Below are positions 1-64,000 of a stretch of 64,000 nt of DNA, one piece after another; within the stretch, counting starts at the first letter, position 1, and each line of letters begins with the position of its first letter. The notes beneath the pieces were generated by a model. The model was not told where the DNA came from and ran no database searches. It was given only the letters and a program-made list of their open reading frames with translations. The stretch is from NCBI GenBank assembly GCA_946699065.1, contig CAMPDV010000202.1:372001-436000 (forward strand), given 5' to 3'. The position numbers and the translations under genes were made by a program. This stretch comes from Loxodes magnus. Its lineage: Eukaryota; Ciliophora; Karyorelictea; Loxodida; Loxodidae.

Positions 1-119
1 TGAAAATGCCTTCTAGTAAATTATAGAAATTAAATGAAGATTAGCAAAATTAGAGAATTAACAATCTTAAAAAAATCAAGATAAAATGATAATAGAAGAA
101 CAGCCCATAACTAAATAAA

Positions 120-385
120 AGTTCTTCAAAAAGAAGTGCCGCATATGCGGCAGCTAATATCACCTTTGAAGACGATGCAAGGAGAATATGCGAATTAGAT
201 AAAATATTTGAAACAAATTGACTACGTTTTACCCATCCTCGGATGGTTAGCTATGACGGAAAAAGATAACTCAAAGACCATTCGGAAAGCTCGGAAGTGA
301 ACTTGGGTAGAGACACCGGGGAGTCCGAGACCCTGTAAAAGGTAATACAGAGGATTAAGGATCTTTTAAGGGAACACTCCATTAG
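120..385 (+). other. GC-rich structured block, possibly ncRNA or SINE-like
   Basis: This block is far richer in GC than its surroundings. It holds a perfect 14-bp palindrome (GCCGCATATGCGGC, near 137-150), a hairpin CCATCC-TC-GGATGG near 233-246, and further G/C-rich segments up to about 330. I see no frame that looks coding. It does not match the four repeat families of the window, nor the conserved cores of 5S, 5.8S, SRP or spliceosomal RNAs as I know them. A structured RNA gene or a single copy of another SINE family are both possible. Confidence 0.4.
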
Positions 386-1137
386 CCTTAAATTCTTTTA
401 ATTTAACAGAATCCTATTGCCATTTCTAAAAATATTTATTTTATAGAATAAAAATCAAAATATAAAAACTAAATTTGAAAATAAGAAAGGTTTACTTAAT
501 GCTTTAAATTTAAATAAAAAAAGAACTTTATTTTTTATAAATGAAATGATAAAATTTATTTTTTACAAATAATTAAAATGTAAATTTGTCTATTTTTGAG
601 ACCAATATAAAAATAAAATTAAAAGTCTTTGTTAAAGTTTAATTAAAAAAGGAATAAATTTGAAAAAATTTTAAGCAAGTTACATGTAAATAGACTTTAA
701 GAAATAAAAATATTCTCATTTAAAAAAGGGAATTAAGTAAATAGAATATATTAAATAGAAATACGTAAAAATTAGAAAATAATACAGAAAAATTAGTAAA
801 ATCAAATTAAAGAGAAAAATTCATTATTCTAATACCATCATCTTTAAAAAATATTGATGCTACCATACCTTTGTAATTATATGAATAATATAACTTTTTC
901 ACAAGTGCATTAGTAAAAAAATAGTTAAGAAATTGTCATTTTATTATTAAAAAGCCTATTTTTAATTTAAATTAAACAAGGAATTTTAGATGCAAAAGCA
1001 TAAAAATTTACTTATCTTATATTATTATTTTGAAATTAATTTTATTTTAATATTATTTAAGAAGAATATATCAGAAAAAGTCTTATCTACTAAGTATAAA
1101 ATGTAGCATATAAATAAATAAATAAATAAAAATTATT

Positions 1138-1545
1138 ATAGAGCACATAGCACCTCGTTGGCACACAACTCTTTCAGTATTAATATTTAATATTAAAAAA
1201 ATTGTTCCCAAAAGCTTGATTTCATTCTATTCGTCCAAAGAGTCACTTCATCTTCTCAAATGGGGAATCTTCTTATTAAAAATTATTCTAAAATCTTGAA
1301 TCAATGCTCCAGTATTCTTGAATAAGGTCCAAATAAGAGATAGTTATTAAGTCAATAATTAAAAGACAATTCAGTCAAACTTTCATACTGCTAGAGAGAA
1401 TCCTAGGGGTAATTTTAGTATGTCTCAACGGAGTTTATCTACTCTTCCCCGTGGTGGCATCTATAGCTAGATTACTCGCAATGCAGTATACACTGCACCG
1501 GATTACCTACTTGTTCTTCTGACACGGTCGACATCCATTTTATAT
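1138..1545 (-). mobile_element. SINE family A, copy 1
   Basis: About 400 bp, sense on the minus strand. It aligns along its length with the copy at 17188-17602: a 5' part with GCAGTGTATACTGCATTGCG, a central TTCTCTCTAGCAGTATGAAA block, and a 3' tail that reads GAGTTGTGTGCC...GTGCTCTATAATAA, followed by a T-rich end with TTTA repeats. Length, lack of a coding frame, multiple copies and the tail shared with families C and D point to a non-autonomous retroelement. Target-site duplications are not clear. Confidence 0.75.
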
Positions 1546-2543
1546 ATATAATAAAATTTAATATATTGAATAGTATACAAAAATAAAAATATTAATAATT
1601 ATTTTAATCATAAGAAATAACTAAAATTTAGTTAAATTAATATTAAATTATTTCAAACATTTCCAATTATTTACTCAATAAAAGAGTAGCTAAAATAAAT
1701 GTGCTTTTATTATTTTCAAAATTAAATTTAAATTAATAAAATATTTAAAATATTTTATAATTAATCCACTATATAGATATATGGTTAAAATTTTTATTTT
1801 TGTTAATAATCTAAAACTATATTCTTTTAAAAATAAAATAAATTATTATATTCCTTTAATTTTTATGAAAATTAGATTATTTTTATTTATTTTCAATTAG
1901 TTAAAAAATAAGTTCAAGTTTAAAAGAATACGAAGCAAAACTTTTTAATTTTTTAAATAAATGAAAAATAAAATAATCCAAATTATAAAAAAATAAAAAA
2001 TTTATTGATCACAAAAGAAGGATTATTCTAAATTTAAAAATATCTTAAAAAATTCTAAAAAATAAATGTATATTTTCAAAATTCGTTTCATTTTTATTAT
2101 TTTTTAAAACATTTTAATGAGTTTTAATTGATTATTACTTTTTCATTTAAATGATATAGTAATAAAAAATAAAAAGATCTGCTTAAATATTTTTAAAATA
2201 AAGATATTTATTAGATATGTTTAAATAATGTAGCACTTCACAAAGAACCATTTTATTTTTATATTAATCCTTTTCATATTTACTTATATTTTGATTTAAA
2301 TACAGAAGATTCTCAAACTATACTACTTTTCATTTTTAATTAATTTTAAATTTATCATTAATAATATGAGACCAGGTATAATATTTCCAACATTATTTTT
2401 TTATATATTTTTCGTTTAAAGTTTTACTCACTAAATTTTTTGGTTATGGAAAATATCAACGTTTATTAATTAAAAAAATATATAAATATAAGCATAAATT
2501 AATTATAATTATTTAATTAATTAATAAAATACTAATTTTTAAA

Positions 2544-3482
2544 ATGTGGAACGAAAATATCAAACAAATAATTAAGGTTTTATACTTAAGAAAAATTCTA
2601 AGAGGGGCAAACTATTAATGAAGAAATAAGTTGTTTGGTAGATTCGGAATCGGAATAATAAAATATGAAATTTGTTCTAACTTAAAAGGAAAAAAGCAAA
2701 TTTAAAATATATTCACTGTGAAAAAAAATTCTATAACTAAAAAAGTTTATTCATTAGTAAATAGCAATTTCAGCGAGTAAAAAATTGACATCATAGAGAC
2801 AGATAGCTAATACACTTAAATTGAGTAGATAACAGATGATTATTTCATTTCATCAGGAGGACTTTATTAAAATAAAAGTCGTTTTATTATTCATTCTGAA
2901 AAAACTGGAACTTAAAATTTTTAAATGCAACATAATAGAACCTATCATAGAACTAGAAATGACTAATATAAATATGTTTACATAATATCAGGATTCTCCT
3001 AAAAAAATAATAAATATATAGATGAGGAAAAATGTGAAATATTTAATATGCAAATTTAAACTTTCAAAGAACTAAATTAGATAAAAAAACCAATAAGTTT
3101 GTTTGGATGCGATTAAGTGTATAGAAAAGTTTACACATTCGGAGGATATAATTGAAAATATGAAAGTTAAAATCTAATTCAATAATATGATGTAAAGAGA
3201 AACGAATGAACGATTTGTGAATAGTAATTGCTAGAGTAAGGTACAACTTCAGCAGCGTGAATATCATAATACAATTACTTTCTTATTTATGCAAACGGAT
3301 CTAACGCTAGCACTCAAATATATGATTTAAAAGAAACAAAACTTTAAGGAAGCAAGTTCAATTTTAGTTGTTTTGATTTTACTTAGCCAATTTAAGCTAA
3401 AAATCTATTATTCTAATTTAACTGATAAAGTACTTTGTATGCTTATGATTTTATTACAGGACTTTGGAGAGAGATAAAATGA
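2544..3482 (+). CDS. Kelch-repeat protein 1 (intact)
   Basis: 312 codons from ATG 2544 to UGA 3480-3482, with UAA/UAG as Gln and internal UGA as Trp. Kelch blades are visible: VYTFGGYN followed by a YDVKRNEW module, a second blade with FLIYANG and IYDLKE, and a last one with LYAYDF and LWREIK. A paralogue-specific N-terminus (FGRFGIGIIKYE) is shared with four other copies in the window, which fixes start and frame. Trp of the blade motif NEW is encoded by UGA here. No BTB, F-box or transmembrane segment is seen, so it is a small stand-alone propeller-like protein, probably a protein-interaction scaffold. The gene converges with kelch 2 downstream. Confidence 0.85.
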
Positions 3483-4301
3483 TTTACAAATAAAACCTTA
3501 TTCAAATTCTATTTTTCTTAATTTAATTTTAATATTTTATAACTAATGCAAAATAGATTTTAAATCAAGAATTTTAAAATTTCAATTTATTTAATAATTT
3601 TCGGCGAAAAATAAACTTTACTAAATTAATAGATTTATCAAAATTGTAAAATTATCGTTTAAGCGAAATTATAAGTAAAATGATATAAAAAATTATTTAA
3701 TTTTAGTTTCTATAAGAGTTATATAAAGAAACTATTATTGTTCTTCATCTTCTTTTAAAGTATTAAAAATATTTCCGTTATAATTTTAAACTTAATCTTA
3801 AATATTGTTAATTCTTTGGTTTTAAATTTAAATAATTTTTATTTATTTTTCATTTATTTTATTTAAGCGAGTTTATAGTAGAATATATATAGATTTTTAA
3901 TTATAATTTAACGAAAATTTTATTTAAAATTCTATTTTTTGAAATTTTTATAGCTAAACAATATTAAACTTATTTAAATCTATATAACCTCCAACTTTAT
4001 CTTTATCTTATAATTTCTTAAAAATCACATGGATATCATTTTTATAACTAATATATTTATTTATTTGAAGGCAACATCAACCAATTTTATAACATTTCAT
4101 AAAGATAACCTGGCTCTGTAAATGAATATTACAATTTTAAGTATTATGCATACTAAAGGTTAGAGATTTTATTTATTTTCTTGTTTAGATAATTTATAAA
4201 ATAAATGTAAAAATAATTATAAATTTAATATAAAGCTTTTAAAATAAATAAGATGTAAGCATTATTTTATAAAAATATTGGGTTTTATTAATTATCACTA
4301 T

Positions 4302-5420
4302 TCAAATTAAAATTGAACTTAATTATTTAATTTTATTACTTTTAAATAGCTAAAAGGAAAATATGGTTATAAAAATAAAATTTATGTTTTAAGAAATATT
4401 TTTAGCTTCTTAAATAAGAGTGTAGTTTATTTATTGTAATATATGGAATAAAAAATATAAAGTTGAAGATTATTATTATTTCAAAAGTCCTTTCACTTCT
4501 CTCCATATGCCATTATTTAAATCAAATGAAAATAGTATGCTTTGCCCGTTAAATTAAAATACTCTTTTTCCTACTAAAACTGGCTGAGTATTATCAAAAA
4601 AACTATATAGAAACTATTCTCCATAAGATTTTATTTCTTTTAAATCAAATGATTGAGTTTCCATAAACCCTCTATTTGCATAAATTAAAAAAAATTATTT
4701 ATAAGGAATCCAAATAGCCGAAGCTTATGCTTTTTATTTCAATTACTGCTCACATTAATTTCAATAATTCCTCTAACTATCTAGATTCTGAATTATGTTT
4801 AAACATTAATTTTGTAATCTATTAAATCCTCCAAAAGTGTAGACATTTTAGTTAACTTAATCACAACCAAAAACACTAGCAGGAGTTAATATTTACTAAA
4901 TGCTATTAAATTTTAAAAGATTCATGTTAAAAACTTCGCATTCTTCAATGTTTACTTCTTATTTATTTTCGAGAGTAGTTCCTGATATAATAAAGACAAT
5001 GTTACTTTTGTTAAAGCTTGTTTTATGTAAGTATCTATCAAATTACATTTACCAGTTATAGCATTTATTTTAGTTTGTTGTAATTATAAATCTATTTTAA
5101 TTTTTGTTTAATCCACCTGATATTATCATTCTTTAGCCAAAAATCTACTCAATTTGAGTATTTAAATTATCCGTTTCAACTATATCAATTTCTTATTCTT
5201 CGAAATAAGAAATTGGAATTGAAAATGATTTTCTTATATTCGATTTTCTTAGCATAGTGAATATCTTTTTAAGGCTTTATAAATTAGTGCATACTTCATA
5301 TTTAGTAATTCCAATTCCAAATTTACCAAAAAGACGGGTTCCATTGTAAAATTTTTAGTTTCTTAAAATTTTCCTCAAGTATAATATTTTAAAAATTTAA
5401 GCATTCTTATTGTCTTACAT
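4302..5420 (-). CDS. Kelch-repeat protein 2 (intact, C-terminally extended)
   Basis: Single frame of 373 codons including the UGA at 4302-4304. The start aligns with the other copies (M..., then ILYLRKILRN and FGKFGIGITKYE). Kelch motifs include VYTFGGFN, FLIYANR and a last blade ending IWREVK. Sister copies stop right after this WREIK-type end. Here the UGA just downstream is out of frame by one base, so the frame continues about 60 Gln/Asn/Lys-rich residues further. This suggests loss of the ancestral stop by an indel. In the motif RNYW the Trp codon is UGA, aligned with RNEW in other copies. Function is inferred only as a binding scaffold. Confidence 0.83.
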
Positions 5421-6690
5421 TTTTAATTAAAAAACTATATCAAACATTCCATTTAATATTAAACATTTCTTAATTATTGTTTATAAACTTCTTTAAGTTC
5501 TTCTTTCAAATTAATTATATTTAATCGAATGGAAAGTTCACAATTATTAAATCTTTTAATTTTATAAGATCCTTAAAATATGTATTTATTGGGAAAATCT
5601 TAAATTAGGTTGCTATCTTCTTTAAGTCTAAAATAATTATAAATTTAATATTTAAAACTTATTTTTATATCTGGATAGAACAGTCTTAGTAGCTTTTAAC
5701 TTTGGAAACTTATTTCATTTATATTTTTTTATGTCTTTTTAAATGACTTCATTTAAAATAGTTTATTCAACTACAATTCTTCCAGTTTTTTATTCTTTTT
5801 TGAAAATGGTGAGAAAAATTGTAGCTTAAAGCATTTAATTTAATTTAATTTCGAGAATAGTTATTAAAATTAGTCTTGATAGATTAACTATGAATAAAAA
5901 TTAAAAATATTAAGTTATTTTATTTAAGGTTTCCAGAAAAAAAAGAGAATTTTGTGAACAAATTATTAATCTTAATGTACCCTTAAGGGATTCTATGAAA
6001 TTTTTATTTCAAATTTAATAAAAAATTATTTCTTTTGCTTGTGTTTTGAGAATCTACAAAAATAGCAAACATTTTGCTTAATTTTTAATTTCTTCAGGTT
6101 ACTTTTACTTAAATTAGCTTAATTTAATTTAATTTTTTGAGGAATAAGGAGCTCTTTTATTATAAATGTTAAAACTTATGCAAATTTTTTATATAATTAG
6201 TTGTTAATTTAGTTTCCATACTATTATGTATTATTTAAAATATAGATGATGAGTCTCAAGCTAGTCTTAAGCATGAGAATTAATTTCAAAATAAGCGAGT
6301 CTTATTCTGTATTCCGCATCTCAGAAACTCTCCTATTCTCTAAGCCGTCAACTTGGATAAGAGAAAAAAAGCTGAGCCAGTTTTTAATTTAACTGTGATT
6401 TTTAATTATAAAAGACTACTCAAAACTGACATTTTTACAAGTATGAGAAATCTATAAGAACTTCAACTTCGGCCTTCGACAGTATCCACAAGAATTAAGG
6501 GAAGAGGTTTGCAAATTTGTGGATTAAAATAAGGGGAAAGAAAGTTCAAAAATTTGTTTAATTAAAATATTAATCAGTGGATAGCCTAGTAATTGCAGAG
6601 CCACATTAATTTATTATTTTAAGTTATATAAAATATATAGTAATATTCACTGAATTTAAAATTGTAAATTTTTATTTATATTTTTAAGAA
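5421..6690. other. AT-rich spacer with GC-richer island
   Basis: Mostly AT-rich. An island at about 6285-6540 is clearly richer in GC (for example CTTCGGCCTTCGACAG near 6469) and has neither a convincing coding frame nor similarity to repeat families A-D. Short coding-like patches occur near 5930-6070 on the plus strand, but no start or end can be supported. Confidence 0.3.
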
Positions 6691-6890
6691 AAAAAGGGCC
6701 ATATTTAATAAAAGTGAAATTTTTTAACCTAAAAAGAAAAAAAGCAAGTAGAATAGACTAATAACAACAAAAAAATCCCTTTGAATTAGCAACTTTTCTG
6801 AAAAATAATAAGAAAAATATAAAAGCAGATTTTATTAAGAAGACTCTAATAATCATATAATTAAAAAATTGTTTTTGTGAATCTACTTAA

Positions 6891-7313
6891 ATGGAATAAA
6901 TTCTGAAGAAATTGAGTTTAAAAAAATAGACTTGAAAATTATATGGAACATTTTATAAATATGAAAAAAAATAAGATTCATGTTTTAGAAAGGAATTAAA
7001 ATGCTTACTGAAGTTTGCCATAAAGCCAGAATAGTGAATCTAATGCTTAATTCTTTGAAAATAGAATTGAAATAAAATAAATCGAAATAATATTTAAGTA
7101 ATAAAAAAATTAGCTTATTTACTTAAAAAATTGAGTTAAATTCTGATTGAATGGAAATAAAAGGTGTTCAGATTTAAAATTATTAAAAGTGAAAGAAGCA
7201 ATATTATAATTCAAATTCAATAAAGCATATATATAAAACTTTTATAAGATTTATCATTTAAAATAATATTTTAAAATGATTGCAAAAATAAATAAATAAA
7301 AAAGCTTATTTGA
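6891..7313 (+). CDS. Hypothetical protein, 5' end uncertain
   Basis: A frame ending at UGA 7311-7313 has coding-like composition: helical, Lys-rich, with a Cys/Trp patch (CFRKELKCLLKFAIKPEQW). Coding-like sequence in the same frame extends upstream to about 6690, but the first in-frame ATG after that is at 6891, so the true start may be earlier. No domain was recognised. The next gene downstream is convergent. Confidence 0.45.
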
Positions 7314-7398
7314 TAAATATCATTAATTTTATAATTCTTTGCAGCAATATAATAGAAAAAATTAAGAAAAAAGTAAAGCATATAAAAAAGAGAATTTA

Positions 7399-8200
7399 TC
7401 ATTTAGAGAATATAATAAGAATAAGAATAATATATACTAATTGCTAATATAAGTGTTTGTCTTCTTCAGGAATTTTAAACTGATTGGGGCAGCCCATCAA
7501 GATTTACTAAGCAGGATTCCACGACCTTTTTTACTAGGAAGGTTAACCAACTTACACTCTTTTAGTTTTGAATTTAAAATATTTTCCTCTTGTAAATTCC
7601 TTCTCTTATTATTCAAAGTTTAGAGATCTTAGTTAACATTTTTTTATCTTATTTGAAAGTTTTAAAGTCTTTACAATTTTTTATTAAGTACTATGTTGAT
7701 TTATATTTACAGTATCTTTTTCTGGTACTTGTTTTTTTTGTCTCTTGATAAGGATTCTTTCTATTTTTTTAATCTTTCAGAAATTCCTTTATTTTTTCCT
7801 CTTAAATTGAGGTAATATATTGTTATTAGATTTTAAGTAGTGGCTACTAGTATTAATGGTATTCTATCTACATTGATACTACTTATCTAGATGGTTGCTA
7901 GAACTCTAATCATATTTATTCTCTTGTGATGTGCTTATTTATAGCAAGTAAGTCTTTAGTTGATCTAGCTCTTCTTTAAGCCCTTCATACAAGTTAAAAT
8001 GGACCTTAATCGCTCTGAAAGATTAAAGATTGTCTCTTCTTACTTAGCTACCTTGAGTAATAAATTTCCAACTTAATGAGATTTTTTTATTCCTTTTTCG
8101 CCTACAAGGTATTTATTTTCGTAAGTGGAGGAAGAATCCTCGCTTTCAATGGGCTTCTACTATTTCTAATTTAATGGTAAGTTAATCTCTTGGCTTTCAT
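7399..8200 (-). CDS. Basic coiled-coil protein, probably frameshifted
   Basis: Coding-like on the minus strand from ATG 8198-8200 (MKAKRLTYHQ) to UGA 7399-7401. The first part is basic (SRSPLKARILPPLTKIN). The second part starts with a helical segment (YEGLKEELDQLKTYLLQ) followed by a Lys/Arg-rich tail. The two parts lie in different frames with the switch near 8030, so there is either a small intron or a frameshift. The layout of coiled coil plus basic tail resembles the gag-like family described below, but no zinc knuckle was found, so I leave it as hypothetical. Confidence 0.4.
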
Positions 8201-9833
8201 TTGCTCCCTTTTCGTATGTTTAGATCCTGCACTTTACGGATTTATATTTTTTTCCCAGTTAGAACATAATTTTTTCATTTAGTCAAGATCTTATATCTAA
8301 AACTAATTAAAAAAGAAATATAATTTTTTTTATATAAACTATAAACAGTGAAATTCGGTGAGAATGAGACTAAATTCCTCGAAAAATTTTATATTATTTT
8401 TGTAATTAAAATTATTTTTTTCATTTCTTTAATTTTTGTAACAATCACGCAAAATTTCAACAAGATTAGTTTATGTAAAACTTAAGACACATAATTTGTT
8501 CTTTAATATTTTATGTTTATATAAATACAAAAAATTATTTATTTTAAGATAAACGATATGCATCACGAATTAAAATATTCAATTCATTTTATAAAATATT
8601 CCTTCACATAAATAATCAGAAAACAATTTTCACTTTAATTGTTGTGATACACTATATTAAAATATAATCATAAATTTAATTTTTATTCTAAGTTTAAATT
8701 TTATAAATATTAAAAATTAGTAGTTTCATTTTTAATTTATATTAACTAGTTTTAAATATTTTAAGTGATAAATCTATTATTATAGCTTTAAAATTATCAA
8801 TTATCTAATTAAATAAAGTTAATCTATCAAGATTTTAAATTAATTATTGCTTGAATTTAATGAAGCTAGTTTCATTATGTTCTGAGATAAATTATTTGAA
8901 TTAAAAACTTTTAATAATGTTTTAAAATGTGTTTTAAAACCAAAATATTTCATATATTTTTTATCTTATATATTCTTAATTTATAATATATTAATATTTC
9001 TAGATCAAAATAAATTTTTTTTGCTTTACTTTTTAAATAATTTTTAATTCTTAATTACTTAAAAATAAAATTGATTAAGATATAATAAAAAAATAATTTT
9101 TGATATATTTAGGGTAAAAACATTAATTTCTGTATAAATTAAATTCTAGTTTATTAAACTATATTTTCAAAAGTAATATAAATTTTAGAAGAGTTTTTCA
9201 AAAATTTTATCTCTAAAAATTTTCAAAGTAAACAATTTTGATAATTATTTTAATATTAAAATTGTATTTAAAAAAATATATCACACGATAAATTTTAAAG
9301 ATATTTAATCTAAAATAAATGTAATTTTTATACATTTTAATTTCATTTGGATTGGAAACTTTAATTTAAGTTTTTTAATTTAAATATAAAATTTATTAAT
9401 ACATTTTGGCATTTTATTCTAAGTTAAAAATTTTGGATAAAAAAATGCAAGTTTTACATAACTTAAATTTTAAAATATTTTAAATTTTAAATTAAAATTA
9501 TAATTTTCTTAATGCTATGCTGATTTTTATGATCTTAGAAAAAAAGTGTTTAATTTTTAGAAGTTTAATAGATGAAAAATTAAAATATGCTTAAATCTAA
9601 TGCTTATAATGAGGAAGCAAAAAAAATAAAAAAATTTAATTAAATTTTAGTTTTTATATTGAAAATTATATAATTAATAAATAGATTTTTTAGACTTTTT
9701 ATAAACAAATGTTTTACTATGCTTTTTTTCGTTTGAATCTTAGAATCTAGCTATTTATTGGTTTGTAATATTTTTTACTAATAAGAGTCATTAAGTTCAA
9801 AAACTATTATGTTTTTACTAATTTAAGATATAA
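8201..9833. other. AT-rich intergenic region
   Basis: Very AT-rich, with homopolymer runs. I saw no gene, repeat family member or structured element I could support. Confidence 0.4.
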
Positions 9834-10814
9834 TCAATTAATTATTTTATTTAATAAATCAGAAAATTAGTATTAGTTAACTTCTCTCCACTTTCCTATT
9901 TTTAAATCATATTAAAATAATTAACTTTGACCATTAAATTAAAAAACTTTTTATCCTGATAAAACTGGCTGTGTATAATCGAAGGTTTGTTATCTGTATT
10001 TTTGTCCGTAAACTTTTATTTGTTTTAAATCGAATATTTAAGTATCTAATTGATATCCATTCGAATAAATAAGAAAATATCATTTATGTGGGATTCATAT
10101 AGCAGACGCAGTTCCTTTTTGATTTAATTTTTCCTCACATATAAGTCATTCGTTTATTTAGCAATCAAACTTTTAAATTATATCAAAAAAGCTACTCTAT
10201 TTCCATATTCTTCCACCGAAAACAAAAGTTTAGTTATTCTAGTAATTGCAGCCAAACAAACTTACGGGAGATTTTATTTATTTTATTCTGTTAAAATTCT
10301 AGGTTTCAAAATGAAATACCTCACATTCATTTAAGTCTATTTATTAATCATTTTTAATTGTAGCTCCTGAAATTATATAACTAATACTATTTTAATTGAA
10401 GGTAGTTCTATGTAAATACCTTTAGTATTACATTTAAAATTTCAGAGTTTAGTTTGATTCTTAATTAAACATAAAACTATTTCCATTTAAGTTTCTTCCT
10501 CCTGATATAAGTATAGTGTCTTCTTGTATTTATTCAACTTAATTATAACCATTGCATTCAAAATCCATGTCAATTTAAATTTTTTTGAAATTTTTATTAT
10601 CTAGTTAATAATTTTATCTAAAGCTTGTATTTCTTATTATTGTAGATATATTTCTGAAAGCTTTTTAATTTTTCAGATTAGATCATAATTCGTATTTAAT
10701 TATTCCAATTCCAAACTTACCAAATATTTTGCTTCCTTGATAATAATTTTAATTTCTTATTTTTTTTCTTATATATAGTACTCTTAATATCAATTCCATA
10801 TTTTCGATTTGCAT
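9834..10814 (-). CDS. Kelch-repeat protein 3 (intact)
   Basis: 327 codons including UGA at 9834-9836, one uninterrupted frame. It aligns end to end with kelch 1 and 2: N-terminus VLYIRKKI and FGKFGIGIIKYE, then SGGRN, YIISGA, VSLFGCN, a NEWLICEE module, AIWIPHKWYFLIYSNG and a last blade VFQFNGQS...KWREVN. UGA is Trp in NEW and HKWY. The protein lacks signal peptide or membrane segments. Its role is inferred as a beta-propeller binding protein. The ATG chosen matches the start of the other family members. Confidence 0.85.
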
Positions 10815-10978
10815 ATTATCTTAAACTGGTTTTAAAATTAAATTTTATTAAAATGAATCACTTTTATAAACAAAAGTTTTGAATCTATTTTACAGTTAGC
10901 TTTTATGCTTCTAGTTCTAATAATTATTTTTTAATATATGATAAAATAATTATTATAATATTAAAAAGTTTAAATAAA

Positions 10979-11741
10979 ATGGAAGGCTTCAAAAAGGGCT
11001 TTTACAACACCTCCTAGAAGTAGGAGAGAAAACTGGAAGCCACTCTTGACTAGTCATCTTTCTCTCGATCTTAACCTTTTTCTCAACAATCTGGAATATA
11101 AGCCAATCAGGATGAACTAAAACAAACTAAGAAAACTTAAAACGAGGTAACTCCAAGTTCGGAGGAAGCAGATGAAGTCTGTCCTTCACTAGGAGATTTC
11201 ATAGTTTAATCCTTCTGGCCAGATGAGCATGGAGAAGCTCATCAAAATGGCTCTAAACCTCCAGGAAGAGGTCAAGAAGCTCAGGAAGGAGAATGAAAAG
11301 TTATCACAACAAATCCAGCACGGATTACAAGATACCTTGGACCTCAGGATAGTAAATCATGAAAGGGAACTGGATGCTCTTTGGAAATATTAATAAGAAA
11401 AATTCAGCCAAACCAAGTCTTAGGTGCAGATGATCCATAATCAGAATTCCTAGATCGAAAGCTTATTACAGAGTCAGAAGAGCTCCTAAAGCTAACAGAA
11501 TCAACTTGAACAGAACATAAAAATGGATATTGAGAAGAATCCTCAAGAAATAAAAAAAGAAGATAAAATGATCCAAACTTAGAAATTGTGCTATTGTTGT
11601 AAAAGCAAAAGTTATCTGTGGAAGAACTGTGCAGAATTCAGAAAAATCCAGGAATTATCATGAAGAAACAAATTTAATAACAAATAAGAAGAAGAAAAAA
11701 TCAAATCTGATGCAGAGAGAACGGAACGGTCAATAGGCTGA
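10979..11741 (+). pseudogene. Gag-like zinc-knuckle element, copy E1 (frameshifted)
   Basis: ATG 10979 opens MEGFKKGFYNT..., a Ser/Gln-rich N-terminus. About 240 nt later the conserved coiled-coil part (LNLQEEVKKLRKENEKL) is in another frame, explained by a one-base insertion relative to the intact copy at 28460. A retroviral-type CCHC knuckle follows (CYCCKSKSYLWKNC, with Tyr in place of the zinc-binding His), then UGA at 11739-11741. Coiled coil plus knuckle is the layout of gag or ORF1 proteins of retroelements. No pol domain lies nearby, so it is either a non-autonomous element or a remnant. Confidence 0.55.
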
Positions 11742-12220
11742 AAGCGGAAAGGAACTCTGAGCCAGAAGTATTAGTAAATACAAGAAGAAAGACTTGAAAA
11801 ACAAGATTCACGAGTACTAGAGCTCGTAAAAAACTAGATTGAAACAATAAAACTTTTTTTAAGTGGTGATCTGTTGGACCCCACAAACATTTATAATTCA
11901 ATTTAATTTAATATTAAAAGGTTTAATTAATTTATAACTTTAAACCTTCTTTAATTAGTTTAAGACTAATTGTATAATCAGCTTATACTTTATTTATTAA
12001 TTTTATTTAATTTCAATAAATAAATTTAGTAGCTTACATAGTATTCTTATCCTTTATTGCTTTAATCCTTTAATTATCGATAATTAAATTTATTATAAAA
12101 ATGATTAATATTTAAAATGGAACTAAAAAAATGAAATTTTAAGCTCGTATCACAAGAAAATTAAAGCTGTTTATTATGAAATTATTTTATTTTATTATCA
12201 TTATGAATATTATAATTAAA

Positions 12221-13314
12221 ATGGAAGCTCTTGAAATTTAATTTCTCTTGGAAGGAGAAAAGCAGAAATGTTAAGATTCAAAGTAAAGGAACCAGAATAT
12301 AAAAAATTCCATAGGCGTGGTACTCTTCTAACCTACCATTCAAAAAGAGAAAAGAAAGCTAGGCGGGAGACACTGAAACTCCATCAAAGAAATTTAAAAG
12401 AAACTATTAAATTAATAACATTAAATAAGCTACTTTAACGCTGGAACAGATTGAAACAACTTGGACGAGAAATCTATAAAAGCATGGATTTCAACTCAGA
12501 TGCTAGACCTAATATGAACATTGATACTAAGAGTCAGAAAATTGGAAGAAGACCAAATATAACAAAATAATAAATTAAGATCCATTCTGAAGATGAAGAA
12601 CATCACTTCAGTAGAAAATTTAGGAAATACTAGAGCCACAAAACGTAAGATAAAGTGCTTCTACATTGGAAAACGAAATTTGAATTTTTCAAGAATAAGA
12701 TGAATTGGGTGAGATAAGATCAATTTAATATAGAGAATTAGAGAAAGCAGGAATAATTCCAAAAATAATCCTAATAAAGTTGTTTCATTCCAATGGAAAC
12801 AGAGAAAAAACAAGAATAGCAAAACAAAATACAAAAGCAACCAAAAAACTATGTTTCATCTGCAAAATTAGATGGTAAATATGAAGAAAATTTAAGTAGA
12901 AATAGAAAATAAGAAGAAAGATCTGAAGTTCAATCTGATACAAATCAACGATTTTCTTTCCATCTAGGGAAGGGAAATCAAGAAGAAAGAAACAAGAACT
13001 ACTGGATGAAGAAGAAAAAATTTCGAAAAAGGAGAGCTTGCAAACTTTAAAATTTTTCAAACATCTAGCAGAAAGGCAAAACCTATTTTAAATAATCAAT
13101 CAATACCTATGACCCATTCTTTTGTCAAAAAAGTTTTCTTTCTCATTTATAATAAATTAGTAATAAATGTATTTTAAGCAGGTTAAAACACCAATTTAAG
13201 AAATAGATAGTTCTTTAGATTTTCATATTCTTAATAAATTTGATAGATTAAGAAGTTAGATTATTTATAATTTTTTTTCATATTGAAGTCAAAATTTTAT
13301 TAATAAATCAATGA
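12221..13314 (+). CDS. Hypothetical gag-like or nucleic-acid-binding protein (E5)
   Basis: ATG 12221 starts an element whose beginning (MEALEIQFLLEGEKQK) resembles copies E1/E2. The best coding frame from about 12346 to UGA 13312-13314 is strongly charged: SEDEEHHFSRKFRKY, a KQEQQNKIQKQPKN segment, and NKNYWMKKKKFRKRR. In an alternative frame near 12850 a degenerate knuckle CFICKIRWQIWRKF sits where other copies have their CCHC motif. Frames are therefore unsettled, with at least one shift. I place it with the gag-like family with moderate doubt. Confidence 0.4.
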
Positions 13315-13800
13315 TGGAAATTATCTAAGAAAAAAGAATCTATTTAACACTTAAAATATGATCAAAAAAAAGCAAAAATTATAGTAAATATAAATTCTTA
13401 AATAATTATTAAAAATAAATAAATGTAATTAAAATATATCTATTATTTAATATTTTTCTCTTTAAAAAAGATAAGCCTTATACATTTATAATTATATATT
13501 ATTAATTTTCAGTATTTTTCTTTTACAGAAATATTTAAATTTAAGTTATCTTTTAAACGCTTTTTATACATTTAATTTATAATTTTTCAATATTTGAATC
13601 AATTTAAAAAAAACAATTTTTTTTTTAATTCAAAAAATATAATTATAAATATCTTCAACTAGTGTAGAAAAAATTATATTATTTTATGTTAAAATAGCTA
13701 TATTTTTTTTAATTTTTAGATCTTAAAACATAAAAAAAAGAAAAAAATTAATGCTAATTTAGGATATTTATTATGTCTCTCTTCTATTTATTTTTCACAT

Positions 13801-14003
13801 TCAATTTAATTCTTATTTACCTCTTTAATAAGACTTAATTACTTTGTTTTTAAAATTCGAAAATCTAATTATTTTATCTTTAGAAGAGCCTTTGGGATAT
13901 ATAATGATTTCTTTTTTATTAAAATTATATTCTATTAAATTTAGATTATTCAAGTGTTAATTTCTATTAAAACAAAAATATTTTTCAATATAACTTTCAT
14001 TTT
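13801..14003 (-). CDS. Short coding-like segment, hypothetical
   Basis: On the minus strand a frame ending at UGA 13801-13803 reads like protein (EIIIYPKGSSKDKIIRF, then NKVIKSYQRGKQELN). No start codon could be assigned, and nothing similar was found elsewhere in the window. It could be an exon of an undefined gene. Confidence 0.3.
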
Positions 14004-14099
14004 TTTAATTAAATAAGTAAAGTTTAAAAGTAAAAAAGCATAATTATATATTTATATTTTCCTTTTAAATATTTTATAAAATCTACAAAATAAAGATAA

Positions 14100-14823
14100 A
14101 TGGACCGAGAAAAAATAACTTAAAATCAATCTCCTAATTAATAACAAAATATATTGTATGAGGTTTATTCGTATAGGCTGAGATCGGATACTATAGGATT
14201 TAATGCAGCAGTAAATTTAGCAAAAAAACAGCTATATATAGAAATTAAATAACTCTAAAATTTAATAAAATCCGTAATACAGAATTGAGTGTAAAAGTAT
14301 CCACTCATTTATGAAATAAGAAATTAAAAGAACATAAGAAAAAATTAAGAATCTAAAAATAGAAAATTAATAAATCCCGGACAATTTATGATTAAATCCA
14401 TGCATAATATAATAGAGATTGAGCAAATAAACTTGAAATATTAATAATATTTAAGAATTAGACAATTGATAAGAAATAAAATTATGCCGATTATGTACTG
14501 ATTTAGTAGAAGGCTAGAATATACAAAAAAATTGCAAAAAAGCCAAAATAAAAAAGTCTGAAAAAACAAAGCCTAGATTTACTGTACATCTGAAGGTGAT
14601 TGATATAGAAAAAATGATTGATGAAGATTAATTACTCTAGTAGATAGCAGATACTCAAAAAAAGAAGAATGAAGCTAATTTTTGGAAAGAATGTCAACTA
14701 ATATTGAAAGGATAGATTAGTAAATATCAATATGTTATTCATGATTAAGAAACTGGAGAAGAAGTGGACAATTTTAATGAGTTTTACGATGATTCTCGAG
14801 ACTTTTTGCAAACTATCACGTGA
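14100..14823 (+). CDS. Hypothetical protein with probable intron or frameshift
   Basis: ATG 14100 gives MDREKITQNQSPNQQQ and a helical region. The C-terminal half, in another frame, is convincing: KLCRLCTDLVEGQ, KPRFTVHLKVIDIEKM, then an acidic end (ETGEEVDNFNEFYDD) up to UGA 14821-14823. The distance from ATG to stop is not a multiple of three, so an intron or indel lies between, around 14400-14480. No family was recognised. A SINE C copy begins about 30 bp downstream. Confidence 0.45.
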
Positions 14824-14850
14824 AAGACAAGTAAATATGTAGTTGGAAAG

Positions 14851-15013
14851 CCACCTGCAATCGCCTATTGGTGTCCTGTTCTTTGGAGAATTGGAACAGC
14901 AACCTTGCCTGCAATTAGAAGAGAAAACGCTATGGGAATTTAAGGATTTAAAAACTTTAAAATTGATTTTTTAAAGAGATGCGCCCTATTGATACGCACT
15001 CTATAATAACATT
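14851..15013 (+). mobile_element. SINE family C, copy 1 (5'-truncated)
   Basis: Matches the copy at 41022-41305 over GTTGGAAAGCCACCTGC..., GAGAATTGGAACAGCAACC and AATTAGAAGAGAAAACG, and ends in the common tail AAAGAGATGCGCCC...CGCACTCTATAATAAC. The start seems truncated relative to copy 2. Confidence 0.7.
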
Positions 15014-15039
15014 TTTTTAATTAACATTTAAAATTTGAG

Positions 15040-15290
15040 AGAAGCGTAACTCTCACTTGCTGCATTCTCTAAGTGGCCACTTAGGACACACGGGGATAGT
15101 CTGCTGATTAATTTCTGCAAATAGAGTCCTCTAATTGTAATGATCGCATACTCCATGATCATAAATTTCAAGCCTCTACCTAAGTCGGATAATCTCCAGA
15201 TTCGTTTTCTTTAAGACCTTGGATGCAGTCAGAAACTCACTAAGGATTTTAGGTATAATTAGAGAGTTAAAAATCCTACTTCCGTTATTC
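15040..15290 (-). mobile_element. Divergent SINE B relative
   Basis: A GC-richer block whose minus strand contains GGAGATTATCCGACTTAGG and TAGAGGCTTGAAAT, matching in order the core of SINE B (GAGATTATCCGCTCTTGG and TAGGGGCTTGAAGC). The remainder has diverged. Likely an old copy or a sister family. Confidence 0.45.
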
Positions 15291-17187
15291 TTTTATTTAT
15301 TTTTTTAAAATTTAAAATATGAATATCAGTATATTTTTATTATGTGATTTTTATTAATTTATTGTCTACCTATTGCTTATTTGATTTTTATAAAATTAAA
15401 TTCAGAATTAATTTAACTATATTAATAAATTTTTTACCTCTATTAAAATTACATTTTTATTATGACTTTATTTTTATGAACACTTTTCTTATTAAATCAA
15501 TATTATTATCTATCTTATTTATTTAAAATTAATTAATTTTAAGCATATTCACATAGATTTTCATATTCCATTTGCTAAATTGATTAATTTTTTCAATTTT
15601 ACTTTAAATAAATTTATATAATAACTCGAATTTGAAATTATACCTTCTAGTTATTTTTTAAAACTTACTTAAACTTTATTTTGATTCCATAAAAATGTTA
15701 CTACTGATATGACTATTTTTGTACTATTAATTTTATTTTACTACTATTAGTTTAAAAAGTTCTAACAATTTATTTTACTTTAAAATATTTTTTTGCTTAA
15801 TATAATATATAAAATAGATTATTATACATAATTCTATTATCTCAACTCTGATAAAATAATTTATTTATTAATATCCTAAATACAGTAAATTAGAGTTTTT
15901 ATTAAAATTCATTAATCTTAATCTTTTATTTAGTTTAAATATTTACTAAGAAAATAATTATTTTTGACTAAAACCTAAATATTTAATATGATTCAATTTT
16001 AAAATGATAAATGTTATTATGCAGATATTTATTTTTATTTATATAATTAAATATTCCTTTAAAATTTTTGGACCTTTTTAATATAAATAGTTATGCTTTT
16101 TTATAAAATTTAAAAACAAAAAGTAAAATGAGTATTGTGTGATTTTATATCTATTGCTTTTCAATTTTCATCTATTATTTCTATTTCTAATTTTATTTTA
16201 TTTCAAAGCTTTTTCTAAATTTTCTATTGATTTCATTCTAAACTTTTTATAGACAAGTTAAATTACATTTTTTTTAAGTTAGTTCCTTATGTTTTTTTAA
16301 ATAATTAGAATAGATTTATAAAATTAATGCTTGAAATTTATAAAATATTGGAATGCAAATTTTTAATCTTTAATTAAATTTAGAGAAAAAGCAACTTGGC
16401 ATTCAAAAATTATAATTTTAATACGAAGAACGATAATATTCAAAATTATCTAAATAATAAAAAAAGCTATGATAAATTTAATTAACCTCTGCTTTTCTTA
16501 TTATACGATAAAGATTAAATCTGAAGGATCTAAAAAGTTAAAATAAATCTAAAAATTTTAATTAAAATTAATAAAATTATTAATGTATTAACTTTAGAAC
16601 CATTTCAATGATATTGAAAGATAAATTTAATAAAAGGATATACTTTTTATTTATTTAGTTGTTTTTTAAACAAAAATGTAATTAATAAGTTGCTGAAAAA
16701 AGTTTTAATATAAACAGAAAATTTAGAGATATTTTATAAAAGATGAAGAAAATATAATATAAATAAGTTTCTTATATAATCATCAGATTTTAGTAAATTT
16801 TATTATATTTACAATACCTTTTTTTCAATTTTTTGTTGAAAATAAAATTTAAATTAAAAGATAAAGATAAAGATAAAGATAAAGGTAATAAATATAATAA
16901 TCTATTTTAGTAATAGTTATATAATGATAGAAATTAAAATGATTGCATTTGTATAAAATATAATATAATTTCAATAGAAATTGAAGTTTAATAAAATAAA
17001 TATCATAAGATAAGATACGCTACTATATAAAGCAATATTAATGAAATAATAATTTTTTAGGCATAGTATTGTTCTTTCATATTTTATATTAAAAAATTAA
17101 TATTTTTTTAAATAATTATACACTTTAAGAAATAAGTTTTATATATAAAGTTGATTTATTAATAATGCAAATTTTTATTATATATAA
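15291..17187. other. AT-rich spacer with a small microsatellite
   Basis: No supported gene. The only distinct feature is a short (AGATAA)n tract at about 16857-16887. Confidence 0.4.
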
Positions 17188-17602
17188 AATGGATGTTGGC
17201 AGTGGTCAGAGAATTAGTTGGTAATCTGATGCAGTGTATACTGCATTGCGAGTAATCTCGCACTAAATGGCACCTCAGGGAAGGGTGGATAACCTCAGTT
17301 GAGACAAGTCTAACTTACCCGGAGGGTTCTCTCTAGCAGTATGAAAGTTTGACTGACGGGTATTCTAATTAATGACTTAATAACTAATTCTTATTTGGAT
17401 CTTAATCAAGAATACTGAAGTATTTGATTCAGGATTCGAGAATAATTTTTAATAAGTAGATTCCCCATTTGAAGAAGATGAAGTGATTTATTGGACCTCT
17501 AGAATTTTAACAAGAAACATGATAACATTTTCTTAATATAAAATATTTATATTTAAAGAGCTGCGTGCCAATGAGGTGCATGGCTCTCTATAATCATTTT
17601 TT
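17188..17602 (+). mobile_element. SINE family A, copy 2 (full length)
   Basis: Best-preserved copy, about 415 bp. It begins ATGGATGTTGGCAGTGG and contains GCAGTGTATACTGCATTGCG, GGAGGGTTCTCTCTAGCAG and GATTCCCCATTTGAAGAAGA. It ends in the shared tail AAAGAGCTGCGTGCC...GGCTCTCTATAATC, then a T run. It lies in inverted orientation to copy 1, about 16 kb away. No reading frame looks coding. Confidence 0.78.
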
Positions 17603-17968
17603 TATATAGATTTTTTCTTTCTTAAGTTATAAAAAGTTGCAAAATTTGCTTAAAATTTATAAAAATTAAAAAAATTAAATTAAATCAATTCAAGAATGGG
17701 TAATAACATAAAAGAGTTGTATCAATAAAAAATCACATAAAAAATAAATTAAGTAATGAATATAACAAGAAAGTGTCTTTTTATTTTAAAGTAATTTTAT
17801 ATTAAATTCAATATTTTACAAGATTTATTAGAAGGAGTATTACTGAAATAAAAATTAGAAAAAAAATAATCTAAACTTTCAATAAAATTAATTAAAGTTA
17901 CTTTTTTCGCTTTATAAATAAATATTTTATCCATTTAACTTTTCTCATAGCAAAAAATATTTTTGAGT

Positions 17969-18366
17969 ATGGTATAAATCCAAAATTATTTTGAAATAAA
18001 CCCCTTTTCCAAATGATCAGACAGTAAAAATTTACATAGGTTAAGATACACTAGAGGAAAGTATCAACTATCAGGAAACTAAATTGAAAGAGATAAATTT
18101 TTTAAGTATAATCAGAAAGAATATCACATTAAAGTTGAAAAATAGTTTTTTAAAGAGGTAAATATTATTAGAAAATAAGACAAAAGCGAAAGTTATTGCA
18201 GATATTATATGATGTTCAGATATATAAGTTAGATTATTATATCTTATGTCACTGGATTAAGAAAAATAGAATTGAAAAAAAAATTCTGGAATATTTATAT
18301 ATACAAAAAAGAGAAAAATCTAATGAGAAGAACATTATATGGAAGGATAAAAGATTTAAAATCTGA
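17969..18366 (+). CDS. Hypothetical basic protein, boundaries approximate
   Basis: Coding-like sequence on the plus strand (RYTRGKYQLSGNQIERDKF, YCRYYMMFRYIS, KKILEYLYIQKREK) ends at UGA 18364-18366. ATG 17969 gives MVQIQNYFEINPF but is out of phase with the stop by one base, so an indel or intron is implied. No domain recognised. Confidence 0.35.
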
Positions 18367-18474
18367 TTTCTACTTCTGATAAATCTTAATTTTTTAGCTT
18401 ATCTTTCATTTCTTTATTTTCTTTAATTAATCAATTAGTTTTAAACTTAAAAAGTTTATCTTTTAAAGTTCTGG

Positions 18475-18735
18475 AAAGGAGTTTCCAGCTAAACAACCAT
18501 GGCCACTCTCTTGTAGCACATGACGTGGATATCCTGTTGCTTAATTCAATAAACTTTAGCTAGAGAGCTCCATAACTACGGGCCGAAAGTCTTCAAGTAG
18601 CTATTAAGAGCGGATAAACAAAATGATTTGTTCCCTAGCTGAGTTTAACTCTAACCAAGGGTTTTCTCAGTGGCAGGATAGGAACTTAAACTTATCCATA
18701 AAACTAGAAAATTTAATTAGATAATAATCTTAGAT
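18475..18735 (-). mobile_element. SINE family B, copy 1 (old, diverged)
   Basis: The minus strand carries the B landmarks in order: CTAGTTTTATGG, CCACTGAGAAAACCCTTGG, TTTATCCGCTCTTAATAG, TATGGAGCTC, CAACAGGATATCCACGT, and CTGGAAACTCCTTTCCAG. It is clearly more diverged than copies 2, 3 and 5, and has no visible target-site duplication. Confidence 0.65.
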
Positions 18736-19572
18736 TCCTTCATCTTTTTAATTATTTAACTTACTTTAATTTTAAATAAAAAATTTATTTAAAAATAATG
18801 CAAAAACATTTTAGATTGAACTTCAATAAAAATGTTAATATAACTTTAGATTTTTTCTAAAATTTCTTCTTTCATCTTACTCTCAGTCTGTTTCGAGTTT
18901 CAACAAATTGTCTTCCTTAGAAAAACGATCAACATTTTATCATTTAGAGTATGAAAAAAATTCGGCAAAAATTTAATGAAAATTTGATTAATTTTTCTAA
19001 TTTAGTTTAACTTTTTTATTAAAGATATATTATTTTTATTTTTTAAATTAGTTATATTATATTAAATTAAATTAAATTAAATTAAAACTATCACTATTAA
19101 ACTAATAGAATTTTGTTAAAGTATGCAATTCTTTTGTTGTTGCTTATGATATAAACTCATGATTTTTCTATTTCTATTTGAAACATTTTAGTGAAAGTTA
19201 TGCTAACTAAACAGTAAAAATCCAAAAATCTTCGTTTATTAGATTATTTATAAAAAAAGGAGGAACTACTTAGTTTATAGCATGAAAAGAAGCATCTCAA
19301 AAGATTATTTATTAAGCTTTAGGTTTAACTATCTATGGTTACTTAATATATTTTATTCTGCTATTTTTTATTTTCAGAACTATTTGTTTAACATTATAGC
19401 ATAAATTGGAATTAATGGGCTAGTAATTTAAATATAAGTTTAATTTATTTAAATTTATGTTATATTTTAATAAGTTATATTATAATTGCTGTATTCTTTT
19501 ATAAATTACAAAAGAAAAATAATATTTAAATCAAACAAATTATTTTTATAAAAAATGACTTAGAACTTTTAA

Positions 19573-21651
19573 ATGTAGGATATTCAAGAATTAAATGAAA
19601 ACTAAAGCAAGAGTGAAGATGATTTTCTAAATTAAAGGAATGAAAATTAGCTTGAAATAAGCCAATCTCAAGAAAATTTAAAAGCTAAAATAGATTTTGA
19701 ATTAAATGAAATCAGAAATGCTAATGAGAAATAAAATGATATTGACGTTTAAGTGTAAAAGTATCAGCATGAAGAAAGTTTTTCTTTATCAAATAGGGAT
19801 ATTTAAAAATTAGACTATTAGGTATAAAAAAACGAAAGTTATTGTGATAAATAAAGTTAGAGTTAAATAATAACCAATTCTGGATTGCAAAATCTTGGAA
19901 ATACATGCTGACTAAACTCTGGATTATAATGTCTCTTGCATACTCTTCCATTAATTTAATATTTTCTTTCAAAAGAGTATAAAAGGGATATAAATTTATA
20001 AAATTCGTTTGGAACACGAGGAGTTTTAGCAAAAGAATTTGCATAGGTTGTTAAAAGTACATTCTAAAGAAAGGACGCTTTTTGTCCATTATAATTCTTA
20101 AGATAGTTATAAAGGTTCCAGCCTAAATTTAAAGAAGGCTAATAAAATGATGCTGCTTAATTTGTAAATTTTATTCTTGATGCGTTGCATGAAGATGTGA
20201 ACATAATAGCAGAAAAGCATTATATTAAAGGAGAAAAATATTAACCTAACTTAGATTAAAATTAAGCTTAGGAAAGCTGAAATAGATATCTATTAAGAAA
20301 TAATTCAAGGATAATAGAGATGATGAATGGATAATTTGAAAATATTTTGACTTGTAAGCAATGCCATTAAAAAACAAAAAGTTGAGATCCATTTTTAACA
20401 ATGTATGTAGAAATTCCAAGCAAATAATTAGTTAATTATAATATCGTTTTTGTTCCTTCAAAAATTTAAGATTAAATTTAAATTATAAAATCTATTGGAA
20501 ACACTAAATTAAACTATCTAGATATTAAAAATGAAATTTTGCAAAAAGTTTAAATGAATCAAGAAAGCGACATATTTATTTGAAACAACGGAGAAAAAAA
20601 ATTAGTTTCATAAAATTCCTGCTTAGAAAAAGAAATTTATGCTTTTGAAGTAGACGTAAATAGTTCAGATGTTTACAGAACTATAATTGAATTTGAAAAA
20701 ATAACCAGAATTTAAAATGATTTCAGTTCTATTTGATGTTTTGGAAGTAGAGAAAAAGATTAAAAATAAAATTTTTAAGTTCCATAAATTTTTGAAATGA
20801 AAAAATCATGAAATTTATATTAACTCTACTAAGAAATAGATAGGAAGTATTTCTGTAATAATGTTTGTTCAAAAAATTAACAAAATTTTCAAATATTTCT
20901 AATAACTGACTAAAACTAAAATTAATTTAATTTAAGATAATAAGACTTTATTCAAAAAAATAATTTTAAGGATCATCGCTAATAGATTGAATTTGTTAAG
21001 CATGGAGCTTTTTTTAAATGTTATTTAGCCCAATAAATGGTCGAAATAGAAAGTAATATTTGGACAGTAAATTAATTTATATAAAATGATTATTTCAAAA
21101 TAAAAATTTCTTTTTGAGATATGCTAGAAAATAGACTAGAATAATTGAAAATGTAAGAAAGATAAATTAATATTCAAAAATATCCCTTTAAATAAAGAAG
21201 AGAAATAAACCTATATGATTGCATTAAATATTTATAAAACGAAGAAACTTTAGAAAAATTAAATTCTTTTTACTGTAAGAATTGTAATAAATAATGTAAT
21301 GGAATTAAATAAGTTTAACTTAATAAGACTCCTGAGATATTAATAATTTACCTTAAAAGGTTCATATAAAACGGATATCAAATAGAAAAAAATTACGCAA
21401 GAGTGGAATATCCTGAAAAATTAGATTTGAAATAATTCTTACCTGAAAATTATTAAGAATCAACAGTATATGAGCTATATGCAGTAAACATTCACTCAGG
21501 AAGTGTAAGAAGTGGTCACTATTGAACTTATGCAAAAGTAGGATAAGATTGGTATGAGTTCAATGATTCAAGAGTCAGTAAATGCTTTAATATCCAAAGT
21601 GAAAATGCCTATGGTCTTTTTTATCAAAGATGTAGTAATAAGCAAATGTGA
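19573..21651 (+). CDS. Ubiquitin-specific protease 1 (USP/UCH family), intact
   Basis: 692 residues, single frame from ATG 19573 to UGA 21649-21651. Cys-box LQNLGNTC(UGA)LNSGLQC has the catalytic Cys at codon 112. The next codon is UGA, equivalent to Trp in USP2. Family landmarks follow: NDAAQFVNFILDALHED, a RNNSRIIEMMNGQF segment, Cys-pairs for zinc in the thumb (TCKQC and FYCKNC), the YLKRF motif, and the His-box SGHY(UGA)TYAKVGQDWYEFND with His at codon 649. All parts of a working cysteine protease that removes ubiquitin are present. About 110 Gln/Glu-rich residues precede the domain. At least eight internal UGA codons are read as Trp. Confidence 0.92.
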
Positions 21652-22720
21652 TACAAACTAATCTAATTATATTATATTATGATTAAAAAAAATTTGAAAC
21701 ATTAAATTAAATAAATAGGAATCAAAACTAATGTAAAAATTTAATTATCATTAATTTTATTGTAACTTTGATGATCTGATATAAAATTTTAAAGTTTTAT
21801 TTAATTAGTTTCATTAGATTAATTTAATAAAATACTAAAAAATAAAAAAATTTAATTAAAATACAAGAAAAAAAATAGCGAACGCTTAATCATGTATTTT
21901 AGAAAGTTTTTTCTTTAATAGTTCAAAAAAATAGGATTATTTAAAACTTTTTGAAAAATAAATCAAATTAAAAATATTTTTTAAATAAATTAATTAATTT
22001 CCATAATAATAAAAATTTATTGAATTTTATAAAATTTCTAATAATTTTCAGTAGATTTTAAGATAATAATGTTTTGCTGCACATATAATAAAAAATAAAA
22101 AATTTATTATATAAAAAAATGGCTAATAAAAAATAACAGTCTCCAAAATAGACAAAAAAAATTTTCAAAACAATAAAAGTTCATTTTAACTTAAAATTGT
22201 TTATTTGATATAAGCAAAAAATATACTACTTAAACGCAATAAAGAAATTTATTTTTTGTGAGTTCTCTGAGAGATAAAAGATAAAAGAGTTAAAAAAATA
22301 CTAATAATAATAAAAGAATAAAAAGCAGAGTTAAGCTATTTAAAATTTATTTTAAATATAATTTCTTTAATTATAAATTTATATAATTAAATACTAAATT
22401 TTTACACATCTTGAATACGAATTTTTTTTCTTTAAAATATTTTCAAATAATTTAAACCACATATTTTTACGATAATTTCTTTTTATATAAAATTAATTTT
22501 TCTCAATAATAAAATTAATAATTTCTTCTTTTTTGTATTTTTAATTAAAATAAAAAGACTTTATATAATTATTTTGAAATATAATTATTTAAATAACAAT
22601 ACTATTATTTGCTCGATTTCTATTTTTAAATTAGCATACATATTTTATTTATTCAACTTAAACTATTTATTTCTTTTAAGTAAGTTAAATATATCTTATT
22701 TTAATTTTAATCTAAATTGA
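21652..22720. other. AT-rich spacer
   Basis: Downstream of USP1 and upstream of SINE B copy 2. Nothing I can support was seen. Confidence 0.4.
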
Positions 22721-23046
22721 AAAGATGGCTGGAACTGAGAATGACCTTCGTGACTAAACTTTCTGGTTTTATGGCTAGGAATAAGTTCCTTTACTGTCGC
22801 TGAGAAAGTCCCTGGTCAGAGTCATTTTCTGAAGGGAACGCTTTCTTTAAGATTATCCGCTCTTGGTAGGGGCTTGAAGCCTGGTTACTCATAGCGATGG
22901 AGCTCCCAAGCAGCTGTGCCTGGAGTACAACAGAATATTCCCGTTATTCCATAAAAAGAGAGCGTCGGGTCGTGCAATCGGAAAGGAGTTTCCGGTCCAA
23001 AAGCTTTTTTAGTTGAAATTAATTAATTAATTTTAATCTATATTCA
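22706..23046 (+). mobile_element. SINE family B, copy 2
   Basis: Sense copy starting AAAAGATGGCTGGAACTG, with the core TGTCGCTGAGAAAGTCCC, AGATTATCCGCTCTTGG and GGAGCTCCCAAGCAGC, and ending TCCGGTCCAAAAG, TTTTTTAGTTG and an (AATT)n tail. The flanks TTTTAATCTAAATT and TTTTAATCTATATT form a near-perfect target-site duplication. Coordinates include these flanks. Confidence 0.8.
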
Positions 23047-24849
23047 AAGTTTTATTTTATATTCTAATCTAAATTGTCAGTTTGAACTATTCATGTTATT
23101 TTTAATTTTAACTAAAATATTCTTTTCATCAAATTATTTCTTAGCAGTAAAACAATAAAATTTACCTATTTAAAGCTTAAAATATTTCTAATATATTTTT
23201 ATTTCTTAAATTTAATGAAATTTCAGGATAATTTATACAGATTAATAAATATCCAATAAGTAAATAAAGTTATATAAATTACTTCATTGTCAGGGAATAT
23301 AAATAATTATTATTCAATACAAAAAATAGAAAAAATAGCATGCTTATTCAAATTCAATTGATTGTTCATATTAAAAAATAAATAAGTTAGGATTTTTAAT
23401 TTTATTTAAAATACTATTTGGAAATAAAAAAAATGAAATCTTATGTACCACAAAAATTAATAAGAATAAAAAGTAATATAAAATTAATTAAACTAAGTTA
23501 TGAAATAGGCCTAAAATTTAATTAAAATTAGGATATTTTTAATTTAACTGCAGGATTAATAAAAATTTTTAAGATATGAATCAAAAATATGAGCTTTAAA
23601 TAATAATTTTTTTATAATAGCATAACTTCTTATGAACTTGTGTATAACAGAAACAGAATAATGTTTAGTTCAGAGAAAATTAAAATTGCAAGTCATTTTA
23701 AAATAATGAAAATTAATATATAATTGAAACTTATAGAAGGCATTAAAGAAAGTCTAAAGATATTATGAATTATATTTTAAATTCCAAATATAAAATAAAA
23801 CTTGATTATTATAAATAATTTAGCACTTAAGTTGATTAAAGATTTAAGTTATCATAAATATTTTTGAAGTTGTTCTTAAATAATTAATTATATGATGAGA
23901 GGCTATAATAAAAGTTAACTTAGTCATTATTATTAAAGTAATAAAAGGCTAGAATTAATATTTAGGCCTTTAAAATATTTTTATAATGATTTGAAGAATA
24001 ATTAAATATAGTACCGATGGAAATGGTACAGGAAACCAAAAATCCAAATCATTATTTAGGCTACTGAGCCCTTTGAATCGTTTCATGTGGTGATATACCT
24101 TTTTAATAATTCGGGAAGATGAGGCTGTGATAAGGACGATTGCCTACATTGGATTGCAGAATCGATTTAGACTTGGAATTGGCATAGGAAAAGATGAAGG
24201 AGATCAATCCTCAAGCATAACTTCTCATAAGGATATTACGGTTTATACTTACTGATTTATGGAATGCCAAAATCTTGAGCTTTTGAGCAAACTTAATTTT
24301 TCGTTAACTCAATAATAACCTAAAGAGAAACTTTACGTTATAAGATATATTTAAAATATTTTTTATCTCTAAACTGTTTATAAATAAATTTTAGATATTT
24401 GGATAAGAAATATGGATTGAAATTATTCACAAGCTTTAACTTAGAAATCAAGTTTTAGTAGAATAAGAAACTTTTTATTTAAATCAGATTAGTTTATTAT
24501 GTTAGTTATAAATTTAAAAGGTAAATGAAAAAATTGAATAACTTCAAAATAAAAAATCGCAAAGACATTTTTAAAATGGATAAATTAACTAATTAAAATT
24601 AAGTCTATACTATTTATCTTTTTTAAAAGGAGTAAAAATAAAAAATTTCTAAAGATAATAAAAAAATGTTGAATTGCATTTTTAATAATAGATTTTGCTT
24701 ATTACTCTGTATAGAAATAATAAAAGTCTACAGTTTACAAAAATGAAGTAATTTAATAAGATAAAACTTATTTAGATCTTAATATTTAAATATTTGAAAA
24801 CATTTTCTTTTTTAGCTTATTTTAGCTACGTAAATTATGTTCTTTCTTT
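23047..24849. other. AT-rich spacer with a GC-richer island
   Basis: The island at about 24010-24320 starts with a hairpin (GTACC...GGTAC) and is unusually GC-rich. One frame there looks weakly protein-like (NRFRLGIGIGKDEGDQ), but no gene model could be built and no repeat family of the window matches. Confidence 0.3.
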
Positions 24850-25467
24850 ATGAAATATTTGGAATTTAATTATTTAGTTGAAAATGTTAATTTAAATTAG
24901 ATTTCGAAATTTAATTAGCTAAATTTTTATTATCCTATTAAATAAATTAGGAGCTTCATAAATATCAATAAAATAATAGAAGCTGAAAAATTTAAATGCT
25001 GGGAATTAAAAATTCTAGATTTAGATAATAAGGTTTCTTTCTTGATCGCCAGTATATTAAAACTCTAATATTAAGTAATTAATAATCTTATTCTTAATTA
25101 CTATTAATCATCCTATGGAAATTGTATCTTGAATTTAATTTTGTAGAATAAATCGAAAGAGACATAAGAACAGTAAAGTAAATTAGAATTATATGTAGAG
25201 TTTATTGGGCAACAGAATGAAAACTATTTTGAAGAAAACCATTTCAAAGTGTAGAATTACTCTTAGTAGTGATTGATGAAAATAAAATTGGGCGAAGAGC
25301 TTCAGGAAGGAATTTTTTATCACTGTTAATTTAGAAGAGAAAGCAAAAAACTTAAAGTAACTATAAAAATTTTTCATCAATATAACTTTCTTCTTTATAA
25401 GCCTAACAACAAATTATATGAGAAATATAAGGGGACAAAATCAAAAACCTAAAAATAAAAAAATTGA
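24850..25467 (+). CDS. Hypothetical protein, 205 residues
   Basis: One frame from ATG 24850 (MKYLEFNYLVENVNLN) to UGA 25465-25467, directly followed by a second UGA. The sequence is protein-like throughout: FKCWELKILDLDNKVSFLI, a Gln/Ser-rich linker, then VEFIGQQNENYFEEN and KIKLGEELQEGIFYHC, with a KVTIKIFHQYNFLLYK end. It may extend upstream in the same frame to about 24780. I do not recognise a family. The next coding segment overlaps its last codons in another frame. Confidence 0.5.
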
Positions 25468-26300
25468 TGAAAAGCCTAGAAAATAATAGGAAATCGTTAT
25501 TCATGAAGCAGTATGGGCTTTTGACTTTGGAATTGTACAAGGGAATGCTACTTAATTAGCACTGAAAGTTGTTAAAAAGAAGGGCTACAAAACAGAAAAA
25601 TCATAATTAGAAACTCAAAGAAATATTAAAAAAGCAGAAGCGATAAGAGACCGGAACTTTGTCCAAAGAACTAGATATAAAAGCTTTTTGGTAATTTAAA
25701 AATGATTAAATTCAGTAAGTAGTTAGGCTTAATGAAAGACAATTAAATTAAGAAAATGAACTAGATAATTTAAAAGTAGAATAAATGGATATTGGAATAA
25801 TGAGAATAGATATTGAAGAGCAAAAATAAATGTAGTTAAGACAAGGAATAAGAAACCTCAAATAACTTGCTATTACTACACGTTTTAAAAACTCTTGATT
25901 TAAACAATGTAACAGATTTCATAAATACAAGAAAAACTATTTGAAAAAGTATAAAAAAAAACTAAAACTCTATTGTACATCGAAAGAAACCATTTCCAAG
26001 ACTAAGCAGAAAAGCGTGGATTTATTACCATCAAGACAGATAACAGAAAAAAATATAAAAGATGAGAAAATTTTAGGCACAAATTTTAAAAAGGTTAAAC
26101 TATTGATGTTTGAAACCGCTAAAATTAATTTATTTTATAATTAAGATAATTTGTCTATATTCAAAATTGAGCTTCCAGAAACAATATTAAATTTTTTTAA
26201 CTTAACCTATTTGCTCAAACTGAATTTGGAAAAGTTTAATTATAATGGATTTTTAATTTGTGTAAACATATTTTTTAATTATTTAAAATTTTTTAAATAA
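25418..26300 (+). CDS. Hypothetical Lys/Gln-rich coiled-coil protein, frame unresolved
   Basis: From ATG 25418 one frame reads MRNIRGQNQKPKNKK, then IVIHEAVWAFDFGIVQGN and a KKAEAIRDRNF helix. From about 25690 the coding-like frame is the one of ATG 25503: RQLNQENELDNLKVEQMD, EEQKQMQLRQGIRNLK, then a Lys-rich part and KIELPETILNFFNL. The switch could be a short intron or a frameshift. No terminator is clear before the convergent USP2 gene at 26382. Function unknown. Confidence 0.38.
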
Positions 26301-26381
26301 ATAATTAAAAGAGTTTATAAGGTATTTTATTAATAAAATAATGGAGATATAATAAAATTAAGCGTTTATTTATTAATATTG

Positions 26382-28391
<2,010 letters not shown>

Positions 28392-28459
28392 TTAAATAAA
28401 AATATTAAATAATTAAAGTTTTATTTTAAATCTAATTTATTAAAACTAGGTTAAAAAAT

Positions 28460-29260
28460 ATGGAAGATTCAAAAGAGGTTTCTACACCTCCTAGAAAAAA
28501 GTGGAGAGGAAACCTGTAGCCAATCTAGGGTATTTGTCCTTTTCTTAACCTTAACCTTTTTCTTAATCTTAACAGCCTGGAATTCAAGAGGATATGACGA
28601 GCAGAAAAAATCCTAGAAAGCGACTTACGTAATAAGTCCTACATCGGAGGAAAAGCCAAGGAAGCAGATGAAGTCTGCTCTTCATCGGGAGGGATCAAAA
28701 TTTAATCCTTCTAGTCAGGTGAGCATGGATAGCTCATCAAAGTGGTACTGAACCTCTCGAAAGAGGTTAGGAAACTGAGGAAGGATAAGGAAAATATGAT
28801 GGAACAACTCAGCCTAGAGAAGAGAATAGAATCCAGAATTATATCCAAAGAAAGAAAACTAAGAGCTTTCTGAAACATATATTAATACCAGTATAACTAA
28901 TCCTAAAATTAGCATCAGAAACAATCAGATCTGAGTAGCAGACTGGACAAATTAGAAAAGAAGCTATACGAACAAAGGGGAGATCCAATGAAGATCGAAG
29001 GGACCAACAGGAAGACTAAGATTAAGCAACAAAAAGTAGTGAAGAAATGCTACTACAGCAAATCGACAGAAAATTTATAAAGATGCTGCAAGAAATACCA
29101 AAGCTTCAAGACGTAGTATTGGAATAAATAAAGAAAAATACTAGCACAAAAAAGGAAGAAAAACAAATGTAGTAGAGAAAAATCAGAGAGAGATTATACA
29201 TAAAGGGATTAGGATACATCTACAAGAGAAAATTTGATTAGAAATAAAGATAGAATTTGA
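28460..29260 (+). CDS. Gag-like protein with zinc-knuckle remnant, copy E2 (intact frame)
   Basis: 266 residues from ATG 28460 to UGA 29258-29260, one frame. N-terminus MEDSKEVSTPPRKKW is followed by EADEVCSSSGG, a coiled coil (LSKEVRKLRKDKENMMEQL, then LSSRLDKLEKKLYEQ), the knuckle position (CYYSKSTENLQRCC, only partly matching CCHC) and a very basic tail. It aligns with the frameshifted copy E1 and shows that the two E1 pieces were once one protein. Layout suggests a retroelement structural protein. No pol gene lies nearby. Confidence 0.6.
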
Positions 29261-29745
29261 AATGACAAGAGCACTGGGAGGAGAGAGGAGTAGAGATTAT
29301 AAAACTTTATTTTTAATACCGAAGCAATCCGTGTAAGAATGAATAGGTGAAAATCCTCGATAACTGCTAAACTTAATTTATCCTATTGATATTATTTGTT
29401 AAAATTAATTTATATAGATATATAAAATTAAATGTTGGTGTACTTTGATTATTTTCAATTTTTCTATCCTGCATCCAGATTGCGCCAAAAGTTAAAATTA
29501 AAATTATAAAATAACCTAAATTTCTCTTCCTTTCCTTACTTGCTATTCTTGTAATCTCCAATTCCTCTTTTAGTTCTATTTTTCACTTTTCCTGGTGTTA
29601 TTTCCTATTTGCGTTCATATAAAAAATTTTCCCTCTATTTTATTAGCTTAAGTTATTTCTTCTCTTTTTTCTCGCTATTTTTTGAGTTTTCCAATATGAT
29701 TATTTAATGAAAATTGCCTGTATATTATATACAAAATATTTAAAA

Positions 29746-30090
29746 AATTGCAATATTAACAATAATTAAAAAGATGGTGGAAGATGAGATTGACCTTCTG
29801 AATCATATTTTCTAGTTTTATGGCTAGGAACAAATTCCTTTCCTGTCGCTGAGAAAGTCCCTGGTAAAAGAAACCTTTGCAAGGGAACGCCTTCCTTTTG
29901 ATTATCCACTCCTGGTAGGGGCTTGAAGCCTGGCTGCCCAATGCGATGGAGCTCCCTGGCAGCTGCTTTTCGAAAGCAACAGGATATCCTCGTTATCCCA
30001 TGAAGGGAGTGTTGGGGTCGTTAAACTGCAAGAAGTTGCAGTCCAAAACTCTTTAAGTTTAAAATTAATTAATTAATTGCAATATTAACA
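29746..30090 (+). mobile_element. SINE family B, copy 3, with 16-bp target-site duplication
   Basis: Insert flanked by AATTGCAATATTAACA at 29746-29761 and 30075-30090, so the element plus one repeat is 329 bp. The body has all B landmarks (GTCGCTGAGAAAGTCCC, AGGGGCTTGAAGCCTGG, GGAGCTCCCTGGCAGC) and a TTAATTAATTAATT tail. The perfect duplication shows recent retroposition in the sense direction. Confidence 0.9.
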
Positions 30091-30237
30091 TTTTTTTTAA
30101 TTACTTTTATGGTTTCTGATAAATACTTCTATTATTATTGGATTACTTTTTAGGTTTTATTAGTAAATTTTCTATTTTATTTAAAATTTATTTTTTACTA
30201 TTTGTGTTTGTTTTTTTCCAAATCTTTCTTCTTCTAT

Positions 30238-31018
30238 TCATAGTTTTAAGAATTACTTCTCAAGTTCTTATATATTCTGTAACCGTTTAAGACTTCCTCT
30301 CGAGATATTAGTATCACTCAATCTAATCAAATAGTTTTAGTTTTCCCATGAATTTCAAAATTGAATTTCCTTGAACTATTCCTGGAGGCTCAGCATCACA
30401 TTAACAAATGATCTTTATTTATTTGCTCCATTGTGATGAAATTCAATATTTCTTGTTTCAATATATCTTTTGTCTATTGCCAGGTTTCTTTTCAAAGTTA
30501 GGAGTCTCTATTAAGTAAATAGCCTTATTGGTTGTTTTTACTAATCCTAGAGATACTAAGATGCCGCCTATTCCTTTTTTTGAGCAAGAAATAATTTACA
30601 TATTTCCTTCCATCTTTTCCAATTTTTCTTTATTGACTAAGGTAATTGAATTTAACAATGATATATTATTAAGATCAGCATTTTATTCAAATTGATTAAT
30701 GATTAACTTTGATTGCTTGAGAACATCTAATCTCTCATCAATATAGCTTTCTCTGAACAATTTCTTAATGGATTTAAGGAGAATATTCTGGTGATTCTCT
30801 CTTGCAAGCAAAGCTCACCATGACTAAAGATAGCATATTCCAAATTTATAGATTTCAATTATCTACCAAGATGGAAAAGCATCCGTTGATTTCTCTTCAA
30901 GATCTCTAATTAACCCATAGATTTCTTCAAGATTAAGAGCACATTCAAGCAATTAAAAACTTTGTTCATCTATTCTTTAATCTAACCATTAAAATAAATT
31001 TTTCAATAAATAAAGCAT
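30238..31018 (-). CDS. Hypothetical helical protein with intron or frameshift
   Basis: ATG 31018 opens MLYLLKNLFQWLDQRIDE, then ALNLEEIYGLIRDLEEK, KFGICYLQSWWALLAREN and SIKKLFRESYIDERLDVLK, typical of an alpha-helical protein. Near 30480 the better frame changes (YIETRNIEFHHNGANKQR, LIRLSDTNISRGSLKRL) and reaches UGA 30238-30240 after QELEKQFLKL. A small intron around 30470-30500 would explain this. No family recognised. SINE B3 lies about 150 bp past the proposed stop. Confidence 0.5.
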
Positions 31019-32019
31019 AGAAATTAAAAATATAATTATCTGTATTTCGTAAAATAAATTTATAAGGTTTGCATATTTTGGTTTAAATATTTAAAGTTTA
31101 TAACTATATTATAATTATTTATCTATCCTAATTTTAAAAGCATTATCCATTAAGTATATCTTTTATACTTTTTTATTATTATTAAATGCTTCTACAAAAT
31201 GATGAAAAACATTAAGCGAATTTTATTTTAATTTAAATACTTTTAAAAATTAAAAAGAGCGTAATTTTCATGTTTGTACTGTTCGATCTCTTAAAAATAA
31301 TTAAAATTGTTTTAGTTATTCACTTGAAAATTTAATACGTTATAAATATATTTTAATTATAAATCTACAAATTTTAACAATCAACAACAATAAAAAAATT
31401 TAGATTTAAGTTTAAAAAGCCTGAACTTACTTACTTCTAGTAATATAATTTTAACTATATACATGCTTTAATATTTTAAATTTAGCATTATTAAAATTTT
31501 AAACTAGTTACTGAATAATTTAATATTATACTGCTACTATATTTTAAAGCTAATTAAATTAACTTAAAATATTTTGTTTATTAATTATTAATTATTTTAT
31601 TATGATTTTTCTTCGAGTAATAATTTCAGATTAGGTAACATATAAAAATTCATTATTTATAAACTAATTTTTTTTCTAGCTAACATAGAAAATATCAAAG
31701 TACAGTGTTCTTAAATTAATTTTTGTGTTTAATATATTTTATTTTTAAATTAAATATCTAAGTATTTAAATAAAATATATTTCTATCTCAGTTCAAAGTG
31801 CTAATAAAATAGCCTTTTAAATCCCTTACACTCACTCTCAAATCATTAATTTATTTAAATATCATTAAATTATAAAGATACTAAATAGGAAATTAAATAT
31901 ACCTGAATATTTATAATGTCTTAACTTGGAGCTATTCCATTTTTTAATAGCTAAAAGCTTTAATTTTGATTATTATAATATACTTAATTTTAATAACTTG
32001 AAATGCTTTTTGTTGAAAA
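31019..32019. other. AT-rich spacer
   Basis: Very AT-rich, no supported feature. Confidence 0.4.
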
Positions 32020-32960
32020 TTAAAACATGTAATCTAACCAAAAAATCCTATTATTTAAATTTTGATTTTAAGAAAAGTTAAAAGAAAATTTGATTAATAA
32101 AATGGAACTAGATTTCTTGGCAGATTGGAATTAGAATCATCAAATATGAAATATGTTATAATTTAAAAGATTAGAAAGAATTAAAGAAGATATCTACAGT
32201 AATACGAAATACTAACTTAAAGAAAACTTACTTAGTTTATGAAAGTAAATTCAGAATGTTGCAAATTAATTTAGATCTAAACTCCGTTCATACTTAGGTG
32301 GAATAAATTTCAGATGAAACTTTATTGGTATCAGGAGGATTTAATTAAAATAAAAATCGATTTACTTTGCATTCTGAAATAAAAGGAACTTAAAGTTTGT
32401 AAATGAATTCGGAGATGTAAACATAGAACTTGCTTTGATAAAAACAGATTTGTTTATATAATTTCAGGAACTTCAAACCAAAATTAATAAGAAATAGATT
32501 TAAAAGAATGTTAAATCTTTTATTTAACTTCTAAAAAGTTTTAAAGTATTAAAAATATTAAAAATCCAACTAGTTTTTTTGGTTGTAGCTATTAAAATTA
32601 AAAAATTTATGCTTTTGGAGGTAGAAGCTAATAATAAGTATGTTTTTTGATACGATTTAAGTATTTGATAGTAAAAGATTAGAGTGAGATTATTGCGAAT
32701 AAAAGAGAGACTCAAAAAGCAACAACTTCATCTATTTGAATTTCATAAAACAGAAATTTCCTCATTTTGGAAATTGATGCTAAGTAGAAACTTTAATTTT
32801 TGATTTAAAATAAGTGAAAGTTTAAGGATGAAAGTCCACTTCAACTGTATTTGATTATACTCAACCTGCTCTAGTAGGAAGTCGAGTATTTTAATTTCCA
32901 GGGCAAAATTTACTATATGTATATGATTTAAATATTGAAACATGGAGAAAAATAGAATGA
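32020..32960 (+). pseudogene. Kelch-repeat pseudogene (copy 4)
   Basis: Aligns over its full length with the intact kelch genes but only by changing frame at least four times: ILRKVKRKF and GTRFLGR, then GIRIIKYEICYNL, later FVYIISGTSNQNQQEID with IYAFGGRS, then YDY/FDT-type blade remnants, and finally VFDYTQPALVG and TWRKIE with UGA at 32958-32960. Frame breaks lie near 32120, 32440, 32630 and 32760. These scattered single-base shifts are typical of decay and are too many to be introns. Confidence 0.75.
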
Positions 32961-33300
32961 TTTAAAGATCTTTCATTTTTAATAAATAAGAACAACTATA
33001 ATTATATTTTTATTCTGCTATTTCAAAATAAATAATATATTTACTCATATTGAAAAAGTTCTTGCCATAAAAACAAATTAATTCAATCTATATTAATGGA
33101 GATTAAAATTAAAAATATGCGAAATTTCTTTTAATATAATTATTAATCTATGAATGAAGATATGTAGAGAACGAAATGAGGAAATAAATAGGTTGAAAGA
33201 TGAAAGTTTACAATAAATAGATTAAAAAATAGTTTTTCTAAGGTTTATAGAAGTTAATTAAAATATTCTTTAATGATATTAATATTTCTTTATTAATAAA

Positions 33301-34110
33301 ATGTCTGATGGTTTCAAATAATTCATTTTTTAACCCTCATAATAGTAGGAGAAAAACCCAAAAACATCTTTTCTCTACCGATGTCTAATCTTAAATTGAA
33401 TTTGTCTTCTTTAGGAAGACGAACCTTCTAATTAAGATTAGAGCAAGACAATATCTATTAACTTTTACTAATGGTCGTAAACGTCCAGGAAGAGTTACAG
33501 AAATCAAGTATCTAAACCAGAAGCTTATAGAAAAGCTGGAAGAGAAAAATCATCAGAATGCATCCAGAATTGAAAATTACGAATGCTAGTTAGATGCATT
33601 TAATAATATTTAGAACTACCAAAATCGCGTCACAATCCAGCTGAATGAGTGCGTGAGCAAATGGAAATTATAGCTATAGTAACTAAAACCAAGAATAAAT
33701 CAAATCAACAATGAAACGGCTTTAAAAAATGTTGAATTTAAAGAACAACAAAAGAAAGATAAACTGATAAAAATTAGGAAGAGTTGCTTCTGCTGCTGTA
33801 GCGCATGACACCTGTAACGTAAATTCAAAAGTAAAAAAAAAAAAAAAACTATTAGATTAAAGAAAAAAGAGAGGATAATGTGAAAACAAAAAAGACTGAA
33901 CAGAATTTTTTACATCTTAAATTAAAAAATTTAAAAAATTAAGAAAAATGTAAATAATTCAAGAACACAAGCAAAAGAAGGAAAATTCAGAGAAACCGAG
34001 TTACCAATCTCGCCCAAATTGGAAGTCCTTGGCTTTTAAATTAAAAGGCTAGAAATAGAACTGTGCTTTCCAAATGGGATTAAATTCCTTATCAGAAAAC
34101 TATTAAAGTT
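33301..34110 (+). pseudogene. Gag-like zinc-knuckle element, copy E3
   Basis: ATG 33301 gives a start like other copies (MSDGFKQFIF). The coiled-coil part in a second frame reads EIKYLNQKLIEKLEEKNHQN, followed by the knuckle CFCCCSAWHLQRKF (His kept, last Cys lost, Trp from UGA) and a basic tail. A 12-14 A run at about 33830-33850 follows. The early frame switch marks it as damaged. Confidence 0.5.
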
Positions 34111-35060
34111 AATTAATAATAGTTCTTTATTTAATATTAAATAAATATTTAATTTAAGATTCAATCATTTAGATATTTTTTCAATTCTCTGTAACGTTAA
34201 ATAATTAGTAAACTTTTAATATAAATTTTTTTATTATAAAACAAAAAAATTAATTTATTTTCAGAGTATCTATAAATTAGCTCTTAGTAAATTAAAAAAA
34301 TTTAATCAATGATGAAATTAAAAAAAAATAAAAAGATTAAAAATTATAAAAAATTAGCTACCTAATTAAATAACTATACAAAAAGCTTAATTTTTATAAT
34401 TAATAAAAAAACTTAATAAAATATTACAATTAATTTTCCATTAAATAATCATTTTTTCTTATAATTTTGAAAAATATTTAAATCTATTAATAGACTAATT
34501 ATAACTATCAATCTATCTTCTCTTTTTTTATAAATTTTAGTAATAATTAAATAAAAGTTATGTTATAAATTATACTACCTTTTTTTATTAATTAAGAATA
34601 TATTTATATTTAAATATTTAGATAATAAATAGTTAGAACTTATTTTAATTATAATTTTAAAGAATAATATAAAATTAATTCACTTTTATTTTTTTATTTT
34701 TACTAATTTTCGGTTTTATTTAGAAATAAATTAAAGTAGAACTTTTTTATTCTAACAATATTTACGAAAAGTTTGGCATCTCTTTACAAACTTGTCATAC
34801 TTCAAAAGTAAACAAATAATTTTCTGAAAATAATTATTTCCGTAATATTAAGTATAAGCAATTTACCATTAAAACTAAAAAATCTAAAATTAAATTAAAA
34901 ACTAGTGACGATATTATACTGACTATATTTAGTTTTATAATAGCTACCTTTTATAGAAAATTATGTATAAGTGTCTAATAAAAAATTTAGATTTGTTGCC
35001 TTTAAAGTTATTTATAATTATTTAAGATAATTAAATTTAAATTTTTTTAATCTGTTTAGT
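34111..35060. other. AT-rich spacer
   Basis: No supported feature between the gag-like relic and the 3' end of USP3. Confidence 0.4.
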
Positions 35061-37286
35061 TCAAAGTTCTTTATCACATCTTTGATAATACAGGGCATAA
35101 GCATCCTCACTTTGCACTTATTTACATTCTTCTACTTGTGAGTCATTAAAATTATATCATTTTTCTCCCTCTTTTGCATACGCTCAATAATGTCCTCCCC
35201 TCGAAATTCCGGCATGTAAGTTCACAGCATATAGATCATATATCGTAGAATTATTGTAATTAGTAGGTAAAAATTCTTTAAGATTTAACTATTGCTAATA
35301 CTCTACATTTAAAGTATTTTTTTCTATCTATGAATTATTCTGCTTAAATCTTTTAAGGTATATAATAAATATTTATGGAACTTTATATAAACCTAATTTT
35401 TTAGTTCCATTTACATTAGCTTTGCAAGCTTTACATAAAAATTAATTATTTTCTTTTAAATGTTCCTTTAATTATAAGAACTTGAAACAGTCTTAAAGAG
35501 TAATTTTGCTTTATTTTACAAGATTTAGTTTTATAATTTCTTTTTTTTATTATCTATAATTTAATATGTCTTCAGATTAGTTAGAAGGATTCTCATATTA
35601 TATTTTTATTCTAAACATGCCTTTTTAAATAATTTCTTTTATAGTTAATTTTTCTTCTTTCCTAACTATATGCCCTTCTCTACATTTTAGTGAATTGCAC
35701 AAAAAGCATTCTTCTTGCTTTAGTTCCAAATCTTATTTTCGAAATTTAATAGATAAGGTTTTGTTAATTTCATGGATGATTGAATTTTTATTAGTTTCTT
35801 ATAGTAATATTATTTTCAAAGGGTATTCTTAAGAATTTCTACTATATTAAGGTGACAGATTATTTAAATATCTACTCTAAACTGTTTAGTAAAGGTCAAT
35901 TTAATTTATATCAAAATCTATTATTTCATAAGCATTTTTCATCTATTTCTGTTCTTATTCTTCTAGATTTGCTTATTAATAATTAATTTCAACGAAAGTT
36001 CTAAATGTGTTCTAGCTAATGGGGTTTACTTCAAAGGCATAAATTATACTTTCTTCGAAATGATCTAAATATTAGCCAAGAGTTTTAAAAGTAGCGAAAC
36101 TATTACTTGCATTATTTTATAAAAATAAAACATTTTCCTCATTTTAGTTTTTAATTTATTTTATAATGTCTTATTTTATTACAGCTAATTCCATGGTAGG
36201 GTATAATGTTATTTCTAATTTTTTAGTTTACTCTTTGAACTTTTAGGGAATATATATTACTTCAATCTTAATTACTTTAGGTATTTCAACACAACATAAT
36301 TAAAAGGGATCGAAAATTACTGATTTGTTCTTGCATTTTTCACATTTCAATGTTGATTTTAACTATCCATGAAATAAATCTACTATTTTGGAATCATTTC
36401 TCTTTAAATACCTTTTCCAGCATTCTTAGGCAACTATTTCATCAGATCTTCCATCACTAGACTTACCTTCTATATAAGGTTTAACTGTAATTTTATTTAA
36501 ATCTTCGTGAAGAGCATCAAGTAGAAAGTTAAGAAATTATTGAGAATCATGCTATTAGCCTTCAGTAAACTAAGGAGCAAATTATATGAGTTTCTTTCTG
36601 AAAGAAGTAGGATCATAAATTTATTTTTGTTATTTTCTTTATTTCTTAACTATATTTTTGAACTCTTTTGTTAAAACTCCTTTAGTACCAAAAATATTTG
36701 ACTTATTTAATTCATTTTTACATTATTTAGTCAAAAGATAGTCAACTAGAGGAAGAGTGTGTAATAGGCATTGCAATCCGGAATTCATTCAGCAAGTGTT
36801 TCCTAAATTCTTAAATCCCATTAAAAATAATTAATTAGCTTCCTAAGATAAATTTTAACTACAAAATGTAGAATTTAAGGAAAAAACATAGTTTTAAGTT
36901 TTTTAGATATTGTTGTTATCTTAGTTTTTTGCTTATTATAATTATTCATTGCTTTTATTTTAATGATTTTCCTTATATTCTTCTTAGATTTAATCAAGTT
37001 TTAATTCTTCCTGGTTAGTAAATTCTACTTAATTTTATTCTTTCATTTTTTTATCATTATAGCTATCTTTTTCATTTTTACTTTTTCCAGTTTCACTTTA
37101 CTTTTTCTCTTGTCTTTTAGATTTATTTTCAGACTACTAAATTTGGTTGCTTTTTTAATTTTTTGTTTCTATATCCTTTTGATTTGATAAGTTATTAATA
37201 TTTTTATCTTGAGAGACTTTGTTAGTCTTTTTACATAAAAAGCAGATAAAGCATTTCTTTAACCTTTAAGATAAGGTAGAAGTCAT
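35061..37286 (-). CDS. Ubiquitin-specific protease 3 (USP/UCH family), intact
   Basis: 741 residues in one uninterrupted frame to UGA 35061-35063. A 155-residue Lys/Gln/Asn-rich N-terminus precedes Cys-box FKNLGNTC(UGA)MNSGLQCLL, catalytic Cys at codon 165, the next codon UGA as Trp. Then come [27 protein letters not shown], zinc pairs (CFLCNSLKC and FLCKAC), YLKRF, and His-box GGHY(UGA)AYAKEGEK(UGA)YNFND with His at codon 699. It ends shortly after [13 protein letters not shown]. All catalytic parts are present. It shares a 96%-identical 289-bp stretch with USP2 although the rest is much more diverged. Confidence 0.92.
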
Positions 37287-37487
37287 TTTTTAATTATAAA
37301 ATTAAAAAGATTGGGGTTTATAAGTTTTTAAATTAGAAATATTAATATTTTGGATTTCTAAATTTAAAATAAAGAATTTTAAGAAATTATAAGTGTTCTA
37401 ATTTTTAGCAGTCATCAAATTAAAAAATCTCTACTATTATTTAAGTTTATCTATTTTTGATTTATTTTTAATTTAATTAAATTAAAT

Positions 37488-37829
37488 AAAAGAACTTCAA
37501 TAATTAAAAAGATGGTGGAAGCTGAAATTGACCTTATTGACTAAACTTTCTGGTTTTGCGGCTAGAAACAAATTCCTTTCATGTCGCTGAGAAAGTTCTT
37601 GGTCAAAATCATTTTCTGAAGGGAACACTGTCTTCGAGATTATTATTTCTTAATAAGGGCTGGAAACTTGGCTGCTCATAGCGATGGAGCTCCCTAGCAG
37701 CTGTGTCTGGAACATAACAGGATATCCCCGTTATTCTTAAAAAGAAAACGTCGGGTCGTCAAACTGGAAAGGAATTTCCGTTCCCAAAAAACTCTTGTAG
37801 ATAGATTTAATTATAAAAAGAATTTCAAT
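37488..37829 (+). mobile_element. SINE family B, copy 4
   Basis: Sense copy beginning AAAAGATGGTGGAAGCTG, with core ATGTCGCTGAGAAAGTTC, ATAGCGATGGAGCTCCCTAG and AACAGGATATCCCCG. Flanks AAAAGAACTTCAAT and AAAAGAATTTCAAT form a 14-bp target-site duplication with one mismatch. Somewhat more diverged than copy 3. Confidence 0.82.
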
Positions 37830-39784
37830 GCTTAGAATTATTGAGACTTAATTGTAATATTTATATACTAAGCTGTAAATATTATTACAAGAATAGTATG
37901 CATTAAAGTTATAAAAAATTTTGTTTGCTTAAATTTCAGAATTTGGACTTCGAGAAAATCTTAAGTATAAATCATGAGGTTCTCTCGAGAAATTAGTTTT
38001 AGAAATAAACTTCTCCACCTAATCTATAGGCTATTCAAAGCCACCAACAACTCTGAAATCCAATGAAGATAATGAGAAAGAAAAACTTAAATTTTCCTAA
38101 TAAAAGCTTTAAAGTTTAAATAGGCCACCACCGAGAAATAATCTAAATAGTTCAATAAGCCAAGATTAAAGCTTGGAATATGGCTGTTTATACCATCCCC
38201 TTCTGTGTTATATTTAATTATTAGAAAAGCACTAAAAAACAAAAATAATTATTGCTCACCAATTATTTGTTTCTCGATATTTTTGACTTTTCTATTACTT
38301 ATAATTAAAATTCTATTTCTCTCTTTAATATTTTTAATTACACTAAAATTTCATAAAAAGATGAAAATTCTGTAGTTTTAAATTAATTATAAACTTAAAA
38401 AATAAAAATTTGGATATTATAAAAGTTTATTTTATTTGATAAAATTATTAATTATTAAAAAGAGTAAAAGACTTAGAGAAGGGTTTTGCATCATTTCCTC
38501 TAAACAGGAGAGAAAACCAGAATTTTCTCTTTTTTTAACACTTTTGAATTTTTATTATCTCAATCTTCTTAAATGATATCAAAATAGGAAAAAAGAACAT
38601 AAACCGTTTAAACCAACAACCTTTTCCATACACTATACAACGACAGATAGGTAAAAATGAATATCTATCAACTTCTAAACGTAAATTTCCTCGAAAAAAA
38701 AATTGAGGAAGTGTTCTTTAAAGGGAAGATCCCTGTAAATAAAGATTAATGATGACCTGATTAAAGAATTTTTTGAAATAGATTAGAAGCATACATTTAT
38801 AGTTAGATAAGTTTAATAAAAATCATTATAGAGCTGGAAAATTAGTTGGAATAACTTTTACGTGATATATCGAATTTGACGATATGGATATAAATATAAA
38901 AATCTTGCAAAGAAGCTCAAAATTAGAATGGAAGAATTATACCAAAATTTGTGAATATCTAAACAAAAAAGCAATAAAGCAAGAATGAATAAATCAAGAC
39001 CAAGTAGCAAAAAAAAAAATTTAAAAATTATAAACAAATGGATTTATTTATTTCTTAAAATAGACAATTATCATATTTAAAAGGCATTAAATAACATATA
39101 AACAATATTTTTTAACATTATTAGCTTCCATTTTTAACCTTATTAATATTCTTTTAATTTAAGATTTAAAATATTACAAAACATTATAATTTATAGCTTA
39201 AAGCTAAGCTTTTTATATATAGATTCTGACTATTTCTATTAATCAAAATATTTAGTTTATGCAATTTATATTTTTTAATTATTGTCTCAGTTTTTAATTA
39301 TAGAAATATTTAAATAAAATAATATTTAAATACTTTAATTTTTAGAATTAAAAATAAAATTAAATAGATCATTATTAAAAAAGCTAAAGATTGCTAAAAC
39401 TTAATATTTATAAAAATTAAAATTAAAGTCACAAAAAGCCCCTAAGAAATAGTAAGGCTTTCTTAACAAATATCTTAAAATATAATAATTATTATAAATC
39501 AGACAGAACATACACCTTAATATTATAGAAGACCTTAAATTCAAAATTTTTTTGTATGATTAAGACATAAAAAAGGAGCAAGTCTATAATAAGAGTTAAA
39601 TTAATAAAAGTATAAATTTGAAAAATTATAACAGATACTTGAGAAAATAATCGAATTACTGAACCTTTAATTTCTAGTTTAAATGAACTTTTAATAATAT
39701 TAAATCGCAAATAAGACAAAATTTGATGAGATAGATTAATAGTTCAATCAGAATATTTAAATTTTTAATCTTTTTTTCTTAGAT
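37830..39784. other. Spacer with weak gag-like relic
   Basis: Around 38470-38560 the segment GAAGGGTTTTGCATCATTTC and AGGAGAGAAAACC resembles the 5' part of gag-like copies E1/E2. Coding-like patches continue to about 38950 (LLNVNFLEKKIEEVF), but no continuous protein or knuckle is recognisable. The rest is AT-rich. Confidence 0.3.
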
Positions 39785-40075
39785 CTAATTTTAAGTAAAA
39801 TAATTGAAGGAAAAGCAGACATTCCAATGGGAAATTATTCAAAGGATCTAAGGAAAATAAAAGACTGTATATATGGATATAGAAAAAACGATTTTAAATA
39901 AGATATAAGAAAGAAAATATTTTGCTATATTTGATAAGGCCAACACCATTATGAAGATGCTAAAAGAATCTAAAAATTAATAAAAAAGTAAATAAGCCAT
40001 TTTGAAAAATCTATTAAAAATATATCTTTCAGCTAAAAGAACAGAATTGGAAGTAATTTATTTTTTTAGATTTGA
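39785..40075 (+). CDS. Hypothetical protein fragment
   Basis: A convincing coding stretch (LSKIIEGKADIPMGNYSKDL, RKIKDCIYGYRKNDF, YEDAKRIQKLIKKQISHF) ends at UGA 40073-40075. No ATG was found. Just upstream the sequence TTTTTTTCTTAG looks like a 3' splice site, so this may be the last exon of an undefined gene. Family unknown. Confidence 0.4.
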
Positions 40076-40184
40076 TTATCTAAGAATAGTTTATTAAAAC
40101 TTTTGGGCTACATTTAATAAATAATATTAATTAAGTAACGTGATTCCATCTATATTTGATTCATCATAAATTAAAAATTTAATG

Positions 40185-40760
40185 CTGAATAAAAGCAATT
40201 ACTTCAAATTTGCTTGAATCATGTCTATCATAAATCTTTATGATTTTTAGTTTGTTCTTTCTAATTGTTTGTGATATTTTAATTTCCATTCATTTTTTAT
40301 TGAGATTATTAACTGCTATTAGATTCATTGGGCTTCTTTGTTCATTTGGAGTATTTTTTTCCTGTAAAGTTTGCCTTCTTAATTGCAATATAGTCTGAAT
40401 ATATTTTCCTATTAATTTTCTATGATTCTCATTTCACTTAGTCTAAATTGGAAACAACTTTGCACTTTAAGTTCTGGTCTCTTACAATATCAGCATCTAA
40501 TTATTTTACGATAGTAATATTATTTATCGTAGGTTGTTGTTCCACATCCATCGGATCTTTCATCGATATATTTTAGAGGAATATAATTTCGTCAGCTCTG
40601 CGAATTGGTTGAGTTTTGTTTCTAATTTATCGATTCTGATATTAGCTGCCTACTTATTTTCATTTGTTTATACATTTCTATTAATCATCAGTATTAAATT
40701 TTTCTTTCGCCATCTTATACTTGTTTTAAAATTTTCTTATTGCCTAATTTTGAGGTCTTA
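40185..40760 (-). pseudogene. Gag-like zinc-knuckle element, copy E7
   Basis: Minus-strand coiled coil (NIRIDKLETKLNQFAELTKL) followed, after a frame change, by a knuckle with correct spacing but Leu in place of His (CWYCKRPELKVQSC) and a helical tail (RIIENQQENIFRLYC). Spacing C-x2-C-x9-C is the same as in E1. Frame change plus lost ligand indicates decay. Confidence 0.5.
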
Positions 40761-41021
40761 AATATTGTTTACTGATATTAGTTTGGCTGAAGCAAATCCT
40801 TTTAAGAAGAGATTTTTTTAAAGAAATTTTTCATTTTATATATTAATATTAATGCTAAAGAAAGGAATGAAGGGTGACTATCTAAATCCTATATGATTCT
40901 TTAATTTAGGAGAATACATAAAAAGATGTAACTATTTTAAAGGTTCTCTCGTAAAACAAAAAGCATAGGTTTTAACTTTCTTCTTTTCCGAAAATTTAAA
41001 TTTTAATGTAATATAATTTAA

Positions 41022-41305
41022 TTTAAATAAGCTGGACCTTACCTCTAAAGGTTATGAGAAGAATTCCCCAAAGATGAACTGATTCAGAAGCAAACCTTTT
41101 AAGTGTTTGACCAGACTAATCTCTTCATCATGGGTTGGAAATCTACCTGTAATCGCCTGTTGGCTCCTGTGCTTCGGAGAATTGGAACCGCAACCTTGCC
41201 CACAATTAGAAGAGAAGAGGTAAAGGGAATATTGGGATTTAAAGACTTAAAAATTTGACTTCTTATAGCGCTGCGCACCATTAAGATGTTACATGCACTT
41301 TAATC
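41022..41305 (+). mobile_element. SINE family C, copy 2 (longest)
   Basis: About 285 bp: starts AAGCTGGACCTTACCTC, contains GAAGAATTCCCCAAAGATG, CATCATGGGTTGGAAATC and GCTTCGGAGAATTGGAACC, and ends in the shared tail AGCGCTGCGCACC...CACTTTAATCAAAG. Parts are shared with copy 1 and, in reverse, with 45877-46130. Confidence 0.75.
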
Positions 41306-41788
41306 AAAGATTTGCTTATAATCTAATTTTTTATAGTAATTTAATATAAATATCATAAAATATGATTAAAAAAATAAAAAGCCATATTATTTAAATTTTT
41401 AGATAAGAGTTCTAAATATCTCTAAATGAAAAGGTTAATCACCTATGTTAAATAATAATTATTTCATCTTTTCTAAATAGTTCTTATCAAATTTTATATA
41501 AATGGATAAAAATTTTTAATTGGTAGATTTATAAAAAGAAATATAAAACTGAAGAAGTTTATTAATTATCTAGATTTAAGTAAATTTACAAATAAAATAA
41601 ATTTTACTATAAGATGTATAAAAAAGTATTAAAATCATTTAATAACTAATTAAAAAAAATTGTAAAGATAAAATAATTCTTATTTAATTTAAGTTTAATA
41701 ATTAAAAAAAATTAATAGTCAAAGTTGACTATATTATTTGATAATATAAAAATGTGAAGCTTATTCCATAAATTATTACTTTATAAAA

Positions 41789-42010
41789 AATATGGAAACT
41801 AAGTCGTTAGCCAGTTTAGTAGATATTTTGTTGCAGTCTATACTGCCATACGAGTAATCTCGTATTAGATGCCACCACGGATAAGGGTGGAAGAGTTCCT
41901 CGAGATAAGCTTAACTTTTTCGAGGGTTCTCTCTAACGGTATGAAAGTCTGGCTAATGACTTATTTCGGAGTTTGATAAATTGAGTTTCTGGCTTTTGAG
42001 TTTTAGAGTT
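41789..42010 (+). mobile_element. SINE family A, copy 3 (3'-truncated or diverged)
   Basis: Aligns with the 5' half of family A: TGCAGTCTATACTGCCATACG, GATGCCACCACGGATAAGG and GAGGGTTCTCTCTAACGG with GTATGAAAGTCTGGC. Beyond about 42010 the similarity ends and the common tail is missing. Confidence 0.68.
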
Positions 42011-42309
42011 TTCTTTCTTTCACATAGACCGATAGAAAAAGATAAGAATGAGAACAACTTTTATTTTTTATTTTTTATTTAATTAAGAAGAATTTTTAAC
42101 TCATGAAAAATTTCTCACGAGAACGAGAATTCCTCTATAATCTCACTCTAGCCTTCAGAATGAAAACCAAGAATCAAGAAGATGAAGAAGGTAATCTATT
42201 TCGAATTAAATTAATGATAAAAAAATAAGAACAGTAAACTTTTACCTCGTGATAAGCAAATAAAGGTGACATCAGGTTAGCAATTTATTATTATTATAAT
42301 ATATATAAA

Positions 42310-43045
42310 ATGGCTTCTAAGAAATAACAGAACTTTGAACAAAACATTTAAACAGGAAAATTCTCTAAAAATAAAAAAGCGAAATAATTACAATGAGTGA
42401 AAGTGAGAAATATGATTGATATGACGAACATTAACCACTTGGAAATCCAGAATTAAAAAACTTCCGACACAAACTCAAATAGAAATATTATCTAAGTCAT
42501 TAAAAGAGTTTATGTTTAAAAATAGATACCTCACTGATAAAGTAGAAAAATTAGAAAAACTAATAACGTCTTTACTTGAGAAACAATATTAATAATCATA
42601 AGAAATATAAAACAAACTGGAACAAAGAATTCTTTAAATTTAATAATAAATTCAGGTTACGCCATTTTCGTTTTAACAGAATTAATTAGATCCTATGGAA
42701 ATAGAAAATGAAGCCTCAAATTAAAATAAACAGTAAACGTTTATTTAAAATAAGTAGTAAATTTAAATTAAATAAGTGTTACAGGAATAATAGTTTAAAA
42801 GAAGAATAAAATGCTACATGTGCAATAAATAACACCAATGAAAATACTGCTACTAACTAAGCGAAATTTAAAGAAAGAATAAATAAGATATTTTTAGAAA
42901 ACTATTTAGGATATATCCAACATAAAGCGGAAAAAATTATAGAAAAAAATTCTTTAATTCAAATCTTAATCCTTGGATAAATAATTAGGAACGCTAAATG
43001 CAAGACCAAAACTATTCCGAATATTAAAGGATGGTGCACTAATGA
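42310..43045 (+). pseudogene. Gag-like zinc-knuckle element, copy E6
   Basis: ATG 42310 gives MASKKQQNFEQNIQTGKF. From about 42430 the coding frame is another one: KLPTQTQIEIL, a coiled coil (YLTDKVEKLEKLITSLLE), a Gln-rich linker and then the best CCHC knuckle of the window, CYMCNKQHQWKYC, with His present and Trp from UGA. UGA at 43043-43045 closes the frame. One frameshift separates start and body. Confidence 0.58.
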
Positions 43046-43498
43046 AGTGCTACACAGGCTAACTAAGCCTAGTAGGAATTCAAGACAAACTAATAGAGAC
43101 AAGCTGATAGAATAGGTCAGATGGCTGACTACTAAGGCTTTAGCAAAGCTTTTTAACTTTAACTTTAACTTAATAAATATTTTATTGGATTAAAAGCTTT
43201 TATTTTTATATAGAGTACATTTTTTATTTTTAAATAATTAAACTTTTCTTATTTTCTTATTAATCTTGATCTTTTAGTATTTATTCTAAAAAATATAGTT
43301 TATAATAATATTTTAAAAGAATTTTTTATTTATTTTGAGAAAAAAATTTACTTAAAAATTGCATTTTAAATATTTTATAGAAAACTGAAAATTAGTAAAT
43401 AATTAAAATTAATCCAAAAATAGAAAAAATTTTAATTTAAAATTAAAAGATTAAGCATATTATTTTATCTAATAACTCTGTTTATTTTTTTATTTAAT

Positions 43499-44404
43499 TC
43501 ATTTAATTTCGTTCCACTTAACTGTACATAAATCATAAGCAAATAATTAAGTTTATCCATTAAACTAGTTCAAATATCTTCCAGATAATACTGGTTACAT
43601 ATAAGCATATTAACTATTAATAAATTTTTCTCCTTAAACTTTAATATTTTTTAAATCCTCAACTTATGTATCGGTTTAGTAAACATTTGCATAAATAAGG
43701 AAAAAATTCCAATAAGGAACTCATTTTATAGTATTTGAAGCTTTTTATTTTAATTTTACATTATTCTTAAACCATTCATTTCTTTTACTTTCGTAGCACT
43801 ATATATTATCAATTTTTTCCACCAAAGGTATAAATCTTTAATCTAATGTAAACACATCCAAATAAACTTCTTGGAGTTTCTATTTGTTTAAGATTAATAA
43901 ATCTTTACTGTTTTTAATTATATAACTCGCACTCTGTCACATCAATTTCTTGAAAATACTTAAATTTTAATCCTGATATTATATAAATAAAATTTTAACA
44001 ATCAAAACTGGTTTTATATCAAGCTCTTTCAGATTACATAAATAAATCTTAAACTTAATCTATTTAGGAATGTATTATAAATCCGTTTTATTTAAAAAAT
44101 CTTCCACCTGATAGAATTAATATATCTTCTTTTATTGTTCAATCTATGTAAGGGAATTATCTGTTTTGTCTATATTATTATTCATCTAATGAAAATGCTT
44201 ATTATAAATAGATCAGGTTTTATTAATAGTTGTACTCTTTATAACACAAAATATATTATGTAAAAAAACCTTTTTTTTAAAGTTAGAACATAACTCATAT
44301 TTAGTAACTCTTATTCCGAAATTACCAAATAATGAAGCTTCATTATAATTTTAAGTTTTTCTAATTATCTTTCTTAAAAATAAAATTTGAAGAATCTTGT
44401 TCAT
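43499..44404 (-). pseudogene. Kelch-repeat pseudogene (copy 5, two compensating frameshifts)
   Basis: Minus-strand relative of kelch 1-3: MNKILQILFLRKII, FGNFGIRVTKYELCSN, then a one-base loss near 44140. ILILSGGR, YIISGL and IYTFGGKN are in the second frame. A further shift near 43790 restores the original frame for ESKRNEWFKNN, WNFFLIYANVY and the last blade, ending KWNEIK and UGA 43499-43501. Total length is again a multiple of three, so the damage is recent or partly tolerated. Confidence 0.72.
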
Positions 44405-44883
44405 TTTTTGCTTTTTTTAAAAGGGAAAAACTAATTTTATTTAATATAAAGAAATTTTTTATATTGAAAGCCCAGAAAATTCATTGAAAAGAATAAAGCT
44501 TGATAAGGATAGCAAATTTTCTAAAATAAAACCATTTTTATTTAATAATACAATTTTATTTTTTTATCTGAATCATAAATAATAAAATTTTAAATTTTAA
44601 ATTTAATTAAAAATAATTTTAATAATTATATCTAAAAGTATCACAAGTAAATATAATTTTTTGTTTATAAATTATTTTTCATGTATAAGATATTTATTAT
44701 TTATCAAAAATTAATTTAATGTAAAGATTTTAATTTTATTTAAAAGGAAAAAGGCGAAGAATTTACCAAGAAAATTTAGGAACTAGAGAATCAAACTGAA
44801 CAAGATAAAAGAATAAAAATAAAAGCAAAAGCAAAATGCAAGAATAACGGAACAATTCCTATGGATGATGAAGGAAAAAAAGA

Positions 44884-45678
44884 ATGAGCATCTCCCAAAA
44901 TGCCTACTCCCTAGCAGATTATAAGAAGAACAATATGATACTTTTACTCAAGTATTTGACAAATTTCAAATAATATTCGTAATTTAAAAATTTATTTAAA
45001 TGGTACAAACGATATTTCATATCAACAAAAGATTATATTGCACGCATAATGGAATTAGCAGACATTAATTAATTAATTTCAACTAAAAAAGTTTTTTGGA
45101 CCGGAAGCTCCTTTCCGATTGCCCGACCCGACGCTCTCTTTTTATGGAATAACGGGGATATCCTGTTGTACTCCAGGCATAGCTGCTTGGGAGCTCCATC
45201 GCTATGACCAGCCAGGCTTCAAGGCCCTACCAAGAGCGGATAATCTCAAAGACAGTGTTCCCTTCAGAAAATGACTCTTACCAGGGACTTTCTCAGCGAC
45301 AGAAAAGGAACTTGTTCCTAGCCATAAAACCAGAAAGTGTTGTCACGAAGGTTACTCTCAGCTCTCACCATCTTTCAATTATTGGAATTAGCAGACATTA
45401 ATAAGAGTAATTTACCGCCATTCAGAGATCAAAGAATTATAATAAAAAATGAAAAATTCCTCAGTGAAAATCTTACTTACCGCATTGCTTTAATAGGTTA
45501 GGAAAATAATATAAAAGAAGTATAAAAAGCTGAATTATTACAAATAATTATAAGAAAAGATGAAGGTAAAAATGAAGGTAAGATTTTTTGAAAGAAAGAT
45601 ATAAGCAGACTTATTCAATTGAGAAAAAAAGTTTTAGCATAACAAATAAAAAAAAATGTCAAAATATTATAGCATTGA
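44884..45678 (+). CDS. Hypothetical protein interrupted in-frame by SINE B copy 5
   Basis: ATG 44884 starts MSISQNAYSLADYKKNN, then YLTNFKQYSQFKNLFKWYKR and YIARIMELADIN. Immediately afterwards lies an antisense SINE B copy, and behind its second target-site duplication the protein resumes in the same frame: KSNLPPFRDQRIIIKNEKF, TYRIALIGQENN and a basic helix to UGA 45676-45678. Without the insert it is 153 residues. With it 264, because the 333-bp insertion equals 111 codons and has only one UGA in that frame. I do not recognise the family. Coding-like sequence may extend upstream of the chosen ATG. Confidence 0.62.
45050..45402 (-). mobile_element. SINE family B, copy 5, with 20-bp target-site duplication
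   Basis: Antisense copy flanked by TGGAATTAGCAGACATTAAT at 45050-45069 and 45383-45402. Its minus strand has the full set of B landmarks and an (AATT)n tail at the 45070 side. Long perfect duplication and little divergence from copy 2 imply a young insertion. Confidence 0.92.
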
Positions 45679-45876
45679 CTTCAATTTATTAATAATAAAT
45701 ATATTTTAAAATAAAATTTTTTATTAATAATGATATCAAAAGTATATTAAAATAAAAGTATAATTAAATTTAAAAATTAAAAGAAAAATTTTAGTACTTA
45801 TTCATAATAAAATACACAATAATATACTTTTAAATTATTCTGTTCAGTATATAAAAAAAATGTTATTTCAGAGTCT

Positions 45877-46130
45877 GTAGCCCTTCAATACGGCGCATCT
45901 CTTTAAAAAAGTCATTTTATAAATCTCTTTAATCTCCCATATTCCCAAATCATTCTCTCTTCTATTTGCGGCAAACTTGCGGCTAAAAATCTCTAAAGAA
46001 CATGACAAATAGATTTCTAACCCATGATGAAGATATTAGTCAGGTCCAACATTAGAAAAGGTTACTTCACAGTCAGTTCATCTCTGGAGAATTCTTCTCG
46101 CAACCTTATAAGGTAAGTTCCACCTTATTT
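45877..46130 (-). mobile_element. SINE family C, copy 3
   Basis: Reverse-strand relative of copy 2: tail (AAAGAGATGCGCCG) at the low-coordinate end, then TTCTCTTCTATTTGCGGC, TTCTAACCCATGATGAAG and, at the far end, TCTCGCAACCTTATAAGG and TAAGTTCCACCTTA. Diverged but collinear with copy 2. Confidence 0.65.
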
Positions 46131-47700
46131 AAATTAAAAATTATATAATAAAATCTCTAATTTTCAATATTAACTCTATATAATATATTTGAATTTCATA
46201 CATATTTAAATTTCTATCTAAAGGATTATAAAAATAAAGATTTAATTATTTATTTCTAGTATTTATATTTATGGATTTTCTAATTTCTTTAATTTATAAT
46301 AAATTAGTTATAAGTAAAAAAATTGTAATTTCTATTTAATAAATAAAAAAACACATTTTTGAGGTTAATTTTCATATTAATAATAAAAAAGCAAAGTATA
46401 ATTAGAAAACTTTATTAACGCTATCATTACTAAAGTAAAAAAGTTTAATAGTAATCTATAATTTAGCTGCCTGTAAAAAATAAAGGTAGATATTTGAGCA
46501 AGATATATTACAAACTATTTTATTATTTTTATGAACATAATATGCATTTTAGAAGAAATTTTTTAAAAGATTCAATTAGAGTGCAACTTAGGTTTATAAA
46601 AATAATAATTATAATTTTTAATATTTTATCAAATCATATTTGTATTTTATATTTATAAATAAAGGAATGAGATAATCAAAAGGTTAAATATTATGTCTTT
46701 GGTGTCTCAGACTATACTACTAAATTTAAAATAATTAATTTCCGAGCAGTTAATTAAAAATTTTTTTTTGAATATTAAAAAAATTCAATTAAATATTAGT
46801 TGACAGAAGACAAGAATTATTTAAATTGGAAAAGTTGAATAAAAGACACTTAAAAGAACAATTGAAGAAAGAGAATACTGTATTGAACATTTCAAAAAAA
46901 AAAATTTTAAATCATTTTAGCAATTAAAATGATCAAAAAATTATTTCAGAGTAAATTTAAATTTTATTTTTTTAATTTACATATTTTCGACAAATAGATT
47001 ATTTAAAATAAATTCTCTTGGTAATATTCAAATTTAAAATAAAAAATATTTAATTTTCAATTTTTAAATCTAAGATAAATTTTTAAATAAAAAGTTAATT
47101 CCGATTAAAATTAATTATTTTATTAGTTAAAACCATGCAAAATTTTTATATTTATGATATTCTTCTATAAATAGTTTAATTTTTCTATATATTTTTAATT
47201 TAAAGTTTTTTCTAATTAATTTAAAAAGTAAAAAAAATGAATATTATTTAAAAAAATTATATTCTTAAAATGATTTATAAAGTAATACATTTACTTATAT
47301 TTTTTTATTCCCCATCAAAACCAAGTTTATCTTATTATATATGCCGGAATAAATAATTTTATTAATGATATTTAAAAGAGTTGTTTAAGTACTCTAAAAC
47401 TTTTCTCTTTTTTAATTAAAAAACATTTATATATTATTTTTTTATTTCTATTAAAAATAAAACAGAAATAATCTTCACAAAAAAATCATCAACGATTTAA
47501 TTATTTTTTTATTATTTAATTTTATTCAAAATTTAAATCTGAAGATTTATTAAGTTTTTAAAATATTTATTAATGCATTTTAAAATAAGAGTTTAATTAC
47601 TTTATTTATATATTTTTCTTAAGATAATTTCAATAAAAAACTACTATGAATTGTTAAAAATTTTAAATTTATAATTAATATTATTTTTAGTTTTGCTAAA
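46131..47700. other. AT-rich spacer
   Basis: Very AT-rich. Only a small coding-like patch near 46800-46880. Nothing that can be defined. Confidence 0.4.
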
Positions 47701-48441
47701 CATCCTATAAATATTTAAAATATCTTATTAACTATAAATATTTAAAATATATTACAATCTATAAATATTTAAAATGACTTACCCCCTATAAATATTTAAA
47801 ATATCTTACCATCTATTAATATTTAAAATATCTTACATTCTATAAATATTTAAAATATCTTACTCTCTATAAATATTTAAAATTATCACATTCTATTTTA
47901 AATAGAAATACCATCTTATTTTAATTTTTACCTCCTTTATTTGTTTTCTTTACTTTCTATATATTAAGAAATTTACTTTCTGTGCTTGTTAAATTACCAT
48001 CTTAACATAATTATTTTACAATCTTCTTTATTTTTTACATTCTATGATTAATTTTTACTCCCTTTCTTAGTATTCTTACAATCTTATTTATTTTATTACA
48101 TTCTTTAATTTTATTTATTACTTTCTAGTTTTTAAAGTATTATTCACTTTTGTTGAATATATTACACGCTTTTTTAAAATTTACCTCCTATACATTTATT
48201 TATAACTTTTTTGGAAGTCATTTTAGCCTTTTTTAGATTTTCTTACTTTCTTCTATTTTTTATTATTTAATACTTTCTAATTTTTATTATTTAATACTTT
48301 CTATTATTATTTTATTTACCATATTATTCTTATATTATAATGAAAACTAATTTTTATTAATTACTTTCTTTCTTTATTTTTTACCTCCTAAATCTCATTT
48401 TCTTACCTCCTTAAATTTATATTAATTACATTTTTTAAACT
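47701..48441 (-). repeat. Array of GT...AG intron-like units separated by 3-nt spacers
   Basis: On the minus strand this stretch reads as about 27 consecutive units. Most are 16-24 nt long, start with GTAA (some GTAT, GTGA), end with AG, and are separated by exactly 3 nt. A few units are longer and one spacer is 6 nt. Six units at 47705-47866 repeat with an exact 27-nt period and nearly identical bodies (GTAAGATATTTTAAA...TATAG), while their 3-nt spacers all differ (AGA, AAT, ATG, GGG, ATT, TTA). The other units have unrelated AT-rich bodies but keep the GTAA and AG ends and the 3-nt step. It follows directly on the RING-UBL gene, same strand. Whether the units are spliced is unknown. Confidence 0.85.
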
Positions 48442-48940
48442 TTAAGTCTAGCTAAGCTTCATCTTTATTCTCCATTTTAATTATTCTTTGCTAACTATCT
48501 AATTTTTCTTCTCCTCTATAAAGTTCATAAAAATCAGTGTCAATTCCTTCTAATTTTTCTACTTTTTATTTCAGTTATTCAATTGTTTCTCCTTCCTCTA
48601 CAGTTAAGTCTATTTCTTCTTTATTTTCGCTTAAAATCTTGACTTTTATTATTTTTGGTTTTTGCTAATAAGATAGCTCAATTTTAGTTTCTTCAATACG
48701 AAGTTATTTATATTCTTATTTACTTTCACTTTATTAGTTGTTTTAGCTTATTAAATTTTTCGGATAATTGAATGAAACTTTTCTACAATTTCTTTTTGGG
48801 CACTGACTAGAACCCTCTTTTTAGTATTCTTCAAGAATACAAATTTGGCATACTTGATGTCCACAAGGAAGGGTTATGGGAATTCGTATTTATGAGTCGA
48901 AATGGATAAAGCATAAGCTGCACCTGTTAGATTCAGCCAT
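48395..48940 (-). CDS. RING finger plus ubiquitin-like domain protein
   Basis: 181 residues from ATG 48938-48940 to UGA 48395-48397 if unspliced. An N-terminal RING has Cys7, Cys10, Cys26, His28, Cys31, Cys34, Cys47 and Cys52 (motifs CSLC, LPCGHQVCQIC, QCPKRNC). After a Gln/Lys-rich linker, residues about 97-170 form a ubiquitin-like fold (IIKVKILSENKEEIDLTVEE, GETIEQLKQKVEKLEG, FYELYRGEEKLD, LDLKFKK). RING proteins act as ubiquitin ligases, and the UBL could bind proteasomes or ubiquitin receptors. If the first GT...AG unit of the adjoining array is removed, a UGA forms across the junction right after LKFKK, which would be a natural UBL end. Confidence 0.82.
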
Positions 48941-49409
48941 ATTGATTATAATGGAAGTGAATTAAAGTAAATAGTTTAAATCTATTTATGTTTAATTCTA
49001 AACAAAATCTTAAGAAAATAAATAAGTTATTAATAATTAGATAGTTATTATACTAGCCTAAAGTTATTATTCAGAAGCTTTTCTAAATTAAGAATTCTAT
49101 ATTAACTTAATTAAACATTTAGCTATTATTTAATTCATTTTAATCCATATCATATCAACTACTATCTATCTATACTTATGTAGTCTATCATTTAGAACTT
49201 TAATGAAATCAATATTGCTACTATCATAGCTTTTTATACTATTAATAGTTATCTATTTATAAAGCTTTTACTTATAGTAGGAAGCATATACTTTTAGTAT
49301 AGCTAGTAGCTTTCTAAAGGATTATTTTGCTTACTTCATTATTTTATTAAGGCTTTTCTACTAAGCTAGCCTTTTTAGTTTATTTCGCTATTTAGAAGAA
49401 TTATATATA

Positions 49410-49628
49410 ATGTCAAAACTATACCTCATAGATGAGAGACCTTATGAAAAGATAAGATAATTTAAAGTTAATAGATTGAAGAGAGAATTTGATTTATTTA
49501 GAAGCTGATACAAAAAAGTTAGCTCATGATTATAGCTAGAAGAAAGACATTTAGGAATAATAAAAGCACATCTTATATCTTAAGATAAAATCATACTTAG
49601 AATGTATGATGCTTTCTAATAATAATGA
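49410..49628 (+). CDS. Small hypothetical protein (72 residues)
   Basis: ATG 49410 (MSKLYLIDERPYEKIRQF) runs through a basic helical sequence (KVNRLKREFDLFRSWYKK, EERHLGIIKAHLISQDK) to UGA 49626-49628, preceded by three UAA codons in a row. If that UGA were Trp the frame would continue. The protein is charged and soluble. No family recognised. It converges with the REJ gene. Confidence 0.45.
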
Positions 49629-49873
49629 TTGTATAACCTAACATCCGATAGCAGTGTGATATCTAATTAGATAGTCACATTAATGAGAGGAATATTTAAT
49701 AAAAAGTAAATAATTTAAGCAGAAGTAAGTGCAGAAATTATTTTATGTTTTTTAATTATTTATTTATTTAGAAGAATTATTAAAAGATTAATCAAATTTA
49801 GATTTTAGAAGTTTTATATGTAAAATTATTAAAGGTACTTCATCTAGTTATTAGACTAGGTTATACTTCTTGT

Positions 49874-51360
49874 TCAATGTTAAGCTTTGTTTATTAGAAC
49901 TGTTTAATTATCTACGTAACCAAAAACGTCTAATTTTAGGATATCTGGTACTTTGCTTGCTAGTTAAGACATTGGTAGATACTGTCTATATAACTCTGCC
50001 AGTTTTCAGATGTTACGTTTAGTCTTACTTCTTAGTAACTTGAAACTGCTATTGCCATCTATTCTTGCTTCTCTATTTTTTAGGATAGATATCAACTATT
50101 CCATTTCTAGAGGAGAAAAATTAAGAGTACTTAAATAACTTAAAGCCTTTAGTGTTAATATTCTTAATCTAATTTAAAGAAAATTCTTGACAGAATTATT
50201 CCATACAAAAGAACAGGTATCTTAAGGTCTTAAGGGATAATCTTCATCTAAATCAGTAGCAAAATCACATTTTAGAGTAAATAAGGTATCTTATGCTTTT
50301 CCTTTTTGAGAGCTCACTATAAAATTTTCAGCTTAAGGAGCTCTGCAAACATAGATTATTTTTAGCTAGTACACTTGATCACTCTTTATACTTCAAAAGT
50401 TAATGTATGGTAATTTCCTAACTCTAGTTCTTATGCCTTAATTTATATAAACAATTTAGTGGCAAAGAAGGTAGCAGATTATCAAAATCTACCAGAATTT
50501 TGGTATCAAGAAGCTGTCTTTATATCTACACTTGAATTATAAGCAACTCCATACATTATAAAAAATTAGCTGGACTCATTTTTGCTATATTCATTATTCT
50601 GTATCAATATAGCCACTGGAGATACCTTGTTATTGGTTATATTTAAGTACATTTTGTCGGAGGTTTATTTTCGGTTGCTGAAATAGATATGTACATCAAG
50701 TTCACAAGAATGCTCATACTGAAATTACTATCCTTGTAAAGTAATGAAAGATGTAAAGAAATGACACTTTTCTTCTACTTCTTTTTTGATTGCCTCATTA
50801 TATGAAGTCTATTTTTAGTCTTTAACTTAACAATTTCATTCAAATCTTAATTCTTCACTCGGACTATCAATCACTATTTTATACAATGTGCAGTTATCTT
50901 ACTTAAGTCCTCTTTATATACTCATCACTAGAGATATAAACCTTCATCGACTTAACTAAATTAGCAAGCATAAGAAGATTTAAAATCTTCATTTTACCAG
51001 AATCTTAAAATAAGAAAATTACAAATAGACCTTCATAATGCTATCTAAGTATCTTAATTTCAATCTATAAATCTAAGACTATTTGACTTTATGTCTTTTT
51101 GATGAGTTAGACATTCTATTAGATAGTAACATTTTGCTTTTCTAAAGCTTTCAGGTAGATCATTAAGAGAAAGGTCATTATTATTAAAGACTTTTAATCT
51201 TGCCTCTGAGGTATATTTTTGTAAAGTTTTTGAAGTTTGATATCATTTAAAATATGAGATCAGTTAGAGCATGTAAAGTTATCTTTACTATGCATTAAAA
51301 TATCTATGTGATAAAAACTTATTTCCAATATAGCTTTAAACTTACTAAGGTTTCTGAAGG
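49874..51360 (-). CDS. REJ/PKD-type extracellular protein (5' end not resolved)
   Basis: Minus strand, UGA at 49874-49876. In order: FNNNDLSLNDLPESFRKAK, a Cys-containing part (DNCTLYKIVIDSPSEELRF), ELDVHIYFSNRKQ, SPVAILIQNNEYS, then GNYHTLTFE. A 26-nt intron at 50366-50391 (GTATAAAG...GTACTAG) joins this to LKIIYVCRAPQAENFIVS and KAQDTLFTLKCDF-ATDLDEDYPL, the typical REJ/PKD pattern of beta strands with a conserved Cys and an acidic loop. The C-terminal part (MEQLISILKNREARIDG, LKLDVFGYVDNQ) is helical. Such domains occur in ciliate and animal surface proteins related to polycystins. No membrane segment was seen in this portion. Confidence 0.6.
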
Positions 51361-52753
51361 AAAAAATCCAAAAAACTTATTTATCCAATTTAAAATAACT
51401 AAAGCAAATACCTTTTGGCATCAAAATTAGCACAAATTAGGATTTAAATATACAAGCTATCTATTCAAATTTAAACTTCATTACTTCAACTAATAACAAC
51501 AGATAGGTCAAAAAACATTCAACATAATTTAGTTAAATAACAATACTCTTAATATAATGAAAATCCCTAATAAATAGGAATTAATTAGTTAACTAAGCAC
51601 TGCATTTACTATTTAAGCGAAAAAGAATATACTTAATTATACCATTTTAGATCTATTTTAGTTGTGAAAATTACTAAAATAAATCTATTAAGCTAGATAA
51701 ACTTTTGTCAAGGCTTCTTGCTGTAAATATAATAAAATAAGCAGTTTAATAATTGTTTTATTTCTTCTCTTTGAAATGTGAATTAATGGACAATAATTAG
51801 AATCTCATATGTTTCTCATTTTATCAATACAAATTATCCTTATTATACTGGCTCTATTTAAGTTAGAAATGCCTACTCTAATTTTAAATTAATACTAAGA
51901 AGATTGAGTTTAAAGTCTCTCTTTAGTGTTAAAATGAAAATAATAATCTTAATAGCTTTTTTAATAACTATCTGATTAAAGAGTTTGAAATATGCTTATA
52001 ATATTAAATAGAGATATAAATAATTGAAAGTGCATCCATTTATACTTTTAGTTATAATTATATAATCTCAAACCTATTTAATAACTAAAGCTATTAATTC
52101 ACTAATCCTTCGTATTCCTTTTATTTATAGGTACTGACTAACTTTCTTTTTATGCTTTAGAGTATAAAATGCAGGAATAATATAGCTTCTTATTTATTAA
52201 ATTGGAAAATAAAGGTTTATTTATTTAGGTTACAGTTTAGTATTAATAGATGTAAATTGTCTATCTAACTTGTTAGCTTAAGAGTAAGTTAAAGCTTAAC
52301 TCTTTAACACACTTCTCTATTTTTAGTTTGACTAAAGCAAGCTAAAAAGGCTTTAATGCTATTTATTTGTAAATAAGGAAGTTAGTTAATTATAGGTTAA
52401 AAGATAGGAAATACTGAGTAAATAGAGTTCAAATGGTATTAAAAAGGAATAAAGTTAAATTGTTAGCTAGAAGATATAAGTAATTTGAAAGGTGATAAGT
52501 AGAAATAATTAGAACTATAGGATTGTAAGAGATAGGAATAAATATGAGTTGATTAGAGAAATTTTAGGAAGTGAAATAAGAATATTAGGATATAATATAT
52601 CCCACTACTAGTAATCATTAAGTTAACTTCATAATCAAATTATGATAAATATGCTACTATTAAGAAATCCCTTATTAGTTATAAAATAGTAAAGAAAGAG
52701 AATTAGAACTCTCATATTATTATCTTAAAATTTGTCTAGGAAAATAAGAAACT
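51361..52753. other. Less AT-biased region, partly coding, unresolved
   Basis: Probably contains the 5' part of the REJ gene on the minus strand and, near 52480-52570 on the plus strand, a coding-like piece (RIVRDRNKYELIREILGSE). Introns and starts could not be placed. Confidence 0.3.
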
Positions 52754-53210
52754 ATGTTCATTAATATTCTTGAAGAAAGACCCAATTCATTAAGGGTCTA
52801 AAAATTAATAGAAGAAGCTTCAAAGTAAAAACCACATAAAAAGTTTATCAATTTAGATAAAGCATTTGCTATTATAATTTTTCAACGTAACTAATTAAAT
52901 ATTTCTAAAGCTTAGTAAATGATAAATAAGGCAAAAGAAAGTAAAAAGGGACATCATATATAAAATGATTGTTTTATGAATTATACAATTAAGGTTCAAA
53001 ACCAGTTCATATAATTTTCTAGATTTTAATTGATTTAATATCTCTAATATTTAAGATAAAAGTAAATAGGATTATCTACCTATCTCAAAGGTGAATAAAA
53101 TTAAAAAATTTTGCTGAAATAGAGATATAAAAATCCTTATGACTTGATAATTTTAATTAAGTAGCTTGCTATTATATAAAATATATTAATTAATTGAAGA
53201 ACTCTACATT
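52754..53210 (+). CDS. Hypothetical protein, 3' end uncertain
   Basis: ATG 52754: MFINILEERPNSLRVQKLIE, then KKFINLDKAFAIIIFQRNQ and SKAQQMINKAKESKKGHH, a helical soluble protein by appearance. The frame remains protein-like to about 53200 (YLKGEQNQKILLKQRYKN), but no clear UGA end was found. Unknown family. Confidence 0.42.
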
Positions 53211-53770
53211 ATAATTTAATGTGCTTAAGTATAAGAGATATTTTAAATCTCATAATTCCGAAGAAATCCCTAGTATAATTTTAAGAGATATTAAAAATAG
53301 GTAGAATAAGAGTCGGTATATCTTTTATAGACTGAAGATCTAAAACTTAATGAAAGTTGATGAATTTATTTAAGGTTGTAATGTTTGATTTAATTATCTT
53401 AAGCAAAAATAAATAAAAAATTAAGTATTCATATAATAAAATTCAACAGATATATGGTTATTTTCATTAGAAATTCATTTCCTTAGAAATCTTCTTTAGG
53501 ATGGTCTGTAAAATATCTATTTATTCTATGCTTCATAGAGATTAAATATTTACAAACCAGTCATTCATATAACTTTTATGAAGCTATAAATTTCCTTATA
53601 TAATAGCATTGATATTGTAAGTTTTGGTTTATCATTTGGATAATGAAAATTAATGTAAAATATTTAAAGATTAAAGTAGCTCTGGATACCTAGAATACTC
53701 TATTTACTTTATTTTTCAATTCGTTAAAATTACAAAAATTTCTATTTAATTAAAGAAATAAAATGCTAAA

Positions 53771-54872
53771 ATGTATAAAATGGAAAATTAGCCAAATACC
53801 TTTAAATAAGAGACTAAAAAGAGTTTACTGATAGAACTGTGAGAAGGTACTTTGGCTAATTTCGCTGATATTAATAAAATCCTTGCTAATTGTGGATTTA
53901 CTTGAGAGACTGAGGAAACTTAATAGGATACTTAGTAATAATAAACCAAGAATTCCAAGTTCCTGAATCGCTGAAAGCAAATTAATTTAGCTGTAGGAAA
54001 TTATTTCGCCTTATTGTTTATGATGAAAATTTAATTAATTCAGTTGATAGTAGGAAGTTTATCCTTAATGTGCATCTGAAATTATCGAAGAGGTAAAATC
54101 GAGAGAATTAGAAAATTTGGTTAGAAGCATGGAAGGTAATGATAATAGCATTAAGGATAAAGACTAGCATGACTCAATTTTCATCAAGTGCTAGATAGTA
54201 GTAACGTTAATAAAAAGCAAGAGGAATCTCTTCCTTCTCCTCCTGTAGTAGTAAGAAGCTAACACTTCCAAAATCTATTTCGAAAGATTCCTACCTTCGG
54301 AAGCTTCAGCTAAATTACTGGCTTTAGAATAGATTATTTGATTTTTTCCTTCAGCAAAATTTATGCTTAATTAGGAAGTCTTCAATTTCCATAAAGGTTT
54401 TGAGTTATAATATGAAGCTAAGGTAGCAAGAATTTAGCAAGCAAGACCTTCTTCTAGCTTGATAATAAGATTGACAAACTAAAGAGATATAAGCTTCGAA
54501 TTAAAATAAGAAGAGCGATGCTTTGTATTCTAAGACAACTAACTAATAGGTGAAGTTTCGACATTACTTTGCATGGTTGTTTCAGAAGGATTGCAAAATG
54601 CCTTTTATTTTATTCTATGAAAGGAGAAAGAAATTCCTACTAAAGAAATAGAGTTATGAGACTAGAGTTTTTTCTCTTTTATGATCTGAACCGTTGAAAC
54701 TCTAAAGGAGAAATAATGATAGTAAAGGGAATTTCTCTGCCTAATTCCTAAGCTATTCAATGATATTAAAGGATGCTTTGTTGTAATCTTTTTATTTGAA
54801 GAAACAATTCATGTGAAATGGTTGATTTGAGTTATATCTATTATTTAAATATTCTGTTTACTAAATATCTGA
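53771..54872 (+). CDS. Hypothetical protein of the 49-57 kb locus, contains probable intron
   Basis: ATG 53771 or 53780 gives MENQPNTFKQETKKS and LLIELWEGTLANFADINKIL. Between about 53960 and 54080 the frame changes, then a long strongly coding stretch follows: SEIIEEVKSRELENLVRSME, PSEASAKLLALEQIIW, RPSSSLIIRLTNQRDISFEL, QLIGEVSTLLCMVVSEG, and SFMIWTVETLKEKQ, to UGA 54870-54872. That UGA could also be Trp, since coding-like sequence goes on. Family not recognised. The beta-rich middle could be a ligand-binding domain next to the REJ gene. Confidence 0.5.
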
Positions 54873-57258
54873 AATGATAGATTCTATATAAGAAGGGTAA
54901 ACTGAAGAAATTGAAAATCTAAGTCGAATATGTTCTAAGCTATAACCAAACTTAAACACCTTCTAATGTAGTGTGTCAAATGTGAGATATCAATGAAAAA
55001 AGTGAGGAAATGGAATATCATGCTCAATAGAAAAAATCCAACTAGCTAATTATTATAGGTGTAAATTGTAGTTAGTCAGGAATTATTATATTCGCTTCAG
55101 TTGTATAAGAGTTAAAAGAATAAGAAAAGAGGAAAAAATGAAGAAAAGCAAGATTAAGAGAATCAAATTTAGAAAGAGAGAAACGAAGAAATGTAAATTA
55201 TGAAGAATCAAACTTAGGACTGGACTTAAATGAAAAAAGAGAGGATAATGGAAATTAGACAAGTTATAAGAATCCAGTTCCTGCTTAATCATTAATAATC
55301 TTATGTTTAATATTTTTCAATTTATATATTTATAATTCAGCATGTAATGTCAAAGAAAAAAGAAAATTTAGATAGAGCTTTATATTTTAGTTCTTTAAAT
55401 CTGCCAAACTATCCCAATGAACAATTAATGTTTTCATGACAGTTCCTTGATTAAAGATTCAATCCCAAGCTCTAAAAAAAATTAATTTTGTATATAGATC
55501 TTACTATTGCCTCATGATGCTTTCTCGTAAACCTTATAATTGTTACTTAATAGAAAAGTTTAGAATAAGATTTTGGAGTTATGGTTTTATTAGGTTTAGA
55601 AATGCCTATAAAGAAGTAATTTGCATAAGGATTCTAATATAGTTTAAGAAAATCTAGTAAACCATTATTTTAACTTCTGCATTTTATTCTTAAATTCCAT
55701 TTCATGCATTTTCACGTTTTTTAACACTGAAGAAACTATTCTTGACTATCTTGTCTCTTTATCAGCTACTTTTTCTATTATCTCTATTTGATCTATTATA
55801 GTCTTTTTATTGCGATATAATTCTCAAAAAGATGCTTAGACTGCAAATGAATAAAACTATATCCTAAATATCATAAGCAGTTCATCCTCCTTAAGATGGT
55901 AATTAGATAAAGAAAGGTTAAAATGAGAAAAGGAAGTGACTTAACTAGCCTAAAAGTAACTTCTAGATCTATGCTATGGTTGAAGATAGCACGACTTACT
56001 TAATAAAGATACTTTATAGCATAAATAAATAATACATAACGTGATGTTAATGAATCTTATATACATCAGTAAACTAAAGTCCAATACATGAGTAATGACT
56101 ATATCAATGATGATGGGTAGATAAAGAGTAAAGCATATGGAGAGACAAAACAATTATTTCTTAAAAATAGTTTAAAAAAAACTCGAAGATTAAAAAGGAA
56201 ATTTCAAATCAGTCTGAAGACACATTAACCACTATGCAAAACTAAGAAGAAATTATCGTTCCTTCTTACTCTAGTTATTTTCCTTAAAATCTATATTCTA
56301 AAAAGGAAATTCAGAGACTCGTTCAATCATTTTTATCATTTTACTTAAAAAATTAATAATATTAAGTCTTCTATTATCCTCTCTTTATATTAAGTTCTCC
56401 ACTAAATTATAGAACAATTTTAATCTTTAAATATTCCTGTTAGTCTTCAAATTCTTAAAAGTTTAGACTAATTTCTTTTCTCTCTTAATCAAGCACTTTT
56501 CATTTAATGCTTAAATATATCTTTCTTTATATCCTAATTTCAATATCTAGACTCATATTTAAATAAAATGCATATGTTTAAGATCTATTCCTTTCTATCT
56601 ATAATTAACAACCTATTAGGAAAAAGTTTATAGTTGACTAGTTAGACACTAATTCTAGCATTCCCTTAAAATTTTTATTATCTTTAACATCTTCTATGAT
56701 TTTAAGCTTTTAAAGAATCCAAACTTATTTACTTCTTTCTCAACCTATTTTCAGAAATATCTAGATGTTCTATCTACTTACTAGCATTCTCATAATTTGA
56801 TATAGTTTTTTGGATATGAATATTAATCTAATTAGTAGATTACTAACTAGGATAGAAGTTAGAATAATAATGAATTAGAAGCTAAGTCTTTCTTTTATTA
56901 ATAGCTATATCATGGTATGAAGAGTATACTTAGGAATGGCTATTGATTAACATCTTAGCAGCACTATAATTTTAATTTCTACCTTTAGAGCAAAAGCTAT
57001 TCAGATATTCTTTTCTAATTAGTAGCGTAAATTTACCAAGATTTATTGTTATAAAGTAATAAACCAGCAAATAGAAATAAATAGGATAACTAGCATATTC
57101 TGAGTTGTGAAACAGAATAACAATAGAATAAAAGAAATAAGATTGATATTAAACTAAAAGTAGCTATATAATTAAAACTATTAATGATAAAGATAATTAG
57201 TAATAATTAATTGAAATATAATAGCATAGCTATTATTATATATATTTCTTTAAAACCG
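54873..57258 (+). other. Membrane-protein-like coding region, gene structure unresolved
   Basis: Contains a hydrophobic segment (LIIIGVNCSQSGIIIFASVV, near 55040), a highly charged stretch (QELKEQEKRKKWRKAR and LREREK-like) up to about 55250, and a second hydrophobic one (SLIILCLIFFNLYI). Further hydrophobic pieces occur at 55690-55800. This looks like a multi-pass or single-pass membrane protein split by short introns, perhaps continuing the preceding gene. I could not fix exon borders. Confidence 0.35.
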
Positions 57259-57261
57259 CCA

Positions 57262-57745
57262 TAGTTGTTCGAAGGTGAACAACAAGGTCATCTTCATCAG
57301 AGGTTGGGCGAGTTAAGTACTCATAATCGACTTCATGTCTTCCTCTGCTTTGGTTTGACCTCGAGACATAAGATTCTTAGACCTTCGACACTGGATTGGC
57401 TTCGTTTATTTTTAATTCTGGAACTAAAAAGAAATAATATTGCGAGCTTCATCAGAGGTGGGGAATTTAAGTACCCATAATTGACACATGTCGTCCTCTG
57501 CTTTGGTGATGCAATGAGACACAATCCTACCATGTCCTTGGACCTCCAGCAAGTATTAAAGATTACGAGTATTCTAAAATTATATCAGTATTGAACATTT
57601 TTATCAGTACTGAATAATTATACTAGTATTGAACAAGGTCTACCAGTATCTGATAATTTTATCAGTAAGAAACATTCTTGTCAGTATGAAATATTTTTTT
57701 AAAGAGCTGCGCACCAATGAGAGTGCTACGCGCTCTATAATCAAA
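57262..57745 (+). mobile_element. SINE family D: internal dimer plus minisatellite plus common tail
   Basis: Two related monomers start CTTCATCAGAGGTTGGG (near 57293) and CTTCATCAGAGGTGGGG (near 57450), each followed by TAAGTACxCATAAT and CCTCTGCTTTGGT. Then about six imperfect 18-20-bp repeats (TCAGTATTGAACA type) lie at 57585-57690, and the common tail AAAGAGCTGCGCACC...GCGCTCTATAATC at 57703-57742. The body is unrelated to A, B and C. Confidence 0.75.
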
Positions 57746-57984
57746 TTTATTTATTAATAAGTAAACTATTACAACTACTTCAAAAATCTTAATAATATAA
57801 TAATCATAAGTAAATAATTTAAATCTTAATAAGACTAAAATAATTAGATAAATAATAAAAGGATCAAATATAATAAAATATTTATTACTTAATTAAAAAT
57901 TACATTATTGACTTTATCTACTTAATTGTCAATACTCGCTTTTGTCATTTTAAAAAATATCTCAAGCGTAATAATATAATTAAT

Positions 57985-58470
57985 AAGGAATTTAATTTGG
58001 AAAAGCAGGAAAGAGTATTGAAGCTATCGAATATTTTGATATAGCTATTATAATAGACCCTAAAAAAGCAAATTTTTGTTTTAAAATGAATTGTACTTTA
58101 AAAGTTAGAAAAATGCAACGAAGCCCCCTAGAGCTACAATATAGATCTCAAGCAGGATCTAATCGTGTAAGTGCTCATGTATTAAAGTAGTTGATCTGAA
58201 AAAATTGGGAAAAAAATGAACCCAATGAAAGTTTTAATTAAGCTATAAAGCTAAACAATGCCAATCCAATCTACTTAAAAATAAAGGTTTTTCTCTCTAA
58301 ATTTAGGAAATTATCGTGAAGGAATATAATGTTTCAAAACTACCATTTAACTTGATAATAGATATGTGGATACTTATTATGATAAAGGTCTTTGTCTTCA
58401 CACCAAAAATGGGAATCAAGAAGAAATATAATCTTCCATAAAGGAAACTATCTAAATACGAATCTTAAAT
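57985..58470 (+). pseudogene. TPR-repeat protein fragment, frames broken
   Basis: At least three tetratricopeptide repeats are readable but in different frames: SIEAIEYFDIAIIIDPKKA, CNEAPQSYNIDLKQD, NESFNQAIKLNNANPIYL, and NYREGIQCFKTTIQLDNRY with YYDKGLCLHTK. Spacing between repeats fits the 34-residue unit. Frame changes could be indels or tiny introns. I favour a decayed gene. It may belong with the coiled-coil gene downstream. Confidence 0.55.
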
Positions 58471-58574
58471 TAATCAAAAAAAACTCAATAAAGTCCACCA
58501 ATAAAAGAAAGAAAAAAAGAAAAAATAATAAAGAAGTTCTTACAGTAAAAAATGGGAATTAAGAGGTTCGAAAA

Positions 58575-59096
58575 TGGACAAAAGAAATTTGATTCTGATA
58601 AGAAATTCTAGAGGAATTGCATAAAATAGTTTGTGACAAATAGAAACAACTAATCTGATAGATATAAAAAAATGTATGCATTGCCTGGAGTAAGTAAAGA
58701 ATAGAGTGATAAAAAAAAATTTAAGATTAAGTGAAGAGAAAATGCACAATTAAAAAGCTTACAAAATTAAACTAATAAGTATAGAAAATAAAATCTAAGA
58801 GTTAAATGTTTAAAATGATCTTTATAATAAAGAAAAAAAACAAAGAAATTTAGATATAGCTGGAGAAAAAGATACTCAATATAAAAAAGTAAATATATCT
58901 TAGTAAGCAAAGTTTTGATGGCTGGAGGGCTAAAGTCATTTTGTGCTATTTTGTAAAAGAAATATTGATGGAGAAAAAGATTTTAAATCTAAAAAAAAGG
59001 TTGAATTTTAAGAGACTGTAGTGTAATATGATAAGTTAAAAATACCTTAAAGAAGAAATATAATCTAAAGAATGCTTCTTTTTAATTTAGATTTGA
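58575..59096 (+). CDS. Hypothetical coiled-coil protein
   Basis: Frame ending at UGA 59094-59096 is heptad-like: EILEELHKIVCDKQKQL, KNKEIQIQLEKKILNIKKQ, then SFDGWRAKVILCYFVKEIL. The start is not resolved. It may be the 3' exon of the TPR gene. Family unknown. Confidence 0.42.
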
Positions 59097-59622
59097 AAAA
59101 AATAAGTTAAACGTTTCAATAAGATAAGATTTTTAAAAGATCTTAAATAAGTTTTAATTGAATGCTTTTAAAAATTAAAATAGAAAAAAAAGTCATCAAA
59201 AGGAAATTCAAATAAAATAAAATGTAAACATAAGAATTGTTAAAAAAATTATTGAAAAAAACACGTAAAATTAAAAACTGTGAGTTTTTCAATCGTAGTT
59301 AATTTTTAAAATAAGTATAAAATATGCGAAATAAAAAATAAAAAATTTTAAGAATAATCAAAACTAAAAAAAAAGAAAGTGTCAAAAAAATAAGAAAAAA
59401 CTAAGAAAAAACAGATTATTGCAAAGATATAAAAAGAAGAAAAAAATTTAAAAGAGTTAAGGAATAAAAATCAAGTTCAAAAAAAAAAGGGAAAAAACAT
59501 GATGATTTTACTTCGTCTTTTAAATTTATATTTAAATTAAAAAAAATCAGAATAACAATACCAAAAAATGCTTCTGCTTTTTTATAAAAATGTTCTTAGT
59601 TCTCAATAAGCTTACGCTTACT

Positions 59623-60960
59623 TCAGGCCTTAAAATATTGCAAGTTTTTCTTTTTGCTTTAAGCTTTGGGTTGCCTTCCATCTATTTCAGTTTGCTCTAA
59701 CTAAGCTTTATGGCTTTTTATGTAAGCAGACTTTTTCAAGTTTTTTTTAAATCTTGGTTTATTTATTTCATAAGATTTCTTCTGGGTTATATTCGTTTTT
59801 TTCCTATTTTTTTTATTTTTTTCTGTGATTTTACAATGTTTTTTTGTTTTTTTCAGCTTTTACATAATTTTATAAGTTTTGTCTTTTTTGTTTTTTTTGT
59901 TTTAGTGCTTTTTAAAGACTTTTTGATATCGACCTTCTAACAACTAACATTTTTTTCTGTTTTGTTTTTGTTTTTAACTAAAGATATCGCAGACTTATAT
60001 TCTTCTTTTCTTCAATTTTTTTTCTTATCTTTTTTCAACATCTGTTCTTTTTTATAATAAAAAATTTTTACTTTTTTTTCTTTAACAATCTCGTTTATAT
60101 TTAAGGTATTGTTTTCTTTTTAATTTTTTTTAGTCTTTTGATATTTTAAAATTTACTTTTTTTTCATGTTTCTAATTTCTTTTTAGAGTTAGTTTTTCAT
60201 ATTCTGATCTCTTTTTTTAGTTCTTTTTTTCTGTTTTACTTAAATATATATTTTTTATTTTTAAGTTCTCTTTTTTTGCATTAATTTTAATTTAAAGTAT
60301 TTTTGATTTACTTGTACTTCGATGATAAAAGTATATGAAATTTAAAATTTTTATTTTTTTACTTTCGATTTCTCTATTGGACTTTTTATTAAATTTTTCA
60401 AAAGTTCTTTTTTAAAGTTTTCATTCAGTTTTCCCTAGATTATTTCTTGATTCTACTTCAAACTATTCTTATTTACTTTTATTTATTTTCTAGACTTCAA
60501 TAATTACTTTTTAAATTTCTTGATTTCAAATGATTCGTTTTTAGATCATTTTTTTTCATTTTTTCATTTTTTTGACTTGATTTTTTTAATATTATTTTTA
60601 TTTTGCAAACATTTTTTCTGATTTGTTAATAAAGTTTTTATGTTTTTTTTTACCATTTTTAAATTTTGCTGATTTTAAATTTAAGATTTTTGTTATATTT
60701 TTCTTTTTTGTTCAATCCCTTTTTTAATTTTGTTTTAATTTTTTAATTTAAACATACAATTTTTAACATAAGGTTATAAGTTCCATGTTTTTATTTTTGA
60801 ATTTTTTATGATTATTTCATTAACATTTTCGTTTAAAATATTTTTTTCTTATATATTGTTTTTTTTTGGCTTTACTATTACTTACGATTTCCATTTTAAA
60901 GTGCATTTTTTATTTATTTTTGAATTTTTTTTTTTTGTAGAAAAATTAAAACTTTTTTCT
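59623..60960 (-). CDS. Lysine-rich protein
   Basis: The strand bias here (T-runs on plus, A-runs on minus) reflects a very Lys-rich product on the minus strand. Readable parts: LNLKSAKFKNGKKKHKNF, EVQKINKSKQEQFEVESRN, KVFKKHQNKKNKKDKTYK, KKNRKKTNITQKKSYEIN, SHKAQLEQTEIDGRQPKA, with UGA at 59623-59625. The start and any introns are not resolved. Probably a nucleic-acid-associated or disordered protein. Confidence 0.42.
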
Positions 60961-60983
60961 TTATATTTATTTTATTAAATGAA

Positions 60984-61016
60984 ATAAAATATTATATTAT
61001 ATTATATTATATTATA
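60984..61016. repeat. (TATTA)n microsatellite
   Basis: About six TATTA units in a row between the lysine-rich gene and an AT-rich spacer. Confidence 0.8.
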
Positions 61017-62072
61017 GATGCTTTACGTTTTTCATCCAGCGTTTAACAGGTTTAAATTTTTTTCCATTTTTTTTAATTTTTAAAACGAATAAAAAAATAA
61101 AATATTTAATATAATAGAAAAAATTATATTTATTTTAATAAAAATTATATTTAACTTAAAGAAAATATACGCAGGAAAAATTTAATTTAAGGAATTAAGA
61201 AGGAAGAAAAAGTAATTTTATATCAATTTTATCTAAAACAAGATCTTCATATAATTTCTTTATAATCCTACTTTTAAGCTTAATACTAATTATAAAAAAA
61301 TATAAAATCAAGAAGAAGTGAAAGAATTTCTAAACATCTTTTAAGCCTTTTTAAATAAAAAAACGACTTTTTTATATAATTTTAAGAGAAAAATTTAAAA
61401 ATATAAAATTTGTATCTAAAAATAAAAAAATTGAAAAATTGAATAAAAGCATGATAAATTAGAAACTAAAATAAAAAAGTTAGAGATGCTATTTAAATAA
61501 TAAGTCTCTTATTAACTATAAAAAATTAAGATATATCCAATTAATGGAAAAGTTAATTTATATTTATCAAGCCAAAACTTAAAATTTCATTAATGTTTTT
61601 ATGAGATGATTTATGTGAAGAAATGACAGAAAACTTTTTACTAACTTTTGCTATATCATGACTGTTCCTAAAAAAATGTTTTTTGAATAATCAGAAGTTT
61701 GTTTAATGATAAATGAATGTCTTTAAAAAAATATAAAATAATCCAATATTTTAAGAAATTATTTTTTGATTTTTTATATTTACTCCTTCTTAAATGTAAT
61801 AGTTTAACGACTTCTGAATAAATGTGATAAAATTTCACAATATTTTCTTTAAATAAAGAAAAGGAAACGAATAATGATATAATTCGCATCTAAAAAATTA
61901 AGAAAAAATTATTGAAATATATAAATAGAGAATATAACCAAGAAATGAGTAATAAATAGTTATTCAAATACTTGAAAAACAGACCCTCGAAGTAAAAAAA
62001 AGAAAATATGACTGGAATGAAATAATAAAAATCTTGTTTTTAAAAAAAAACTAAAACATGAACTTTACGGTA
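61017..62072. other. AT-rich spacer
   Basis: No supported gene or repeat, apart from A-rich stretches with weak Lys-rich coding character. Confidence 0.35.
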
Positions 62073-62714
62073 ATGGTACTGGAAATAAAAGAAATTTAAC
62101 TAATCTTAGAACAGATTAAAATAAATCAAAAAGAATAAAGCTAAATTGGTAGCACGATTAAATTTTAAAAATTTTGTAAACTCGAAAAAACTACTTAATA
62201 TGGCTTAAAAGCTTTTTCTGACAGTAACGCTATAAATCGGAACTACATTCGATCTCAATTGTGAGAATATTATTTAGAAATTTTTTATGGTATCCTTGAT
62301 GGTTATAAATCATCAAAGATAAAAAAATGCCAAAAAAAATTGTAAAAGGTAGATGGAACAAAGTTCTTTCAATTTTACATATAAAAAGTTTTATCATTCT
62401 TAAGTTTGTAGTATTTGCTTTCCGATGCAAAACGTCAGCTTCAAAAAACGAGTATTTTGTTTATAAAGATTATTCTTTAATCAAAAAAACACTGAAAAAG
62501 TCTTGTTGAAAAAAATAAAAAAAAGAATCAAATAGGAAATATTTAGAAAGCCTACGTATAAATAAACAGCTTAAAGCAAATAACCGAAAAAAAATGGGAT
62601 TTTCCATTCATCTATTTCCCCTTTAGATTGTGGTGGTAGTCATTGCAAGATAAAAAAAGATTGACAAAAACAGTTCAGATGACAAACTTATAAAAAATGG
62701 AAAAATCATTCTGA
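62073..62714 (+). CDS. Hypothetical protein, 213 residues
   Basis: One frame from ATG 62073 to UGA 62712-62714. Protein-like parts: MVLEIKEIQLILEQIKINQ, YGLKAFSDSNAINRNY, IRSQLWEYYLEIFYGILDGY and QYLLSDAKRQLQKTSIL. One Trp (QLW) is a UGA. No signal peptide or clear domain. Family not recognised. It converges with the next gene. Confidence 0.5.
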
Positions 62715-62820
62715 GATACCATTAATTTAAATCTTTTTTTACAAATTTATTTTTAGACCAAAATCTTAGTTAAACAATATAAATGTTATTTAATTTGAAA
62801 ATATTAGAGCATTGTATATG

Positions 62821-63365
62821 TCATTGCAAAACTTATGATTTCAAGTTTATAGCAACTTTACTACTAAAATGATTTAATCCACTAAGGAAAAATAATTTTT
62901 CTATTTATTCTATTCCTTGAATTAAACTTTTATCCTTACTTTTTTCAATAATTATTTCTTGATATTTAGCACAAGAAAAGAGAAATTCAAAACTCATTTT
63001 TACTCCTTGCTTGAAGGTTTTCTAAGACTGAAAATAGAGGTAGAGTTCTGTCACGACAATTTTTATATAATTTATTGCCTAAGAATTAATAACTCGTTAT
63101 TTAGCTATCAATGTTAAAATAGGTTCTCTAATTTTTCCTTGATTGTATATTTGTTCTTAGTATTTAAAAATTAAATTTTCTTCTTTTCCATTTCGGTTAA
63201 AAGCTAAGTGTTTGCATACACTTGTTCAATCAATACTTTGCCTTCTGAAGAGGAACTTGATGATTATTCTATTGATTTCCGCTTTTTCTCTAGTTCTTTA
63301 TTCGCTTTTCTTTTTTCATTCCTAGCCTAACTTTTAGACAGTCAAGTATTCTTTTCATTTTCATA
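62821..63365 (-). CDS. Hypothetical protein, 5' end uncertain
   Basis: Minus strand, UGA at 62821-62823. Strongly coding: KHLAFNRNGKEENLIFKYQ, GKIREPILTLIAKQRVINS, INYIKIVVTELYLYFQSQK, MSFEFLFSCAKYQEIIIE, FFLSGLNHFSSKVAINL. Helical, soluble in appearance. No start codon could be chosen with confidence. Unknown family. Confidence 0.5.
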
Positions 63366-63649
63366 TATTTTTTAGGATTTCATTAAAACATTAAAATTTT
63401 AATTTGAAAAATATTTATTTATTTACTCTAGCAAATATAATCTCTACTAAATTTTGATATTATTTATCTTTTAACAAACACATATTTTTCGATATTCTAT
63501 TTTTGCACTTTCTTAACAAATTTACTCTTCCTTAGTCTATATCTTTGTTCTTTTTAATATTTTCTATTTTATATTTAGCAAAATTACTTTTTTAATATTA
63601 TGCTTTTTATCTATTCTTTATATTTATTTTTAAATTATGAATAAATTTA

Positions 63650-64000
63650 TTTTTTTATTATTCTATTGTTATTTTTAAGGCTTTTGCTAACTAAATATTC
63701 AGAAATAGAATCGAATGCATTCCGTTTATTGAAGGAATAATAGGAAATGATAAACTTAATAAATTAGAAATTGCTCAAAGTAGATCATTGAGAGTTTTAA
63801 AAGACGGACTTTCTGTGTATAAAATGAATTGCTAAAATTTGAGATCTAATTCGTAAACCGTGACATTACCTATGATAATGTTTGATATTATTTAAAAGAA
63901 AGCTACTCCTAAATTAAAATCTCATGTAAGATGGATGATTGCGTCAGTTAGCAAAAAGTAACAATTTAATTTTACTCAAAAAGGTACTGGAAACTTCATA
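63650..64000 (+). CDS. Hypothetical protein, runs off the window
   Basis: Coding-like to the window edge: IFRNRIECIPFIEGIIGND, KLEIAQSRSLRVLKDGL, SVYKMNCQNLRSNSQT, LPMIMFDIIQKKATPKL and SHVRWMIASVSKKQQ. Start not found and the 3' end lies outside. Family unknown. Confidence 0.45.

Follow-up and report, generated by a model that had tools for sequence, protein, structure and literature searches.

Chains of minimal GT...AG units around predicted one-codon exons in a RING-UBL gene family of Loxodes magnus

What kind of DNA forms a chain of tiny GT...AG units that follow one another at a distance of mostly three nucleotides, and what would such a chain do directly behind a gene? The question is raised by a locus in the ciliate Loxodes magnus, whose macronuclear genome is reported as 706 Mb with translation table 27 (PMC11441545). 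The window referred to below is the whole stretch of DNA that was analyzed (64,000 nt), and the gene and its array lie on the minus strand. The gene begins with an ATG at 48940. Its first exon (48430..48940, 511 nt, ending in phase 1) is open for 170 amino acids with TAA and TAG decoded as glutamine, and encodes a RING-type finger (residues 7-49, 48794..48922; Pfam E 3.7e-05, 24.1 bits, curated cut-off 25.2) followed by a ubiquitin-like domain, UBL (residues 98-164, 48449..48649). The UBL matches the Pfam ubiquitin model over residues 98-136 (25.5 bits, cut-off 25.4) and Ubiquitin_2 over residues 98-164 at 19.9 bits, under the cut-off of 23.1. Pfam scores are near the curated cut-offs: RING models exceed theirs in the C4 copy, and the ubiquitin model does so in the copies of the window, C2, and C5. 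RING and UBL domains side by side suggest a ubiquitin ligase or a ubiquitin-related scaffold. The 5' flank (48941..49063) is shared with paralogs, six of the seven tested matching the window, and is unlike in C4. The array starts at 48429, directly after the UBL exon, a correction to the original prediction, which placed it downstream of a RING-UBL gene at 47701..48441.

The array is a chain of 29 units (47732..48429), identified by a Viterbi parse, a junction list and shuffles. From 47701 to 48441, 25 AG-(3 nt)-GT junctions were counted on the minus strand, compared with 3.0 +/- 1.6 (maximum 10) in 1000 dinucleotide-preserving shuffles; with the satellite part left out (47884-48441) there were 20, compared with 2.4 +/- 1.4 (maximum 8). 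When the window was scanned in 700-bp stretches for AG-NNN-GT junctions, the best on the plus strand had five, and the 12 top minus-strand stretches (16-25) all overlapped the array. The parsed units are 16-24 nt long (mean 19.7, n=29). The parser presupposes GT...AG-like units and exon lengths that are multiples of three; the AG-k-GT spacing peaks at k=3 without the latter assumption. About 27 units had been counted originally; the parse gives 29. The 3-nt step holds for most gaps but not for three, which measure 27, 21, and probably 6 nt. The 27-nt exon (48320..48346) is equally long and equally placed in C4 and in the majority of paralogs fetched, and the 21-nt exon (48207..48227) is likewise homologous in C4 and in a majority of them. 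The GTAA...AG borders were likewise borne out in the main: 21 of the 26 AG-NNN-GT junctions within 47640-48480 carry GTAA, but the donor GT is missing from two units, one at 48125..48143 (ATAATAC...) and a satellite unit at 47705..47728 (ATAAG...) that ends the chain in this copy. The base preceding the terminal AG is T at 14/26 junctions, A at 11/26 and C at 1/26. The satellite part (47705..47889) consists of 23-24-nt units with a single type of body and differing triplets. As had been claimed, its 24-nt bodies are nearly identical and the gaps all unlike (AGA, AAT, ATG, GGG, ATT).

No excess of intron-sized GTA..TAG pairs was evident elsewhere in the window, and the window alone therefore says little about its other introns. 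Rfam gave no matches in the window. A dispersed repeat of ~320 bp is present in four copies that are 74-92% identical (22715-23031, 29764-30078, 37498-37813, 45064-45380), and similar sequence was seen by eye in the fetched copies L011 and L050. Diverged repeats of 0.6-1.0 kb with ~64-67% identity lie at 2550-5400, 9877-10806, and 32036-32964.

The tandem array is real and extends beyond one locus. Pattern and protein searches covered the L. magnus assembly (705,730,643 bases). A two-unit array pattern matched 63,956 times, compared with 5,251 for the reversed control, and a three-unit pattern 53,987 times, compared with 1,546. A serial search of this kind had been proposed with the original prediction. 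The counts are weak proof of the 3-nt spacing: a pattern with a 2-nt gap matched 311,244 times (reversed control 6,409), mostly, among the matches listed, in a satellite of ~79 bp with an invariant gap. This satellite, which has a paired AGAAGTAA motif (C3:2448900-2453472), dominates the listed matches of the 2-nt-gap control. Among 100 listed places of the three-unit pattern on contigs C1-C10, five loci account for 88, and the other 12 stand alone. Each of the five loci (on C4, C2, C5, C6, and C10) holds a RING-UBL gene, and at the C10 locus the RING-UBL match stops 5 bp short of the array. Arrays with at least six junctions were absent from 15 other 10-kb stretches, which were chosen by fixed position with content ignored.

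The family is large. A protein search scored 150 of 2,793 first-look candidates, all 150 at E 3.9e-76 or better, and an array was present in all 20 paralogs fetched from among these. When as many as two mismatches are allowed, the 24-mer at the start of the window subfamily has 244 occurrences in the genome (control 0), frequently in clusters. RING-UBL copies on C473, C279, and C156 form one-strand clusters with spacings of mostly ~17 kb, 25 kb, and 60-120 kb. A search with the C2 protein was without matches at E <= 0.001 among 1,858 candidates. The largest parse of a single copy has 112 introns, and intron lengths across parses run from 15 to 41 nt; units of the sister subfamily (C2/C5) are mostly 25-29 nt, some longer. 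In the RING-UBL copy L050 (C6:137501-140500), inspection by eye suggests that the RING is missing its second half and that the array borders have decayed. This degenerate-looking copy is a possible negative control.

Are the units introns? The paralogs bear on this in several ways. Some were set aside for particular analyses: L040 (a deletion and a poor parse) for 19-paralog exon diversity, splice translation, phase, distal tails, and the TGA list; the window copy for phase and unit length and for distal tails; C4 for distal tails; and C2 for proximal exon structure, exon diversity, satellite units, splice translation, and triplet dinucleotides. Across 21 sequences, diversity is 0.014 at donor GT and 0.012 at acceptor AG, compared with 0.105 and 0.095 for GT and AG in coding sequence, so that splice borders vary about eightfold less than the same dinucleotides there. 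In the proximal units diversity is 0.013 at 94 splice columns and 0.098 at 280 interior columns, and none of 20,000 random draws was as low. Of 30 indel patterns in introns, 27 are of 1 nt and 29 are not divisible by three; none was assigned to exon or coding columns, with six ambiguous. Conserved borders together with intron indels that ignore the frame indicate that the units behave as spliced introns. Proximal bodies are unlike one another, which agrees with the claim that borders are kept while bodies diverge. The proximal exons are homologous, typically 3, 3, 3, 27, 3, 3, 6, 21, 3... nt long, with some lost or fused in a few paralogs. Across parses the exons measure 3, 6, 9, 21, or 27 nt, under a parser that presupposed multiples of three. 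Both L034 and L040 have GTAA at position 511.

The comparison with the diverged C4 copy extends this picture. When triplets are aligned in order, 57 of 75 nt match between the window and C4 (shuffled 30.8 +/- 3.9), with 83% identity over 21 homologous triplets and 39% for non-homologous pairs. Of 28 intron pairs, 19 are unequal in length, and in 17 of these the difference is not a multiple of three. Homologous introns outscore non-homologous ones, at 0.207 vs. 0.047 per nt. The 79% identity of intron bodies between the two copies is inflated by low complexity and was rejected as evidence. Lengths of proximal units leave remainders of 0, 1, and 2 on division by three in 123, 213, and 170 cases; distal units are mostly 24 nt, which is divisible by three. 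Published L. magnus introns have a mean of 19.3 nt and a mode of 17, 93% are <=25 nt, and lengths divisible by three are reported as depleted (PMC11441545). Window units fit these lengths, and C2/C5 units are longer than typical (PMC11441545). An unspliced coding repeat was rejected, the unit periods being without a constant frame. A reading of the units as internal eliminated sequences (IESs) was also rejected: their ends are not TA-bounded, and L. magnus is reported to be without canonical IESs (PMC11441545). Removal of the units by splicing is thus well supported by comparison of the copies, and the idea of tandem minimal introns around one-codon microexons has gained from ordered triplet homology, eightfold border conservation, and frame-free intron indels.

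The distal array is a 27-bp minisatellite in which a hypervariable triplet accompanies 24 intron bases that are nearly constant. Among satellite units collected by body sequence alone (n=1,005), deviations from the commonest base occur at the three gap positions in 36, 64, and 64%, compared with 0.4-6.7% for the 24 body positions, a figure lowered by the search, which allowed up to two core mismatches. The triplet positions of L051 have a heterozygosity of 0.47-0.62, its bodies one of 0.007. All 21 distal tails are distinct. L051 and L052, on one contig, have no differences in 1,049 nt of coding sequence and proximal array; their distal codons differ at 24 of 34 positions and agree at 10 (shuffled 5.9). 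Seven other close pairs agree in distal codons at the shuffled level (4-10 vs. 5.3-10.9), and L033 and L034 have blocks in common, with insertions and deletions. Turnover of copy number and order in a tandem repeat is a feature of coding minisatellites, and the L051/L052 and L033/L034 comparisons and the 21 tails show it in the distal array. Splice-like dinucleotides are rare within satellite triplets (n=883; null expectation in parentheses): GTx 0 (58), xGT 7 (114), AGx 48 (216), and xAG 12 (65), although the dinucleotide null is crude, few triplets dominate, and the non-splice GAx is also depleted (11 vs. 51). Counting each triplet once per array (n=159) gives GTx 0/9.7, xGT 6/19.7, AGx 13/38.4, and xAG 3/12.2. 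Slippage of a 27-nt satellite had been named as the picture that would speak against splicing. It applies to the distal part only, and the variation there sits in the triplets rather than the bodies. The simplest account of this part would be a fast-turnover minisatellite in which either selection favors codon diversity or mutation is concentrated in the exons.

If the units are removed, exon 1 sets the frame: it ends in phase 1 in W-type copies (511 nt), C5 (1111 nt), and C2 (1036 nt). Spliced in phase 1, W-type copies give a semi-conserved stretch, in its commonest form IFEIMRKQYEQRESQNDF ... KKYWKY.ETRDE. The residues after it are variable, and Q, E, Y, K, N, D, and W stand out among them. 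The end of the array lies inside the fetched DNA in 6 of 20 copies, each of which runs, 57-81 parsed introns on, into (F/I)LIFDY followed by KWE. L044 has an altered middle of this shared C-terminal peptide and a 7-nt deletion in the last exon. By eye, C4 retains the triplets AAT, GGG, and AAA of the C-terminal block. The similarity of the C-terminal peptides partly reflects recent ancestry. In phase 1, C2 is open through the array until a TGA shortly beyond it, and C5 has two in-phase TGA inside. A WGL-containing peptide occurs just after the array in the sister-subfamily copies L049 and L011 (C2/C5 ends: RVWGLMI, CEWGLL). When three C-terminal tails were searched against the window, nothing but satellite units and short matches at other places turned up. 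The window copy, which has lost two donors, is probably a 3'-truncated, partly decayed member of the family.

Splicing at the first junction yields TGA in 23 of 23 copies and TGG in none, and a second TGA stands beside it in 5 of 21; in the subfamily of C2 and C5 this junction is without a TGA. Phase 1 contains 11 TGA in 2240 codons, compared with 127 and 189 in the other phases, and shuffling triplet order over whole arrays gives 47.6 +/- 5.2. Avoidance of TGA through triplet order is absent in the distal part alone (five observed, 2.9 expected), where its rarity in phase 1 is a matter of triplet composition only. Among 19 paralogs the diversity of 3-nt exons is 0.07-0.12 and that of intron interiors 0.071; the exons are not better conserved. 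Codon positions 2, 1, and 3 of the longer exons have diversities of 0.056, 0.081, and 0.114, a coding-like order, on 18 columns each only, and this order is not seen in the 3-nt exons. Paralogs of a USP15-like ubiquitin hydrolase lie on the minus strand of the window at 27180-28230 and 35187-36850, with a related stretch at 19882-20430. Each has an in-frame TGA: one reads NTC-TGA-MNS at the site of NTCWMNS in its paralog, which itself carries SKE-TGA-QREIN. Such codons agree with TGA as tryptophan. The tail of the array is likely translated, with TGA read as Trp.

We therefore propose, with good though incomplete confidence, that the array is the spliced 3' part of a coding gene made of one-codon exons, and that the distal minisatellite reshuffles its codons. 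The spliceosome would remove each unit (16-24 nt in the window, mostly 25-29 nt in the sister subfamily) and join the mostly 3-nt exons, each supplying one residue in constant phase 1. The predicted protein would run from RING and UBL through a semi-conserved segment, and then a hypervariable one built from one-codon exons, to a conserved C-terminus. Unequal exchange or block duplication would reshuffle the codons of the distal minisatellite; since the constant 24 nt would be spliced out, such reshuffling would leave frame and splice sites intact.

Three other explanations have to be weighed against this one. That the array is unspliced, with AGNNNGTAA a repeated DNA signal or a satellite spreading with the gene, strikes us as very improbable. 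The turnover of the distal satellite agrees with it, as do the borders of the young satellite, which are no better conserved than the bodies. It does not explain why proximal borders are so strongly conserved between mutually unrelated bodies, why unit lengths match those of published introns (PMC11441545), why triplet order is homologous across paralogs, or why GT and AG are rare within triplets. A different reading accepts splicing and takes the first spliced codon as a stop, so that the array would be an intron-rich, untranslated 3' UTR with triplets free to vary. The invariable and sometimes doubled TGA speaks for it, and so do the end of the UBL just ahead of the first junction and a triplet variation equal to that of intron interiors. 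We consider it unlikely all the same. In L. magnus the meaning of UGA, Trp or stop, is reported to depend on context, with termination confined to sites close to the poly(A) tail, and 3' UTRs have a median of 41 nt (PMC11441545); here the spliced remainder after the first TGA is 126-495 nt in parsed copies. The exons also stay at 3 nt, with none of the 30 indel patterns assigned to them, the C2/C5 copies lack the TGA, and a common C-terminal peptide lies beyond the arrays.

The remaining alternative grants both splicing and translation and differs in what drives the triplets: their variation would not be favored by selection, mutation being focused there or the bodies being otherwise constrained. 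Variation limited to exactly 3 nt suits this account, and the comparisons made here do not tell selection and mutation apart as its cause. The bodies of the older C4 array, however, have diverged as well, so that the body sequence is not needed as such, and we know of no mutation process confined to exons. We rate this alternative as somewhat unlikely.

Read as a spliced, codon-shuffling coding tail, the Loxodes array has partial counterparts elsewhere. PRDM9 zinc fingers are encoded by a coding minisatellite with few variable positions. Minisatellites of this type share with Loxodes the homogenized repeat, the few variable positions, and the fast turnover; their constant part is translated, whereas in Loxodes it would be spliced out and leave one codon per repeat. 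A single-nucleotide exon has reportedly been described in Arabidopsis, extremely small like the Loxodes exons but isolated, where Loxodes has arrays of dozens. Introner elements also produce many near-identical introns; in Loxodes the copies are in tandem, and neighboring triplets differ, so that a target-site duplication is not seen. Tiny introns are said to occur in Stentor, and the array units are like them in length and GT-AG borders. The same holds for the tiny introns of Loxodes (PMC11441545). The micro-exon genes (MEGs) of Schistosoma are described as chains of small exons, mostly multiples of three, that encode variable proteins (PMC10526429), and they resemble the Loxodes arrays in all three respects. 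Their exons are mostly 15 nt, 10-20 per gene, and their introns 0.1-5 kb (PMC10526429), compared with mostly 3-nt exons and up to 112 parsed introns of 15-41 nt here; their products are secreted and come from 35 genes, compared with a RING and UBL protein in at least 150 copies. A literature search covering main texts found no description of arrays with one-codon exons. In the main text of PMC11441545 the words 'orphan introns' occur a single time, in the legend to a figure, and the authors of that paper may already have seen some of these arrays.

Splicing of the arrays, if it occurs, would mean that a spliceosome takes dozens to about a hundred introns in a row, set around exons of 3 nt, out of one transcript, which would test the limits of intron definition and of exon size. 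The array is relevant, too, to the question of how introns multiply. Should the tails be translated, they would represent a new route to variable proteins, with introns as the substrate of recombination and single codons as the payload; one-codon exons between near-identical introns would allow codons to be reshuffled without breaking the gene. In other organisms, large families of ligases or adapters with variable parts recognize foreign or changing proteins. By analogy, a variable tail on a ubiquitin-ligase-like protein would be predicted to have a role in recognition. Tentatively, the Loxodes family may be an engine of hypervariability, in which recombination keeps changing single codons of a recognition tail that stays in frame and spliceable, with a logic like that of hypervariable immune or allorecognition receptors; skipping of one-codon exons would perhaps multiply this repertoire. 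The arrays also bear on why a ciliate reported to be without extensive DNA elimination retains a large, variable RING-UBL family.
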